From: DHVE2 group archaeon
GTDB taxonomy: Archaea; Thermoplasmatota; Thermoplasmata; Thermoplasmatales; Aciduliprofundaceae
NCBI GenBank assembly: GCA_015523125.1
Contig: WAKX01000015.1
Span: 1-57,309 of the forward strand
Direction: 5' to 3'
Length of the DNA stretch: 57,309 nt
Shown here: positions 1 through 57,309 of the stretch, in pieces
Layout of the letters: each line of letters begins with the position of its first letter
Position numbering within the stretch: the stretch's first letter is position 1
Made by a program: the position numbers and the translations under genes
The notes under the pieces: model-generated
Databases searched by the model: none
Told to the model about the DNA's origin: nothing
The model's input: only the letters and a program-made list of their open reading frames with translations

Positions 1-1024
1 ATTCTGTGAGAATTCCATCTCTATGGAGGTTTCTCCTTATGCTTTCAATTATCTCGTTCTTCCATGCGGAGCGGTAGGCACCGATTATCAAAATACGGGC
101 ATTTCGAATGCGGGTGCATATGAAATAAAGGAGATTCAGAGATGTGAGATCTATCCATTGCAAATCGTCTAAAAATATGGCAATTGGCTTTTCGCTCGAT
201 ATTTTTTCGAGAGCGTCTAAGAGATCATGCCATATGGCAATTCTCTGATACTCTATGGATTCTCCTCCCTCTTCTGGGAGAGTACCGACTTTCTTTATTA
301 TGCTCAGGATCTTCTTACGGTTTTTGACCTGCACCTCTTTGTCCCTGAGCATCTCCTCTATGGGAAGGTAGGGATAGGATAAATTTGGATAACCACGACC
401 ATGGAGAAAAACAAAGCCCTTTTCTTTTACAATATCTCCGAATTTCATGGCGAGGGTGGTCTTTCCGGCCCCGGGCTCTCCGGAGAGAAACACGCATCTT
501 CCAGACCCCTTCTCCACTTGCTCTACGATTTCCCTGAATTTTTTTATCTCCTTCTCTCTACCTACGAATATGCTCTCCTTCAATTCTTTTTTTATTTTCT
601 GCTCTATTATTCCCTCGTTGTCCATTCTTATTATTCCGAAGTACACGCAGTCTTCGCATTTCACATAATTCCCTATTTCGCTTAGCTTCATTTCCACGAT
701 TTTTTCGTTGACCGCAACTAGAACCTTCCTGTTTTTCCATTTTTCCTCTATTTTCTTAGCTTCTTTCATCCCGGCGGGGGTTAAAAAATAAACCTTTCTC
801 TTCTTTGGAAATCCGCGAATTCTTCGTGTTTCCGAGAATACGTATCCCTTCTGTGCCCTGGCCATGCGTCCAAGCACCACGGCCACGTAGTTTCTGGGCA
901 CTCCTATGACTTCCGAAATGCCCGATTGGGTGATCTCGTAAGGAACTGCACTCCTCTCGTAAGCACCGTGAGGAAACCTGCTCAGGTGCACTAATATCTT
1001 CTCCTCCGTAGTTGGCGTTTTCAA
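1..1024 (-). CDS. AAA+ ATPase with N-terminal winged helix (partial, C-terminus outside window)
   Basis: Only the first 341 residues are visible; the frame runs off the left edge. Residues 1-95 look like a winged-helix DNA-binding domain of the MarR-like type, ending in a typical wing (KKRKVYFLTPAG). A CxxC pair (C123, C126) follows. An ATPase domain starts near residue 150 with FVGREKEI, Walker A GEPGAGKTT at 182-190, Walker B IFLDDLQW at 283-290 and a GAYR sensor at 315. This resembles MalT/STAND-type regulators or orc-like AAA+ regulators. The start is a TTG: no ATG fits, and a TATA box lies about 27 bases upstream, so the message is probably leaderless. The role is likely transcriptional control, but the ligand and targets are unknown. 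Confidence 0.75.
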   Translation of the reverse strand, partial: MKTPTTEEKILVHLSRFPHGAYERSAVPYEITQSGISEVIGVPRNYVAVVLGRMARAQKGYVFSETRRIRGFPKKRKVYFLTPAGMKEAKKIEEKWKNRKVLVAVNEKIVEMKLSEIGNYVKCEDCVYFGIIRMDNEGIIEQKIKKELKESIFVGREKEIKKFREIVEQVEKGSGRCVFLSGEPGAGKTTLAMKFGDIVKEKGFVFLHGRGYPNLSYPYLPIEEMLRDKEVQVKNRKKILSIIKKVGTLPEEGGESIEYQRIAIWHDLLDALEKISSEKPIAIFLDDLQWIDLTSLNLLYFICTRIRNARILIIGAYRSAWKNEIIESIRRNLHRDGILTE

Positions 1025-1044
1025 TGAAATTCCATAGAAAATTT

Positions 1045-1058
1045 AGCTATTTATATTT
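1045..1058 (-). promoter_or_regulatory. TATA box of the winged-helix AAA+ gene
   Basis: The minus strand reads AAAATATAAATAGC, centred about 27 bases before the TTG at 1024, the spacing expected for a leaderless archaeal transcript. It overlaps the stop codon of the upstream hydrolase gene. Confidence 0.55.
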
Positions 1059-1680
1059 TCCGCAAATATTTCATAAGATAGCTTAGCTTAGGTGCAACTC
1101 CGAACCCATGCGAGATTGCTCTCAGGGAACATTCGTGCAGCTCCGCATTCTGAGTCAATGTCCCATTTATTGGGAATACCACGCTGAATCCCCGATTGAA
1201 AGCATCTCGCGCGGTGGTCTCGCAGCACAGATGAGTCATAACGCCGGTGATTATTATCCCCCCGATTCCCTCATCTCTCAGTTTCTCTTCTAAATTAGTT
1301 CCAATGAATGCGCTGTAGGTGTTTTTCTCAATAATCACGTCTCCGAATTTTTTTATCTCGTCCACTATTTCCGTGGATTTATCATCACATCTCATCTCGT
1401 CGCCCCACCACCTCGCAAGATTGTTCCCCGCGTGGCAGTGCCTTGTGAGAATTATTTTTATTCCCGATTCTTTCGCGAATGCGTAAAAACTCATTATCTT
1501 CTCTAAAAATTCCCGCGATGAAGGGAGATACGCAACCCCTTCGGGTTCTAAGAAATGCCGCTGCATGTCCACCCCCAAAATAGCTAATTTTCCCATAATT
1601 TTCTCCATCTTTCTCTCCCTGAAATACTTCCTCTCCATCTCGGCGATGAACTCCTGCGTGAGATATGCTTCCTTGCGCAT
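1051..1680 (-). CDS. Isochorismatase-family cysteine hydrolase
   Basis: A 209-residue protein with the three catalytic residues of the isochorismatase/nicotinamidase superfamily: Asp38 in LGVDMQRHF, Lys119 in IIEKNTYSAF and Cys152 in GVMTHLCCETTARDA. The family hydrolyses amides or vinyl ethers (nicotinamide, isochorismate, N-carbamoyl compounds); the substrate here cannot be read from the sequence. About 30 extra residues precede the usual start (a second Met occurs at residue 29), but an AT-rich TATA-like element about 27 bases upstream of 1680 supports the long form. It sits between a restriction-modification gene and a regulator gene on the same strand, with no obvious pathway partner. 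Confidence 0.85.
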   Translation of the reverse strand: MRKEAYLTQEFIAEMERKYFRERKMEKIMGKLAILGVDMQRHFLEPEGVAYLPSSREFLEKIMSFYAFAKESGIKIILTRHCHAGNNLARWWGDEMRCDDKSTEIVDEIKKFGDVIIEKNTYSAFIGTNLEEKLRDEGIGGIIITGVMTHLCCETTARDAFNRGFSVVFPINGTLTQNAELHECSLRAISHGFGVAPKLSYLMKYLRKI

Positions 1681-1716
1681 GATGGGGAATCGCAGGGAAG
1701 TTAATAATTTATTACC

Positions 1717-4700
1717 CTATGCGAAAATATCAATCTTGTCGATTTCGCCCATTAATCTGATGGTCTCTCTGATAATCTCCACAATTTGAATGAACTGGAG
1801 CACCTCATCGGTGTTCAGCTTTCTCCCCTTCCTGCTCTTGAGCCACTTGTCTAACACCTGATACCCGCCTATGTAAAAATCCCATATCTCTCGCGGCACG
1901 GGTTCGAAGTACTGCTCATTGTTTATCCACACTCTCCCATCTTTGTACTTCACTTTCTCCACAACATTTGAGCCGGGTATATCGAACTTCACCGTGCTGG
2001 GAAGCTCTTTTTTCATCAAATGCAACTCCACCAGCTCTTTTCCAATTTCTGCCAGTTTCTTGAATTTCTCAAAATCATCCACAAAGGGAATGCGCGGAAA
2101 ATCATAACGGAGGAACTCCTCGTATCTCTTGCGGTATGTCGGGGAATAAAGCACTGCATAGATGTAAAAAAGCACATCCTCCGGACTCACGTCTCCGTAT
2201 TTCTCCCGCACAAATTCCAAAAACTCTTTGCTAAAATTCACCCTTTTTCCCGAGTCGGTGTAAAGGTAGAGGGGGAAGATATATCCTATCCCTTTATTAC
2301 TCAAAGTAATACGACTTTCTACAATGGTATCTGCTATGTACGCATGATTAAATATTCCTTCTGCCACCTGTCGCACTGTAATTAGTCCCAAATTCTCTTT
2401 TAACATGTGCTGCATGACTCTTCTTGCAGTTCTCCACACCACCGAGTCGTGGTAAAAAATCCATCTTTTATCAAATGGACGGTAGAGAACGGGTCGGATG
2501 TATTCTACCATGTTGTCATCTGGAATTTGCTGCAACATATTCCAAGCCTTTCTAATGCTCCATCCCTTCTTTTTTCTTATCTTGAAAATGGAATGTAAAT
2601 CTTCGTCTGAATAACCCACACTATCCTTGAATTTTTTAATTCTTTCAAGAAGGATTTCCTTGTCAAAATCAATGACAAAATTATCTCTTGCGGTTGTCAT
2701 TCCAACACCATTTACCGGAAATATCTCCGTTATCTTCCAGAACTTTTCGTAATCTTCCTCTAACTCGGAGTCTTTGGGAACGAAGAAATAAAACGGGGAG
2801 CGCGGCGCGATTTCCTGCCACGGTTCATCCGTCTTATAGATGCTGTGCTTGTCCAGCCACTCGTATTTTTTCTCCCTCGTGCCCCAGAGGTCTTTGTAGT
2901 AAACCTTTCTTCCTTCTAAATTTGGATTCTTTATGAAAATCCCTATGGCAACTCCCTGCTGGATATCGAACACATTCTCATCTTTGCTCCCGTCTGGTGC
3001 CCTTTCTTTCTTTTTCACATTGCCGTGGAGGTTTAGGATGTAAATCCTGTTAAAACTCCGCAATAGCGATTCACGCATTCCGCGAAATGTGGGATTATCT
3101 AAATATCCGTGATTTGTTATGAATCCCACGATCCCCTCTCCGTTCTGGTCTATTTTCCACTGCGCATATCTTATGAACTTCACATAATCATCTTGGAGCC
3201 ATTTTGGATTTTTCTCTCCCAGAGGCTTTCCGTCCACGCGGTAATAGCCGTCATCGGAGATGCCGTTATCAAAGCTGTATCCCTCTTTCAAAAGTTTGTT
3301 TATCCATTCTCCCTTATTTGCGGACATGCCAGCGTACGGGGGATTGCCCATGATAACCAAAATTTTCTTTTTCAATTTTATCTGGTTTGCAATTCTCGTT
3401 TCTTCCGTGAGTTCCTTCAAAAACGGAATCAATCCGTGAACTTCCGAGGGCTCAAGGGTATTGGTTAGATAAACCTGAATTCTATCGTTGTCTTTGAATT
3501 TATATCCCCAGCTGTGCAACACATCTCCTAACTTTAGATGAGAAATAACGTAGGGAGTGATTAAAATTTCAAACCCGTAAAAATGCTTTAGCAGATGATT
3601 CTCGATGGTATCCTGAATCAAAGCGCTTAATCCCCTGTTTTTGAGTTCTCCCAAAACCAAGAGGAACGCAATCCAGAAGAATGTTCCTGTTCCTATTGCT
3701 GGGTCTAAAACGTTCACCCCATTATCGGCCAGTCCCAATTTGCGTTCAAAATTGATTTTTAGCACGGAGTGAATTGATTTGACAATGTAATTCACCACGG
3801 GACGCGGAGTGTAATAAACTCCAAGGTGCTTTTTCTTCTCAGGTTCATAATGATTCAGAAAATCTTCGTAGAAGAATATTATGGGGTCTTTGTCCTTCTT
3901 TCCTCGCTTATCGATTTCGGCAAGAATACTTTCAATCTCGGACGCGTTCAGTATGTCGATTATGTCATCCACTACCCATGCCACATTTGATGGAAATTCC
4001 ACCCCTGAAATGTTTAAAAATATTCTTTTGATGATCCCCACATTTTTTGGGATATATGAAGAGGCGCTTATTCTATCCAGTGCCGTTGGCGAGTTCTTCC
4101 TTGCCAAGAAAAGTCCATATGTTACCGTTTGAGCGTAGGCATCCGCGCCATCTTCTGTGTTTATATCTTTTATCAACTCTCTCAGACTCTGATAAAAATC
4201 GTAAATGGAACTCGTACCTTGCTCATCTCCGTTTTTAACCTTTTTCAAATCTTCTAAAAGTTGCACGAGAGCCAGCTCTTTCAGAAGCTTTGCCTTATTC
4301 GATAATTCCAGAGCTAGTTCCTCCGCGGATTTTATGGTGGGCAGTTTGTATTCAAAAAACTCATTTAAGAGCGAGGTAAAAGAATTGATTTTATCTTCGG
4401 ACAATGTCAGTTTGCCCTTATTTAACTCCGAGAGGGAAAAAAGCGTTAGGTCGTATACTTTTTGTCCCTTCCGAATCAATACAAACCGGAGATAGTTGGT
4501 AAGTATCAAATTGTCTATATTATCGCGATATTTCTTAAGTTGCTCTGAGTTTATAATTTCGTCCAAATCCTTTCCCAAGTCTTTGGTTTCTATGTATCCC
4601 ACTTTTCTCTCTCCCAAAAACGCCTTAAAATCAGGAGCACCTAACCCGGTGACCCTTTTTGGTTCCTGTCGCAGTTTGAAATCTTTATTCAAATCTGTTA

Positions 4701-4818
4701 TGAAATTTTCAAATGCCGTACGATATGTGAACTCCGTATAATCTCCCGTTAAGTAAATTCGCCTAATCTCTTTGAAGTACTTGCGTATTGCTTCTTTCAC
4801 TTTCTGTTCTTCGCTCAT
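1717..4818 (-). CDS. Single-chain restriction-modification enzyme (type IIG-like: nuclease plus N6-adenine methyltransferase)
   Basis: A 1033-residue protein. The N-terminus carries a PD-(D/E)xK nuclease signature: PDF at 62-64 and YIETK ending near 79. The middle holds an N6-adenine methyltransferase: LGVYYTPRPVVNYI, motif I VLDPAIGTGTFFW, motif IV NPPYAG. The long C-terminal part would be the target-recognition region. No helicase motifs lie between nuclease and methylase, so it is closer to type IIG than to the helicase-containing type ISP enzymes. It should cut and methylate DNA at its own recognition site without partner subunits; none is nearby. The start at 4818 follows a GGTG and is preferred over an in-frame start at 4893, which would add 25 residues running into the hutI promoter region. 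Confidence 0.85.
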   Translation of the reverse strand: MSEEQKVKEAIRKYFKEIRRIYLTGDYTEFTYRTAFENFITDLNKDFKLRQEPKRVTGLGAPDFKAFLGERKVGYIETKDLGKDLDEIINSEQLKKYRDNIDNLILTNYLRFVLIRKGQKVYDLTLFSLSELNKGKLTLSEDKINSFTSLLNEFFEYKLPTIKSAEELALELSNKAKLLKELALVQLLEDLKKVKNGDEQGTSSIYDFYQSLRELIKDINTEDGADAYAQTVTYGLFLARKNSPTALDRISASSYIPKNVGIIKRIFLNISGVEFPSNVAWVVDDIIDILNASEIESILAEIDKRGKKDKDPIIFFYEDFLNHYEPEKKKHLGVYYTPRPVVNYIVKSIHSVLKINFERKLGLADNGVNVLDPAIGTGTFFWIAFLLVLGELKNRGLSALIQDTIENHLLKHFYGFEILITPYVISHLKLGDVLHSWGYKFKDNDRIQVYLTNTLEPSEVHGLIPFLKELTEETRIANQIKLKKKILVIMGNPPYAGMSANKGEWINKLLKEGYSFDNGISDDGYYRVDGKPLGEKNPKWLQDDYVKFIRYAQWKIDQNGEGIVGFITNHGYLDNPTFRGMRESLLRSFNRIYILNLHGNVKKKERAPDGSKDENVFDIQQGVAIGIFIKNPNLEGRKVYYKDLWGTREKKYEWLDKHSIYKTDEPWQEIAPRSPFYFFVPKDSELEEDYEKFWKITEIFPVNGVGMTTARDNFVIDFDKEILLERIKKFKDSVGYSDEDLHSIFKIRKKKGWSIRKAWNMLQQIPDDNMVEYIRPVLYRPFDKRWIFYHDSVVWRTARRVMQHMLKENLGLITVRQVAEGIFNHAYIADTIVESRITLSNKGIGYIFPLYLYTDSGKRVNFSKEFLEFVREKYGDVSPEDVLFYIYAVLYSPTYRKRYEEFLRYDFPRIPFVDDFEKFKKLAEIGKELVELHLMKKELPSTVKFDIPGSNVVEKVKYKDGRVWINNEQYFEPVPREIWDFYIGGYQVLDKWLKSRKGRKLNTDEVLQFIQIVEIIRETIRLMGEIDKIDIFA

Positions 4819-4922
4819 TTCATTCACCGCACCATAACCCCCTTGAATCAAGAGGAACGAGAATTGCCACCTGAAACGAGTATAAGTTGCCAAGATAAAA
4901 TTATTGCGCCGGGTGCAATCAC

Positions 4923-4931
4923 ATTTTTATA
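4923..4931 (+). promoter_or_regulatory. TATA box of hutI
   Basis: ATTTTTATA lies about 26 bases before the ATG at 4953. There is no Shine-Dalgarno site before that ATG, so a leaderless transcript is likely. Confidence 0.5.
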
Positions 4932-4952
4932 CCCTCTCTTCATCTCCCAATT

Positions 4953-6155
4953 ATGCTCCTGATAAAGAATGCCTCGCAGCTCATCACCTTGGAAGGAGGA
5001 GTGAGAAGGGAAAATTACGATCTCGGAATCATCGAGAACGGCGCAGTTCTGATCGAAGGGGATAGAATCGTGGAAGTTGGCGAGACGAGAGAATTGAAAG
5101 ATTCGACTGAGCGTGAGATCGACGCTTCTGGCCATGTGGTTATGCCCGGATTTGTGGATCCGCATACCCATCTAATCTTCTCCGGAACCCGCGAGAATGA
5201 GCTTTACATGAAATTGCAGGGCAAAAGCTACTTGGATATTTTGAAGATGGGAGGGGGAATATTGAGAACCGTTCATGCCACGAGGAACGCGAGCAAGGAA
5301 GAATTGATGAGAGAAGCAAGAAAAAGATTGAATTATATGCTCGCAAACGGCACCACGACGGCGGAGGCGAAAAGCGGGTACGGATTGAATTTGGAGACTG
5401 AGAAAAAAATGTTAAATGTGATAAATGAAATTGAGCATCCTGTTGATTTGGTGCCCACGTTCTTGGGAGCGCATGCAGTTCCGCCGGAGTTTAAGAATTC
5501 TGGGGAGTACGTGGAGTATTTAAAGGGAATCATTCCAGAGATAGCGCCTCATGCGAAATTCATCGACATATTCTGCGAGAAGGGAGTTTTTGGTTGTGAG
5601 GAATCTAAAGAGTATTTGGAAACGGGGAAAAAATACGGGATGGTTCCGAAAATTCACGCTGACGAAATTGAAGATATAGGTTGTTCCCGCATCGCCGTGG
5701 AGGTGGGGGCAATAAGCGCTGATCATTTAGTGAAGACGAGCGATGAAAATATAGAAGGGATGGCGAAAAGCGATACGATTGCAGTATTTCTCCCGGCAAC
5801 ACCGTACATGCTTCTCAGCAAAGAGTACGCGAGGGCAAGGAAATTCATCTCGCTTGGAATTCCCGTCGCTCTCGCCACGGACTTGAATCCAAATGCATAT
5901 ACGGAGAGCATGCAGATGGTTATATCCCTTGCGATTACGCAGATGCGTATGCTTCCCGAAGAGGCCATAGCGGCGAGCACCATAAACGCGGCTGCAGCTA
6001 TTGGATTGGAGAGAGAAATTGGATCGATAGAGATTGGAAAGCAGGCGGATATAATCGTGATGGACGCGAAAAATTACCAGCAAATAGGGTACCATTTCGG
6101 CGTGAATCTCGTTGAAAAGGTGGTCAAAAAAGGAAAGCTGGTCTGGCAAAGGTAA
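4953..6155 (+). CDS. hutI: Imidazolonepropionase
   Basis: A 400-residue amidohydrolase-fold enzyme; HutI opens the ring of imidazolone-5-propionate to give N-formimino-glutamate, step three of histidine breakdown. The metal-binding HxH is at 71-73 in GFVDPHTHLIFSG, followed by the HutI signatures YMKLQGKSYLDILKMGGGI, KSGYGL, IHADEIE and ATDLNPNAY. The length equals that of bacterial HutI. No histidase, urocanase or formimino-glutamate hydrolase lies in the window, so if the route exists its other genes are elsewhere, or the enzyme acts on another cyclic amide. A GNAT gene follows 5 bases downstream and is probably cotranscribed. Confidence 0.92.
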   Translation: MLLIKNASQLITLEGGVRRENYDLGIIENGAVLIEGDRIVEVGETRELKDSTEREIDASGHVVMPGFVDPHTHLIFSGTRENELYMKLQGKSYLDILKMGGGILRTVHATRNASKEELMREARKRLNYMLANGTTTAEAKSGYGLNLETEKKMLNVINEIEHPVDLVPTFLGAHAVPPEFKNSGEYVEYLKGIIPEIAPHAKFIDIFCEKGVFGCEESKEYLETGKKYGMVPKIHADEIEDIGCSRIAVEVGAISADHLVKTSDENIEGMAKSDTIAVFLPATPYMLLSKEYARARKFISLGIPVALATDLNPNAYTESMQMVISLAITQMRMLPEEAIAASTINAAAAIGLEREIGSIEIGKQADIIVMDAKNYQQIGYHFGVNLVEKVVKKGKLVWQR

Positions 6156-6160
6156 TTCCC

Positions 6161-6592
6161 ATGTTCATGATTCGAGAGTTCAGAGAGGAAGATGTGTACG
6201 AAGTCTTTAGGATATCCTTTGAAAGTCTCACCGAAAAGTACTCTCTGGAGCTTTTCATGGACATATATCAGGTTTGGCCCTCCGGGTTCTTGGTGGCGGA
6301 GCTGAAAGATATAGTGGGGTTCATAGCCGGGGCAAAGTATGAAAGGGGGGCGAGAATATTGATGTTGGCTGTGGACAAGGCTTACAGGGGAAGGGGAATC
6401 GGCAGCGCTCTTTTAAATCGCTTCATCATGCAGTGCAAAAAAGAAGGCCTTAGTTCCGTGAGCTTGGAGGTGAGAACCAACAACAGAAATGCGATTCAGT
6501 TCTACGCTAACCGCGGATTCCAGATAATTTCCATGTTGGATAACTATTACACCAACGGCGATTCCGCATATGTGATGTGGAAAATAATATAA
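6161..6592 (+). CDS. GNAT-family N-acetyltransferase (RimI-like)
   Basis: A 143-residue single-domain GNAT protein. The acetyl-CoA pyrophosphate loop is YRGRGIG at residues 75-81, preceded by the usual beta-strand (ILMLAVD). The region VSLEVRTNNRNAIQFYANRGF is the RimI/Ard1-type motif B, so N-terminal protein acetylation is the best guess; small-molecule substrates are also possible. An AGGT about seven bases before 6161 supports the start. It follows hutI after 5 bases and is followed tail-to-tail by the SAM synthetase gene after another 5. Confidence 0.85.
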   Translation: MFMIREFREEDVYEVFRISFESLTEKYSLELFMDIYQVWPSGFLVAELKDIVGFIAGAKYERGARILMLAVDKAYRGRGIGSALLNRFIMQCKKEGLSSVSLEVRTNNRNAIQFYANRGFQIISMLDNYYTNGDSAYVMWKII

Positions 6593-6597
6593 AAAAA

Positions 6598-7794
6598 TTA
6601 GAAGACGTTAAGTTCGTCGTTCAGGAGCATCTCCGTAATCTTGCCTATGTTCTCGAGCCAGTGGTCGGCGATGCCCTCAAATTCCTTCTTGTACTTTTCC
6701 ACATTTGCTCCCTTTGCGGGTATGAACTGCACGCTGGCAACCTGCGGCTCGTCTATGGGCTTTCCTATCTGGGAAACTATGCGCACATGCGCTTCCCTGA
6801 TATCCCCGCCAGCTTCTTTCACCACATCGTCTGCGATTTTGAACGCTAACAGGTTGTAGAGCTTTCCAACGTGCGTAACTGGGTTCTTGCCGGCAGAAGC
6901 CTCCATGCTCATGGGTCTGTATGGAGTAATCAATCCATTTACCCTGTTTCCTCTTCCCACGCTCCCGTCGTCACCGTTCTCCATGCTAAGACCGGTGACA
7001 GTGAGGTAATAGATTCCCTCTTCGGGTATATCTCCGGTGTTTATCGCGTAATTAACTTCCCTCTCGGTGAATTTTGAAGCGTAGTCTGTGAGCACATCTT
7101 TGAGCTCTTCCTTAACGCTCATGTAATGATCCGCATCAGGGGTATGCCTTCCCACAAAAGCAGCTGCAACAGTTATGTTTATTTTATTTCCATCTCTGAA
7201 ACCCATTACCTTCACATCTTCTCCCACTTCCGGGAATCTGGATTTCAGATCTCCGTTGATGTATCTCTCCGTGTTGTATACGACCTTTTCCAAATCGCTC
7301 ATAGGCGCGTAGCCCACTCCGAATGATGTGTCGTTCGCCAGATGTTTTTGCGTGTCGTAAAGCCCTTTGAGATCTACGGAGCCCTGGCCGATCATGCAGT
7401 CTATAATCACATCTTCCTCAATATCTAAATTGTGGTAATGCTTTTTGAGGAAATCTGCAGCAGCCCTTTTCGCTATCGTTCTGTAAGGAATCCTTTCTCC
7501 GTCAATTGTTGTTGTTGCCCTTCCTGAGAGTAGTATGTACACAGGCTCTAAAACCTGTCCGCCGCCGAATTGAGGTTTCGCCTGACCGCCCACGATTTCC
7601 GCCTGGTCAGTGTTGTGGTGCATAATTCTATCGTAATTCTTTAGGTAGTACCTCGATAGTTCCCTGCTTATGCTCTCCGCAATTCCGTCGGCAACGCTGT
7701 CAGGATGTCCAATTCCCTTCCTCTCGACAATTTCCACTTCCCTATCTTCAACGGGGGTGAAGTTAATTTCCTCAACAACAATATTTCTTTTCAT
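6598..7794 (-). CDS. mat: S-adenosylmethionine synthetase, archaeal type
   Basis: A 398-residue protein of the archaeal methionine adenosyltransferase family, which is unrelated in overall sequence to bacterial MetK. Recognisable blocks are [17 protein letters not shown] near the N-terminus, [13 protein letters not shown] and the central [12 protein letters not shown]. It makes SAM from methionine and ATP. The frame is open further upstream, but the family N-terminus ([10 protein letters not shown]) begins at 7794, where a TATA box lies about 25 bases ahead. The QueA-like gene upstream on the same strand uses SAM as ribosyl donor, so the pairing may be functional, though MAT has its own promoter. 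Confidence 0.95.
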
Positions 7795-7811
7795 AAAAAT
7801 GTGAATTCGTG

Positions 7812-7824
7812 GATATACTAAAAA
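7812..7824 (-). promoter_or_regulatory. TATA box of the SAM synthetase gene
   Basis: The minus strand reads TTTTTAGTATATC about 25 bases before the ATG at 7794, with no Shine-Dalgarno site, consistent with a leaderless transcript. Confidence 0.5.
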
Positions 7825-7849
7825 TTTTTTGTAGTTGATAAAGCTACAA
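7822..7849 (-). terminator. Possible terminator of the queA-like gene
   Basis: At the end of the queA-like frame the minus strand forms a short hairpin (TTGTAG with CTACAA) followed by a run of A and then six T. It could end the upstream transcript before the MAT promoter. The stem is weak. Confidence 0.35.
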
Positions 7850-8842
7850 TTTGAACAGGAGCATGGCATCTCCGAAGCTGAAGAATCTATATCTTTTTTC
7901 GATTGCAATTCTGTACGCATTCATTACGCGTTCGTAGCCTCCGAAGGCGGTGACTAAAAGAATAAGCGAGGAACGGGGCACGTGGAAGTTGGTAACCATG
8001 GCATCCACTCCTGCTTGAAATTCGTATCCAGGATAGATGAATATGTTGGTGTAGCCCTGCGAAGGATGCACCGCACCATCGTGTGAGGAACTTTCCAAGG
8101 CGCGCATCACAGTTGTGCCGACTGCGAACAAACGACCGGAGCGGTTGTTTATCATCTCCGCGATTTCTTCGCTGACCACGTAGTACTCCTCATCAACCTT
8201 ATGCATCCTCACATCCTCACTCTTCACGGGTTTGAAGGTCCCGTAGCTCACATGCAAGGTGACGTATCCTATTTTCACACCCTTATTTTTTATTCTCTCT
8301 ATTAGTTCCGGGGTGAAGTGGAGGCCCGCGGTGGGCGCCGCTACTGCCCCATCCCTCCTAGCGAACACGGTCTGGTACTTCTCCTCTGCGTTCCTTGGTG
8401 GATTTTTTATGTAGGGTGGTAGGGGTATCTCCCCTTTCTTTCTCGCAAGATCCATTATGTCTCCCGAGAATTCGATATCGCACATTCCCTCATTTTTACT
8501 CAAAACGGTGCCGGTAATCTCATCGAAAATCAGCTTTGTGCCTTCGCGAATCTTCTTGCCCTTCACGAGACAGCGGTAAAAATTCTCACCAAGTTTTTCT
8601 AAAATTAGGATTTCCACCTTTCCACCGGTTTCTTTTCTCCCCTTTACTCTTGCTTTCATCACTCGGGTGTCGTTGAGAATCATAACGTCTCCTCTCTCCA
8701 AATATTCCGGCAAATCATAGAAGTGTCGATGCTCGATTTCATCTCGAAGAACCATTAGTTTGGCGTGGTCTCTGGGCTCCACCGGCTCTTGAGCGATAAG
8801 TTCTTCCGGAAGCTCGAAGTCGTATCTTTTTAGGGAGTACAT
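7844..8842 (-). CDS. queA: S-adenosylmethionine:tRNA ribosyltransferase-isomerase (QueA family)
   Basis: A 332-residue protein matching QueA along its whole length: [17 protein letters not shown] at the N-terminus, [18 protein letters not shown], the signature [28 protein letters not shown], and [27 protein letters not shown] near the end. In bacteria QueA transfers the ribosyl part of SAM to preQ1 in tRNA to make epoxyqueuosine. Archaea normally make archaeosine instead, so a queA gene here is unusual. The start at 8842 (MYSLKRYDF) fits the family N-terminus; an in-frame start six codons upstream is less likely. No other queuosine genes are in the window. Confidence 0.93.
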
Positions 8843-8895
8843 TCTCGCAAGTATCTCCAACGAATAAATTAAGTTTACTCAAAAAAGGGGAAAAA

Positions 8896-10932
8896 TTATC
8901 TCCTGCGAAGAAGTATCAATGCGGCCACCATTAATAATGGTACAAGAAAGAGCAAAGAGAACTCCGGTATATTAGGAGATTTTGCAAGGGGATAATAGTC
9001 CTGCGCCCCGGCGCCTCCGTCAATAATGTAAGGGTTATCCACGATTCCATCTCCGTCGTTGTCAGGCGTGGACCAGTCAGCCCAGTAATTTCCGTATTTT
9101 GTGGAATTCCAAGAGTTATTAGTGTCATCGTACGCTTGCACATGCTTTGGGTCATAGCTATCCGTGGAGCCGTTGTTATGGATGAAGGAATTGTTGAAAA
9201 GCAAATTACCCTGAGTGGATGTGAGATATACCCCGTATGAATAGGAATTCTCCACTATGTTTCCCCATATTAGATTCTCGCCGGTCTTGGCGGAGTTTCC
9301 TGCGATGTATATCCCATTGTATCTAGAATTCTTTATGCTGTTGTTAAGAATGAATGAATAGTTCACCCCGTTGAGCGCGAGGCCATAGGTATCGTCGATA
9401 AGATTATTTTCCATGTGTGCGTTTCCTTGGTATTGCGCGTAAATCCCGTAATTTCCCGCCGTTATTATTGTGTTGTTCTCAATATCCACATTATTCGCAT
9501 GGGAGCTGTAAATCCCGTAGCCTCCGTTATTGATGATCGTGTTATTTGTTATCTCGGAATTATCGTTGAATCCGTAGAGCTCCACGCCAGAGCCTCCGTT
9601 ATTTGCAAATTTTGAATTATTTATAAAGACGTTGAGCGCATAATTGAACCTCGCTATTGAATTCGTGTTGTTCTCAAATTTGCTATTCTCCACGGAGATG
9701 TACTGGGCTTTCACGTGATAATCGTTGTACACGTAGAATCCGTAATAATTGCCAAGAATCGAAACGTTAAAGAGCGAAATTTGATATGTGTAATAAGCAT
9801 AGATGCCGTTGGAATGGCTGTACAATGACTTTGTGTTCACAAGATGAAAATCATTCACCATGTATGCGTATATACCAGATGACCCACTCATATAGACTGT
9901 GGAATTTGATATGGTTATATTGTCGGACATACCGAGGAAAATTGAGTGAAATCCAGTGTGAAACGCGTTAATGTTATCAAAAGATATACGATGGGAAAAG
10001 CTCACCAAGAATGATGTGGAAGTGTAAGATAAATTCATATTTTCAATGCGAAGATTTGAAACATTGTGAAGTATGAGTTCTCCAACGTCGGTAGGGGGAT
10101 TGAAAACAGAATTGCCGAAATCGGTATCGTTGATATAATAAACCGCTTTCCCGTTTACTGTGTTGTTGAGAGGTATGGAATGATTGTAATGGTCCAGCGA
10201 ATACCCTTCAATGCGTATGCTGCTGTTATACATCTCGTTATCCCATACCGTGGCGAATGTGGTGTATGCTAAATCCACCGCACCGTACCTAAAATCATGG
10301 ACAATGTTTCCCGCTATGTAGGGATATGAAGATGAATGCACCCGAATTGCAATTGAATGCTGATCGCTAGAATAGAAGGTATTATTCTCAATGTAGAGCG
10401 ATGAAACAACATCCGCGTATATCCCGTAATTAGAGGACACGAGTGTGTTATTCTCAATTTTATTTTGCCAAATCTCCACGTTGGAAGATTGAGAAACGTA
10501 AATCCCGTAGTACTTGCTTTCGTGTATGGAATTATTTGTGATCTCCACATTCTTTACGTTGTAAAGAGCGATAGCAGCGCCATTTCCAGATCCGGTGGAT
10601 CCGCTAACGTTGTAAATCTCTGTGTTATTCGCCACCACATACGAACTCGTGTTCCCTAAGTATATTCCATCGTCCGCAGTGCCCACATCTATGTGGTAAT
10701 TCTCTATAATATATGGGTTTGAGTCACTTCCGTCTCCAGGCCAGCCGTGGGTGGTTGCGTAATCGGCAAGTTCGGTATCGTTGTTTATTCGTATAGGAGA
10801 ATCAGCTTTAACTACAATGTGCATTTGACTTTCTGCACTTGGATTCAAACTATATACTGCTAGCCCGCTCACCATGCCAATCAAAAGTACTGTTATGGTT
10901 AGAACAACTAAATTCTTATTCATTTTTATCAT
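8896..10932 (-). CDS. Surface-anchored right-handed beta-helix (NosD-like) protein
   Basis: A 678-residue exported protein. Residues 1-35 form a signal peptide or anchor (NLVVLTITVLLIGMVSG). Residues 80-600 consist of repeated parallel beta-helix turns of the kind I-NN-I--N--YGIY, with many N-x-S/T sites suited to glycosylation. A calcium-like loop (DNDGDGIVDNPYIIDGG) precedes the end. The C-terminus IPEFSLLFLVPLLMVAALI followed by arginines is the PEF-type archaeal anchor with one membrane helix, which may be processed by an archaeosortase. Such proteins are often surface carbohydrate-binding or periplasmic-like scaffolds; no catalytic role can be assigned. A TATA box about 25 bases upstream suggests a leaderless start. 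Confidence 0.8.
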   Translation of the reverse strand: MIKMNKNLVVLTITVLLIGMVSGLAVYSLNPSAESQMHIVVKADSPIRINNDTELADYATTHGWPGDGSDSNPYIIENYHIDVGTADDGIYLGNTSSYVVANNTEIYNVSGSTGSGNGAAIALYNVKNVEITNNSIHESKYYGIYVSQSSNVEIWQNKIENNTLVSSNYGIYADVVSSLYIENNTFYSSDQHSIAIRVHSSSYPYIAGNIVHDFRYGAVDLAYTTFATVWDNEMYNSSIRIEGYSLDHYNHSIPLNNTVNGKAVYYINDTDFGNSVFNPPTDVGELILHNVSNLRIENMNLSYTSTSFLVSFSHRISFDNINAFHTGFHSIFLGMSDNITISNSTVYMSGSSGIYAYMVNDFHLVNTKSLYSHSNGIYAYYTYQISLFNVSILGNYYGFYVYNDYHVKAQYISVENSKFENNTNSIARFNYALNVFINNSKFANNGGSGVELYGFNDNSEITNNTIINNGGYGIYSSHANNVDIENNTIITAGNYGIYAQYQGNAHMENNLIDDTYGLALNGVNYSFILNNSIKNSRYNGIYIAGNSAKTGENLIWGNIVENSYSYGVYLTSTQGNLLFNNSFIHNNGSTDSYDPKHVQAYDDTNNSWNSTKYGNYWADWSTPDNDGDGIVDNPYIIDGGAGAQDYYPLAKSPNIPEFSLLFLVPLLMVAALILLRRR

Positions 10933-10952
10933 TTTAACAAGAGCAATTATAG

Positions 10953-10965
10953 CATATATATTTTT
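10953..10965 (-). promoter_or_regulatory. TATA box of the beta-helix surface protein gene
   Basis: The minus strand reads AAAAATATATATG about 25 bases before the ATG at 10932. The same 107-bp gap also carries the promoter of the divergent uridine phosphorylase gene. Confidence 0.55.
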
Positions 10966-11039
10966 CTAAATTTTATTTGGCGAAAAAATATTGACAAGAA
11001 ATCGCAAATATTTTGTAATTATGCCGCATTTAGTATGTT

Positions 11040-11867
11040 ATGAAGCTGAAATCTGCGGATTATGTGGAAGGCGCTGGGGGATTGCAGTATCATATACAGT
11101 GCAAGAGGGGTGACGTGTCGCGGTATGTGCTCTTACCGGGAGATCCTGAGCGAGTGGATGTGATCTCGTCGCAGTGGGACGAAAAAAGGGAAATCGCGTA
11201 CCACAGAGAGTACAAGACCCACACCGGAAAGTACAAAGGTGTGGAAATATCCGCAACGTCCACGGGCATAGGTGCTCCTTCTGCCACAATCGCTTTGGAG
11301 GAGCTTGCGAGAATAGGGGCGGACACATTCATCAGGGTGGGATCCACGGGAGCTATCCAAGAGAATATCGAAATAGGCGATTTAATTATATCCTCCTCTG
11401 CGGTTCGTTTGGAGGGAACGAGCAAGCAATATGTGCGGGTGGAATATCCCGCGTCGGCCAATTACGAAGTAATACTCGCTTTAATCCAAGCCTCCGAGAG
11501 CTTGGGGTTCAAGTATCACGTAGGTGTGACTGCAAGCACCGATTCTTTCTATCTCGGGCAGGGAAGGCATGGATTTAGGAACTATACTCAGTCTTTTTCT
11601 GAGAACATTGTTAAGGATTTGAGAAGGGCCAACGTGCTCAATTTCGAGATGGAAGCTGCTTCTCTTTTCACCGTTTCCAATATTTACGGACTAAGAGCAG
11701 GAAGCATAGCCATTGTGTTTGCAAACAGGATAAAAGATGAATTTGAAATTGTGTCCCAAGATTCCGTGGCAAAGGTGGCAAATGAAGCGGTGAAAATTCT
11801 AAATGAATGGGACTCGGAAAAGGAGAAGAAGGGAAAGAAATACTTCTATCCCAAATTGGTGAGTTGA
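11040..11867 (+). CDS. udp: Uridine phosphorylase
   Basis: A 275-residue nucleoside phosphorylase of the PNP/UDP family. It carries the phosphate-binding LLPGDPERVD near residue 35, STGIGAPSATIALEEL, the phosphate/ribose loop RVGSTGAIQ and NFEMEAASLFTV with the ribose-binding Glu. The split between uridine and purine specificity is not certain from sequence, but GRHGFRNYTQSF is typical of archaeal and bacterial uridine phosphorylases. It would salvage uridine to uracil and ribose-1-phosphate. It overlaps the following exporter gene at TGATG. Confidence 0.88.
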   Translation: MKLKSADYVEGAGGLQYHIQCKRGDVSRYVLLPGDPERVDVISSQWDEKREIAYHREYKTHTGKYKGVEISATSTGIGAPSATIALEELARIGADTFIRVGSTGAIQENIEIGDLIISSSAVRLEGTSKQYVRVEYPASANYEVILALIQASESLGFKYHVGVTASTDSFYLGQGRHGFRNYTQSFSENIVKDLRRANVLNFEMEAASLFTVSNIYGLRAGSIAIVFANRIKDEFEIVSQDSVAKVANEAVKILNEWDSEKEKKGKKYFYPKLVS

Positions 11868-12325
11868 TGCTCTCTTACCTCTATGTTTTTCTCATTTCAA
11901 TGCTGCCATTCATAGAGCTTCGTGGCTCGATACCCGTAGGAATTATCACGCTTCACCTCTCTCCATTCTTGGTTTTCATTGTTGCTATTGTGGGCAACAT
12001 GGTTCCGGTGCCCTTGATTCTCCTGTTCTTAGAAGACCTCGAGAAATATCTTAGGAAATACCCAAAAATCGCATCATGGATGGACAAGTTGTTCACTCAT
12101 ACCCGAAAAAAATCCGAGGAGAAGGTGAGAAAGTGGGAATACCTTGCCCTCGTCTTATTCGTGGCGGTCCCCCTTCCCGGAACCGGTGCTTGGACTGGCA
12201 GTTTGATAGCGTACTTATTCGATAAGGATGTGAAAATATCCACGCTTATGATATTCATAGGGGTTCTCATCGCAGGAGTTATTGTTCTCGCTCTGACTCT
12301 GGGAGCGAATAGCGTCTTACCTTGA
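11867..12325 (+). CDS. Small membrane exporter family protein (COG2426-like)
   Basis: A 152-residue integral membrane protein with about four helices. Conserved family points are [13 protein letters not shown] near the N-terminus, [14 protein letters not shown], and the re-entrant-like [16 protein letters not shown]. Proteins of this family are labelled putative small multidrug exporters, but no substrate is established. The start at 11867 overlaps the udp stop and is preceded by GGTG; a longer in-frame start inside udp is unlikely. Its last 47 bases overlap the convergent dCMP deaminase gene. Confidence 0.8.
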
Positions 12326-12743
12326 TTCCGCTCTCTAAGAGCATGAGCTTGGCAAGGTCATCGGGATAACCTTCAGCGTACACTATTTCCTTTATCTGTG
12401 CGTTAATGAGCATCTTTGCGCATACCACGCATGGATGATTCGTTACGTATATTGTTGCATCCTTTATGGAAACTCCGTAAACTGCGGCTTGGATTATCGC
12501 GTTTTGCTCCGCATGTAGCCCGCGGCACAGCTCGTGTCTCTCTCCGCTGGGAATGTTTAAATTTTCCCTCATGCATCCTGTGATATCGCAATGTGCCAGT
12601 CCGCGGGGTGGGCCATTATAGCCTGTAGATAGAACGCGTTTATCTTTTACGATCACGGCCCCAACATGCCTTCTGGTGCAGGTGGAACGTGTGGAAACAA
12701 GGTATGCAAGGCGCATGAAGTACTCGTCCCATGAAGGTCTCAT
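12279..12743 (-). CDS. Deoxycytidylate (dCMP) deaminase
   Basis: A 154-residue zinc deaminase. The zinc-binding and catalytic sites are HAEQNAI (His and Glu) and PCVVCAKML (two Cys), plus the dCMP-type insertion with GYNGPPRG and the CRGLHAE context. It converts dCMP to dUMP for dTTP synthesis; ComE-like proteins share the fold. A TATA-like ATTAAATAC lies about 25 bases upstream of the ATG at 12743. Its 3' end overlaps the exporter gene tail-to-tail by 47 bases. Confidence 0.92.
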
Positions 12744-12755
12744 AAAAAGGGTATT

Positions 12756-12762
12756 AAAAAAA
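12756..12762 (-). terminator. T-run terminator after the surface phosphoesterase gene
   Basis: Seven consecutive T on the minus strand, 17 bases after the stop of the gene at 12779-15271, fit a U-run type archaeal terminator. It overlaps the 5' region of the dCMP deaminase gene. Confidence 0.4.
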
Positions 12763-12778
12763 GAGTATTTAATTTTGT

Positions 12779-15271
12779 TCAGAATTTCTTCCGATATGCC
12801 ACGGCCACCAGCGCGATTAAAATTAGAATGAGGGGCAGGGCGCTGGGAGGCAGCTCTGGCACGGAAGACGCGTATACGTGTATTGTGTTGTCTCCGTTTG
12901 CTGGGGCGGTTGTTTCCACGTAGACCACGGTGTAATCCTTGAACTTATGCTGGTACATATGCTGGTAGGTTCCATATGTATCCGAGTAGGCGGTGTAATT
13001 GCTTCCCGGCGCTAGGTAGAACTTCATACGTATGTACGGGAACGAGTATATTGCGGAGTTGTGAACCACAGCTTTTTCACTGTTCTCACTTCCGTCGTTG
13101 GCCCCTTCATAAACCACGGAAGTGAGTGGGTTACCGTTGCTATCTGTGAGATTTTCGTACTTGTAAACATGGTATGTAATCGAGTCTCCCTGCACATGGA
13201 TTAGGACGAAGTGATAGCTTCCTTCGATTGCCGGAACAATCCACTCATAGTTATTATGCGCTCCTGCACCTCCCGTTAGAAGAGTGAACACGCTGTATTC
13301 TCCCTCCGGATGCATTGAAGAGGTTACGTTAAGTTTGCCGTTGACGTATTCCAAATTCGTGTAGTAGTAGGTGTAGTTGTGTATATGCGCCACAACTAAG
13401 TAATCCACTCCGTACTGCTGGAAGATCTTCATGACATCCACACGATTTGTGTAGTTTATGAATGAATCGTTTAAGCTTTCGTTCCTGCTCGGTGGAACTT
13501 TAATAGGCATGTGCATCACAACAATCTTGTGTGTTTTTCCCTGTGCATTTGCCAAATCATTTTTGAGCCATTGCAGCTGTTTGCCATATATGTATCCTCC
13601 GTAATGTGCCGTGGAGTTATTGCTTCCCGGGTCGCGTGCGTACCACCATGGTGTCTCCCCTTTTCCAAAAGTCCAACTTCCTCCGTTGTACCAGAAACCA
13701 TCCTGATAATCGTCTGGGAACACGAAATGGCTATTTGAAAAGTTGAAGGAGTAGTAGAGACTTCCAAGATACTCTTCGTATATGTGCTCTCCCGCCCTCT
13801 GTGGCTGATCATAGTGCCTCGTAACATCGTGATTACCCACCGCTGTGAAGAAGAAATCACCGTGGGTGCCGGTAAGCATGTAGAAGCGGTTGTATTCCAT
13901 ATCGTACACATAGTCTAAGGCATCGTAAGAAGTGCCTCCGTATTCAGCCACCAGTCCTCCACCGAATCCCGAAACAAGGTCACCGTCATCCCAGCCAATA
14001 GGGGTTCTTATTACATCGGTATAATAATGGGTGAAAAGCGTGTATTCTTCTCTCTGCTCGTATGGATGGTCATATACCCCGCACCCTGGTCTGTTGTCAC
14101 CCATGGCGAAGATCCAGAAATCGTCCTTTGGTTCGTACCATGGCTTGAGAGTTATTGTTTTTGTTTCATTTGCGTTTAAATGAATGATGGTGGTAAGGGA
14201 GTAATTTCCCCTCTCCGTGGAGTTCTCGAAATTTGTAATCATATAATCCGGATCCAGGTTGAAAAAGTGCACTCTAACGTATCCAGCGGTGTTCATAGGA
14301 TTGTGGAGAGTAACGTTCACATGGTAACCCATTATCCTCACATTTATGTTGGACCAGTCTGCGTTGAGGAAATACGCTTCGTTTGTGTACACATTTACTT
14401 TTTCTGCATCTATCACATTGGCAAATCCGTCGTTTATTGATAGGTAGTATTCTCCGTATCCGTGCACAGTGGATACTATGAGCTTATACTGGCCAGGGGT
14501 GTTGATGGTGGTGTGTATCTCCTCAAGTCCTCCATATCCTCTGTTGTTGGAAGACGCCACCAAGAAATTATCCGAATCGTAAAGGTATATTGCGTAATCA
14601 GCGTTGGGATTCGGAAGCATGTAGATATTTACAGAATCTCCGTTGTAAAGGTAGAAGAGGTATGTATCAGAACCGTCGTTGTGAGATGAATCTAATCTGT
14701 CATATGCAGAATATGGCAGATTTACGTTTATATTTCCTCCATTCTCACTGTCAGGGGTGCTTGTGATATCAAAATGTATTATACCCCAGTCGTACGGTCT
14801 ATTTCCCGAGGCGTTATTTCCGGTGACATCTCCAGCCCAAGAATGCGTGTTCAGATTGTATATTAAATCCAAGCTGAATCCGTCGTTGGGCGAGATATCG
14901 ATTAAATCGTCCCTTCCGTAGAGGCCAGAATCAGCGTCCCATGCAGATATTTCGATCCACACATCCGGATCTCTTGTGGTTACTGTGAAATTGGCCCACC
15001 AGTTAGGATTGAACTCATGGGTGTTATCCCATGTGGGGCTTTTAATTTCTTTCTCATTCATAAATACAACAAAGTACGGATCTGGATCGCCGATTGTGTC
15101 CAAATTGGGATCGCATTTGAAATAGGTGATGTGAACGGATACTGTACCGCTCCAGTATCTCATTCCCTTTGTTTCTGGAACTACCTGCGTGTGTGTTGGA
15201 TGAACGCTTAAAATCGCTGCTCCCATTGATAAAACCATCACCACAATAACCGCTCCCACAAGCAATCTCAT
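12779..15271 (-). CDS. Surface-anchored calcineurin-like metallophosphoesterase
   Basis: An 830-residue exported protein. A signal peptide (residues 1-25) is followed by a C2-like beta-domain (about 40-170), a PPC-like beta-sandwich near residues 190-280, another beta-region, and a metallophosphoesterase domain from about 380: [22 protein letters not shown] and [11 protein letters not shown] supply the metal ligands. The C-terminus ([19 protein letters not shown], then RKKF) is a membrane anchor. It would hydrolyse phosphate esters outside the cell, perhaps for phosphate or nucleotide scavenging; the substrate is unknown. An AT-rich TATA element (TTTTAAATATT) sits about 28 bases upstream of 15271. 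Confidence 0.85.
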
Positions 15272-15355
15272 AATGGTATATAATGCATTGGTAATATTTA
15301 AAATTTTTCAAAAATTGAAATTTCTTACTACTCTTGAGCTCAATGGAAGAGGTAA

Positions 15356-15367
15356 GATTTAAGTATT
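15356..15367 (+). promoter_or_regulatory. TATA box of the S15 operon
   Basis: GATTTAAGTATT lies about 37 bases before the ATG at 15399, leaving room for a short leader that includes the AGGTG Shine-Dalgarno site. Confidence 0.5.
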
Positions 15368-15398
15368 TGATGTTATTAAACGGCTTAGGTGAAGCAAC

Positions 15399-15854
15399 AT
15401 GGGAAGGATCCATGCAAGGAGAAAGGGAAGCTCAGGTTCAAAGAAGCCGTTCAGAACCGATAAGCCAGATTGGGTTACTCTAAATGAGAACGAAATTAAG
15501 GAGAAGGTTATAGCCCTTGCTAAAGAGGGGCATACACAGGCCATGATCGGAACCATCATGAGGGATCAGTACGGGGTGCCGGATGTTAAACTACTAACTG
15601 GTAAGAGCATAGGCAAGATTCTTGAGGAAGAGAACCTCGCTCCTCAGATTCCGGAGGATTTGATGGCACTCATGAGGAGGGCAGTCCGCATAAACAATCA
15701 TCTTCAGAGCCATCCCAAGGACTTGGGTAATAAAAGGGGTCTGCAGCTGGTGGAAGCGAAGATAAGAAGGTTAATCAAGTACTACAAGCGTGTTGGAAAG
15801 TTGCCAGAGGATTGGAAGTACAGTATCAAAGAGGCAGAGCTTCTGGTGAGGTGA
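15399..15854 (+). CDS. rps15: 30S ribosomal protein S15 (uS15), archaeal type
   Basis: A 151-residue protein with the archaeal/eukaryotic N-terminal extension ([17 protein letters not shown]) and the S15 core [38 protein letters not shown] and [19 protein letters not shown]. It binds 16S rRNA in the platform. Shine-Dalgarno AGGTG precedes the ATG. The stop overlaps the start of the RecJ/GAN gene (GTGATG), giving translational coupling; phosphopantothenate synthetase follows. Confidence 0.97.
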
Positions 15855-17128
15855 TGACTCACCTCGAATCCCGCCTCCAAAGGGGAAGGGAACTTTTAGA
15901 GGAGGGGGATTTTTTCAGGATTTTAACTCACTATGACGTGGATGGTGTTTGCTCAGCTGGAATTGTTGCTAATTATCTCTTAAGCATAGGGAAGAAGTTC
16001 CATGTTAGTTTTTTCAGAAATGCGGATCGCGAAGAGCTGCTGAAAATAGCCAATGAGGAAGAGTATGTGATATTCACAGATTTAGGTTCATCGCTCATTG
16101 GTGATTTGAAGGGAAAGGTATTGATTCTTGATCATCACAAGCCCCCGGGGGATAGCGAGGAAGTGGTGCATATCAACCCTCATTTGTTTGGGTACGACGG
16201 CGCAATCGAGGCCACCGCCACAACCATGGCGTATCTTATAGCGGACGATAAAAAATACGCACCTTTTTTCTTAGCGGGACTTTTGGGGGATAAGCAGTAC
16301 ATACCGGGCACAGGCCCCATTGGGCTCAACAGGGAGATTATTGAAAAATTGGGAATAAGCGTGGACTTCGATTTTCCATTCTACGGCAGTGTCTCGGACG
16401 CCCTTTTCTACTCCGTGGAACCCTTTTTTCCGGGGATATCTGGGAAGAGAGACAACATCGAAGAAATACTGGAAAAATTGGGAATCGAGCCTACCAAAAA
16501 TATTTCGGATCTCAAAGAGGAGGAGAAGGTAAAATTGGGCTCATATCTATCGCTCAATTTGATTAAGAACAGCAAGATTCCCGAAGCTGGAAAATTCATT
16601 GTGGATTTGGATTTCAAGGTAAACGGGTTGAGCGTGAGATACTTAACCGAGCTTCTCGATTCCGCATGTAGGACGGATAATCAGGGCGTGGCTCTTGCCT
16701 ACATTTTGGGAGAGAGCAATGCGTTTGAAAAAATGGAAGTTATGCGCAGGGATTACAGGGGAGAGGTGATAAATGAAATGTACTCCATGCTCGAAAACAT
16801 CGTTGAGGAGGAGCACGTTCAATACTTTTACTCAAAATCATCTTATTTGGCCAGTACTATTGCTACCATTGGAACTTTGTATCTTTTGGATCCGAAAAAA
16901 GTCACCTTGGCCATGCACATGGATTCTCAAACCACAATCTCTGCGAGGATTCACAGGAGCATGATGCATGCCGTGGATCTTGGAAAAATAATGAACAAAG
17001 TTGCGGGAGAGCTCGGGGGCCACGGGGGCGGGCACAGCGTTGCGGCTGGGGCAACAATCCCCCGCGGAACCGAGGAGGAATTCATCAAGCGGGTGAACCA
17101 AGAGGTGGCAAAGGTTTTATTCTCTTAG
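15854..17128 (+). CDS. RecJ/GAN-like DHH-family nuclease
   Basis: A 424-residue DHH phosphoesterase. Motif I is ILTHYDVDGVCSAGI (near residue 27), motif II FTDLGSS, motif III LDHHKPPGD and the DHHA1 end GGHGGGHSVAAGATIP. Archaeal proteins of this type are the GINS-associated nuclease (GAN/RecJ), a Cdc45 relative acting at the replication fork on single-stranded DNA or RNA. A nano-RNase role cannot be excluded. The ATG at 15854 overlaps the S15 stop; a GTG three bases earlier is an alternative. S15 next to a RecJ gene is seen in many archaea. Confidence 0.88.
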   Translation: MTHLESRLQRGRELLEEGDFFRILTHYDVDGVCSAGIVANYLLSIGKKFHVSFFRNADREELLKIANEEEYVIFTDLGSSLIGDLKGKVLILDHHKPPGDSEEVVHINPHLFGYDGAIEATATTMAYLIADDKKYAPFFLAGLLGDKQYIPGTGPIGLNREIIEKLGISVDFDFPFYGSVSDALFYSVEPFFPGISGKRDNIEEILEKLGIEPTKNISDLKEEEKVKLGSYLSLNLIKNSKIPEAGKFIVDLDFKVNGLSVRYLTELLDSACRTDNQGVALAYILGESNAFEKMEVMRRDYRGEVINEMYSMLENIVEEEHVQYFYSKSSYLASTIATIGTLYLLDPKKVTLAMHMDSQTTISARIHRSMMHAVDLGKIMNKVAGELGGHGGGHSVAAGATIPRGTEEEFIKRVNQEVAKVLFS

Positions 17129-17142
17129 ATCCATTCTCCATT

Positions 17143-17892
17143 ATGTCTTTCAATATCCCGAAATCTCATCCCAGATACGAATCCCTCGTAAAAAGGGAAA
17201 AAATAATAGAGGGCTTCAAAAATGGAATTGTTGCCTACGCTGGTTTGATCGCCCATGGCAGGGGAGAAGCCTTCGACTACATAATCGGGGAAAGAAGCGA
17301 GGATTTTGCAATCATCGCGGAAAAGGCGGCTATTCTAGCCATTAAAAATGCTAATAATCCCGTGTTTTCCGTGAACGGCAACGTTGCCGCTCTAGCGGTG
17401 GATGAAGTGATCGAACTCGCAAAATTGTTGAACATGAAGATAGAGGTGAACCTATTCTACAGAACGGAGGAAAGGGTGAAAAAAATTGTTAGGGAATTTG
17501 AAGAGCGAGGAGTTAAAGTATTGGGTGAGAATCCAGACGCTAAAATTGAAGGACTGGATCACGCGAGGGCCCTTTGCACCCGCGAGGGGATATACGCGGC
17601 AGATGTAGTTCTCATACCCCTCGAAGACGGGGATAGAACGCAGGCTCTGAGGAATATGGGAAAATTCGTGATAACCATTGACCTCAATCCTCTTTCTAGA
17701 ACCGCTAAAACTGCGAATATAACGATAGTGGATGAGCTCACCAGAGCGCTGAAAAACATGATTTCCTTTTCAAAAGGAAGCGTGGAGAAAGAAATACTGG
17801 AAAATTATTCCAACGAAGAAATTCTCTCCATGGCTATGAAGCACATCAGCTCCCGATTGTCTGAGCTTGCGACTTCCCAAAAAGAAGAGTGA
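17143..17892 (+). CDS. 4-phosphopantoate--beta-alanine ligase (archaeal phosphopantothenate synthetase)
   Basis: A 249-residue protein of the archaeal PPS family (formerly DUF137). Conserved stretches are IPKSHPRYESLVKREKI at the N-terminus, GLIAHGRGEAFDYIIGE, VFSVNGNVAALAVDE and DLNPLSRTAKTANI. It joins 4-phosphopantoate to beta-alanine with ATP, replacing the bacterial PanC route to coenzyme A. It is 14 bases downstream of the RecJ/GAN gene and probably in the same operon. Its last 47 bases overlap the convergent MFS gene. Confidence 0.9.
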   Translation: MSFNIPKSHPRYESLVKREKIIEGFKNGIVAYAGLIAHGRGEAFDYIIGERSEDFAIIAEKAAILAIKNANNPVFSVNGNVAALAVDEVIELAKLLNMKIEVNLFYRTEERVKKIVREFEERGVKVLGENPDAKIEGLDHARALCTREGIYAADVVLIPLEDGDRTQALRNMGKFVITIDLNPLSRTAKTANITIVDELTRALKNMISFSKGSVEKEILENYSNEEILSMAMKHISSRLSELATSQKEE

Positions 17893-18991
17893 CCGGGAGA
17901 ATAAATAAGGCGAAAATGATGAAAATCAGTCCAGAGGAGTTGAAAATTAAGAATTTCTCGGAATGGAAATAATCTAACATAAATCCCCCTATAAGTGGAC
18001 CTATCATTGAGCCTATATTGGATGAAAGATTTATGAAACCTAAAAATACGCCAACCTTCTTGCTGAATGATGCTGTGAAGCTTCTCGAAATTGGAAGAAA
18101 TCCGCGTCCTGCGATGAAAAATATGAGAACACCTAAAATCACAAGTACCGCGTTGGCAATGGCAATTAACACGGATGAAATCAAAGCTAAAATTCCTAAG
18201 ATGTATATGGATATCACGAACCCCCTTCTGTCAGCGATGTGGCCGATCAATATGCTTCCTAATAATGCCAATAGTGCTCCGAAGAACAGCACCTCAGTTG
18301 AATGCACCTTTCCAAGACCAATCACTTCCGCTAAATAGAAGAGGAGAACCTCATTGCCTAATGAGGTGTATAACCCAAATAAGAAAGAGAGAGAAAATAT
18401 GGAAATGCTCACCTTTCCACCCTCATTTTTCGATTTTTCTTTTCTCTCTTTCACATCTCTAAAGCCAAAGGAAAATGCAATTTCCACGAGGTATACGATG
18501 GCAATTAGATAGAGAGCGTAAATCACATTTCCAGCAAGATAAGAATAGGCGATGTATCCCAATGACATTCCCAGCGAGCCCATGATGAAGTAGAAGCTCA
18601 TTATTCTTGCCCTATAGTTCCGTGGGGATGAGAAATGCACCACCGCCTGCATGGTGGGCCAGACCATTGCCCCGAATAGTCCATCCATTATGCGGAGAAG
18701 AATCATTACTGGATACGGGGAAATCAAATAAAGTTGGGAATCAATTAAGAGTCCTAAAAATCCCATTGCGATTATGAGATGTCTCCTGTATCCCTTATCC
18801 GCAAATTTTCCGATGATAGGCGAAAAAATCGCCCTTGAGAGCATGAATGAAGAGGATAGAATTGCTATGTCGAATATGCTTACCCCCATATCTCTTAGGG
18901 AGAACGCTATTACCACGCGCAAAAGCCTCGCGGCCGTGCCTCCTATCAAAGGGACGAGGGCTATGAGAAAATATCTGGTTCGGTTTTCCAC
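17846..18991 (-). CDS. Major facilitator superfamily transporter
   Basis: A 381-residue membrane protein with about 12 helices in two halves. The loop after helix 2 (GKFADKGYRRHLI) and its counterpart in the second half (GHIADRRGF) match the MFS motif G-x3-D-x2-GRR. The family moves small solutes in exchange for or with ions; the substrate is not indicated. The start is a GTG at 18991 preceded by AGGT; the upstream minus-strand TTTCTATATG is a TATA candidate. It is a single gene, convergent with phosphopantothenate synthetase. Confidence 0.85.
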   Translation of the reverse strand: MENRTRYFLIALVPLIGGTAARLLRVVIAFSLRDMGVSIFDIAILSSSFMLSRAIFSPIIGKFADKGYRRHLIIAMGFLGLLIDSQLYLISPYPVMILLRIMDGLFGAMVWPTMQAVVHFSSPRNYRARIMSFYFIMGSLGMSLGYIAYSYLAGNVIYALYLIAIVYLVEIAFSFGFRDVKERKEKSKNEGGKVSISIFSLSFLFGLYTSLGNEVLLFYLAEVIGLGKVHSTEVLFFGALLALLGSILIGHIADRRGFVISIYILGILALISSVLIAIANAVLVILGVLIFFIAGRGFLPISRSFTASFSKKVGVFLGFINLSSNIGSMIGPLIGGFMLDYFHSEKFLIFNSSGLIFIIFALFILPVTLLFGKSQAQTIGS

Positions 18992-19042
18992 AACCTACAA
19001 TGCCAATCATATAGAAAAATATATTTGAAAAAAGGGAGATGA

Positions 19043-19861
19043 TTACTCTCCCAATTCTTCGGGTTTGAAGACGAAGCCGCAGTTGTAGCACATTATTGCA
19101 TCCTTGGAGTTCAGGGTTCCGCACTGAGGACACTTGATGAATTCTTCTCCGTCCACAACCACAACTTCAAACTGCTGCTCTCCACCAGACTCTTCAGCTT
19201 TGCCCTCAGGAGCTTCCTCATTCTTTTCTTCTTTTTTCTCCTCTTTCTCAGGCTCTTCCTCGTTTTTCTCTTTTTCGGCCTCTTTCTTCTCCTCAGCTCC
19301 TCCCTCCTCAGGTGTGACGGTTATTTCCCCCGATAGAGCTTGAATGGACTTGTACATCCTTTCCTTCAGGTCGGAAAGAGAAGTTTGAAGTTGGGCCACG
19401 TTGAGACCCTGCTCAATAACTTCCTGTTCTTTTTGGATGATTGTGTCGATTATTTCCTTCGCATATTTCTCGAATTCCTGCAGGCTGTTCATCTTTGTCT
19501 CCATGGCTTGTTTGAGGCCTTCTAACTGGCTTTCGTATTCCTTTAGAGTATTTTCAGCCTCATTGAGAGCAGCTATTCTTCTATTGAGCTCTTCCATCTT
19601 AGCGTCCATCTCTTTGCCTTTTTTCTCCACTTCCTTTGCGTATTCCTCTAACTCTGCGCTCTTCCTTTCGAGCATATTTTCCTTATCTTGAATTTTCTTT
19701 TCCCTTTCGGCGAGAGCATCCTCTCTCTTTTTAAGCTCAGCTTCATACTGCTCCAATTCAGCTTTTTTCTTTTTTATTTCAGCAGCTTCTTCTTTAACCT
19801 TTGCCAGAATGGATTGCACCTGATCCAGCATGTTAAGGTCTCCTATATCCTCACCGCTCAT
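19043..19861 (-). CDS. Long coiled-coil protein with C-terminal zinc ribbon
   Basis: A 272-residue soluble protein with no enzyme signature. Residues 15-170 are heptad-rich and highly charged (repeats of the type AELEQYEAELKKREDALAE), predicting a long coiled coil. Residues 180-230 are almost only Glu, Lys, Gly and Ala. The C-terminus holds a zinc ribbon, CPQCGTLNSKDAIMCYNCG. The layout suggests a rod or adaptor that presents a zinc ribbon to nucleic acid or protein. A strong GGAGGT stands before the ATG at 19861. I do not recognise a named family; it is a single-gene unit. Confidence 0.75.
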   Translation of the reverse strand: MSGEDIGDLNMLDQVQSILAKVKEEAAEIKKKKAELEQYEAELKKREDALAEREKKIQDKENMLERKSAELEEYAKEVEKKGKEMDAKMEELNRRIAALNEAENTLKEYESQLEGLKQAMETKMNSLQEFEKYAKEIIDTIIQKEQEVIEQGLNVAQLQTSLSDLKERMYKSIQALSGEITVTPEEGGAEEKKEAEKEKNEEEPEKEEKKEEKNEEAPEGKAEESGGEQQFEVVVVDGEEFIKCPQCGTLNSKDAIMCYNCGFVFKPEELGE

Positions 19862-19969
19862 ACTTATACCTCCGTGAGGGGTATAATATTCATAGAATAT
19901 GAAATTTTTGCTTTTTTGATGCGGTGTAAATTCAGAAATAATGATAAAGAATTCAGAATGCAGGGATTC

Positions 19970-20593
19970 TCAGAGATCCAACATATTCACTTTCATACTT
20001 TCGGTGTCGATAATGGCCGCGTATCCATGCTTTGCAGGCCCAGGATTTACGAATATAGAATCTCCAATTTTTTTGTACCCCCTCGCCTCGTGCACATGCC
20101 CGCTCACCACCAAAATTGGCCTCGCGAGCTCTACCGCTTTTTTTATTCCCCTGCTCCCTATGTGTTTACCTCCTGGAACTTCGTCTAAGATTCCGTATGG
20201 GGGTTGATGGAGGAGGAATATGCAGCCTTTGCAATCTTTTAGGAATTGGAACGCAAATTCATCGCTGAATGTTATGCCCATATTGAACCCGCCGTTCACA
20301 CCTCCCAATCCTGCGAACTCGTATCCCATGTATTCTTTCTTATTTTTGTGGAGATTCGTCGCCTTGCTTTTCTCTATTCCTTTTATTACATTCACCGGAT
20401 CGCAGTTGCCGGGGACTGCCATCACATGCGTGGGCATGGAATCGATTATTTCCCTTGCATCTTCACCCGAGCCGAAATCCGTGATGTCTCCGGCAATCAG
20501 TATGAGATCAAATTTTTCCATGCCGTATATCTCCTGAACCATGTAGGAAACGCTCTCTTTGCCGTGTATATCCGCGAGAGCCAGAATTTTCAT
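19970..20593 (-). CDS. Cytoplasmic calcineurin-like phosphoesterase (YfcE/MJ0936-like)
   Basis: A 207-residue metallophosphoesterase without signal peptide. The metal ligands are DIHG (residues 8-11), GDITDFG, PGNCD and SGHVHEARG. The shape matches small archaeal phosphodiesterases active on bis-p-nitrophenyl phosphate or cyclic nucleotides; the natural substrate is unknown. It lies 39 bases after the end of the decarboxylase beta-subunit gene on the same strand and could be the last gene of that transcript, but no functional link is evident. Confidence 0.85.
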   Translation of the reverse strand: MKILALADIHGKESVSYMVQEIYGMEKFDLILIAGDITDFGSGEDAREIIDSMPTHVMAVPGNCDPVNVIKGIEKSKATNLHKNKKEYMGYEFAGLGGVNGGFNMGITFSDEFAFQFLKDCKGCIFLLHQPPYGILDEVPGGKHIGSRGIKKAVELARPILVVSGHVHEARGYKKIGDSIFVNPGPAKHGYAAIIDTESMKVNMLDL

Positions 20594-20632
20594 GGGGGGG
20601 AAATGACGTTCAAATTTAATATACGTTGTCTT

Positions 20633-21739
20633 TTAAAGCAGATACGCGATGAACACACCGGCTGCAATAGCTGAACCGATAACCCCGGCCACGTTGGGTC
20701 CCATGGCATGCATGAGAAGGAAATTATTGGGGTCTTCCTTTGCACCCATTTTTTGCACGACCCTCGCGCTCATGGGCACCGCGCTCACGCCGGCGGCGCC
20801 AATCATAGGATTGATTTTCCCATGCGAGAGAAGATAGAAAAGTTTTCCTAAGAGAACTCCGCCCGCGGTGGCCGTGGCGAAGGCAACTATGCCTAGGAAT
20901 AAAATCTCGATGGTCTCTAATGTCAAGAACTTATCTGCAGTCATCATATAACCCACGCCCAATCCTAAGAATATCGTGGCTATGTTTATTAGCTCGTTCT
21001 GGGAAGTCTTTGATAATCTCTCTGTTACTCCACATTCTCTCAGGAGATTGCCGAACATCAGCATTCCTATCAGGGGTACAGCAGGAGGAACTAAAAGACC
21101 CACGACTATGGTGGTTACTATGGGGAATATTATTTTCTCCTTCTTGCTGACCTTTCTCAATGGCTCCATCTTCACCCTTCTCTCTTTTTTCGTAGTCAAT
21201 GATTTTATAACTGGTGGCTGAATTATGGGCACTAGGGACATATAAGAATATGCGGCCACTGCTACTGCCCCTAAGATTTCCGGCGCTAACTTAGTTGCGG
21301 TGTATATTGTAGTCGGGCCATCCGCTCCGCCAATTATTCCAATGGCTGCCGCTTCGTTGATGTTGAACCCGAATATTAGCGCTGATAAGAGTGCGCAGTA
21401 AATGCCGATTTGCGCCGCCGCACCTAACAGAAAGGTTTTCGGATCCGCCAGCAATGGCTCGAAATCGGTCATTGCTCCTATGCCTAGAAATATCAAAAGG
21501 GGAATTGCCTCCGTCCTGATGAGGTAGGTGTAAACTAAATGGAGAAAGCCTTCAGGAGCGCTTGTTAACCCGCTTAGTGGCAAATTCACTATTATTGCGC
21601 TGAACCCTATGGGAATGAGGAGCAGCGGCTCCATCTTGTACTTTATTCCGAGAAAAATAAAGAGAATTCCAATTGAAATCATTGCGATGTTTCCCCATGT
21701 GAGGGCGAATATTCCTGTGAGGGATTGAAAATCCAACAT
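20633..21739 (-). CDS. mmdB: Sodium-translocating decarboxylase beta subunit (methylmalonyl-CoA decarboxylase)
   Basis: A 368-residue membrane protein of the OadB/MmdB/GcdB family, with about nine to eleven helices. Conserved regions are IGIIGGADGPTTIYTATKLAPE (the Asp-containing re-entrant segment that binds Na+) and the C-terminal GAAGVSAVPMSARVVQKMG and HAMGPNVAGVIGSAIAAG. The subunit releases CO2 from carboxybiotin and couples this to Na+ export. It is the last of four decarboxylase genes (A, D, C, B), placed directly downstream of methylmalonyl-CoA mutase and epimerase genes, which points to methylmalonyl-CoA as substrate. Confidence 0.93.
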   Translation of the reverse strand: MLDFQSLTGIFALTWGNIAMISIGILFIFLGIKYKMEPLLLIPIGFSAIIVNLPLSGLTSAPEGFLHLVYTYLIRTEAIPLLIFLGIGAMTDFEPLLADPKTFLLGAAAQIGIYCALLSALIFGFNINEAAAIGIIGGADGPTTIYTATKLAPEILGAVAVAAYSYMSLVPIIQPPVIKSLTTKKERRVKMEPLRKVSKKEKIIFPIVTTIVVGLLVPPAVPLIGMLMFGNLLRECGVTERLSKTSQNELINIATIFLGLGVGYMMTADKFLTLETIEILFLGIVAFATATAGGVLLGKLFYLLSHGKINPMIGAAGVSAVPMSARVVQKMGAKEDPNNFLLMHAMGPNVAGVIGSAIAAGVFIAYLL

Positions 21740-21743
21740 GGAC

Positions 21744-22109
21744 TCACTCTATTACCATTATGATATCTCCGCGATTCACGTTCGCTCCTTCTTTCACTTT
21801 TATCTCTTTCACCACGCCGTCATTGGGGGCGAGTATCTCGTTTTCCATCTTCATTGCTTCTAGCATTGCCACCACTGCTCCCTTTTTAACCTCATCGCCA
21901 ACTTTCACATTTATTTTGGTTATCTTCCCAGGCATGGGTGCGGTGACCGCCCCTTTAACTTGTTCCGCTTCTCTCTCTTCTATTTTCACAGGTGCCTCTC
22001 TTCTTCTTTCGACTCTTTCCACCTTTCTCGATTCCACTGAATCTCCTATTTCTTCGACTTCCACCACGTACTCCTTTCCGTTAACCACGACTCTAAACTT
22101 CTTTCTCAT
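21744..22109 (-). CDS. mmdC: Biotin carboxyl carrier subunit of the decarboxylase
   Basis: A 121-residue protein. Residues 1-20 form a short N-terminal strand pair (FRVVVNGKEYVVEVEE), then a charged linker, then a biotinyl domain with EAMKMEN; Lys87 is the biotin site. It carries the carboxyl group from the carboxyltransferase to the membrane beta subunit. The ATG at 22109 overlaps the stop of the delta gene (ATGA); a frame open further upstream has no support. Four bases separate it from mmdB. Confidence 0.92.
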   Translation of the reverse strand: MRKKFRVVVNGKEYVVEVEEIGDSVESRKVERVERRREAPVKIEEREAEQVKGAVTAPMPGKITKINVKVGDEVKKGAVVAMLEAMKMENEILAPNDGVVKEIKVKEGANVNRGDIIMVIE

Positions 22110-22831
22110 TTCAATCGCCTCATCATACTCATTCTTCCGTAATATTTCCATGGCGACGGCTTTACGGATATTATTTTGAACTTCTTGCCATGCATATATG
22201 CGTCGATGGCAGCCGTGATCGCGATAATCTCCTCTGGCGTGGGTCCTTTTTCTATCATTTCCATGTTTTTCACCTCTTCTTCTTTTTCCTCTTCTTTTAT
22301 GCCCTTCATCCCGTACATCACAATGGAAAGAAGACCTAAAACTCCAAAAACCGTTGTGATTCCTATACCTGAAATGTACAATCCCTCGCTCCAGCCGTTG
22401 GGCGCCTCAATTATTTTCACTCCGGAAAGTGTGATGTTCAATGTTCCTTGTATCACAAAGAAATAGATGGTTATCTCGTAACTTGAATCTTCAGGTGCAG
22501 TTATGTTTATAAAATATCCACCGCTTTTTTCCATTTTCCCCTCTCCAATTTGTTCTCCGTTCAAAAAAGCTCGGTACCCGGCCATTGTTACGTATTCCCC
22601 CGTCGTGTACTCCAAAAACACGCTGAACTTCTCACCGCGAGTTAAATTTAACACGGTGCTCATACTGAGTGATTCGTTTTTCATATTTATCTTCAGTGCA
22701 TTTCCTTCCTCCTTTACGATATTCGGGTTGCTGTACTCCCACGAGTTCCATGCTGGAAACTCTGCACCCTGAGCTATGGGGAGAAGGGAAATAAACAAGA
22801 ATAGCACCACAATCTTCATTCCATTTTTCAT
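22106..22831 (-). CDS. mmdD: Decarboxylase delta/gamma (OadG-like) membrane subunit with an added extracytoplasmic domain
   Basis: A 241-residue protein. A signal peptide (VVLFLFISLLPIAQGA) is followed by about 130 residues of beta-rich extracytoplasmic domain, then one membrane helix (ISGIGITTVFGVLGLLSIVMYGM) and a charged tail ending with PTPEEIIAITAAIDAYMHGK, the C-terminal stretch typical of OadG/MmdD/MmdE subunits. The helix plus tail anchors and stabilises the decarboxylase. The ectodomain is not part of the usual 80-120 residue subunit and I do not recognise it. The start at 22831 follows AGGTG with a spacing of six; a GTG at 22840 is the alternative. Confidence 0.82.
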   Translation of the reverse strand: MKNGMKIVVLFLFISLLPIAQGAEFPAWNSWEYSNPNIVKEEGNALKINMKNESLSMSTVLNLTRGEKFSVFLEYTTGEYVTMAGYRAFLNGEQIGEGKMEKSGGYFINITAPEDSSYEITIYFFVIQGTLNITLSGVKIIEAPNGWSEGLYISGIGITTVFGVLGLLSIVMYGMKGIKEEEKEEEVKNMEMIEKGPTPEEIIAITAAIDAYMHGKKFKIISVKPSPWKYYGRMSMMRRLK

Positions 22832-22842
22832 ATTTTGCACCT

Positions 22843-24369
22843 TTACAGCGGGATGTTCCCGTGCTTCTTCATCGGTCTTTCCTCTCTCTTATTTTCCAAC
22901 ATGTTGAGTGCTTGTATCAACCTCGGTCTAGTTTCATGCGGATAAATGACGTCGTCCACGTATAGTCGAGAGGCCGCAAAGTACGGATTTGCAAATTTAT
23001 CGCGATACTCTTTTATGAGCTCTTCCCTTCTCTTCTCCGGGTCTTCCGCCTTCGCAATTTCCTTCCTGAACACGATGTTCACCGCTCCCTCAGGGCCCAT
23101 AACCGCAATCTCCGCGTTGGGCCAAGCGTAAACGATGTCGGTTCTCAAATGCTTCGAACCCATTGCAATGTACGCGCCTCCGTAGGCCTTGCGCATAATT
23201 ACCGTAATCTTGGGCACCGTTGCCTCGCTGTACGCGTAGAGCAATTTCGCGCCGTGCCTTATTATTCCACCATGCTCCTGCGCCACGCCGGGCATGTACC
23301 CGGGCACATCCTCTAAGGTTATTATTGGAATATTGAATGAATCGCAGAATCTAACAAACCTCGCCGCTTTATCGCTTGCATCGATGTCGAGCACTCCTGC
23401 GTAAACCTTGGGCTGATTAGCCACCACACCGACAGTTTTTCCGTGGAGTCGAGCGAAGCCCACAACTATGTTTTGTGCAAAATACGGGTGAATTTCAAAG
23501 AACGAATTTCGGTCGAATATTCTTTCAATTACATCTTTCACATCGTACGATTTCTTTGGATCTTCGGGGATTATATCGTCCAGGGAATAATCCATCCGAT
23601 CAGGCGGATCATCGGTCTCCACCACGGGAGGGTCTTCCATGTTGTTCTGTGGCAAATAATCTAAGAGTTCTCGAACTAAAAGAAGCGCATCCTCGTCATC
23701 ATTCGCGATTAAATGTGCGTTTCCGCTCTTGCTGTTGTGGACCATAGCACCCCCTAAACCTTCGAAATCTATCTCCTCTCCTGTTACAGCTTTAATAACC
23801 TGCGGGCCGGTGATGAACATGTGTGCGGTCTTATCAACCATTATAACGAAGTCCATTATTGCAGGAGAGTACACGGCGCCCCCTGCGCTTGGACCCATTA
23901 TGACCGCGATTTGCGGAATAACCCCGCTGGAAATGGTGTTGCGGAAGAATATTTCTCCATAGCCTTTGAGGGAATCCACTCCCTCCTGAATCCTCGCGCC
24001 TCCGGAATCGTTCAGACCTATTATTGGAGCTCCATTCTTAAGCGCTAAATCCATGACCTGCGTTATCTTCTGAGCTTGCATCTCTCCTAAGGAGCCTCCC
24101 AAAACGGTGAAATCCTGGGCGTAGACGAAAACTAAGCGGCCGTTTATGGTGCCATATCCTGTGACCACACCGTCTCCCGGAAATCTCTTTTTCTCCATTC
24201 CGAAATCGGTTGCGCGGGATTCTGCAAAGGTTCCTATCTCAACGAATGTTCCCTCGTCTAACAGTTTTTCAATTCTCTCCCTAGCTGTTAATTTTCCCTT
24301 TTCATGCTGCTTCTTTATCCTCTCTTCTCCGCCGCCTTCCAGCGCTTTTTTCCTCTTCTCTTCTAGCAT
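22843..24369 (-). CDS. mmdA: Carboxyltransferase subunit (methylmalonyl-CoA decarboxylase alpha / propionyl-CoA carboxylase beta type)
   Basis: A 508-residue crotonase-fold carboxyltransferase. It has [17 protein letters not shown], the acyl-CoA-binding [36 protein letters not shown], and in the second half [29 protein letters not shown] and [16 protein letters not shown]. It moves CO2 between (S)-methylmalonyl-CoA and biotin. The same fold serves propionyl-CoA carboxylase, but no biotin carboxylase gene is in the cluster while the Na+-pump beta subunit is. ATG at 24369 with GGTG six bases before is preferred to a GTG three codons upstream. Confidence 0.93.
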
Positions 24370-24437
24370 AATTATCACCTTTAACTATTGCCGAACTGCT
24401 ATTCGTTGATTGAAATGAGGTATATTATGGTTTCCCA

Positions 24438-26102
24438 TCATACCACCGTAGGGGCGCGATATTCGCCAAACACGTCCTTCATGGCGGAGACTATCTCGCC
24501 CAAGGTGGCTCTGTGTTTCACTGCTTCGTAAATGCTTGGCACTATATTGTTTTTGTTATCCTCTTCCTTTTCCGCCATTTTTCTTATATTTTCGAGAACT
24601 TCCTCTATTTTTTTCGCATCCCTCCTTTCTTTTATTCTCTTCAACTTTTCAAGCTGTAGTCTTTCCGCATCTTCCCTTATTCTCATAATCTCTATCTTCA
24701 TTTCCTCGTCTTCGATGAATTTGTTCACCCCTACCACTATTTTTTCTTTTTTCTCGATGTCCATCTGCATCTTGTATGAAGAATCTGCAATTTCCCTCTG
24801 CACGTAACCGGATTCGATGGCCCTGCACATTCCTCCAAGGGATTCGATTTTATCCAGATAGTTCCATACCTTTTCCTCTATTGTGTCGGTGAGCCATTCA
24901 ACGTAATAACTCCCGCCTAAAGGGTCAATCGTATCAACTACTCCGCTTTCGTAGGCGATTATCTGCTGCGTCCTCAGGGCTATTTCCACTGCTTTCTTTG
25001 TGGGAAGCGCAAGTGCCTCATCGTAGGAGTTTGTGTGCAAGCTTTGTGTGCCTCCTAAAACTGCGGCGAGGGCCTGAATTGTCACCCGTATGATATTGTT
25101 CAGGGGCTGCTGGGCGGTGAGCGTGGAGCCTCCAGTTTGGGTGTGAAATCTCATCATGCACGATTTAGGATTCTCCGCTCCGAACTTATCGCGCATGACC
25201 TTTGCCCAGATTCTGCGAGCGGCTCTGAACTTCGCTATTTCCTCGAAGAAATTGTTGTGCGATGAGAAGAAGAAAGAGAGGCGGGGCGCAAATTTGTCCA
25301 CATTAACCCCTCTTCTCTTTACCCAGTTCACGTACTCGATTCCGTCCGCTATGGTGAACGCCGCTTCCTGCACCGCGTTGGCTCCCGCTTCTCTTATATG
25401 GTAACCTGAAATGCTTATAGGATTCCACTTTGGCATCCGTTCGGAGCAGTAAATAATTGTATCGGCCACCAATCTCATCGATGGCTTCGGTGGGAAAATA
25501 TATGTTCCCCTCGCTATGTACTCTTTGAGTATATCGTTTTGAATTGTGCCCCTCAGCGTATCCGCTTGAAAACCTCTCTCTTCGGCGACTATCTGATACA
25601 TTGTGAGAAGAATCGCGGCGGTGGAGTTGATTGTCATTGAGGTGCTTATCTTGTCCAAGGGTATGTTTTCGAAGAGAACGTGCATGTCCTCTATTGTGTC
25701 TATGGCAACGCCAACCTTCCCCACCTCCCCCAACGCCATGGGGTCATCGGAATCGTAGCCCACCTGCGTGGGCAAGTCGAATGCCACGCTGAGCCCCATC
25801 TGCCCCTGCTGAAGAAGGAATTTGTATCTTCTGTTGGTTTCTTCAGCCGTTCCAAAGCCTGCGTACTGGCGCATGGTCCATAATCTCCCGCGGTACATTG
25901 TTGGATAAACTCCTCTCGTGTACGGGAACTCCCCCGGAAAACCTAGTTTTTCTACGTAATCCCCTGTCACGTGCTCTGGGGTGTATATTCTCTCTATTTC
26001 AACACCGAAATCCAGAAAGAAATTTTTTCGCTCTCCCTTTTTCTCCAGAAATTTTTTAAGCGTTGTTTTTTCCCATCTTTTTCTCTCCATTTTCACGTCC
26101 AT
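24438..26102 (-). CDS. mcmA1: Methylmalonyl-CoA mutase, catalytic (large) subunit
   Basis: A 554-residue TIM-barrel subunit, the standard archaeal length. Family stretches are [78 protein letters not shown] and [19 protein letters not shown]. It needs the separate cobalamin-binding subunit encoded three genes upstream. It interconverts (R)-methylmalonyl-CoA and succinyl-CoA. The ATG at 26102 has GGAGG seven bases ahead; a second ATG at 26108 overlaps the epimerase stop but is too close to that site. Confidence 0.95.
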
Positions 26103-26104
26103 AT

Positions 26105-26497
26105 TCATTCCTCCACCAGCTCAAGGAGAATTTTTGCGCTTTTCGGATGAACGAATGCAATCTTCTTTCCACCCGCGCCTATTCTGGGTTCTGAGTCGAT
26201 TAACCTCACACCTTTTTCTTTCAATTCTTCCATCGCATCTCTTATATTTTCCACCTTCAAGGCGAGGTGGTGCAATCCTTCCCCTCTCTTCTCGAGAAAT
26301 GAGGAAATGGGCGAATCATCGCTTAGGGGTTCCATAATCTCTATTCTTCTCTCACCCACATGCACTATGCCCACCTTCACCTTCTGCTCTTCCACAATCT
26401 CAAATTCTATTTCAAAGCCCATGGCTTTCCAGATTTTGCAACCCTCTTCTAGATTTTTCACCGCCACGGCCACGTGGTCTATGCCTTTAACCTTCAT
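26105..26497 (-). CDS. mce: Methylmalonyl-CoA epimerase
   Basis: A 130-residue glyoxalase/VOC-fold protein with paired beta-alpha-beta-beta-beta modules. Metal ligands are in GIDHVAVAV (His), GLHHLALKV (His) and ILLELVEE (Glu). It interconverts (S)- and (R)-methylmalonyl-CoA, linking the decarboxylase to the mutase. The ATG at 26497 has a strong GGAGGTG; the frame is open upstream only because it overlaps the end of meaB. It overlaps the meaB stop by 11 bases and ends at the mutase start. Confidence 0.93.
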
Positions 26498-27425
26498 TTG
26501 AAAGCACCTCCTTCTTGAACTTCGCATAGAGATTTTCAATCGCCGTGTAGTAATCCATTCTGCAATTTGCCACATCTTTAACAAATTCTTCGAAATCTTC
26601 TGATTTTTTCAAAAATTTCAACGCAAGTTCGTCAACATGGTCCAAAAACATGGTGGTGAGAAGTCCCTTTATCTTCTCGTCGTACCTGCAATTCTTCCTG
26701 GAGGAATGCTCTTCCAGCTTCTCCACTAAAGGCACAACGGATGAGCGATTGTAACCTATCGTTTTCACTATGGGTGGCTCCCAGCCATTTCTCTTTCCTA
26801 TATTTTCCTTCAGGTACGCCTCCACGAGCTCAGCGCCCTCTATATCGCTCTTGTTTATCACATATATATCCGCAACTTCCAGAATTCCCGCTTTCATCAT
26901 CTGGATGTCGTCACCCATGTTGGGCATGAGAACTAAAACGGAGGTATGGCAAATGAATGATACTTCCACAGCAATCTGTCCCGTTCCAACGGTCTCCACG
27001 ATTATGTAATCCATTCCCGCAAAGCTCATAAGTTTTATCACGTCTTTCACAATTCTAGAAATTCCTTCAGGGTTCTCTGCACAGCTCAAACTTCTTATGA
27101 AAACATGCGGGTCTGTGGCATGCCTCTGCATCCGCACACGATCTCCAAGCAACGCGCCTCCGGTGTAAGGAGATCGAGGATCAACTAAAATCACACCAAC
27201 TTTCTTTCCCTCGGAGGTTAAAATGGATAGGACTTGATCTATCAGGGTACTTTTCCCCACCCCCGGCGGACCCGTGAAACATATTATCTTTCCACGGACT
27301 GGACACGAGAATATTTTTTTAATCACCTCTTTTCTCGTTCGCTCATCTTTCTCCATTATGGAAATGAGCTTCGATAATGCAATCGTGTCTCCATTTTTCA
27401 CATTATCCATTAGTTCTTCAATCAT
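26487..27425 (-). CDS. meaB: MeaB/ArgK-type GTPase, methylmalonyl-CoA mutase chaperone
   Basis: A 312-residue G3E-family GTPase. The P-loop [10 protein letters not shown] lies near residue 55, followed by [20 protein letters not shown], the switch region [14 protein letters not shown] and the base-specificity motif NKSD. MeaB guards loading of adenosylcobalamin onto the mutase and ejects inactivated cofactor. It is between the two mutase subunit genes, overlapping the cobalamin-subunit gene by 8 bases and mce by 11, so the four are translated together. Confidence 0.95.
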
Positions 27426-27807
27426 CGCCTACCATCTCCCTAACCTTTTCCACTATATCCTTCAGGGAACTGCCCGGGCCAAACACCTCTTTTATTCCCA
27501 TGCTCTTTAGAATATCCACATCCTCCGGAGGAATCGTACCCCCGCAGAACACGGGAATCTTGAGGTTCATCTTGTCCATGAGTTCCATCACCCTCCTGAA
27601 AAGCGGAATGTGCGCCCCGGAGAGACAGCTCAGGCCGATGAGGGAAACGTCTTCCTGCATTGCGGTCATAACCACCTGTTCCGGGCTCTGGCGTATCCCC
27701 GTGTATATCACCTCGTAACCTGCGTTTTTCAGCGCCCGGGCCACGACTTTCGCACCCCGATCATGACCATCGAGCCCGACCTTTGCGATGAGTATTCTCT
27801 TCATCAT
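27418..27807 (-). CDS. mcmA2: Methylmalonyl-CoA mutase, cobalamin-binding subunit
   Basis: A 129-residue B12-binding domain. The lower-ligand motif DGHDRG (DxHxxG) is near residue 15, followed by SGAH and GGTIPPEDV that hold the nucleotide tail. It pairs with the catalytic subunit encoded at 24438-26102. It is the first gene of the eight-gene module. A TATA-like minus-strand ATTTAAATTT lies about 25 bases upstream of the ATG, suggesting a leaderless start. Confidence 0.95.
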   Translation of the reverse strand: MMKRILIAKVGLDGHDRGAKVVARALKNAGYEVIYTGIRQSPEQVVMTAMQEDVSLIGLSCLSGAHIPLFRRVMELMDKMNLKIPVFCGGTIPPEDVDILKSMGIKEVFGPGSSLKDIVEKVREMVGDD

Positions 27808-27853
27808 TGATGCGATATTACAATATCAAATTTAAATTTTTCTTCATAACATC

Positions 27854-27902
27854 AACGAATTTCGTTTTTATTTTACGAAAAATAGTAAGTAAAAAACGAA
27901 AG
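27854..27902 (+). promoter_or_regulatory. Candidate operator: AACGAA elements upstream of mbhA
   Basis: The stretch begins with a perfect dyad AACGAA-T-TTCGTT (27854-27866) and continues with ACGAAA at 27875 and AACGAAAG at 27895. The direct copies are spaced 20-21 bases, about two helical turns. The same element recurs before hypC with the same 21-base spacing. Binding by a shared regulator is inference. Confidence 0.45.
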
Positions 27903-27914
27903 ATATATATCTTA
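27899..27914 (+). promoter_or_regulatory. TATA box of the mbh operon
   Basis: A palindromic AAGATATATATCTT (27900-27913) lies about 37 bases before the ATG at 27943, directly abutting the candidate operator. Confidence 0.55.
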
Positions 27915-27942
27915 TTTTAGTATTATCTTAAATGGTGATTAA

Positions 27943-28464
27943 ATGATTGCGTTAATTGTGACGATAATTTACACTTTCGTTGCATATCTCGCACTCACTG
28001 CCGGAAGCGGCAGCTTTTTAGGGTTCTGGAGCGTGGAGGAAATAATAATGGGTGTTTTTCTCAGTATTATAGTGGGGGCAATATCCAGAAAATATCTTTG
28101 TAAGAGTGGAGATTACAGGATGCTCAACCCGCTGCGATGGCTTCTCTTCGTGGTTTATGGATTCGGCCCGTTCTTCTTCGCGATGGCAAAGGCGAATATT
28201 GATGTGGCGTATCGTGTGGTTACGGGAAAGATAAGGCCGGGAATCGTGAAAATCAAACCCGAGTTGAAAACTGATTTCGGCGTGACTTTCCTGGCGAATT
28301 CCATAACACTCACCCCGGGCACGCTGAGCGTGGACGTGGACGATGAGAACAATCTCTACGTGCACTGGATTAACATACCGGAGGGAGAGGAAAAAAATGA
28401 AATCTCGAAGATAGAGAAAGTATGCGGCTCTTTCGCAAAATGGGCAAGGAGGGTTGCCGAATGA
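27943..28464 (+). CDS. mbhA: Membrane-bound hydrogenase subunit A (MrpE-like)
   Basis: A 173-residue protein with two to three N-terminal helices and a soluble C-terminal part, of the MnhE/MrpE antiporter family. The signature LTPGTLSVDVDDENNLYVHWI is at residues 125-145. It is the first of 14 tightly packed genes matching Pyrococcus mbhA-N in order. It belongs to the Na+/H+ antiporter module that lets the hydrogenase make a sodium gradient. GGTG precedes the start. Confidence 0.92.
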   Translation: MIALIVTIIYTFVAYLALTAGSGSFLGFWSVEEIIMGVFLSIIVGAISRKYLCKSGDYRMLNPLRWLLFVVYGFGPFFFAMAKANIDVAYRVVTGKIRPGIVKIKPELKTDFGVTFLANSITLTPGTLSVDVDDENNLYVHWINIPEGEEKNEISKIEKVCGSFAKWARRVAE

Positions 28465-28718
28465 TTGATGTGTGGCTCTTAACTGCACTGGTCCTCGTAG
28501 TGTGGATTTCTCTCTCCGCTATAAGAGCGATAGCAGGTCCCACCCTTCCAGACAGGGTCGTCGCACTGGATACGATTAACACGCTAATGGTTGCAATCAT
28601 GATTATTCTGAGCGTGGTGTACAGGGAGGTAATTCTGGTGGATGTGGCCATCGTTTACGCACTCCTCTCCTTCGTTTCCACGCTCTACATCGCTAAATAC
28701 TTGGAAGGGGGGATTTGA
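28461..28718 (+). CDS. mbhB: Membrane-bound hydrogenase subunit B (MrpF-like)
   Basis: An 85-residue protein with three helices, MnhF/MrpF family; the loop IAGPTLPDRVVALDTIN is the family mark, and VYREVILVDVAIVYALLSF the third helix. The ATG overlaps the mbhA stop (ATGA). Part of the antiporter module. Confidence 0.92.
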   Translation: MIDVWLLTALVLVVWISLSAIRAIAGPTLPDRVVALDTINTLMVAIMIILSVVYREVILVDVAIVYALLSFVSTLYIAKYLEGGI

Positions 28719-28719
28719 A

Positions 28720-29073
28720 ATGCTTGCGGATTACTTAATTTGGATATTCATAGCAATCGGGCTCACCTTCAACGGACTTGGAGTCATAGGTTTACTTCGA
28801 TTCCCCGATGTTTACACAAGATTACATGCGGCCACCAAAGCGACAACATTCGGCTCCTTATTCACCTCGTTGGCGGTGGTCACCTGGGGACTCTGGAATT
28901 ATTCTCAGGGCGGGGATTCATCGAATATCGTGCTTTCCATTCACACAATAATCGCCGTTGCCAGCCTTCTACTAACCAATCCAGTGGGAGCGCACGCCAT
29001 AGCGAGAGCCGCGTACAGATCTGGAATTAAGCCGAAAAATGCCGTGGTGGACAGATTGGAGGTGAAAGAATGA
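28720..29073 (+). CDS. mbhC: Membrane-bound hydrogenase subunit C (MrpG-like)
   Basis: A 117-residue protein with three helices, MnhG/MrpG family. The motif GLLRFPDVYTRLHAATKATT at residues 24-43 is diagnostic, and LLTNPVGAHAIARAAY ends the family domain. The start at 28720 follows AAGGGGGG; the frame is open upstream in mbhB but has no ribosome site there. Confidence 0.92.
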   Translation: MLADYLIWIFIAIGLTFNGLGVIGLLRFPDVYTRLHAATKATTFGSLFTSLAVVTWGLWNYSQGGDSSNIVLSIHTIIAVASLLLTNPVGAHAIARAAYRSGIKPKNAVVDRLEVKE

Positions 29074-29321
29074 TTTTAGACATAATTCATATCCTCGTCC
29101 TCATCGGGCTAATAGCAACAGCGTACCTTGCGGTGAAGCTCAGGGACCTGATGGCATGCGCGGTGATGCTGGGAATATTCTCTTTTCTTCTCTCTCTTGA
29201 ATTCTTCATACTTCAGGCTCCGGATGTGGCCATAGCCGAGGCCGGAATCGGTGCTGGCTTAACCACGGCAATATTCGTAATGGCAATTCGAAAGACTTCC
29301 AGATGGGAGGTGGAAGAATGA
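29070..29321 (+). CDS. mbhD: Membrane-bound hydrogenase subunit D (DUF4040/MrpA C-terminal-like)
   Basis: An 83-residue protein with three helices. The segment SLEFFILQAPDVAIAEAGIG matches the MbhD/MrpA C-terminal domain, which lies at the junction of antiporter and hydrogenase modules. It overlaps its neighbours on both sides by four bases. Confidence 0.9.
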   Translation: MILDIIHILVLIGLIATAYLAVKLRDLMACAVMLGIFSFLLSLEFFILQAPDVAIAEAGIGAGLTTAIFVMAIRKTSRWEVEE

Positions 29322-29623
29322 GGAACATACTGATGCTAATCGTTTTTCTCACCATAATCTCCTTCTTCATGTACGTGGCCATCAACCCCGGAGATTTCAA
29401 TTCACAAACGGGGGAGCATTTCGTGTTTGGCTCTCCAAAATTCACGGACATGGACAACTATTTCATCCACAACGCTCAGAATCAAACAGGAGCAAATAAC
29501 GTGGTAACGAGCATAGTTTTCGATTACAGGGGCTTCGATACTTTGGGAGAGGCTTCCGTTCTATTCACGGCGGTGCTGGGCGTCGGGCTGGCGCTTCGCC
29601 TTCTGAGAGGTGATAAAAAATGA
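29318..29623 (+). CDS. mbhE: Membrane-bound hydrogenase subunit E (MrpA C-terminal end-like)
   Basis: A 101-residue protein with an N-terminal and a C-terminal helix and a hydrophilic loop facing outside. NNVVTSIVFDYRGFDTLGEA is the MbhE/MrpA-end signature. The ATG at 29318 overlaps the mbhD stop. Confidence 0.9.
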   Translation: MRNILMLIVFLTIISFFMYVAINPGDFNSQTGEHFVFGSPKFTDMDNYFIHNAQNQTGANNVVTSIVFDYRGFDTLGEASVLFTAVLGVGLALRLLRGDKK

Positions 29624-30078
29624 TGAGCAAGATTGTGAGAACGCAGGCCAATTTTCTCTATCCTTTCATCCTCATCTTCGGGTTTTACATAGTTGCCCAC
29701 GGGCATCTTACCCCGGGAGGCGGATTTCAGGGCGGTGCGGTTATTGCCACGGGCATCGCCCTTGTAATTGTGGCCTACGGGTACGACAGGGTAAAATCAT
29801 GGATTAAAAAATCCACGCTTACAGCTACGGAAAGCATTGGGCTTCTTTGTTTTATCCTAACCGCGTTCATCGGGCTCAGTACATCTTTCTTTTACAACTT
29901 CCTCGCCAACTCGGGCTTATTATTCGGAGACAAGGTGTCATACGGAGCCAATCCGGGTTATCTCAACACGGCGGGCACATTGCCAATAATGAACTTGGCA
30001 GTGGGCGTTGAGGTCTTAGGGGGACTGGGTGTGATTCTCATGTACATGCTCTCCTACGGAAAGGAGGTGAGTAAGTGA
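29620..30078 (+). CDS. mbhF: Membrane-bound hydrogenase subunit F (MrpB-like)
   Basis: A 152-residue protein with four helices, MnhB/MrpB family: YIVAHGHLTPGGGFQGGAVI near residue 25 is the signature. A good AGAGGTG lies seven bases before the ATG at 29620; a second ATG follows directly. Confidence 0.92.
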   Translation: MMSKIVRTQANFLYPFILIFGFYIVAHGHLTPGGGFQGGAVIATGIALVIVAYGYDRVKSWIKKSTLTATESIGLLCFILTAFIGLSTSFFYNFLANSGLLFGDKVSYGANPGYLNTAGTLPIMNLAVGVEVLGGLGVILMYMLSYGKEVSK

Positions 30079-30419
30079 TTTTCAACGCTCCCTTCATCTC
30101 CGTGATGATTCTCATTATTTTCGGACTTTATGCGATGGTATTTCGCAGGAATTTAATAAAGGTTGTAATCGGCCTAGATATTGTTGAGAGCGCCGTGAAC
30201 CTCTTCATTGTATCGTTGGGATATGTGAAAAACGGGATAGCTCCGATTTACACAAACTCCCCCGGCGGTGCAATGGTGCTTCCGACCCCGCAAGCCCTCA
30301 CGCTCACATCCATAGTCATAGGGGTTGCCACCAGTGCAATGCTCCTCTCTTTCTGCATTCTAATTTATCGATATTACGGAACCCTCGATACTAGAAAGGT
30401 AAGGAGGTTGAGAGAATGA
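30075..30419 (+). CDS. mbhG: Membrane-bound hydrogenase subunit G (MrpC/NuoK-like)
   Basis: A 114-residue protein with three helices, MnhC/NuoK family: VIGLDIVESAVNLFIVSLGY and PTPQALTLTSIVIGVATSA are the conserved helices. It starts with GTG after GGAGG and overlaps the mbhF stop. Confidence 0.92.
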   Translation: MIFNAPFISVMILIIFGLYAMVFRRNLIKVVIGLDIVESAVNLFIVSLGYVKNGIAPIYTNSPGGAMVLPTPQALTLTSIVIGVATSAMLLSFCILIYRYYGTLDTRKVRRLRE

Positions 30420-31993
30420 GTGTCTGGGATTTCATAATCACCAATGCTCCCGCCCTTGCAATTGCGGTGCCGCTGTTGGGTGCATTTCTAACTCCGCTTA
30501 TTTACAGGGCAGGGAGAAAAACCGCTCTGATATGGGTTCTCTCGGTGCTGGGCTTCACAGAGTTCTTGGCTCTTCTTCTCGTTTATTTGGTGAACACTTA
30601 CGGAATACAGGTTTACGTGTTCGGCGGTAATCCATCAACCTTAGCTATTCCTCCAGATTCTGGCGGAATACCCATCAGAATAATATTCACAGTTGACGGA
30701 ATGAGCGCATTCACAGCTCTTATCTCCTCTACCATAGGACTCGTGGCGGGCATATACTCGGTGGCCAGCGAAAAAGGAAGAGGTGCGCAGGACAAATTCT
30801 TCGCTCTTCTTCTGTTGTTAGTGGTCGGCATGATGGGGATGGCTCTCACTGGAGACCTTTTCAATTTCTTCGTGTTCCTGGAGATAAACTCGCTTTCAGC
30901 GGCGGCTCTCGTCTCGTATCGCATTCACGGCGGTAAAGCGGTGGAGGCCGCTTTCAAGTACGCCGTGGTGAGTTCGATAGGGGCATTGATGATTCTTTTT
31001 GCAATTGCGATACTCTACGGAGAATACGACGCACTTAACATGGCCATGATTGCGGAGCGCATGTACCAGACAGGTTTTTCAGCCATGGATATGATTGCAA
31101 TGGCCCTCATCGTGGTAACCCTCGCAATGAAATGCGGAGCGGTGCCCATGCACTACTGGGTCCCAGATGGTTACGGGGAGGCGCCTGGTGAAATTAGCGC
31201 AATGATTATGGTGGCATCTCAAGCATCCCTTTATGGATTATTCAGAATGTGTTTTACCGTGTTTGGATTATCCGCTAATACTCATTCGCTGGGATGGTTT
31301 TTGATCATACTGGGTTTGCTGAGCATGTTCATCGGAGTTACCATGGCGTTTTTGCAGCATGATATAAAGAGGCTCATGGCGTACCACTCTGTCTCACAGA
31401 CGGGATATATGCTTTTGGGAGTTGGTGTTGGATTAGCTACACTGGGAACATCTGCGTTCAATCAATATGGATTATTCGCGATGGAGGGAGGAATATTTCA
31501 CATTCTAAACAATATGTTGTACAAAGGTTTGTTGTTTCTAACTGCTGGTGCAATCATTTATAGGGTTGGTACATCGGACCTTAACAAAATGGGTGGGCTC
31601 GCACACACCATGAAATTCACCGCTATATTCTACCTGATAGGTGCGTTGGCAATCGCAGGAATTCCCCCATTCAACGGCTTTGTCTCGAAGCTCATGATTT
31701 ACGAATCGGTGTACCAGCTAAATCCCTTCTTGGCGGTGGTGGCTGCAATAGTGAGCATGCTGACCCTCGCTTCGTTCCTGAAGGTTTTCCACTCCGCGTT
31801 TATGGGGCCGAAGCTCTACAACGTGAAAGAGGTGCCTAAGAGCATGCTAATCGCAATGGGCATACTATCATTCTTCATAGTGCTTTTCGGCATATTCCCG
31901 AATATCGCTATGACCTACTTGGTAGCTCCTGCTGCCCATGCCCTTGCTGATCCAGTTGGGTACATAACGCGGGTTTTGGGAGGTGGTGCATGA
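30416..31993 (+). CDS. mbhH: Membrane-bound hydrogenase subunit H (MrpD/NuoN-like ion-pumping subunit)
   Basis: A 525-residue protein with about 14 helices of the proton-conducting transporter family. Key points are the Glu-containing FLEINSLSAAALVSY, KCGAVPMHYWVPDGYGEAPG with the pumping Lys and the broken-helix region, and NNMLYKGLLFLTAGAI with a second Lys. It is the only large antiporter-like subunit in the cluster, as in Thermococcales Mbh. Confidence 0.94.
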   Translation: MSVWDFIITNAPALAIAVPLLGAFLTPLIYRAGRKTALIWVLSVLGFTEFLALLLVYLVNTYGIQVYVFGGNPSTLAIPPDSGGIPIRIIFTVDGMSAFTALISSTIGLVAGIYSVASEKGRGAQDKFFALLLLLVVGMMGMALTGDLFNFFVFLEINSLSAAALVSYRIHGGKAVEAAFKYAVVSSIGALMILFAIAILYGEYDALNMAMIAERMYQTGFSAMDMIAMALIVVTLAMKCGAVPMHYWVPDGYGEAPGEISAMIMVASQASLYGLFRMCFTVFGLSANTHSLGWFLIILGLLSMFIGVTMAFLQHDIKRLMAYHSVSQTGYMLLGVGVGLATLGTSAFNQYGLFAMEGGIFHILNNMLYKGLLFLTAGAIIYRVGTSDLNKMGGLAHTMKFTAIFYLIGALAIAGIPPFNGFVSKLMIYESVYQLNPFLAVVAAIVSMLTLASFLKVFHSAFMGPKLYNVKEVPKSMLIAMGILSFFIVLFGIFPNIAMTYLVAPAAHALADPVGYITRVLGGGA

Positions 31994-32343
31994 TGAATCC
32001 CTTCAATCCCAGTATTTCAACACCTTCGGGCATATGGAACCCCCTTGTGTGGATTCTCGTGTTCCTTCTCTCCCTTTTAATTGCGTATGTCATTTATCTG
32101 AAAGGGGAGAAACAGAGAAAGAAAGGAATGCAGGAAGAAATATTCCTCTCTGGGAATAAGGCGGACGGGAACACGCACATCAAGGCAAGCAACATAGGGT
32201 GGGGGTACTTAGAGGCCATGAAAGGCTACTACAAATTGATGCGCGATATTCACACAGGCATAATAAACGATTATGTGGGCTGGTTTCTGGGAGTTCTGGC
32301 AACCATGCTTCTCATCTTCCTCTTCTGGGGTGGTGTCCGGTGA
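31990..32343 (+). CDS. mbhI: Membrane-bound hydrogenase subunit I
   Basis: A 117-residue protein with an N-terminal helix (PLVWILVFLLSLLIAYVIYL), an amphipathic middle with GYLEAMKGYYKLMRDIHTG, and a C-terminal helix. MbhI bridges the antiporter module and the hydrogenase module. It overlaps mbhH and mbhJ by four bases each. Confidence 0.88.
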   Translation: MMNPFNPSISTPSGIWNPLVWILVFLLSLLIAYVIYLKGEKQRKKGMQEEIFLSGNKADGNTHIKASNIGWGYLEAMKGYYKLMRDIHTGIINDYVGWFLGVLATMLLIFLFWGGVR

Positions 32344-32789
32344 AAATTAAAAAGGTGTTCGACAAATCCCTCTGGGTCTTCCATGTTAACACGGGCTCAT
32401 GCAACGGCTGCGATATAGAAATCCTAGCCGCTTTAACTCCGAGATACGACGCCGAGAGGTTCGGAGTTCATTTGGTTGGCACTCCTAGACATGCGGATGT
32501 GCTCCTTGTCACAGGTCCGGTTACGAGGGACATGGAGGAAAAGCTGAAAAGAATATACGAACAAACTCCCGCGCCGAAGGTAGTTATAGCGGTAGGAACA
32601 TGCGGCGTGAGCGGAGGCGTGTTTTACGAATCATACAACTTGGTTGGTCCCATAGACCGCGTTATACCTGTGGACATTTACGTGCCCGGATGCCCGCCGA
32701 GGCCCGAGGCAATTATAGACGCATTTGTGAAGGCATGGCTCAAGTTAGAAAAGCTTCGTGGAGAAGGAGGTGATGATGGTGGAAGTTAA
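32340..32789 (+). CDS. mbhJ: Membrane-bound hydrogenase small subunit J (NuoB-like, proximal 4Fe-4S)
   Basis: A 149-residue NuoB-family protein. The cluster ligands are Cys21 and Cys24 (TGSCNGCDIE), the Cys in VGTCGVSGG and the Cys in VPGCPPRPE. It passes electrons from the ferredoxin subunit to the NiFe site. The start is GTG at 32340, overlapping the mbhI stop. Confidence 0.94.
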   Translation: MKIKKVFDKSLWVFHVNTGSCNGCDIEILAALTPRYDAERFGVHLVGTPRHADVLLVTGPVTRDMEEKLKRIYEQTPAPKVVIAVGTCGVSGGVFYESYNLVGPIDRVIPVDIYVPGCPPRPEAIIDAFVKAWLKLEKLRGEGGDDGGS

Positions 32790-33309
32790 TGAAATGGTGA
32801 AAATTTTTGAAGGCAGATTGAATTGCGAGGTTAAAGTTCAATCGAGAAAATGTGGCGTTAAGAAGATTGAGAAGCACGAGTTGTTCGTGAGAGTGGAAAG
32901 AGAGAAATTCATGAAGGCTGTGAAGCTTCTCTTCGAAATTCAAGATTATCCCCACTTCTCCGTGATTTCCGCAACCGATTTCGGTGAGAAAATTGAACTT
33001 CTATACCATTTCACAGTGGACTACGGAAAGAGAAATCAGGAAAAATTGGTCACACTAGGGGTCTCTCTTCCAAAAGATGACCTGAAAATCGAAACTATAA
33101 CAGAGCTTATTCCCGGGGCAATGATATCCGAGAGGGAAATTCACGAGATGATGGGCGTTGAATTCATAGGGTTAAAAGACACACGGCATTTCTTCCTGCC
33201 AGAAGACTGGCCCGATGGAAAGTACCCGTGGCGCCGTGATGAAACCTTCCCGGAGGAGATGACAAATAAGATGTACGAGCGCTGGAAGGAGGTGAGTAGG
33301 GATGAATGA
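32776..33309 (+). CDS. mbhK: Membrane-bound hydrogenase subunit K (NuoC-like, 30 kDa)
   Basis: A 177-residue soluble protein of the NuoC/30-kDa family: ISEREIHEMMGVEFIGLKD and FLPEDWPDGKYPWRRDE are the conserved end. It supports the large subunit. GGAGG lies five bases before the ATG at 32776; an ATG three bases earlier is possible. It overlaps mbhJ by 14 bases. Confidence 0.9.
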   Translation: MVEVNEMVKIFEGRLNCEVKVQSRKCGVKKIEKHELFVRVEREKFMKAVKLLFEIQDYPHFSVISATDFGEKIELLYHFTVDYGKRNQEKLVTLGVSLPKDDLKIETITELIPGAMISEREIHEMMGVEFIGLKDTRHFFLPEDWPDGKYPWRRDETFPEEMTNKMYERWKEVSRDE

Positions 33310-34537
33310 CACCACTTACACCATTCCCGTGGGACCGGTGCATCCGGCGCTCAAAGAACCCATAGAATTGGTTTTGAATGTTGAAGGAGAGAAAATCGTG
33401 GGTGTGGACGTAATATGCTCGCAGGTGCATCGGGGAATCGAATGGTTAGGAATGAACAGGAACAACACGGTGCAAAATATCTATCTATCGGAGAGGGTGT
33501 GCGGCATATGTAACGTTTGCCACCCGTACTGCATGGTAATGGCCGTGGAAGATGCGCTCGGAATGGAAGTTCCCGAGAGGGCCAATTACATAAGAACCAT
33601 AGTTGCGGAGCTGGAGAGAATACACTCCCATCTGCTGTGGGCGGGCGTGGCGGCCCATGAAATTGGCTTCGATACCGTTTTCCACTACTCTTGGGCTCTG
33701 AGGGAAGAGATAATGGACACGATTGAATACGTAACTGGAAACAGGGTTACCAAAGCAATAATGATGGTTGGCGGCGTGAGGAGGGACATAGACAAAGACA
33801 GGAGGGAGAGGATAGAAAAAGCGATGGAATATTACCTTCAGCATTTCCACAAAATAGAGGACATATTTCTCCATGACAAAACCATAAAGATGAGAACGCG
33901 GAATACGGGAATTTTAACGAAGGAAGACGCTTTGAAGCTCTGCGCTGTAGGCCCATTGGCTCGTGCGTCTGGAGTGAAAAAAGACGTGCGTCAAGACATG
34001 CCCTACGGAGCCTATGCAGAACTGGATATGAGAGCAATAACGCCCGACATGTACACGGGAGAAATCGTGGGAGATGTTTACGACCGCATCATAGTTCGGC
34101 TTTTAGAAGTGAAGCAGAGCGTGGAACTGATAAAAGGAGCCTTAGAGAACATGCCCTCTGGGCCAATTTTGAGCGAAAAGAATTACGTGAAACTCCTCTC
34201 GATTCTGAAGAGGGCTGAGGGGGAGGGAATAGGAAGGGTCGAAGCGCCCAGGGGCGAAGACATACACTACGTGCGCCTTGAGAAGGGCAAAGAATCTTTC
34301 CTATCTTGGAAAATACGGGCACCAACGTACAACAACGTTCTTCCGTGGATTCCGATGCTTCTTGGCGGTGAAATAGCGGATGTACCCATTGTAGCTGCCA
34401 GCACGGACCCGTGCATGTCGTGCTTGAATCGAGTAACCGTGGTTGATGAGGATAAAAACAAGAAATATGAGATAACGAAGGACTACATGCACGAGCAATC
34501 CTTGAAAAAGACACGGAGGTTGATGCGTAATGAATGA
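33302..34537 (+). CDS. mbhL: Membrane-bound NiFe hydrogenase large subunit L
   Basis: A 411-residue NuoD-related subunit with all four nickel-iron ligands: Cys67 and Cys70 in RVCGICNVCHP, and Cys371 and Cys374 in DPCMSC. This separates it from the MBS (sulfur-reducing) homologues, in which the site is altered. Two further Cys (73, 77) lie near the first pair. After DPCMSCLNR a 34-residue tail follows, which would be cut off by the protease encoded at 41827-42264. The enzyme makes H2 from protons with reduced ferredoxin. Confidence 0.95.
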   Translation: MNDTTYTIPVGPVHPALKEPIELVLNVEGEKIVGVDVICSQVHRGIEWLGMNRNNTVQNIYLSERVCGICNVCHPYCMVMAVEDALGMEVPERANYIRTIVAELERIHSHLLWAGVAAHEIGFDTVFHYSWALREEIMDTIEYVTGNRVTKAIMMVGGVRRDIDKDRRERIEKAMEYYLQHFHKIEDIFLHDKTIKMRTRNTGILTKEDALKLCAVGPLARASGVKKDVRQDMPYGAYAELDMRAITPDMYTGEIVGDVYDRIIVRLLEVKQSVELIKGALENMPSGPILSEKNYVKLLSILKRAEGEGIGRVEAPRGEDIHYVRLEKGKESFLSWKIRAPTYNNVLPWIPMLLGGEIADVPIVAASTDPCMSCLNRVTVVDEDKNKKYEITKDYMHEQSLKKTRRLMRNE

Positions 34538-35549
34538 AATCTTTGAGATTTTTTCAGCGGTGGTGGGAACATTCGTCTTAGGTGCATTCTCCATACTTTT
34601 CGGTCTCTCTGTTAAAGGTATTGACAGAAAAATCTCCGCGAGGATGCAGTGGAGGATAGGTTCTCCTCTGAGACAACCTTTCAGGGATGTTAGAAAGCTC
34701 CTACTAAAAGAAAGCGTGCTTCCAAAAAACGCGGTGTCATGGATTTACAACTCCTCGCCTGTGATTTCCCTTGCCTCCCTTCTAACTATTCTCCTCTTTA
34801 TCCCCATTGGATCCATACCCGCCCTGCTTGGTGGCTCTGGGGACATCATCGTCGTGCTGTATCTCCTAATCATTCCATCTATTGCAATAATAATCGGGGG
34901 CTATTCCTCTGGTTCACCCTTTTCTTCGGTGGGCGCCCAGAGGGAAATGGTTCTCCTCATATCCTACGAGCTTCCACTCGCCATGGTGATTTTCACTCTC
35001 GCTTGGCGCCTGAATATCCTGTATCCGTCTTATTCCGCTCTCTCGTTTGAAACTTTCCAGAAGTTTCCCATATGGAACTCCGTCTCATTTCTGGGATTTA
35101 TCGGCGCTGGAATTTTTCTGATAGTTATTCTCTTGGTAACCACCGCGGAACTGGCCAAGGTTCCATTCGATATTCCTGAGGCGGAGACCGAGATCGCCGA
35201 GGGAGTTTACGTAGAATATTCTGGTAGAAATTACGCCATGTTCTACCTCGCAGATGCAGTGAAAATCGTTGTTCTTTCAGCCATAATCATAGCGATTTTC
35301 TTCCCTTACAATTTATCTCCATTGCTCTCGCAGTACTATCCAGTGGCTCCGTGGCTCGGATACACCATCGATATTCTCTTTTTTATGTTCAAGACAATCA
35401 TCATCGCAATAATCGCCATGACTTTTCTGAGAACATCGCTAGCTCGATTGAAAATTGACCAGATAGTGAAAGTTTACTGGTTCCACCTGTTCACCGCGAG
35501 CTTGATTGCCATGATTCTCATAGCCTTGGATACCATGGGGGTGTTCTAA
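34530..35549 (+). CDS. mbhM: Membrane-bound hydrogenase subunit M (NuoH-like)
   Basis: A 339-residue protein with about eight helices of the NuoH family. ARMQWRIGSPLRQPFRDVRKLL near the N-terminus and VPFDIPEAETEIAEGVYVEYSG on the loop that meets the hydrogenase module are diagnostic. It overlaps mbhL by eight bases and is adjacent to mbhN without a gap. Confidence 0.93.
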   Translation: MNEIFEIFSAVVGTFVLGAFSILFGLSVKGIDRKISARMQWRIGSPLRQPFRDVRKLLLKESVLPKNAVSWIYNSSPVISLASLLTILLFIPIGSIPALLGGSGDIIVVLYLLIIPSIAIIIGGYSSGSPFSSVGAQREMVLLISYELPLAMVIFTLAWRLNILYPSYSALSFETFQKFPIWNSVSFLGFIGAGIFLIVILLVTTAELAKVPFDIPEAETEIAEGVYVEYSGRNYAMFYLADAVKIVVLSAIIIAIFFPYNLSPLLSQYYPVAPWLGYTIDILFFMFKTIIIAIIAMTFLRTSLARLKIDQIVKVYWFHLFTASLIAMILIALDTMGVF

Positions 35550-36002
35550 ATGGCCATGCTCACAGAGGTGTGGAAACTCGTTTTCAAAAGGCCGTTCACA
35601 AACAGATTTCCGGCTAAATACGCACCTAAAAACGTTCATCATTTCCTCAGGAGAGTCCAAGAGGGAAAAGAGAAAATCGTTCCGCCGGTTCCTACGCCCC
35701 CTAATTTCCGCGGAAAAATCGAGTACGATATGGATAAATGCGTTGGGTGCGGATTGTGCATAAAGGTATGCCCTACAAAGGCCATAGAGTTCAGGCAATG
35801 CGAGAAAGCGGAGATTCTCCATTGTAAGGAAGGTGTTAAACTAGCTACACCGCTGAAAATCAGAATTTACGTATCACGATGTTGTTTCTGTGCCCAGTGC
35901 ACCGAGATATGCCCTAAAAAATGCCTGAGCATGAGCTCGGAGTTCCTGCTGGCAAATGAAGATAAGATGGCGAAGGAACTCATCGTGGACGGTCTCCACT
36001 AA
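35550..36002 (+). CDS. mbhN: Membrane-bound hydrogenase subunit N (NuoI-like, two 4Fe-4S)
   Basis: A 150-residue polyferredoxin subunit with CVGCGLCIKVCP and CCFCAQCTEICP, each binding a 4Fe-4S cluster. It is the entry point for electrons from ferredoxin. Additional Cys occur between the two motifs. It ends the mbh operon and overlaps the convergent Mrp/MinD ATPase gene by 23 bases. Confidence 0.94.
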   Translation: MAMLTEVWKLVFKRPFTNRFPAKYAPKNVHHFLRRVQEGKEKIVPPVPTPPNFRGKIEYDMDKCVGCGLCIKVCPTKAIEFRQCEKAEILHCKEGVKLATPLKIRIYVSRCCFCAQCTEICPKKCLSMSSEFLLANEDKMAKELIVDGLH

Positions 36003-36720
36003 CTATTCTCTCTGCCACTTTTTTCAGATTTTTTCCGAAATCTGAGAGCATTATGGATTCTGGCTCTCCGATTAAAGAGTCGATCTCATCGCAAACGCCT
36101 ATTTCCCCCAAATATTTGATTCTCATTCTTTCCGCCATTTCCTCGGTGAGATTATTGCCGGCATGCATATTTTCCACGATGCCCAGAATTCTGTGATTTC
36201 CCTCTTTTAGAAGAGCCACCAGTTTCTCCACAACATTCACTGAGAGCGGAGAGGGTGTGGAAACAATAAGAAATTCGCCGCGGGGTATGAATCGAATCAA
36301 ATCTAAGAGCTGCTCCCCGAGCCCGGGGGGCATATCAATGATTAGAAAATCCAGCTGGTCCCATCTAGTTATGGCCAAAATTTCTATCAAAGCATCGCTT
36401 ATCTCTTTGCCCCGAAGGGGTGTGGGTTTATCGGTGGAATAGTAAACTATGCTCATGAACTTTATCCCGTGCACAACCGGAGGAATAACTCCCTTCTCCT
36501 CGTCCGGGAGCTCGGATATGGGGGAGTTGAGAATAACATGGTCGCTGGCTCCGTGAAAATCGAGATCCAAAAGGCCAACTTCGAACCCCAGTTCTTTGAG
36601 AGATAGGGCGAGGGTCGTGGAAATCAGAGATTTTCCAACTCCACCTTTGCCGCTCACAATGGGAATTATTCTCCTAACGTTCTTCAATTTCAGCTCTATG
36701 CCTTTAACACGGGGATCCAT
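35980..36720 (-). CDS. Mrp/MinD-family ATPase, probable HypB-type nickel-insertion partner
   Basis: A 246-residue deviant-Walker P-loop ATPase: SGKGGVGKS (residues 23-31), LDLDFHGASDH, and DMPPGLGEQ. In Thermococcus a Mrp/MinD-type ATPase takes the place of the GTPase HypB and works with HypA in delivering nickel. The gene here lies one base past the end of hypA, at the end of the hyp operon, and no GTPase hypB is in the window. The nickel role is therefore inferred from context; iron-sulfur carrier (Nbp35/ApbC) is the alternative, although the CxxC pair of Nbp35-type carriers is missing. Confidence 0.82.
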   Translation of the reverse strand: MDPRVKGIELKLKNVRRIIPIVSGKGGVGKSLISTTLALSLKELGFEVGLLDLDFHGASDHVILNSPISELPDEEKGVIPPVVHGIKFMSIVYYSTDKPTPLRGKEISDALIEILAITRWDQLDFLIIDMPPGLGEQLLDLIRFIPRGEFLIVSTPSPLSVNVVEKLVALLKEGNHRILGIVENMHAGNNLTEEMAERMRIKYLGEIGVCDEIDSLIGEPESIMLSDFGKNLKKVAERIVSGDRPR

Positions 36721-36721
36721 T

Positions 36722-37126
36722 TCACCTCACCACCATCTCTTTTATGTACACACCTCTGCCTTTCACAACCTCGAAATCCCTGCTGCCGCATTTTGGACAT
36801 GAGAGGAAAGAATGGACAACTTCCGGCACAAAATGAATGTCTTCCCTTATGTCCTCAGTGAGCTCTTTTTCCGATTGCTTCATGTTCCACTGGTACCCGC
36901 AATTCCTACATCTGAACACCGCGCGCTCTTCTTCAAAAATAAGTTCCGCATTCTTCGCGATGGTATCTTTCTTCAATTGGGTAAGTGCAAACTCAAGAAT
37001 TTCCTGCTCCACATCCTGCAATTCCCCTAAAACTATGACGATTTTCACAATCTCGTTCGCATTGTTTTCCTTTCCGTATTCTATGGCGGTTCCGATTATT
37101 CCTTCTGCAAGGGCCCATTCATGCAT
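36722..37126 (-). CDS. hypA: Hydrogenase nickel-insertion protein HypA
   Basis: A 134-residue protein beginning with Met-His-Glu, whose His2 is the nickel ligand. The zinc site is CRNCGYQW and CPKCGS, with about 35 residues between the pairs, longer than in E. coli HypA and like the Thermococcales form. The ATG at 37126 has GGAGGTG ahead; an in-frame start further upstream would bury His2 and is rejected. It directly precedes the Mrp/MinD ATPase gene. Confidence 0.93.
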   Translation of the reverse strand: MHEWALAEGIIGTAIEYGKENNANEIVKIVIVLGELQDVEQEILEFALTQLKKDTIAKNAELIFEEERAVFRCRNCGYQWNMKQSEKELTEDIREDIHFVPEVVHSFLSCPKCGSRDFEVVKGRGVYIKEMVVR

Positions 37127-37137
37127 ATTTTCACCTC

Positions 37138-38148
37138 CTAACATACCCTCGGAACAGGGTCACCGAGGGGCCTGTCCAAAAACCTCCTCCCCCCGATTTT
37201 CGTTCTCAGCACAACCTTTCCTTCATATTTATCCGTCACTTTTCCAATTATCGCTGCATCTTTGCCGTTTGGAAATCTTCGCATGGCTCTCAGGGCATCT
37301 TCCGCATAAGAAGGGTCAACTATAATCACAACCTTTCCCTCGTTGGCCATGACGAAGGGCGATATTCCCAGCATATCACCCGCGGCAATTACCTCTTTTC
37401 TCAGTGGTACATCTTCTTCGTTTATTTCCATTCCAACTCCCGCTTTTCCTGCCATTTCGTTGAGCACTTCGCTCAATCCACCACGAGTGGGGTCCTTCAT
37501 AGCGTGTATGTTCTCCCACCCTATCTCTTTGGCCACACCTTTCACTATATTCCAAATCGGAGAGACATCGCTCTTGAGAGTGGTTTCGAATTCTATGCCC
37601 TCCCTCATGCTCATTATCGCAAACCCATGGTCACCTATAGTGCCGTTGACAATGATCTCATCGCCAATTTTCGCACCCGAATCTCTTATTATCCTCTCAG
37701 CCTTCCCGATTCCCGCGGTTACCGCGAACATGCCTATTTTCTCATCCACCACCTTCGTGTCTCCGGTTATCACCGGCACAGGTACCTCTTCCGATGTTTT
37801 ATTCATTGAACTTATTATCTTTTTTAACGCCTCGCCATCGAATCCGTTCTCTATGATTAACGAGACCGCGATGGCCAGAGGTTTTGCCCCCATCACAGCG
37901 AGATCGTTTACCGTGCCACTTATTGACAATCTCCCTATATCTCCGCCCGGGAAAAATAGGGGTTTTACAGTGTGCCCGTCGATTGTGAAAATCAAATTTT
38001 CATCAGCGATATCCACGCTGGCCCCGTCATCCAGATCCTCGAGAGATACTTCTCCAGCTGAATTCAGAGAGAAAACCTTCAAAATGTACTCCTTAATCAG
38101 CTTTTCCATTGCCTCGCCACCTGCACCATCAACCATGCTTATTTTCAT
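37138..38148 (-). CDS. hypE: Hydrogenase maturation protein HypE
   Basis: A 336-residue PurM-like ATPase. GAGGEAMEKLI at the start, DDGASVDI, FTIDGHTVKPLFFPGGDIG and MKDPTRGGLSEVLNE form the ATP site. The C-terminus is PRVC: the last Cys accepts carbamoyl from HypF and dehydrates it to a cyano ligand. ATG at 38148 with GGTGA six bases ahead is preferred; a GTG at 38157 overlaps the hypF stop. Confidence 0.95.
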   Translation of the reverse strand: MKISMVDGAGGEAMEKLIKEYILKVFSLNSAGEVSLEDLDDGASVDIADENLIFTIDGHTVKPLFFPGGDIGRLSISGTVNDLAVMGAKPLAIAVSLIIENGFDGEALKKIISSMNKTSEEVPVPVITGDTKVVDEKIGMFAVTAGIGKAERIIRDSGAKIGDEIIVNGTIGDHGFAIMSMREGIEFETTLKSDVSPIWNIVKGVAKEIGWENIHAMKDPTRGGLSEVLNEMAGKAGVGMEINEEDVPLRKEVIAAGDMLGISPFVMANEGKVVIIVDPSYAEDALRAMRRFPNGKDAAIIGKVTDKYEGKVVLRTKIGGRRFLDRPLGDPVPRVC

Positions 38149-38153
38149 CTTAA

Positions 38154-40442
38154 TCACCCAACCTCGTTCTTTTTGAGCATATTCTCTAAATACATACCAC
38201 CAAGATAAGCTTGCCCGGCCGAAATTCCGTTGTCTCCGCGGGGGATTTCTTCCGTGGCTATAAATGAATAGCCCGCTTTTTCAATAACTCTCCGTATTTC
38301 GCGCATGATTATTCCATTATAACACACCCCGCCGCTCGCTCCGATGCTCGTTATTCCCTTTTCTTCCGCAATTCTGATTGCTCTGCTAGCGAAGGCCCGG
38401 GCAATGCTTAGATGCACCGAGTAGGCTATGTTCTCCTTAGATTCGCGAGATTCCAAAATCTGAGGGATGAGAGAACTCACATCTATATTTTCCCCCTCTT
38501 CGATTTCGAAGTTCAAATCTCTATTTCCCCTAGACGCTATGCTTTCTAACTTCATGGCAGGCTCCCCCTCGTAAGACCTATAATGAGATACGTCGAGCAA
38601 AGAAGCTATTGCGTCTAAAAATCTTCCGGTGGAAGAAGAGTAGGATACGTTGATCCCGTGCTCCAGTTGTTTGAATACGATTTCCATTTCTCTCTCCCCG
38701 TACCTGAGAGAAGAAATTGAGTGGGGAAATCTCCTCATAATTTCTTCCGCATCCCGCCCGTAGACCTTGTAGAGTAATCCCGCGAGGGACCGCGCAGGAT
38801 AATAGGATGCCAAATCTCCGCCCGGTAGTGGGAAGTAGGAGATGTGCGACTCTCTCCTTATGCCCTCCGAGGATATTGTTATTATCTCCCCTCCCCACGT
38901 CTTTCCGTCGAGCCCGTAGCCTACGGCGTCCATGGCTATGCCCACAATCTCGTCCACCTTTTTCTCGGCCATTATTGATGCGATGTGCGCGTAGTGGTGC
39001 TGAACCTTCAGAACTTCCACATTTTCAACTTCAGAGATTTCGAAGCCCAACTTGGAGCTGTTGTAGAGGGGGTGAGAATCCACCGCTATTAATTCCAAAT
39101 TATCCGCTTTTAGAAGGCTGCGCATGCGGGCAATTGCATCTTTCAGGAATTCTAGCACTTCGATTTTTCCCGTGTTTCCTATGTACTGCCCGCTGTAAAT
39201 TTTGCCGCCGCGGGAAATCGAAAAGGTGTTCATAAGCTCCGCACCTATGGAGAGAATCTCGTGGGAAAAAGGCATATCCACGGGAAGAGGAACGAAACCC
39301 CGGGAGCGCCTGATCACCGCTCTGCCCTCTGAGAAGCGAACCACGCTGTCGTCTATGCGGTTCACTATACGGCGGTTGTGAAGTAGAAAATAATCGGCCA
39401 CATCTTTTATTTCCCCTATTTTGTCGTTGTCCTTCACCATGGGAAAATCTGGGTAGTTGGCCGATGTCATGACGTAAACTTTCGAATTTGAATAATGAAA
39501 CAGGATGTAATGCACCCCCGCGTACGGAAGCATGACTCCGATGGTGTGCAGGCCCGGTGCGAGTGATTCGGGAAGAGGAAAATTGTGTCTCTTTCTCAGC
39601 AAAACGATTGGCCTCCGATAGCTTTTCAGCTCTTCCTCCTCCTCGCTGGTTATGTATGAGAATTTTCTTATTTCTTCCAAATTAGATGCCATTATGGCGA
39701 AGGGCTGCTCCTTTCTCCTCAATCTCCTTCTTAATTCTTCAACGGGACTTTCGTTTTTAGCATCGCATGCCAGGTGAAATCCGCCGATGCCCTTAATTGC
39801 AACTATATATCCCTCGTCTATCAACTTTGCCGCTTCTTCCAAACCCCCCAAATTTTTCCCATTTCCATCCTCGAGCCAGTAATGAGGCCCGCAGCGCGAG
39901 CAGGATGTGGGCTCTGCGTGGTATCTTCTATCCATAGGATTGGTGTATTCTTCCATGCAATCATCGCACATCGGAAAATCCGCCATGCTCGTGTTCTTTC
40001 TGTCGTAAGGTAGGGACTCAATTATTGAAAATCTCGGACCGCAGTTTGTGCAGACGATGAACGGGTACATGTAGCGCCTGTCCTTCGGATCGAATAGTTC
40101 GCGTAGGCAATCGTCGCATATGGCCACATCCGGAGGTATGATCGAATCTCCGCCCCCGCAATGGCCGGAACTCTCTAAAATCTCGAACTTTGGGTAATTT
40201 TTGATTTCCTCTTCCTTCATTTTGACCCTTTCCACCCTTGCCAGAGGGGGCGCTTTACTTCTCAACTCTCCTATAAATTTCTCTATGTTTTCATTTTCCC
40301 CCTCTATTACGATTTCCACCCCTGCATCCCCTAAGTTTTTCACGTATCCTCGCAACTTATTTTTAACGGCTATTCTGTAAACGAAAGGCCGAAAACCCAC
40401 CCCTTGAACCACTCCACTCACATTTATCTTAAAAGCTCGCAT
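38154..40442 (-). CDS. hypF: Carbamoyltransferase HypF
   Basis: A 762-residue four-domain protein. Residues 1-90 are an acylphosphatase domain (VSGVVQGVGFRPFVYRIA). Two zinc fingers follow (CDDCLRELFDP with CTNCG, then CDDCMEEYTNP with CSRCG). The YrdC-like domain has KGIGGFHLACDA, and the Kae1-like C-terminal half has HHYAHIASIMAE and GASGGVCYNGI. It forms the thiocarboxamide on HypE from carbamoyl phosphate. The ATG at 40442 has GGGGTG ahead and lies four bases past the hypD stop. Confidence 0.95.
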   Translation of the reverse strand: MRAFKINVSGVVQGVGFRPFVYRIAVKNKLRGYVKNLGDAGVEIVIEGENENIEKFIGELRSKAPPLARVERVKMKEEEIKNYPKFEILESSGHCGGGDSIIPPDVAICDDCLRELFDPKDRRYMYPFIVCTNCGPRFSIIESLPYDRKNTSMADFPMCDDCMEEYTNPMDRRYHAEPTSCSRCGPHYWLEDGNGKNLGGLEEAAKLIDEGYIVAIKGIGGFHLACDAKNESPVEELRRRLRRKEQPFAIMASNLEEIRKFSYITSEEEEELKSYRRPIVLLRKRHNFPLPESLAPGLHTIGVMLPYAGVHYILFHYSNSKVYVMTSANYPDFPMVKDNDKIGEIKDVADYFLLHNRRIVNRIDDSVVRFSEGRAVIRRSRGFVPLPVDMPFSHEILSIGAELMNTFSISRGGKIYSGQYIGNTGKIEVLEFLKDAIARMRSLLKADNLELIAVDSHPLYNSSKLGFEISEVENVEVLKVQHHYAHIASIMAEKKVDEIVGIAMDAVGYGLDGKTWGGEIITISSEGIRRESHISYFPLPGGDLASYYPARSLAGLLYKVYGRDAEEIMRRFPHSISSLRYGEREMEIVFKQLEHGINVSYSSSTGRFLDAIASLLDVSHYRSYEGEPAMKLESIASRGNRDLNFEIEEGENIDVSSLIPQILESRESKENIAYSVHLSIARAFASRAIRIAEEKGITSIGASGGVCYNGIIMREIRRVIEKAGYSFIATEEIPRGDNGISAGQAYLGGMYLENMLKKNEVG

Positions 40443-40446
40443 GGCA

Positions 40447-41526
40447 TCACCCCGTAAGTGAGCCGTACTTGTAAAAAATCTGGCATGTTCCCTCGTAAGA
40501 TACCATGCAGGGACCCACGGGATACTGCGGGGTGCAAACCTTACCGAACAACGGGCATTCTGTGGGGAGAATAAGGCCGCGGAGAACCTCGCCGCATCTG
40601 CATCCCGCCTCCAAGTCCGGAAGCTCGGGAATTTCCACATCCACGAACGTTCTTATTTCTAAATCTTCGTATTTCTTCCTCAGAAAGTATCCGCTTTTGG
40701 GAATTACGCCCAGCGCGCGCCATTTCGCATCTTTTACCTCGAAAAATTCTTCTATTGCTTTCTGCGCCGCTGTGTTTCCCTCGTATCTAACTCCCCGGGT
40801 GTATTCGTTCTCAATTTCCACATGATCTTCTCTGAGCATTTTCAAAAGGAGGAGAATTGAGAGAAGCACGTCCAGGGGTTCGAATCCAGATACCACCTGG
40901 GGAATTTTGTACCTCCTGGTGAGATATTCCCAGCCTCTAACACCTATAATCGAAGAAACGTGGCCCGGGGTTATTAGCCCGTCGAAATTTGTTCCCTCTT
41001 CAATGAGAAACTCAACAGCTGGAGGAGTTAAGCGATGCACCGAGTAAATCTTGAAATTTTCCAATCCCTTTTCCCACACCTCCGCCAGAATTCCCGCTGT
41101 TGGGGCCGTGGTGGTCTCGAAGCCCGGGGAAAAATGCACAACTAACTTTTTTTCTTTCAGGGCAAATTTGTAAGAATCGTATATGGAATAAACAACACGA
41201 ATATCGTAACCTTCTTGTTTAAGATTCGCAAAGCTTCCCATGGGGGTGGGAATTCGGTACATGTCCCCGAAGGTTGTAACTATCATGTCCTTTTTCTTGG
41301 CTATTTCCATCATGGCAACGATATCTTCCACTGGAGTGATGCATACCGGGCACCCGGGGCCCGCGATTATCTTCACGTTCTCCGGAAGCAATGCCCTTAT
41401 CCCGCCTCGAGTTATTGTGTCTTCGTGGGTTCCGCAAACATCCATGAATCGAACTTCTCTTCCGAGATCTCTGGCCATTTGAAAAATTTCTTTGAGTATT
41501 TTTTTCGCTACATTTTTCTCGTTCAT
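40447..41526 (-). CDS. hypD: Hydrogenase maturation iron-sulfur protein HypD
   Basis: A 359-residue protein with the HypD signatures FMDVCGTHEDTITRGGIR, GPGCPVCITP and FSPGFETTTAPTAG. The C-terminal Cys set for its 4Fe-4S cluster is CRCGEVLRG, CPLFGKVC and GPCMVSYEGTC. With HypC it builds the Fe(CN)2CO unit. The ATG at 41526 overlaps the hypC stop. Confidence 0.95.
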   Translation of the reverse strand: MNEKNVAKKILKEIFQMARDLGREVRFMDVCGTHEDTITRGGIRALLPENVKIIAGPGCPVCITPVEDIVAMMEIAKKKDMIVTTFGDMYRIPTPMGSFANLKQEGYDIRVVYSIYDSYKFALKEKKLVVHFSPGFETTTAPTAGILAEVWEKGLENFKIYSVHRLTPPAVEFLIEEGTNFDGLITPGHVSSIIGVRGWEYLTRRYKIPQVVSGFEPLDVLLSILLLLKMLREDHVEIENEYTRGVRYEGNTAAQKAIEEFFEVKDAKWRALGVIPKSGYFLRKKYEDLEIRTFVDVEIPELPDLEAGCRCGEVLRGLILPTECPLFGKVCTPQYPVGPCMVSYEGTCQIFYKYGSLTG

Positions 41527-41744
41527 TCGGGCTCCCCCAGAATCAACAACCAAGCATCTATGCTCTTCAACGCATCCTCCTCTCGAACTTTTTCTATGGC
41601 GAAGCCCGTGTGCACGATGACGTAATCTCCAACCTTCGCATCTGGGATGAAATCTATTCTTGCCTCCCTTTTCACCCCACCGTAATCCACCACCGCTACG
41701 GAGCCGTTAATTTCCACTATCTTTCCAGGTACTGCAAGACACAT
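41523..41744 (-). CDS. hypC: Hydrogenase assembly chaperone HypC
   Basis: A 73-residue OB-fold protein starting MCLAVPGKIV; Cys2 is the iron ligand. It shuttles the Fe(CN)2CO group between HypD and the large subunit. It is the first gene of a hypCDFEA-ATPase operon. No Shine-Dalgarno stands before it, while a TATA-like TTTATTAAGG lies about 28 bases upstream, pointing to a leaderless start. Confidence 0.94.
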   Translation of the reverse strand: MCLAVPGKIVEINGSVAVVDYGGVKREARIDFIPDAKVGDYVIVHTGFAIEKVREEDALKSIDAWLLILGEPE

Positions 41745-41780
41745 CGATAATATAATGCCCTTATCCTTAATAAATGTTGC

Positions 41781-41812
41781 GATTTTCGTTTTTAAATTTT
41801 TAATTTTCGTTA
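41781..41812 (-). promoter_or_regulatory. Candidate operator: AACGAAAAT repeats upstream of hypC
   Basis: The minus strand carries AACGAAAAT twice, with a centre-to-centre spacing of 21 bases, just ahead of the hypC TATA element. The same core recurs with 20-21 base spacing before mbhA. A common regulator of hydrogenase and maturation genes is inferred. Confidence 0.45.
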
Positions 41813-41826
41813 AAACCGTGTTTTTT

Positions 41827-42264
41827 TCATAATATTTTTATTTCTTTTTCCGCATTGGATTTAAGGAGGCGAAGCAACTTCTCTCCCGCTTCCATGACTT
41901 CAGGAGAAATGCTCGCTCCGAATTCCATGATCTTTGGCTGTATCCCGATGAGCACTATTTCGCCCACAAATTCCCGAAGGTATGAGATAAAAAATGAAAG
42001 TGGCATCCCGTGGGTGCTGAAAGCAACCGAGCGTATCTTTTCAACTGGCACTACGCGAATTGCTCCCGGCTCCAAACCCATCAAAGCGGCGTCCACCAGT
42101 ACAAGCTTATCTGGATGCAATTTTTTTATATCGGATGTGAAATCCTCCGGAACCTGCCCCGCCACGATTACTTCCCAGCCTTCCTTTTTGAAGTTTCTCG
42201 CCACGTAAACCCCTATGCCATCGTCGCCCCGCATCTCGTTCCCGATTCCCATAAGCAGATTCAT
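41827..42264 (-). CDS. Hydrogenase maturation protease (HycI/HyaD family)
   Basis: A 145-residue protease with the family start LLMGIGNEMRGDDGIGVYV (Glu/Asp nickel-sensing residue), DAALMGLEPG with the second Asp, and STHGMPLSF with the His. It removes the C-terminal tail of the large subunit after nickel insertion; MbhL in this window has such a tail. AGGAG precedes the ATG at 42264. It is 82 bases upstream of hypC on the same strand. Confidence 0.92.
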   Translation of the reverse strand: MNLLMGIGNEMRGDDGIGVYVARNFKKEGWEVIVAGQVPEDFTSDIKKLHPDKLVLVDAALMGLEPGAIRVVPVEKIRSVAFSTHGMPLSFFISYLREFVGEIVLIGIQPKIMEFGASISPEVMEAGEKLLRLLKSNAEKEIKIL

Positions 42265-42300
42265 CTCATCACATCTCCTTATGATTTTTCCTCTTGAGTG

Positions 42301-42316
42301 TCCTTACGCGTAAGGA
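42301..42316. promoter_or_regulatory. Perfect 16-bp palindrome between protease and membrane-protein genes
   Basis: TCCTTACGCGTAAGGA is its own reverse complement and lies in the 139-bp divergent gap, 37 bases from one start and 88 from the other. Its right half plus two bases (TAAGGATA) recurs in the hypC promoter on the minus strand. A dimeric repressor site for both directions is likely but unproven. Confidence 0.55.
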
Positions 42317-42362
42317 TATGCATTACAATTTTTTAATTTTTGTTAGAAAGTAATACGAAACT

Positions 42363-42375
42363 CTTATATTTTATT
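42363..42375 (+). promoter_or_regulatory. TATA box of the small membrane-protein pair
   Basis: CTTATATTTTATT lies about 35 bases before the ATG at 42404 and is flanked by ACGAAA (42355) and ACGAC (42376), again 21 bases apart. Confidence 0.5.
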
Positions 42376-42403
42376 ACGACATGAACATATGAGGTGACGA
42401 AAA

Positions 42404-42742
42404 ATGGCATGTTTCCTCGTACCCGGTTCGGAAGGGATCGTGGTGACCCTTCTAACGAAGGTGATGAAAAAAGAGAAAGTAGAAAAATTAAAACTGAAAT
42501 GGCTAAACGTCATGCTCTGGGGCGGAACAATACTACTTGCGATAGAGCACATCTGGCACGGAGAAGTGGTTCCGTGGCCCCCGTTCTTAACGGCCATGAG
42601 CAATCCATCGGATACAGCAGCCATGTTGCATGAGATGGCAACCCATGGAGTCTTAATGGCATCTCTGGTTACATTCGCATGGGCCGTTATGCTGAAGCTC
42701 TCTTCCTCTCGCGTGCCCGTGAAAAATCCCGCGAGGCGATGA
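42404..42742 (+). CDS. Small membrane protein of unknown function, hydrogenase-associated
   Basis: A 112-residue protein with two membrane helices. It starts MACFLVPGSEGIVVTLLTK, then a basic stretch, helix 1 with LLAIEHIWHGEVVPWPPF, then LHEMATHGVLMA leading into helix 2. His and Glu residues placed inside or at the edge of the helices could bind a metal or heme, but this is inference. GAGGTGA precedes the ATG. It is divergent from the hydrogenase protease and cotranscribed with the next gene. I recall similar N-termini in other anaerobes but cannot name a function. Confidence 0.75.
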   Translation: MACFLVPGSEGIVVTLLTKVMKKEKVEKLKLKWLNVMLWGGTILLAIEHIWHGEVVPWPPFLTAMSNPSDTAAMLHEMATHGVLMASLVTFAWAVMLKLSSSRVPVKNPARR

Positions 42743-42745
42743 TCC

Positions 42746-43045
42746 ATGTGGCTCTTAACCATGTTGTTCATGGCGGTGATGAGCACTTTGCTTTGGTACA
42801 TCTGGGAAAAGGGAGATGAGTATAGAGTGGATATCTTAGCCTTGGTATCTTGGGGAACTGTGATAATGGTGTTTGCAGACCATCTAATGGGATACATAGA
42901 AGAGGGTGTTTTTCTTGATACTTCCTCCAACGCGCTTCTACTTGGATTTCTACTCGCCACATTTGCATTGATGCTCTGGGCCATCGCACTTATAATCGAA
43001 GACCCCAAGGGAAAAATATGGAAAAGAGTCAGGGCTGAGACGTAA
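42746..43045 (+). CDS. Small three-helix membrane protein of unknown function
   Basis: A 99-residue protein with three helices (WLLTMLFMAVMSTLLWYIW; ILALVSWGTVIMVFADHLMG; LLGFLLATFALMLWAIALII). The second helix ends in a His and Asp, and EEG follows. It starts four bases after the preceding membrane protein gene and likely forms a complex with it. I do not recognise a family. A longer frame exists on the opposite strand but lacks any start signal. Confidence 0.72.
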   Translation: MWLLTMLFMAVMSTLLWYIWEKGDEYRVDILALVSWGTVIMVFADHLMGYIEEGVFLDTSSNALLLGFLLATFALMLWAIALIIEDPKGKIWKRVRAET

Positions 43046-43070
43046 TGCATATAGATCTCACGTCTTAACC

Positions 43071-43080
43071 TCTCTTTTTA
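43071..43080 (+). terminator. T-run after the small membrane-protein pair
   Basis: TCTCTTTTTA, 26 bases past the stop at 43045, is a candidate pyrimidine-rich terminator. The rest of the 113-bp gap shows no gene. Confidence 0.35.
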
Positions 43081-43122
43081 TCTTCATGCTGTACTTATCC
43101 CCGCATATCTTTTCCGCCGTTC

Positions 43123-43136
43123 AAAAAATGAAAAAA
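43123..43136 (-). terminator. T-runs after the secreted-protein gene
   Basis: The minus strand has two T6 runs separated by two bases, about 23 bases after the stop at 43159, fitting archaeal intrinsic termination. Confidence 0.45.
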
Positions 43137-43158
43137 GGTATGTGAGAAATATCCAAAA

Positions 43159-43725
43159 TTAGAACACGTTGCCCTTAACAACCAATGCTATCATCGGTAT
43201 GCCGAGCAGGATTACTAAGGGAATCAGGCATACGCTCGTATTTCCTCCGGAGTCGGAGGAGGAACTTTCTACTCCTTTGTACAGGGTTATATTGTAATTC
43301 ACAGACACGCTGCTCCCGGAGGGTTGAGCACTTCCTGCCGCTGAATTGTCAATTACCACGTAATAGGTGCCCGCATTCGGAGGAACCCACTTAAGGGATG
43401 CGGAATTTACGTTCAGTTTTGAGCTGTCTTGGTATGCAACGCTATTTCCATTCTTGTAGTTTTGGAATTGGTTCTCTGTAAAGATGAACACGTCTATGGA
43501 TGGACCGCTTACCACTTTAACCACGATGGACAGGGTATAATTGGAGCTGTCCACGGTCACGGGCCATGCAACGTAATCCCCCGCATTCAAATTTTCTGTT
43601 CCACTTTCGTGGGATACCTGCTCCAGCGCGCTAGCCGTCGGGAAAGTTGCCGCGAGTAACACTCCAAAAATCGCAATTGCTGCAAAGATGGCAGCAGCAT
43701 TTTTTAAGGTGTTTTTGTTTTTCAT
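43159..43725 (-). CDS. Exported, membrane-anchored PPC-like beta-sandwich protein
   Basis: A 188-residue protein. The signal peptide (IFAAIAIFGVLLAATFPTAS) ends in ALA-like SALE near residue 34. The middle (residues 40-150) resembles a PPC-type pre-peptidase beta-sandwich (LNAGDYVAWPV, VFIFTENQFQNY, AGTYYVVIDNSA). A Ser/Gly linker and a C-terminal helix (VCLIPLVILLGIPMIALVV) anchor it outside. No catalytic residues; a binding or structural surface role is likely. Strong GAGGTGA and a TATA box support expression as a single gene. Confidence 0.75.
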   Translation of the reverse strand: MKNKNTLKNAAAIFAAIAIFGVLLAATFPTASALEQVSHESGTENLNAGDYVAWPVTVDSSNYTLSIVVKVVSGPSIDVFIFTENQFQNYKNGNSVAYQDSSKLNVNSASLKWVPPNAGTYYVVIDNSAAGSAQPSGSSVSVNYNITLYKGVESSSSDSGGNTSVCLIPLVILLGIPMIALVVKGNVF

Positions 43726-43759
43726 TTATTCACCTCAAATGTAACCATGCAAATCATCC

Positions 43760-43771
43760 TATATAAAAAAT
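43760..43771 (-). promoter_or_regulatory. TATA box of the PPC-like surface protein gene
   Basis: The minus strand reads TTTTTTATATAG about 40 bases before the ATG at 43725, with a GAGGTGA site between. Confidence 0.55.
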
Positions 43772-43826
43772 TCTGGTATTTTTTCACAATTTTTTAAAAA
43801 ATTTAATAATAAAAATCAGAGAAGAG

Positions 43827-44402
43827 TTATTTTATATTTTTCAAAATGCTCTCCAAGTTCTTCTTTGCCTTCTCGTCCACGTTCTCGTAATAGCTGTTTC
43901 CGTGGGCGTCCATGGTTACAACGAGGGGTCCGAACTCTTCCACATTGAACACCCAAACAGCCTCTGGAATTCCAAGCTCATCGAGGAAATGCACCTCTTT
44001 GACGCTCTTTATTCTCTCCGCTGCGAGAGCTCCGCACCCTCCGGTGTACGCTGCATACACCGCACCGTGTTCTTTGAGAGCTTTTAGCGTTTTCTCGCCC
44101 ATTCCGCCCTTACCAACAATGATGGCCGGGTGGAACTTCTCTATGAATTGATCTTCGAATATCTCCATCCTTATGCTCGTTGTTGGACCAGCAGCTACTA
44201 CCTTCCACTCCCCGTTTCTCTTTGTGACCACGGGACCGCAGTGATAAATCACGGAACCTTTCAGATCAATGGGTGCGCCTTCTTCCAGGAGCTTCTTATG
44301 CGCTTCGTCCCTCGCGAGAACGAGTTGGCCGGTGATGTAAATCACATCTCCAAGTTTGTACTTTCTAGCGTCTGCAATGGGTGTTTTCTCGTGATACTCC
44401 AT
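43827..44402 (-). CDS. fumB: Fumarate hydratase class I, beta subunit
   Basis: A 191-residue protein matching the C-terminal half of class I fumarase: GDVIYITGQLVLARDEAHK, YHCGPVV, AAGPTTSIRME, GKGGMG and YTGGCGALAA. With the alpha subunit it hydrates fumarate to malate on an oxygen-sensitive 4Fe-4S cluster. GGAGGTGG precedes the ATG, which directly follows the alpha stop. Confidence 0.93.
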   Translation of the reverse strand: MEYHEKTPIADARKYKLGDVIYITGQLVLARDEAHKKLLEEGAPIDLKGSVIYHCGPVVTKRNGEWKVVAAGPTTSIRMEIFEDQFIEKFHPAIIVGKGGMGEKTLKALKEHGAVYAAYTGGCGALAAERIKSVKEVHFLDELGIPEAVWVFNVEEFGPLVVTMDAHGNSYYENVDEKAKKNLESILKNIK

Positions 44403-45254
44403 TTAGACCACCTCCACATGCCCATTGGCGTCGATCATTACTTTTCTCTTCCTGTTGGCCCAGCACTGAGTCACGATTCCGAGAGGCAGCGTGGCTGGAT
44501 GTCTGTGCGCATATTCTACATGTACATCTAAAACGGTTGTGTCTCCCCCTAAGCCCATTGGTCCTATACCCAGTTTGTTTGCCATCTCGTAGAGCTCATC
44601 CTCTAATTGAGCTACGAAATCTTCTTCGTGTCGGGAGCCGATTGGTCTGAGAATCGCGGCTTTCTTTGCAAGAGTCAACGCGAGATCTGCGCCTCCTCCT
44701 ATGCCAACGCCTATAATCGTGGGTGGGCACGGTTTTCCGCCGGATTTGAATATGTGCTCCACCACAGTTTTCTTTATCCCTTTTATTCCCACACCCGGGG
44801 GAAGCATGTACAGGCCACTCATGTTCTCGCTGCCGCCTCCCTTGGGGATGACATGGATAACGACGTCGTCGCCCTCGCGGAGCTCCCAGTGGATGTAAGG
44901 AACAAATCTTCCGGTGTTGTCTCCGGAATTTTTATGCAAGAATGGATGCACCGCGTTGGGCCTAAGAGGCACTTCCTTCGTAGCTCTTCGGACGGCTTCC
45001 GTTATCGCGCTTTTTAACTCTTTGCGGTACGGGAAATCGTAGCCCATGTCTATGAAGAAGGTCTGCAATCCCGTGTCCTGGCACATGGGCAATGAGCTCT
45101 TTTTCGCGACGGTAAAATTCTCGATAATCGCTTTGAGCTGTGTCTTTGCCATATCATTTGTCTCTTTTTCGTACGCTTTTTTAAGCGCAGCAACTGTGTC
45201 CTCAGAAAGCTCTGTCTCGGCCCTCCTTATTGCCTCCACAATCTCATCAATCAT
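44403..45254 (-). CDS. fumA: Fumarate hydratase class I, alpha subunit
   Basis: A 283-residue subunit with cluster ligands in SLPMCQDTGLQTFF, GKPCPPTIIGVGIGGGAD and CWANRKRKV, plus RPNAVHPFLHKNSGDN and PKGGGSENMS. The ATG at 45254 with AGGTGATTTGC ahead gives the family N-terminus (MIDEIVEAIRR); the frame is open for 28 more codons upstream without support. In this context fumarase may feed a reductive route to succinyl-CoA and the methylmalonyl-CoA module. Confidence 0.93.
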   Translation of the reverse strand: MIDEIVEAIRRAETELSEDTVAALKKAYEKETNDMAKTQLKAIIENFTVAKKSSLPMCQDTGLQTFFIDMGYDFPYRKELKSAITEAVRRATKEVPLRPNAVHPFLHKNSGDNTGRFVPYIHWELREGDDVVIHVIPKGGGSENMSGLYMLPPGVGIKGIKKTVVEHIFKSGGKPCPPTIIGVGIGGGADLALTLAKKAAILRPIGSRHEEDFVAQLEDELYEMANKLGIGPMGLGGDTTVLDVHVEYAHRHPATLPLGIVTQCWANRKRKVMIDANGHVEVV

Positions 45255-45355
45255 GCAAATCACCTGCGGGGGCATGGTTTGCAAGATTAAAAAGAATTTC
45301 ATTACGAGCATGAAAAAATTAATAACTTCCATTTCCATCTCTCCCCGTGGTTAAA

Positions 45356-47197
45356 ATGATTTGGCCTGAAGACACATTTGAGAAATTTTCATACCTTCAG
45401 GATGTGAACATGAACGGAGAGAACATCGCCTACGTTCTCCGCAAAGTTAACATGAAGGAGAATAAATACGAGAACACCATCGTTATAGAATCTCCGGAGG
45501 GAAGAAAATACATCGAAGACGCATCCATGCCCAGATTCTCGCCGGACGGGAAGAAAATTCTCTACCTGAAAATCGACGAGGATAAGAAGAAGAGCGATCT
45601 CTACGTGATGGATTTGAAGAGCATGACCTCCAAAAGATTGGTGGAAGCGAAGAACATTAAGGGGGTGGACTGGCACCGCGATTCGAGGAAAATACTCATA
45701 TTGATTTCGAAAAAACTGGAGGACGATGACCTTTATTACGATGACCAAGTTCCAGCGTGGTTCAACGGCGAGGGATTTCGCGACGGGGAGAAATTTATCA
45801 TCGAAATATATGACACGGAGGGAGAAGTGAGCATAGATGAATTGGAAGATGAGCGCGTTGAGAATGCGTTCTGGCACGGAGATTCCATAATCTATTCACG
45901 CAGGAGAACGGAAAGATTGTTCGTGAATTACGATATCGTGGAGTGGAAAAACGGGAAGAGAAACACGCTCTTGGAGAACGCTCCATTCTGGATCTCGGAT
46001 ACGAATGGGGATAAAATTCTCCTTCTGGGAAAGAGAGGAAAAAAGTACATGACTGAGCACAATTATCTCTATGTTTACGACGGAGAAATAAAAGAGGTGA
46101 ACGAGAAATACGCTCTGGATACCATGGACGGAAAAATAGACTCCGATGGCAATATTTATTCCCTCGTGATGTCCAGAGGCCATGTAATTCTGGAAAAATA
46201 CGCGAAGGGGAAGAGAAAAATAATATCCAAAGAAGGATACGTTTACTCGTTCTCCGTTTACCGCGGGAGAGTTGCGTTTTTGAAGATGAGCGATGTGGAA
46301 TTGGGCGAGTTATACATGTACGATGGAAAAACAAAGAAGGTAACGAGCTACAACGAGGAAATCCTGAAGAAACTGAAGCCCCGCAAATACACGCATTTCT
46401 CGTATCGCAGCTTTGACGGAAAAGAAATTGATGCGTGGTACATCAAACCTGCGAGGAGGGGAAAGAGACCCCTTATTGTGTTTGTGCACGGCGGCCCCAA
46501 GGGCATGTACGGGCTTTATTTCCATTACACCGCACAACTTATGGCTTCCCGCGGGTATTATGCGCTCTTCGTCAATCCACGAGGAAGCGACGGGTACAGC
46601 GAGGATTTCGCCATGGAGGTAATCGGAGCCACGGGGCTCGGGGATTTTAAAGATATAATGCGGGGAATCGAAGAGTTGAAAAAGAGGGAAAATATCGATG
46701 AAAAAAGGATAGGAATTACGGGCATAAGCTACGGGGGCTACATGACCAACTGGGCAATCACACAGAGCGATATATTTAAAGCGGCCATAAGCGAGCAGGG
46801 CATATCTTACTGGCTCTCCTCGTATGCATTCTCAGATGTCGGTTTATGGTACGACAAGGAAGTTATAGGGGAGAATCCGCTTGAGAATGATAATTACAGG
46901 AAACTGAGCCCGCTGTTCTACGTAGATCACGTGAAAACACCCGTGCTTTTCATTCACAGCTTAGAAGATTACCGCTGCCCTCTTGATCAATCTCTAATGT
47001 TTTACAATCTTCTTAAGGAGAGAAAGAAGGAAGCGTACATCGTGATATTCAAAGAAGGAGAGCATGGCCATAGTATTCGAGGAAAACCGAGGGCTAGATT
47101 GAAGAGATACCGCATATTCGTTGATTTCTTCGAGAAGAAGATGAACGACAAAGAATTCAAAATAGAGGAAGCACTGGGAGGAAAGGGGAATGAATGA
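45356..47197 (+). CDS. S9-family prolyl oligopeptidase-like serine peptidase (acylaminoacyl-peptidase type)
   Basis: A 613-residue protein: an N-terminal beta-propeller (residues 1-350, with blades such as PRFSPDGKKILYLK) and an alpha/beta hydrolase domain. Catalytic residues are Ser in ITGISYGGYMTNW, Asp in HSLEDYRCPLDQ and His in EGEHGHSIRG; the oxyanion loop is FVHGGPKGMYG. It releases N-blocked residues or cuts small peptides in the cytoplasm. No signal peptide. ATG at 45356 is chosen; a GTG three codons earlier is possible. It overlaps the next hydrolase gene by eight bases. Confidence 0.92.
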   Translation: MIWPEDTFEKFSYLQDVNMNGENIAYVLRKVNMKENKYENTIVIESPEGRKYIEDASMPRFSPDGKKILYLKIDEDKKKSDLYVMDLKSMTSKRLVEAKNIKGVDWHRDSRKILILISKKLEDDDLYYDDQVPAWFNGEGFRDGEKFIIEIYDTEGEVSIDELEDERVENAFWHGDSIIYSRRRTERLFVNYDIVEWKNGKRNTLLENAPFWISDTNGDKILLLGKRGKKYMTEHNYLYVYDGEIKEVNEKYALDTMDGKIDSDGNIYSLVMSRGHVILEKYAKGKRKIISKEGYVYSFSVYRGRVAFLKMSDVELGELYMYDGKTKKVTSYNEEILKKLKPRKYTHFSYRSFDGKEIDAWYIKPARRGKRPLIVFVHGGPKGMYGLYFHYTAQLMASRGYYALFVNPRGSDGYSEDFAMEVIGATGLGDFKDIMRGIEELKKRENIDEKRIGITGISYGGYMTNWAITQSDIFKAAISEQGISYWLSSYAFSDVGLWYDKEVIGENPLENDNYRKLSPLFYVDHVKTPVLFIHSLEDYRCPLDQSLMFYNLLKERKKEAYIVIFKEGEHGHSIRGKPRARLKRYRIFVDFFEKKMNDKEFKIEEALGGKGNE

Positions 47198-48005
47198 ATT
47201 TAAAATAGATGGCCTTTGGGGAAGATATTATCCAGGGGAAGAGGGAACTTTCATTCTGATACACGGTCTCGCCTCTTCGTCGGGAGAGTTCTTCGATTAC
47301 CCGGAGAGAATAAACGCAAGAGGATACGGGGTAATAATCTTCGATTTCTCCGGTCATGGAAAAAGTGAGGGAATCGAAGGCTACGAGAGCGTGGAGAAGA
47401 ATCTCAAAGAAATAAGAAAAGTGGTGGAAAAATTCGAAAAAGAGATGAGGAGACCTCTGGTCCTTTTGGGGCACAGTTTGGGCGCGGCCACGGTGATATA
47501 CGGTGCAAGCGAGGGGATAGGAGATTTATGCATTGCAATTTCTCCGCCCGCGAGCATCAAGGGTGAGATGAAAGCGGGAGAGAGAATATTTCTTCCTTTG
47601 ATTTACGGAATCGGAAGAATTTACGAGAAATTGAGCGGAAAGAGATTCTACATAAAATACCGGGCAGTGTATGATACCATATTCGTGAAAAAAGATACCG
47701 TGGAGAAGGCGAAAAAGATGGGATTTTTGAGCAACAAACTCTGGATAGATTCGTACAAACATCTAATGACCGTTAATACTCTTGAGAGAGCGAAAAAGGT
47801 CGAGATTCCGTGCCTCGTGGTTGTTCCTTCGGGAGACAAATTGGTGAATCCTGAGAATCAGAAAAGGGTTTATCAGGAAATTTCCGGAGAAAAGGAGATT
47901 TTCGTCGCTCAGGGCTACAATCACTCGGTGATGGGCGAGGATTCGGGAGAAATCATTGAAAAAATAATGGAATTCGTGGAAAAGCACAGGGAAAACTATA
48001 AATAG
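47190..48005 (+). CDS. Alpha/beta-hydrolase (serine lipase/esterase-like)
   Basis: A 271-residue hydrolase. The oxyanion region is LIHGLASSSGEF, the nucleophile elbow GHSLGAA, the acid Asp lies in VPSGDKLVNPEN and the His in GYNHSVMGED. It resembles monoacylglycerol lipase or thioesterase-like members; the substrate is not clear. It overlaps the S9 peptidase gene by eight bases and is likely translated with it. The stop lies within the TATA box of the next gene. Confidence 0.87.
   Translation: MNEFKIDGLWGRYYPGEEGTFILIHGLASSSGEFFDYPERINARGYGVIIFDFSGHGKSEGIEGYESVEKNLKEIRKVVEKFEKEMRRPLVLLGHSLGAATVIYGASEGIGDLCIAISPPASIKGEMKAGERIFLPLIYGIGRIYEKLSGKRFYIKYRAVYDTIFVKKDTVEKAKKMGFLSNKLWIDSYKHLMTVNTLERAKKVEIPCLVVVPSGDKLVNPENQKRVYQEISGEKEIFVAQGYNHSVMGEDSGEIIEKIMEFVEKHRENYK
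47997..48004 (+). promoter_or_regulatory. TATA box of the HTH regulator gene
   Basis: TATAAATA lies about 29 bases before the ATG at 48030, which has no Shine-Dalgarno, so the transcript is probably leaderless and begins a new unit. Confidence 0.6.
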
Positions 48006-48029
48006 TAGTACAATAATGCGATTTTTGAG

Positions 48030-48956
48030 ATGGAAAAGGAGGAAATGATAAAATACGTAATCGAGGTGCTGCAGCGCGGCGGGTTCATCGTAGGAGTTCC
48101 TGTGGTGCGCAGTATGGTATTCGATATTATTGCCAGACGAGATAAAGAAATTTACATAATCAAGGTTTTAGTTAATGCGGACGCTCTCAGATTGGAGATG
48201 GCCCGGGAGCTGAAGATTCTCAGCAAGGAATTCGAAGCTACGCCTATGCTAATAGGATTAAGGAGCGGCGCTGGTAAAATTTTAGACGGTGTGGTGTATT
48301 CCCGCCACGGCATACCGGTTATTTCGGTGCAAACTTTCAAAGAATTCATCCTCGACAACGAGCAGCCCATGGTGTATGTGGCTCCCGGAGGATTTTACGT
48401 AAATATAGATGGGGATAAATTGAAGAAGGTTAGGCAGGAGCGCGGCATATCCCTCGGGGAATTGGGTCGAATAGCGGGGGTGAGCAGGAAGACCATACAG
48501 CTTTACGAGGATGGAATGAGCTCCACAGTTGACATCGCTTTAAGATTGGAAGAGTTTTTGGGAGAAGAGCTAATAGAGCCCGTGGACCTCAAAAATTTCG
48601 CAAAGCTCACAGAGGAGAGATACCCCCTCAAAAACGTTGTGTTCGAGGACATATACAGAAGATTGATGGACATGGGCTACGACGTGTTTCTCACTCTCAA
48701 ATGTCCGTTTGAAGCTCTGAGTAAAGATGAGAGCGACGTGATGCTCACTGGCTTCGAAAATAATGAGAAGAAACTGAAATATAAATCTACGAACATACGT
48801 ATATTCTCCGAAATTCTCGATAAAAGAGGGTTCATAATAACATCGGAGACGCGATACGAGGAGTACAACGGAGTTGCACTGATAAGAAAAACGGAAGTTA
48901 TGCAGTACTCCAAGGACGAGCTTAAGAAAGTGGTTGAGGAGCGGAGCAGTATATGA
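48030..48956 (+). CDS. Archaeal Xre-type HTH transcriptional regulator (COG1395-like)
   Basis: A 308-residue protein. Residues 1-120 form an alpha/beta domain resembling a restriction-endonuclease-like or HFX-type sensor fold (FDIIARRDKEIYIIKVLVN). Residues 130-185 are an Xre/lambda-Cro HTH: LKKVRQERGISLGELGRIAG, VSRKTIQLYEDG. The C-terminal 120 residues are family-specific. Such proteins are conserved across Euryarchaeota as putative regulators with unknown targets. It overlaps the next gene at ATGA. Confidence 0.88.
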   Translation: MEKEEMIKYVIEVLQRGGFIVGVPVVRSMVFDIIARRDKEIYIIKVLVNADALRLEMARELKILSKEFEATPMLIGLRSGAGKILDGVVYSRHGIPVISVQTFKEFILDNEQPMVYVAPGGFYVNIDGDKLKKVRQERGISLGELGRIAGVSRKTIQLYEDGMSSTVDIALRLEEFLGEELIEPVDLKNFAKLTEERYPLKNVVFEDIYRRLMDMGYDVFLTLKCPFEALSKDESDVMLTGFENNEKKLKYKSTNIRIFSEILDKRGFIITSETRYEEYNGVALIRKTEVMQYSKDELKKVVEERSSI

Positions 48957-49585
48957 GCAAGACAGAGAAAATCGAAAAATGGGAGAAGGAAATTCTGATT
49001 TTTGGCACTGTTAAAGGGTTGGCCAGCGAGAGAGAGAAGTTAAGGGAAGTTTTTAATGAGTTTTCCCCAGAGCTCATGCTCCTCGGAATCTCACCTGAGG
49101 AGTTCGAAGGCTTGAAGAGATATCTCAAAGAGCCGTTCGAAATAGAGCCCGACGACTACGGATTGATTTACGCAAAAAAGTTGGAGAGATTCGGTGAGGT
49201 GGGGCTTCCCGTCCCAACATACTTGGAAGCGTTCGCTCTCTCGAAGAGCACAGGGGTTGAGATGGTGCCAATCGACATGCCCGACAAAATGTATTCCGAG
49301 CTTTTCACGTGCAAGCTGGATTTCTTCAAGATTATGCGATTTGACATGAGAAAGAGAAAGGTCTGGAAGAAGGAATTCGACGCAAAAACCCCTGAAGATT
49401 TTGTTTTGGAATGGGATAAAGAGGTGAACAAAATCCGCGAGTTCATGGAAATCGAGAAAGAGCGGGAAAAATACATGGGGGAGAAAATCGCCGAAATTAT
49501 AGAAAGTAAAGATGGGAAGAGAATTCTGGTTGTTGTGGAATTGGAGAGGATGAAAGGCGTGGTGGAGATATTGGAAAAAATTTAA
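48953..49585 (+). CDS. Degenerate TraB-like protein lacking the membrane domain
   Basis: A 210-residue soluble protein. ILIFGTVKGLASEREKL and SPELMLLGISPEEFEGL echo the TraB/PrgY start (GTxH with an ELD-like second motif), GVEMVPIDMPD echoes the middle, and EKYMGEKIAEII then KRILVVVELERMKGVVEIL echo the final GHxxGV. The His and Glu residues that TraB proteins conserve are replaced here (GTVK; LGIS; ELERM), so it is probably not catalytic. The family assignment is inference from pattern. It is translationally coupled to the HTH regulator. Confidence 0.6.
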   Translation: MSKTEKIEKWEKEILIFGTVKGLASEREKLREVFNEFSPELMLLGISPEEFEGLKRYLKEPFEIEPDDYGLIYAKKLERFGEVGLPVPTYLEAFALSKSTGVEMVPIDMPDKMYSELFTCKLDFFKIMRFDMRKRKVWKKEFDAKTPEDFVLEWDKEVNKIREFMEIEKEREKYMGEKIAEIIESKDGKRILVVVELERMKGVVEILEKI

Positions 49586-49608
49586 ACTTTTTAAATTGAT
49601 ACCCCCGT

Positions 49609-49800
49609 ATGAGCGAGAAGACATGCGACGTGGTTGGCTGCGATAAGGAAGCGGTGAAAACGGTGGCACGAAAGAAAGCTGAGAAAATTTTCAGCCTGAA
49701 GGGAAAGGGAACGAAGGTGCATCTCTGCAAGGAGCATTACAAGGAATTCAAGAAAAAAACCAAGAAGGACAGGGAATTGGAGCGCATCGGATGGGTTTGA
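49609..49800 (+). CDS. Small basic zinc-binding protein
   Basis: A 63-residue, Lys-rich protein with CDVVGCDKEA and HLCKEHYKEF, a likely CxxxxC plus CxxH zinc site. It resembles small archaeal zinc-finger proteins of unknown role, perhaps nucleic-acid or ribosome binding. It lies 23 bases after the TraB-like gene and adjoins the next minus-strand gene tail-to-tail with no gap. Confidence 0.7.
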   Translation: MSEKTCDVVGCDKEAVKTVARKKAEKIFSLKGKGTKVHLCKEHYKEFKKKTKKDRELERIGWV

Positions 49801-50193
49801 TCAGCGAATTCTGAATATGTATCGAATGGGTACGCGTAATCTATTTCCCGTCCAGTAAGGGCAAAATGTGCATTTGAACCCCACGGTTATCTTCTCTCCC
49901 TCGAGGGTCATATTCTCTATTTTCTCCATCTTTGAACCGCACACTGGACATGTTTTCATTTCGATTACTTCTTCATTTGTCAATTTGCATCTAATCTCCA
50001 CCTTTATGTTGTCCATCTTTAGAGCAATCCTACGTAATCTTCTCCCGCTTATCTTATACTCTATGTTTCTCCTTTGAAGGTGCTTCATAACTTCCCTTTT
50101 CAATTCCGCTTGGGATTCAACTATTCTCCTGACTTTCATAACTCTTCCGAGAATTTCTTCGATTTCCTCATCTTTTGGAATTTTATAGGTCAT
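49801..50193 (-). CDS. Zinc-ribbon protein of unknown function
   Basis: A 130-residue protein. The N-terminal 70 residues are helical with basic patches (YKISGRRLRRIALKMDNIKV, winged-helix-like). The C-terminus has a zinc ribbon with CPVCGSKM and CTFCPYW, then a basic tail. The layout suggests nucleic-acid binding. The family is not recognised. A TATA-like stretch upstream overlaps the end of the KaiC-type gene region. Confidence 0.7.
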   Translation of the reverse strand: MTYKIPKDEEIEEILGRVMKVRRIVESQAELKREVMKHLQRRNIEYKISGRRLRRIALKMDNIKVEIRCKLTNEEVIEMKTCPVCGSKMEKIENMTLEGEKITVGFKCTFCPYWTGNRLRVPIRYIFRIR

Positions 50194-50227
50194 CTATGAG
50201 ATTATAAATATTTTGGTATATAAACTT

Positions 50228-50956
50228 TCATCTGAGCACGAAAATTCCGTCCTCCGTGATGTACATTCTTTTTGTTCTTCTATCGTAATCGCTGCCGCGC
50301 ATCTTGGTAATCTTTATGTATCTTTCATATCCCGCATTTCCCCTCTTTTTCTCGATTTCGATCACGCCGGCACTGAGCAGGTATTCGGCCCTGAGATCCA
50401 CGTTGGAGGATGAGGTGATTATGGTTGTCGCCCCGGTCTGCTTGAAGAAGTTGAATAGCTTGTGTATCCCCATCATTTCCTTGTCCTCTTCCACCGCGAA
50501 TTTCTTGAACAGGCTCAGAGAGTCTATGACTATTCTCGAAAATCCTATATTTTTCATCTGATCCAATAGTTTTATGCTCAATCCCTCCACGCTCAGCTCT
50601 CCTTTCTCCACCTTCTTTTTGTTCTCGTGAGCCATGGTTATTTCTCCCTTGGCCGTTATGTCTCGTATGGATGGAGTCGTGGAATATAGAGCTTCGCTGG
50701 GCACGGCGTCCATAACTCTCAATCGACTCAGATTCCATCCGAATCCAAGCATCGCACTCTGGAGCACCAGCGCCGGAGGTTTGTCCACTGCTATATACAA
50801 GCAATTCTCCCCATTGTTTAGCCCTTCCAGTAAGAATTTTAAACTCAGGAGAGTTTTGCCCGCGCCCGTGTCCCCTACTAACAAATAGACCTTGCCGTTG
50901 ATTAGGCCACCGTTCAGCATTTTGTCCAGTCCCATTACACCAAATTTCACTCTCAT
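50228..50956 (-). CDS. KaiC/RadA-like ATPase (second of pair)
   Basis: A 242-residue RecA-fold ATPase: Walker A VGDTGAGKTLLSLKF near residue 28, catalytic-site region LYIAVDKPP and Walker B RIVIDSLSLF. Single-domain KaiC-like proteins are common in Thermoplasmatota and Thermococci, where they are linked to signalling or taxis; no clear role here. The ATG overlaps the stop of the preceding KaiC-type gene (TAATG), so both are made together and may form mixed rings. Confidence 0.85.
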   Translation of the reverse strand: MRVKFGVMGLDKMLNGGLINGKVYLLVGDTGAGKTLLSLKFLLEGLNNGENCLYIAVDKPPALVLQSAMLGFGWNLSRLRVMDAVPSEALYSTTPSIRDITAKGEITMAHENKKKVEKGELSVEGLSIKLLDQMKNIGFSRIVIDSLSLFKKFAVEEDKEMMGIHKLFNFFKQTGATTIITSSSNVDLRAEYLLSAGVIEIEKKRGNAGYERYIKITKMRGSDYDRRTKRMYITEDGIFVLR

Positions 50957-51708
50957 TATTTCTCTCTCCTCTTCACGAAACTCAGGTAGAATTTTTCATC
51001 CACTGCAAACCCGCTATTTGTCATGCTAAGTGGTACCAACTCAAGGGCGCAGCTTACAGTGGATTTTTCCACAATTAGATTCACGTTCTTCCTGTCCGGT
51101 TCAAGGCGGAACACGCTATCTACGATGGATTTTTCAATCATCAAATCATCGAAGTTCTCCGCGGTTACAAGTATAGATGCGTTGCTGTTCGTCAGCAAAA
51201 ATCTCATAAATGAATGTACTCCGCTATCGGGGATTATGCCGCGCATGTAAAAATATCTCAAGGCAGTGATTGAATCCACAACAACCCTGTCGAATTTCAC
51301 ACGGTCGAACACATTCTTAAGGGTGGATTTGAGTGAGAGTACATCCGCTTCAAATAACGTTTTTTTCTCGGTAGCATCTTTCATCCTTGTTAGCTTTGTA
51401 ATCGGTGTAACTTCCCTCACGGGCTTCACTTCCGCCTTACCGGAGGAGAGTGGCACGGCGTCGAAAACGTAGATTTCGTCAATATACATATCCATGTTTT
51501 CAAAGTCCTTCCTTATGTCCTTTGTACTCTCATCTAAGGAAATGTAAAGGACATTCTCGCCTCTCCTAGCGCCGTAAGTCAAAAACTGAATGGCAAATAT
51601 CGTCTTCCCGACGCCGGGTGGTCCATAAACAAGATTTATAGAGGAAGGACCAACTCCGGGTATGAATTCATCGAGATTTTTTATACCCAGAGAGGCTGCG
51701 TTAATCAC
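50956..51708 (-). CDS. KaiC/RadA-like ATPase (first of pair)
   Basis: A 250-residue RecA-fold ATPase: GIKNLDEFIPGVGPSSINL, Walker A YGPPGVGKTIFAIQF, the KaiC-type acidic site YISLDEST (its partner has VDKPP instead) and Walker B RVVVDSITAL. The start is a GTG at 51708. It is divergent from the MscS channel gene across a 101-bp gap that contains an inverted repeat. The function is unknown; membrane-stress signalling would fit the neighbour but is only a guess. Confidence 0.85.
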   Translation of the reverse strand: MINAASLGIKNLDEFIPGVGPSSINLVYGPPGVGKTIFAIQFLTYGARRGENVLYISLDESTKDIRKDFENMDMYIDEIYVFDAVPLSSGKAEVKPVREVTPITKLTRMKDATEKKTLFEADVLSLKSTLKNVFDRVKFDRVVVDSITALRYFYMRGIIPDSGVHSFMRFLLTNSNASILVTAENFDDLMIEKSIVDSVFRLEPDRKNVNLIVEKSTVSCALELVPLSMTNSGFAVDEKFYLSFVKRREK

Positions 51709-51755
51709 AATAACAGAAATAGATTTTCATATTTAATAACTTTTCTCTGCCATGA

Positions 51756-51774
51756 TAAAGCATAACTTGCTTTA
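51756..51774. promoter_or_regulatory. Inverted repeat between KaiC-type and MscS genes
   Basis: TAAAGCA-TAACT-TGCTTTA forms seven-base arms around a five-base centre, just upstream of the MscS TATA box. It is a candidate operator for the divergent pair. Confidence 0.45.
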
Positions 51775-51781
51775 GGAATGG

Positions 51782-51791
51782 TTATATAAAA
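51782..51791 (+). promoter_or_regulatory. TATA box of the MscS gene
   Basis: TTATATAAAA lies about 24 bases before the ATG at 51810, without Shine-Dalgarno, indicating a leaderless transcript. Confidence 0.6.
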
Positions 51792-51809
51792 TAAACTCTT
51801 ATATGAATT

Positions 51810-52637
51810 ATGGCAATCGAAATATTTGGGATAGATTTGGGGGCTCCTCTGCCTTACATGGGGGTCTCTGTGTTTGATGTGATATTGGCAATCTTGGCAT
51901 TCATAATAGGCTATGTGATAATTGTGGTGGTTGTGCATTTTTTCAAAAAATCCATGGACAGAACGAAGCTTCCTAAATTGCTCATAGAATTTCTCTCTCG
52001 CTTCTTGAAAATTTTGTTAATAGTTCTTCTAATTCTTGCGGTTTTGCCCATTTTGGGTATAGATGTGAGCTCCGTAGTCATCGGAGTTTCCGCGGTCATT
52101 GGCCTGATTCTGGGCTTTGGATTGCAGGACACCATGACGAACATATTCGCAGGGTTCTGGCTCGCCATGCTGAAGCCATTCGATATCGGAGATTACGTGG
52201 AAGTCAACGGTGTTGGAGGGAGCATCCATGCGCTCGGCGTGATGTCCACCTCGCTATTGACTCCTGATAACAAGTACATCATGATTCCGAACAAGCTTGT
52301 ATGGGGGGCCACCATAACCAACTACTCCAAGATGCCAACGAGAAGAGTCAACATCGACGTAGGCGTTGCTTACGGGACAGATTTGGATAAAGCCATAGGA
52401 ATCGCCATGCGGGTTATGCACGAGAATCCCCTCGTTCTAGATGACCCTGCACCGAGTGTGGCCATATCTCAACTCGCGGATTCTTCCATTGCTCTCCAGC
52501 TCAGACCGTGGGCAAAGAACGGTGATTACTGGACTGTGTACGGAGAAATAACGAAGAAAATTTACGAGGAATACGCCAAGGAAGGAATCGAGATACCTTA
52601 TCCTCAGTTAGATGTGCATTTGAAGGAGAAACATTAA
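51810..52637 (+). CDS. mscS: Small-conductance mechanosensitive channel (MscS family)
   Basis: A 275-residue channel with three helices. The pore helix TM3 is in SSVVIGVSAVIGLILGFGLQ, followed by DTMTNIFAGFW and the beta-domain KPFDIGDYVEVNGVGG, then IPNKLVWGATITNYS. It opens under membrane tension and lets out solutes on osmotic downshift. The length matches E. coli MscS. It is divergent from the KaiC pair; dihydropteroate synthase follows 23 bases downstream. Confidence 0.94.
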   Translation: MAIEIFGIDLGAPLPYMGVSVFDVILAILAFIIGYVIIVVVVHFFKKSMDRTKLPKLLIEFLSRFLKILLIVLLILAVLPILGIDVSSVVIGVSAVIGLILGFGLQDTMTNIFAGFWLAMLKPFDIGDYVEVNGVGGSIHALGVMSTSLLTPDNKYIMIPNKLVWGATITNYSKMPTRRVNIDVGVAYGTDLDKAIGIAMRVMHENPLVLDDPAPSVAISQLADSSIALQLRPWAKNGDYWTVYGEITKKIYEEYAKEGIEIPYPQLDVHLKEKH

Positions 52638-52660
52638 ATTTCTCGCCTCTATCCCTTTTT

Positions 52661-53842
52661 ATGTTCAACCCTCGCTTGATAACAGCCCTCGGAGAAGAGA
52701 TGGAAAAAATTGGAGTTTCGAAAGATGGAATTGAGATAATGGAGAAAAAAGGAAGATTTTTGAAGATAAGAATCGACGATATCCCTCTCAAAGGAGCGAT
52801 TCTCCTAAAGCAAGAGGCTCTGGCGGCGGGCATGGAGTGCGCCCTGCCGTGGTGCACAGCGGCCCTGAAATGCGAAACCACGCCCGCCATCCTGTTCGGC
52901 ACGGAGCGACAGTTCGAAATTCTGATATCGAAGATGAAGCTCCAGCCCTTCAAAGGTAAGATTATTGCCGAGGAGCTGGAAGAGTGCATGGGCAATTTGA
53001 AAAGGGAGCGGTACGATATAAAAGCGAGAGATTATAGAATTCAAATACCTCCTTTCAGGATCATGGGTATTCTCAACGTCACCCCCGATTCTTTCTCCGA
53101 CGGGGGAAAATTCATAAGTGTGGAGAGCGCAGTGGAGCACGCGAGGAACATGGTGAAAGAAGGGGCCGATATAATAGACGTTGGTGGGGAATCATCGCGC
53201 CCGTTCTCATCGCCGGTAAGCGAGGAAGAGGAAATGAGAAGAATATTGCCCGTAATAGAGGAACTCAGCGATTTGAAGGTTCCCATTTCTGTGGATACAT
53301 ACAAACCGAAGGTGGCCGAGGAAGCGCTGAAACGAGGAGCGAGCATAGTTAACGATATATTCGGGCTCCGCAAGGAAGGAATGGCTGAGGTGGTGAGGGA
53401 TTACGATGCAGCCGTGGTTATAATGCACATGAAGGGAGAGCCAAAGAACATGCAGATGAAACCCAGCTACGAAGACACGATCGGCGAGATCATGAGATTT
53501 TTCAGAGAGCGCGTTGAATTCGCTTTGAGCAAGGGGATAGAGGAGGATAAAATAATACTTGACCCGGGAATAGGGTTCGGCAAAAGAGTAGACGATAATC
53601 TGATGCTCATAAGATCTCTGGAGAGCTTCAGGTGCTTAGGTTATCCCATACTCATGGGCACATCGCGAAAGAGCTTCATAGGCAAAATTTTGGATTTAAG
53701 CGTAAATGAACGATTGGAGGGAACAATCGCCACCAATGTAATCTCTTTGTTCCATGGCGCGAGAATATTTCGGGTTCACGATGTGAAAGAAAATCGTAGA
53801 GCTTTGAAAATTGCCGAAGCAATAAAGGAGGTGTACGTATGA
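52661..53842 (+). CDS. folP: Dihydropteroate synthase with N-terminal extension domain
   Basis: A 393-residue protein. Residues 125-393 are a full dihydropteroate synthase: MGILNVTPDSFSDGGKF, GADIIDVGGESSRP, SVDTYKPKVAEEAL, IVNDIFGL, MHMKGEPKNMQ, LDPGIGFGK and GTSRKSFIG. The first 125 residues form an extra alpha/beta domain (with GAILLKQEALAAGMECALPW) seen in some archaeal homologues, function unknown. It would join a pterin to an aromatic amine in making folate or a methanopterin-like cofactor. The following zinc-finger gene overlaps its stop. Confidence 0.92.
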   Translation: MFNPRLITALGEEMEKIGVSKDGIEIMEKKGRFLKIRIDDIPLKGAILLKQEALAAGMECALPWCTAALKCETTPAILFGTERQFEILISKMKLQPFKGKIIAEELEECMGNLKRERYDIKARDYRIQIPPFRIMGILNVTPDSFSDGGKFISVESAVEHARNMVKEGADIIDVGGESSRPFSSPVSEEEEMRRILPVIEELSDLKVPISVDTYKPKVAEEALKRGASIVNDIFGLRKEGMAEVVRDYDAAVVIMHMKGEPKNMQMKPSYEDTIGEIMRFFRERVEFALSKGIEEDKIILDPGIGFGKRVDDNLMLIRSLESFRCLGYPILMGTSRKSFIGKILDLSVNERLEGTIATNVISLFHGARIFRVHDVKENRRALKIAEAIKEVYV

Positions 53843-54291
53843 GGCTCGGATGGCAGTGCCCCACGTGCTTTGCCGAGCTGGGGGATAAGAGCCACGCGAA
53901 AACCCTCACCTGTCCATTCTGCGGCTCTCTTTTAATCGTTGATCCTGAGAAAAAGAAGTTCTACCTCGCGAAGAATGAGCAGGGGTGGTACTATTTTCCC
54001 AAGAAATACTTAGGGGGCAATTCCGGCTATTTGAAGTTCGGAGAGCACGAGGAGTATTACAGGTACAGTGATGGGAAATGGTACTTAATTCGGGGAGAAA
54101 AAGAATACATTTTTGAAGGGGAAACTTGCGATTGCGAAGGGAAAAAAGAGGAGGAAGGGGAGATCAATTATATCTGGGGTGATTTGCCGCTTATTGCGAT
54201 TCCGGGGATGCTCATCGAGATACATCAATGCGAAGAGGGAGTTTGCATTAAATCATCCAAGGGCAATTACTTTTTCAGAGGTATTCGATGA
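53839..54291 (+). CDS. Zinc-finger protein of unknown function
   Basis: A 150-residue protein. The N-terminus is a zinc ribbon (CPTCFAELGDKSHAKTLTCPFCG). The rest is rich in Tyr, Trp and Gly with strands such as YYFPKKYLGGNSGYLKFGEH and WYLIRGEKEYIFEG, suggesting a beta-domain, and a further CDC motif. No family is recognised. It is coupled to folP at ATGA and overlaps the convergent methylthiotransferase gene by 17 bases. Confidence 0.7.
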   Translation: MRLGWQCPTCFAELGDKSHAKTLTCPFCGSLLIVDPEKKKFYLAKNEQGWYYFPKKYLGGNSGYLKFGEHEEYYRYSDGKWYLIRGEKEYIFEGETCDCEGKKEEEGEINYIWGDLPLIAIPGMLIEIHQCEEGVCIKSSKGNYFFRGIR

Positions 54292-55492
54292 TCTCTCCCA
54301 AGAGGTACGTGTTTCTCACATCATATATTTTCACCCTTGCAAACGAGCCCAAAATCGCATCTTTTAATATCACAGGGAGATATGAATCCGTGCGCCCCAC
54401 GTAGTTTCCCCTCTTTCCACGTTGGGGGATTAAGACTTTTACGGTCTTTCCTCTCATATCCTCGTTTTTTCTTTTGAGAATCTCCATGTGCATGTCCGCC
54501 AGTTCCTTTGACCATCTCTTCACGTCGTTGGTGCTAGGCCTCTTCCACCGAAATGCAGGAGTTTTAGGCCGTGGAGAAAATCTTGTGATGTTGAGAATCT
54601 CGGGCTCGATCTCTTTTATCAGATTTTTTGTGTTCTCGAAACTCTCGTCGCTTTCTCCGGGAAATCCGACGATTATGTCCGTTGATAGCATTAGCTCCGG
54701 AATATCCTTCCTGAATTCTCTCATAATCTGAATGAAATCATCCACGGAATAACCGCGGTTCATTCTGCGCAGAATTTCATCATCGCCGCTCTGTACCGGG
54801 AGATGTAAAAATTTGTAAATTTTCTCTTTGCTATATTCCTCGATGAGTTCCGGTAGAATGCTCATTGTTTCCCGAGGCTCCATCATCCCCACCCGAACCC
54901 TGAAATTTCCGTCCATGGAGTTTATTTCCCTTAAGAGTGTGGCTAAGTTCATCCCCTTGTCTTTCCCCCACGCGGCGGTGTCCTGCGCGCTCAGGCGGAG
55001 CTCTTTCATTCCCATATCTATCGATTTTTTCACCATTTTGATGATCCAGCCTATTTCCCTGCTCTTTATTCTCCCCCTCGCGAGGCGTGTGATGCAATAT
55101 GTGCAAGACCCGAGGCAGCCGTTGGCTATTGGAATAGTCGCTACTCTATCCATGGTGTAAACTTCGTCCATGGGCGAATTGGGGATTCGGAGAATCTCGT
55201 GGGCTTTTTCCAATTCCCATGTTCTTATTGCTGTCACATCTGGAGGAAGCGTTTCGTACCTTGCCGAGGGTAAACATCCGTAAACCACGACTTTCTTCCC
55301 GTATTTTTTCATCTCTTCTATTCTTCTGAGCATCCTGTGCTCAGTATGCCTTATCACTATGCATGTTCCTATTAAGAGCACATCCGCATCTTCCGGTTTC
55401 TCAACGATCTCCCCCATGGATTGCGCCAGCATGCCCGTTTCCGCAATGTTCTGAGAGCAGCCGTAAGCTTCGTAGTAAACTTTCACGGGCAT
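54275..55492 (-). CDS. tRNA t6A methylthiotransferase (CDKAL1/MtaB-like radical SAM)
   Basis: A 405-residue enzyme. The N-terminal methylthiotransferase domain has Cys in YEAYGCSQN, IGTCIV and YGCLPS for one cluster. The radical-SAM motif is GCLGSCTYCITRLARG (CxxxCxxC). A C-terminal TRAM domain has GKTVKVLIPQRG and VGRTDSYLPVIL. It converts t6A37 to ms2t6A37 in tRNAs reading ANN codons, as the archaeal/eukaryotic CDKAL1 group does. The start at 55492 opens directly after the repeat region. Confidence 0.92.
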   Translation of the reverse strand: MPVKVYYEAYGCSQNIAETGMLAQSMGEIVEKPEDADVLLIGTCIVIRHTEHRMLRRIEEMKKYGKKVVVYGCLPSARYETLPPDVTAIRTWELEKAHEILRIPNSPMDEVYTMDRVATIPIANGCLGSCTYCITRLARGRIKSREIGWIIKMVKKSIDMGMKELRLSAQDTAAWGKDKGMNLATLLREINSMDGNFRVRVGMMEPRETMSILPELIEEYSKEKIYKFLHLPVQSGDDEILRRMNRGYSVDDFIQIMREFRKDIPELMLSTDIIVGFPGESDESFENTKNLIKEIEPEILNITRFSPRPKTPAFRWKRPSTNDVKRWSKELADMHMEILKRKNEDMRGKTVKVLIPQRGKRGNYVGRTDSYLPVILKDAILGSFARVKIYDVRNTYLLGEIIEYL

Positions 55493-55516
55493 CGCAAAGG
55501 GATGTGAGATAAAAAA

Positions 55517-55717
55517 CCTTCCCTTGTAGACACCTCCAGCGGGTTCCCATACCCTCCCGCAACCGTAGACACTGCTTGGGGTTTATACAACTTCCCCACT
55601 AAGAACCTCCAGTGGGTTCTTATCAACTCCAGCGACCCAAAAAGATTGTGAGTTATCCACAAGGGAAGGGTTTGGGAGGTAGGAACCACCTGCGAGTTCC
55701 TATAACCTCCTGCCGCC
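55517..55717. repeat. Three degenerate repeats with short inverted ends
   Basis: Three imperfect copies of a roughly 35-base unit start at 55531, 55603 and 55683 (plus-strand core CCTCCAGYGGGTTCYYAT, followed by a second CTCC-GCGACC block), 72 and 80 bases apart. The middle copy can fold as AAGAACC-TCCAG-TGGGTTCTT and the third as AGGAAC/GTTCCT. An 11-base perfect inverted pair (CCTTCCCTTGT at 55517; ACAAGGGAAGG at 55659) encloses the first two. It lies just past the 3' end of the tRNA gene. No coding signal is visible in this 278-bp gap. Confidence 0.5.
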
Positions 55718-55770
55718 ATAAAATATTTCTTTGGGGGTAAAGCACCTTTCTTTCTAAGAAAGGGGCTTAG

Positions 55771-55844
55771 TGGGCCCGCCCGGATTTGAACCGGGGACCT
55801 CCACCGTGTCAAGGTGACGTCATAACCTACTAGACCACGGGCCC
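55771..55844 (-). tRNA. tRNA-Val (GAC anticodon)
   Basis: A 74-base cloverleaf on the minus strand: acceptor GGGCCCG pairs with CGGGCCC, D-arm from GTCTAGTAGG, anticodon loop TTGACAC giving GAC, variable AGGTC, T-arm CCCGG-TTCGAAT-CCGGG. The discriminator is A and CCA is not encoded. No intron is present. Three repeats lie directly 3' of it. Confidence 0.95.
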
Positions 55845-55862
55845 CTTGTTCGTGCATAATTT

Positions 55863-56051
55863 TCAATTATTTAATTTTTCCCTTTGAGGCAGGTTGCAAC
55901 CATGAAAAAATATCTTCCCTGCGTCCCTTATCACAAAGTGCCAGTACAGCTTTCCGCCCCGCGCGCTCACCTCTAGTTTGCTTGTGCCGTCTCCCGTTGT
56001 GATATATGCTGGTGCAACCCTCTGTATTATAGTCCATTGGATTTGGTTCAT
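55863..56051 (-). CDS. Small hypothetical protein
   Basis: A 62-residue protein with a mix of strands and basic residues (LEVSARGGKLYWHFVIRDAG). It starts two bases after the stop of the preceding membrane-protein gene and ends 18 bases before the tRNA gene. The position and an AGGTG inside the upstream gene make it plausible, but nothing identifies it. Confidence 0.4.
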   Translation of the reverse strand: MNQIQWTIIQRVAPAYITTGDGTSKLEVSARGGKLYWHFVIRDAGKIFFHGCNLPQREKLNN

Positions 56052-56053
56052 TG

Positions 56054-56599
56054 CTACAGTTTCACCTGTATCTGATTTTTCTCTATGTATTCCTTGAGCT
56101 TTAAGCCCACATCATGGGTGAGGCCTATAAAGAATTCCCTTGAGAATATGACTTTCGGTCTCGAGATGAAAAGTGACCAGCGATCTCCATTATTCCTCAA
56201 TCTCACAAGCCTGTCCCACGGAAGGAGTATTATATGATCCTGCCGCGTCCATAGGTACAGGTATTTTGAATCCCAAGCAATCTTTTTCGGCTGGTGCAGA
56301 AGAACAAAATAGTTAAAATAAGCGGATGTGAATTCCAAGAAACCATATATGATTATCCCAATACCTACCCCCGCTCCTACTATCTTACCGTTATGGGGAA
56401 TAATGTCACTTACTACGAAAACACCGATACACCCACCGATTATTGCATCTCCTATAGCCATAAATAACACCCATAGCACTAACTCCCTAATTGGATCTTT
56501 TTCTGGAATAAGTTTTCTTGGATAATCATTTTGCATCCAAGATATGCACCGGTTTATTTCTACGTCTTGCCCATATTGTGGCCTTTTTTTCTGTTTCAA
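56054..56599 (-). CDS. Two-helix membrane protein with a PH-like C-terminal domain
   Basis: A 181-residue protein. Two membrane helices (VLWVLFMAIGDAIIGGCIGV and VGAGVGIGIIIYGFLEFTS) are followed by a cytoplasmic beta-rich domain (YLYLWTRQDHIILLPWDRLV, RWSLFISRPKVIFS) that resembles bacterial PH-type (DUF304-like) domains. The start is a TTG overlapping the previous stop, with AAGGA about seven bases ahead. The role is unknown; it is downstream of a RelB/RelE pair. Confidence 0.6.
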   Translation of the reverse strand: MKQKKRPQYGQDVEINRCISWMQNDYPRKLIPEKDPIRELVLWVLFMAIGDAIIGGCIGVFVVSDIIPHNGKIVGAGVGIGIIIYGFLEFTSAYFNYFVLLHQPKKIAWDSKYLYLWTRQDHIILLPWDRLVRLRNNGDRWSLFISRPKVIFSREFFIGLTHDVGLKLKEYIEKNQIQVKL

Positions 56600-56832
56600 T
56601 TTTTTTCCTTTTTAGCAACATCATTCATCTCACCACATCTTAAAATAATAAGGATGAAATTACCAGTAAAATCTTCATAACCATACTCGTCCGGAATGTT
56701 ATTGGAATTTGTTTCTGTCCACTCGCCCGGGGCGTTGGTGTGGAGAATCGCGCCCCAGTCTCCCTGCGGAATACCCTTGTGTTCATTATCATTGAAATAG
56801 GAAGTAATGAGGCGTGTCTTACCTTTCGTCAT
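56596..56832 (-). CDS. Hypothetical protein downstream of relE
   Basis: A 78-residue acidic protein with no recognised family (GDWGAILHTNAPGEWTE is its most distinct stretch; many Asn and Gly). It begins about 20 bases after the end of the restored relE frame. A longer frame reaching 56898 would overlap relE and is less likely. It overlaps the next gene at TTGA. It may be the remnant of a larger protein. Confidence 0.4.
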   Translation of the reverse strand: MTKGKTRLITSYFNDNEHKGIPQGDWGAILHTNAPGEWTETNSNNIPDEYGYEDFTGNFILIILRCGEMNDVAKKEKN

Positions 56833-56851
56833 ATGTGTATATGTCTGGTGT

Positions 56852-57114
56852 TCATAGCTTCTCGTAAACATTTTCTCTATGCCGCACATGATAAACAACT
56901 ATCTCTTTTCTCTCCTCATCGATCTGATAAATGATGCGATAGTCTCCAACTCTGAGCCTGTATGTTTTCTCAGTGGATTTAATTTTTTAGACTGCCTTGG
57001 ATATGGATCATCCTTCAGATTCTCTATGGCCTCTATTACCCTACTTATCACCGAAGTTGGCAGTTTTCTTAAATCTTTTTCCACTGATTTTTTGATGTTA
57101 ATTGAGTAGGCCAT
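56852..57114 (-). pseudogene. relE: RelE-type toxin, frameshifted
   Basis: The first frame (from 57114) gives INIKKSVEKDLRKLPTSVI and ends in a non-family tail at 56899. The -1 frame continues the family: STEKTYRLRVGDYRIIYQID and VVYHVRHRENVYEKL, ending at 56852. One extra A in the run of six A (56983-56988 on the plus strand as T) would join both into an 87-residue RelE ribonuclease with its usual Arg and Tyr residues. It is either a real loss of the toxin, a slippage-dependent gene or a sequencing slip. It overlaps relB by 17 bases. Confidence 0.8.
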
Positions 57115-57292
57115 CCTTTTTCAACCTCTTTTTAAGGTCGTCTAAAGATATTGTCTCCTCTTCTTTTCTCTCCGCGATTATCCTAAGATCATGGAGATCC
57201 TCAATCAGTTCTTGGTACTCATCCCATGGAATCAAAACCGCTTTCTTTTTTCCCTCCTCGCTTATTACATACTCCACATTTGTCATAGCCAT
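57098..57292 (-). CDS. relB: RelB/Phd-type antitoxin
   Basis: A 64-residue protein beginning with the DNA-binding part NVEYVISEEGKKKAVLIPWD, followed by EYQELIEDLHDLRII and an acidic then basic tail that would wrap the toxin. This is the compact archaeal RelB layout. A strong GGAGGTG at the window edge precedes the ATG at 57292. It overlaps the relE start and normally represses its own operon. Confidence 0.82.
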   Translation of the reverse strand: MAMTNVEYVISEEGKKKAVLIPWDEYQELIEDLHDLRIIAERKEEETISLDDLKKRLKKDGLLN

Positions 57293-57309
57293 ACTTACAC
57301 ATCACCTCC

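Follow-up and report, generated by a model that had tools for sequence, protein, structure and literature searches.

A paired family of small membrane proteins linked to nickel homeostasis, encoded beside hydrogenase maturation genes in a DHVE2 group archaeon

Introduction

Two small membrane-protein genes, here called A and B, lie next to NiFe-hydrogenase maturation genes in contig WAKX01000015.1 of a DHVE2 group archaeon, raising the question of what they do and how closely they are tied to hydrogenase. The whole 57,309-nucleotide stretch analyzed is referred to as the window. A sequence-only reading had described two small coupled ORFs sharing a control region with the hydrogenase protease, and had offered as possible roles a nickel or gas channel, a heme-binding pair or an assembly factor for Mbh.

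Results and discussion

The locus

The motifs on which that reading was built (AIEHIWHGE, LHEMATHG and VFADHLMG) are all present, and both ORFs are real and conserved. The shared control region was likewise confirmed, as A and hycI are divergent with a common gap of 139 bp. A and B are encoded on the same strand with three bases between them (junction TGA-TCC-ATG). The features of the window are as follows.

37138..41744, minus strand: HypC, HypD, HypF and HypE of NiFe-hydrogenase maturation (Pfam PF01455, PF01924, HypF domains, AIRS)
41827..42264, minus strand: HycI-type hydrogenase maturation protease (TIGR00142, 148.5 bits, above cut-off)
42350..42377, plus strand: NikR-box-like inverted repeat GTAATAC-N14-TTATTAC, flanking a TATA-like TTATAT at 42364-42369
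42391..42397, plus strand: Shine-Dalgarno-like GAGGTGA of ORF A, read directly
42404..42742, plus strand: ORF A, 112 aa, three predicted transmembrane helices (N-out/C-in), with a MAC N-terminus, EHxWHGE, a re-entrant PWPPFLTAM and LHE; proposed nickel-binding subunit
42746..43045, plus strand: ORF B, 99 aa, three predicted transmembrane helices, paralogue of A with invariant D45; proposed partner subunit
20594..20632, 39 bp: empty ancestral slot between a phosphoesterase gene (19970-20593, minus strand; Pfam Metallophos) and an OAD_beta gene (20633-21739, minus strand; PF03977)

The AIRS-domain protein is taken as HypE from its domains and operon position, and the window also encodes a group-4-like hydrogenase large subunit (PF00346 and PF00374). 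Two other features were noted near the pair. A perfect 16-bp palindrome, TCCTTACGCGTAAGGA, lies between hycI and A at 42301-42316 and is not conserved in the near-twin locus L002, and a small predicted secreted protein is encoded beside the pair at 43159-43725 (minus strand); its PPC-like match is weak, at E 0.06, and falls below cut-off.

A family of paired paralogues

A search of GTDB genomes with a single protein gave 176 relatives, of which the best 80 loci were kept; this sample was picked by short peptide patterns covering some of the conserved residues and is biased accordingly. Among named organisms, DHVE2-group archaea have the closest versions of the pair. Within these best 80 of 176, A identity ranges from 44 to 99%, and the carriers include archaea (Thermoplasmata, Archaeoglobaceae, Altiarchaeales, Bathyarchaeota, Aigarchaeota-like lineages, Desulfurococcales and Micrarchaeota) as well as Dehalococcoidia, Firmicutes, Coriobacteria, Elusimicrobia and others. 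B adjoins A wherever the contig permits, although its placement varies (downstream on the same strand, upstream, or divergent). An HMM search of 196 Thermoplasmatota genomes, made with no pattern selection, gave 40 with a strong A match, and 36 of these have B next to A; in two of the others the contig ends, one holds a divergent singleton and one is missing B. Across 250 Bacillota genomes A was present in six.

Chance ORFs were rejected as an explanation, given the conservation of A and B across the fetched loci. When 80 A and 74 B members were scanned against Pfam, no coherent match emerged, nor was one found in NCBIfam or PDB sequences; the few weak Pfam matches, to HlyIII (four of the 74 B members) and Nitrate_red_gam (one of the 80 A members), are scattered. 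The two proteins are paralogues of three helices each. They are homologous to each other by hhalign (probability 95%, E 2.6e-8), and the profile of each weakly matches genes of the other. We found no account of the pair in the non-subscription literature searched.

Several less typical relatives were also observed. Single-gene A relatives (MVCY..., DHLWNGE; MGCF in L101) with no recognised B partner occur at L093:3092-3382, L094, L099, L100 and L101, mostly adjoining nikR and/or larC/larB/larE. An Archaeoglobaceae bin carries an in-frame TGA in both A and B (L025:9712-10303), reflecting decay or sequencing error, while its relative L026 is intact. At L117:2319-3287 (G063) A adjoins nikR and B is apparently missing, in which it differs from its genus mate L108.

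Conserved residues and predicted topology

A residues C3, E48, H49, W51, H52, E54 and E77 are found in 81/81 sequences of the biased, pattern-chosen sample, and D45, W17, W36 and W78 are conserved in B of the same sample. Among relatives found by profile, position 52 has Ser in G062 and Asn in singletons in place of His, and E48 is sometimes Asp, while C3, H49 and E54 are kept in those read. Residue 2 of A is Ala or Gly, or Val in divergent singletons; with any of these the initiator Met can be removed, which would leave X-Cys at the mature N-terminus. Such a terminus resembles the N-terminal nickel sites of NiSOD and NikM.

An approximate heterodimer was modeled with AlphaFold2 as an artificial A-W-S-B read-through fusion (translation table 4, W at the A stop). 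The mixed alignment A5 of A, B and fused rows was dropped for folding because B rows fell on the A half, and alignment A4 was used. Each subunit of the model (pLDDT 82.5, pTM only 0.64) has three helices, A also showing a short re-entrant helix at residues 59-66, and Foldseek returned no solved structure significantly like the model (best E 2.5). Loop 2 averages 0.17 K+R in A and B alike; positive charge falls mostly in loop 1, strongly in A and weakly in B, and in the C-termini. By the positive-inside rule, the N-termini and the EHxWHGE/PWPPFLTAM/LHE region are predicted to face outward, which would place C3, E48, H49, E54 and E77 of A and D45 of B at the outer face.

NikR sites and gene neighbors

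Clustering of neighbors among the best 80 of 176 relatives plus the window placed nikR about 0.6-1.5 kb from A in 14 of 81 loci, with NikR identity confirmed by NCBIfam for three representatives. Other A loci are flanked by genes for LarB, LarC, HypA-F, or Ech or F420-nonreducing-type NiFe hydrogenases; hyp, Ech, larB and larC genes are among the bacterial neighbors as well. No ATPase gene is conserved beside the pair in the fetched loci.

A reversed NikR signal, GTAACAC-N13/14-GTGTTAC, has been published for D. psychrophila (PMC545781). Upstream of A, 23 of 49 archaeal loci carry the repeat GTAACAC-N13..16-GTGTTAC with at most two mismatches, whereas dinucleotide shuffles gave a mean of 0; these repeats match the published signal and are taken as NikR-type operators. 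The same scan gave no NikR-box signal upstream of bacterial A loci.

In two Elusimicrobia loci (L046:5296-9748 and L078:1906-6878) nikR lies near A-B and is followed by genes for two further proteins, one of them a radical SAM/BATS protein and the other a HydE-like radical SAM enzyme fused to a HypC domain. HypD was not detectable in these genomes, and the gene set could represent a HypD-independent route of hydrogenase maturation.

Co-occurrence across genomes

The 196 Thermoplasmatota genomes contain A in 45, HypD in 94, CbiM in 34 and NicO in 9 (6 above cut-off). HypD is found in 42 of 45 genomes with A and in 52 of 151 without it (Fisher 4e-13, a value overstated by the non-independence of genomes). 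A does go together with NiFe-hydrogenase genomes, and to this extent the earlier tie to hydrogenase maturation stands; yet the link is indirect, with nickel as the common factor, and a particular connection to the protease or to Mbh finds no support. Instead of hycI, which was seen beside the pair only in the window genome and its near-twin, the neighbors that recur are nikR, lar and hyp genes; in archaea it is nikR. Strong NikR matches occur in 37 of the 45 genomes with A. Outside Thermoplasmatota, HypD accompanies A in 39 of 50 genomes, and LarC was detected in 8 of the 11 that lack HypD.

These distributions bear on whether A-B instead serves NiFe hydrogenase specifically, as a membrane-bound factor for its assembly or for nickel delivery, a view close to the earlier Mbh proposal. 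The window arrangement, with A-B divergent from hycI beside hypCDFE, speaks for such a factor, as do A-B downstream of hypDE in L038 and L063 and ahead of Ech genes in L057. However, A-B also adjoins larB/larC in L024, L051 and L072 (LarC in L072 confirmed by NCBIfam), A is absent from 52 of the 94 HypD-positive Thermoplasmatota genomes, the carriers with LarC and no HypD show that the pair is not confined to NiFe-hydrogenase genomes, and known importers replace A-B in situ. We regard a hydrogenase-specific factor as quite unlikely. No neighbor was found to support a heme-binding pair or a gas channel.

A was never found together with NikM/CbiM in Thermoplasmatota except in the Methanomassiliicoccales-like family f5. 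Among HypD-positive genomes outside f5, none has both A and CbiM, 34 have A only, 15 CbiM only and 23 neither (p 1.5e-5 for exclusion, again overstated since genomes are not independent samples). The contrast also holds inside single genera (G141 versus G147; G044/G130 versus G021). Some of the 23 genomes with neither have a nikR-linked ABC system. NicO and A never occur together in the 196 genomes.

Cobalt, or divalent metals generally, could be the substrate in place of nickel. In Methanomassiliicoccales-like genomes A-B coexists with CbiM, and some of them have cobalamin-type genes close to the pair, which makes cobalt possible there, though CbiA-like genes could also serve synthesis of the nickel cofactor F430. 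For the family as a whole a cobalt or general importer seems improbable given the NikR linkage and sites and the co-occurrence with HypD and LarC.

Replacement beside nikR

The strongest argument for uptake is that A-B is swapped in place with known or likely metal importers. In the family of the window organism, X in the slot OAD_beta - X - nikR - phosphoesterase - coiled-coil gene is nikMNQO in G029 (L082) and A-B in L003 and L008; A-B also lies between OAD_beta and nikR in L004, L005, L007 and L084. In a distant family, the slot archease - nikR - X holds NikKMLQO in L090, a TroA-type ABC system in L095-L098, a single-gene A relative in L094, and B-A followed by larC/larB in L104-L106. L090 and L104 belong to the same genus.

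The TroA-type loci merit separate mention. At L095:3071-5756, and in L096-L098, the genes beside nikR encode an ABC ATPase, a binding protein of TroA/ZnuA type and an FmdE-like protein; these genomes have HypD and lack both A-B and CbiM. This system is predicted to be a nickel ABC importer.

In the window, the slot that holds nikMNQO-nikR or A-B-nikR in sister genomes is empty. NikR was not detected in the window genome or in L002, and the repeat upstream of A is weak, with three mismatches to the NikR signal; L002 has lost part of its left half. In the apparent absence of NikR, the repeat is probably a relic. The window organism appears to have lost nikR and moved A-B beside hycI, leaving a decaying operator, and the control region common to A and hycI accordingly looks like a local arrangement and not the essence of the family.

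Proposed function

Taken together, the results provide good support for A-B as a new family of nickel-homeostasis membrane proteins. Computationally, we observed conservation, paralogy, NikR sites and nikR neighbors, co-occurrence, exclusion of NikM outside one family, and slot replacement. From these we infer transport, its direction, nickel specificity, the heterodimer, the metal ligands and the energy source. A-B is probably a two-subunit Ni(II) importer without its own ATPase, of a previously undescribed family; a nickel channel was thus the best-supported of the earlier options.

A and B would assemble as a heterodimer of 3+3 helices. Ni(II) would be caught at the outer face by Cys3, Glu48, His49, usually His52, Glu54 and Glu77 of A, joined by Asp45 of B, and would cross the heterodimer with no dedicated ATPase; either the membrane potential or a coupled ion would supply the energy. 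The imported nickel would reach HypA/HypB and the NiFe hydrogenases in the window organism, and LarC/LarA or other nickel enzymes in other carriers. In most archaea, NikR would bind the repeats flanking the TATA element when nickel is plentiful and repress the pair.

More tentatively, with the balance leaning somewhat against it, A-B and the single-gene relatives of the MVCY...DHLWNGE type may form one new superfamily of minimal nickel importers found across archaea and anaerobic bacteria, having a mature X-Cys, NiSOD/NikM-like square-planar site at the outer mouth and a 3+3 pore. The single-gene forms would then be homodimers and A/B a duplicated heterodimer.

The small size and 3+3 helices would also suit accessory or substrate-capture subunits needing an unlinked transporter or ATPase, and small membrane parts such as NikM/NikN do work with NikQO. 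We consider this unlikely, as neither CbiM nor NicO was detected in the window genome and the pair lacks a conserved ATPase neighbor. A nickel exporter or nickel-sensing membrane complex is very unlikely: the regulatory neighborhood fits any nickel-homeostasis role, but the sites lie on either side of the TATA element, where nickel-loaded NikR would be expected to act as a repressor, and the genes replaced at the same slots are importers.

Comparison with known nickel systems

Compared with the ECF-type NikMNQO/CbiMNQO systems, a Ni(II) importer A-B would be similar in its nikR linkage, its chromosomal slot in sister genera and a putative metal ligand close to residue 1 of an invariant N-terminus, and different in having two three-helix paralogues and neither ATPase nor NikQ; the CbiM/NikM profile PF01891 matched none of the 80 A or 74 B members. 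NiCoT/NicO proteins are also membrane permeases without an ATPase, as proposed for A-B, and NicO adjoins nikR in some Thermoplasmatota (L092). They are single chains of eight helices, unlike the 3+3 helices of A-B, and PF03824 matched none of the same members. HupE/UreJ permeases have helix motifs that contain His and follow the DH and HGxxHGxE style, similar to those of A-B, which is a lead only; A and B are separate subunits, unlike HupE/UreJ, and the Pfam profiles of these permeases matched none of the 80 A and 74 B members. The TroA-type system shares the archease-nikR-X slot with A-B but is a binding-protein-dependent ABC transporter unrelated in sequence.

A survey from 2009 identified organisms that possess nickel enzymes or make B12 yet have none of the known Ni/Co transporters, and suggested that uptake systems still to be recognized serve them (PMC2667541). 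A-B would fill this gap for the window organism, whose genome encodes hydrogenase but lacks both NikM/CbiM and NicO. For many uncultured archaea, Dehalococcoidia, Coriobacteria and other gut anaerobes the pair would do the same. A-B would be among the smallest metal importers known, and two 'hypothetical proteins' would become a testable nickel-supply module.
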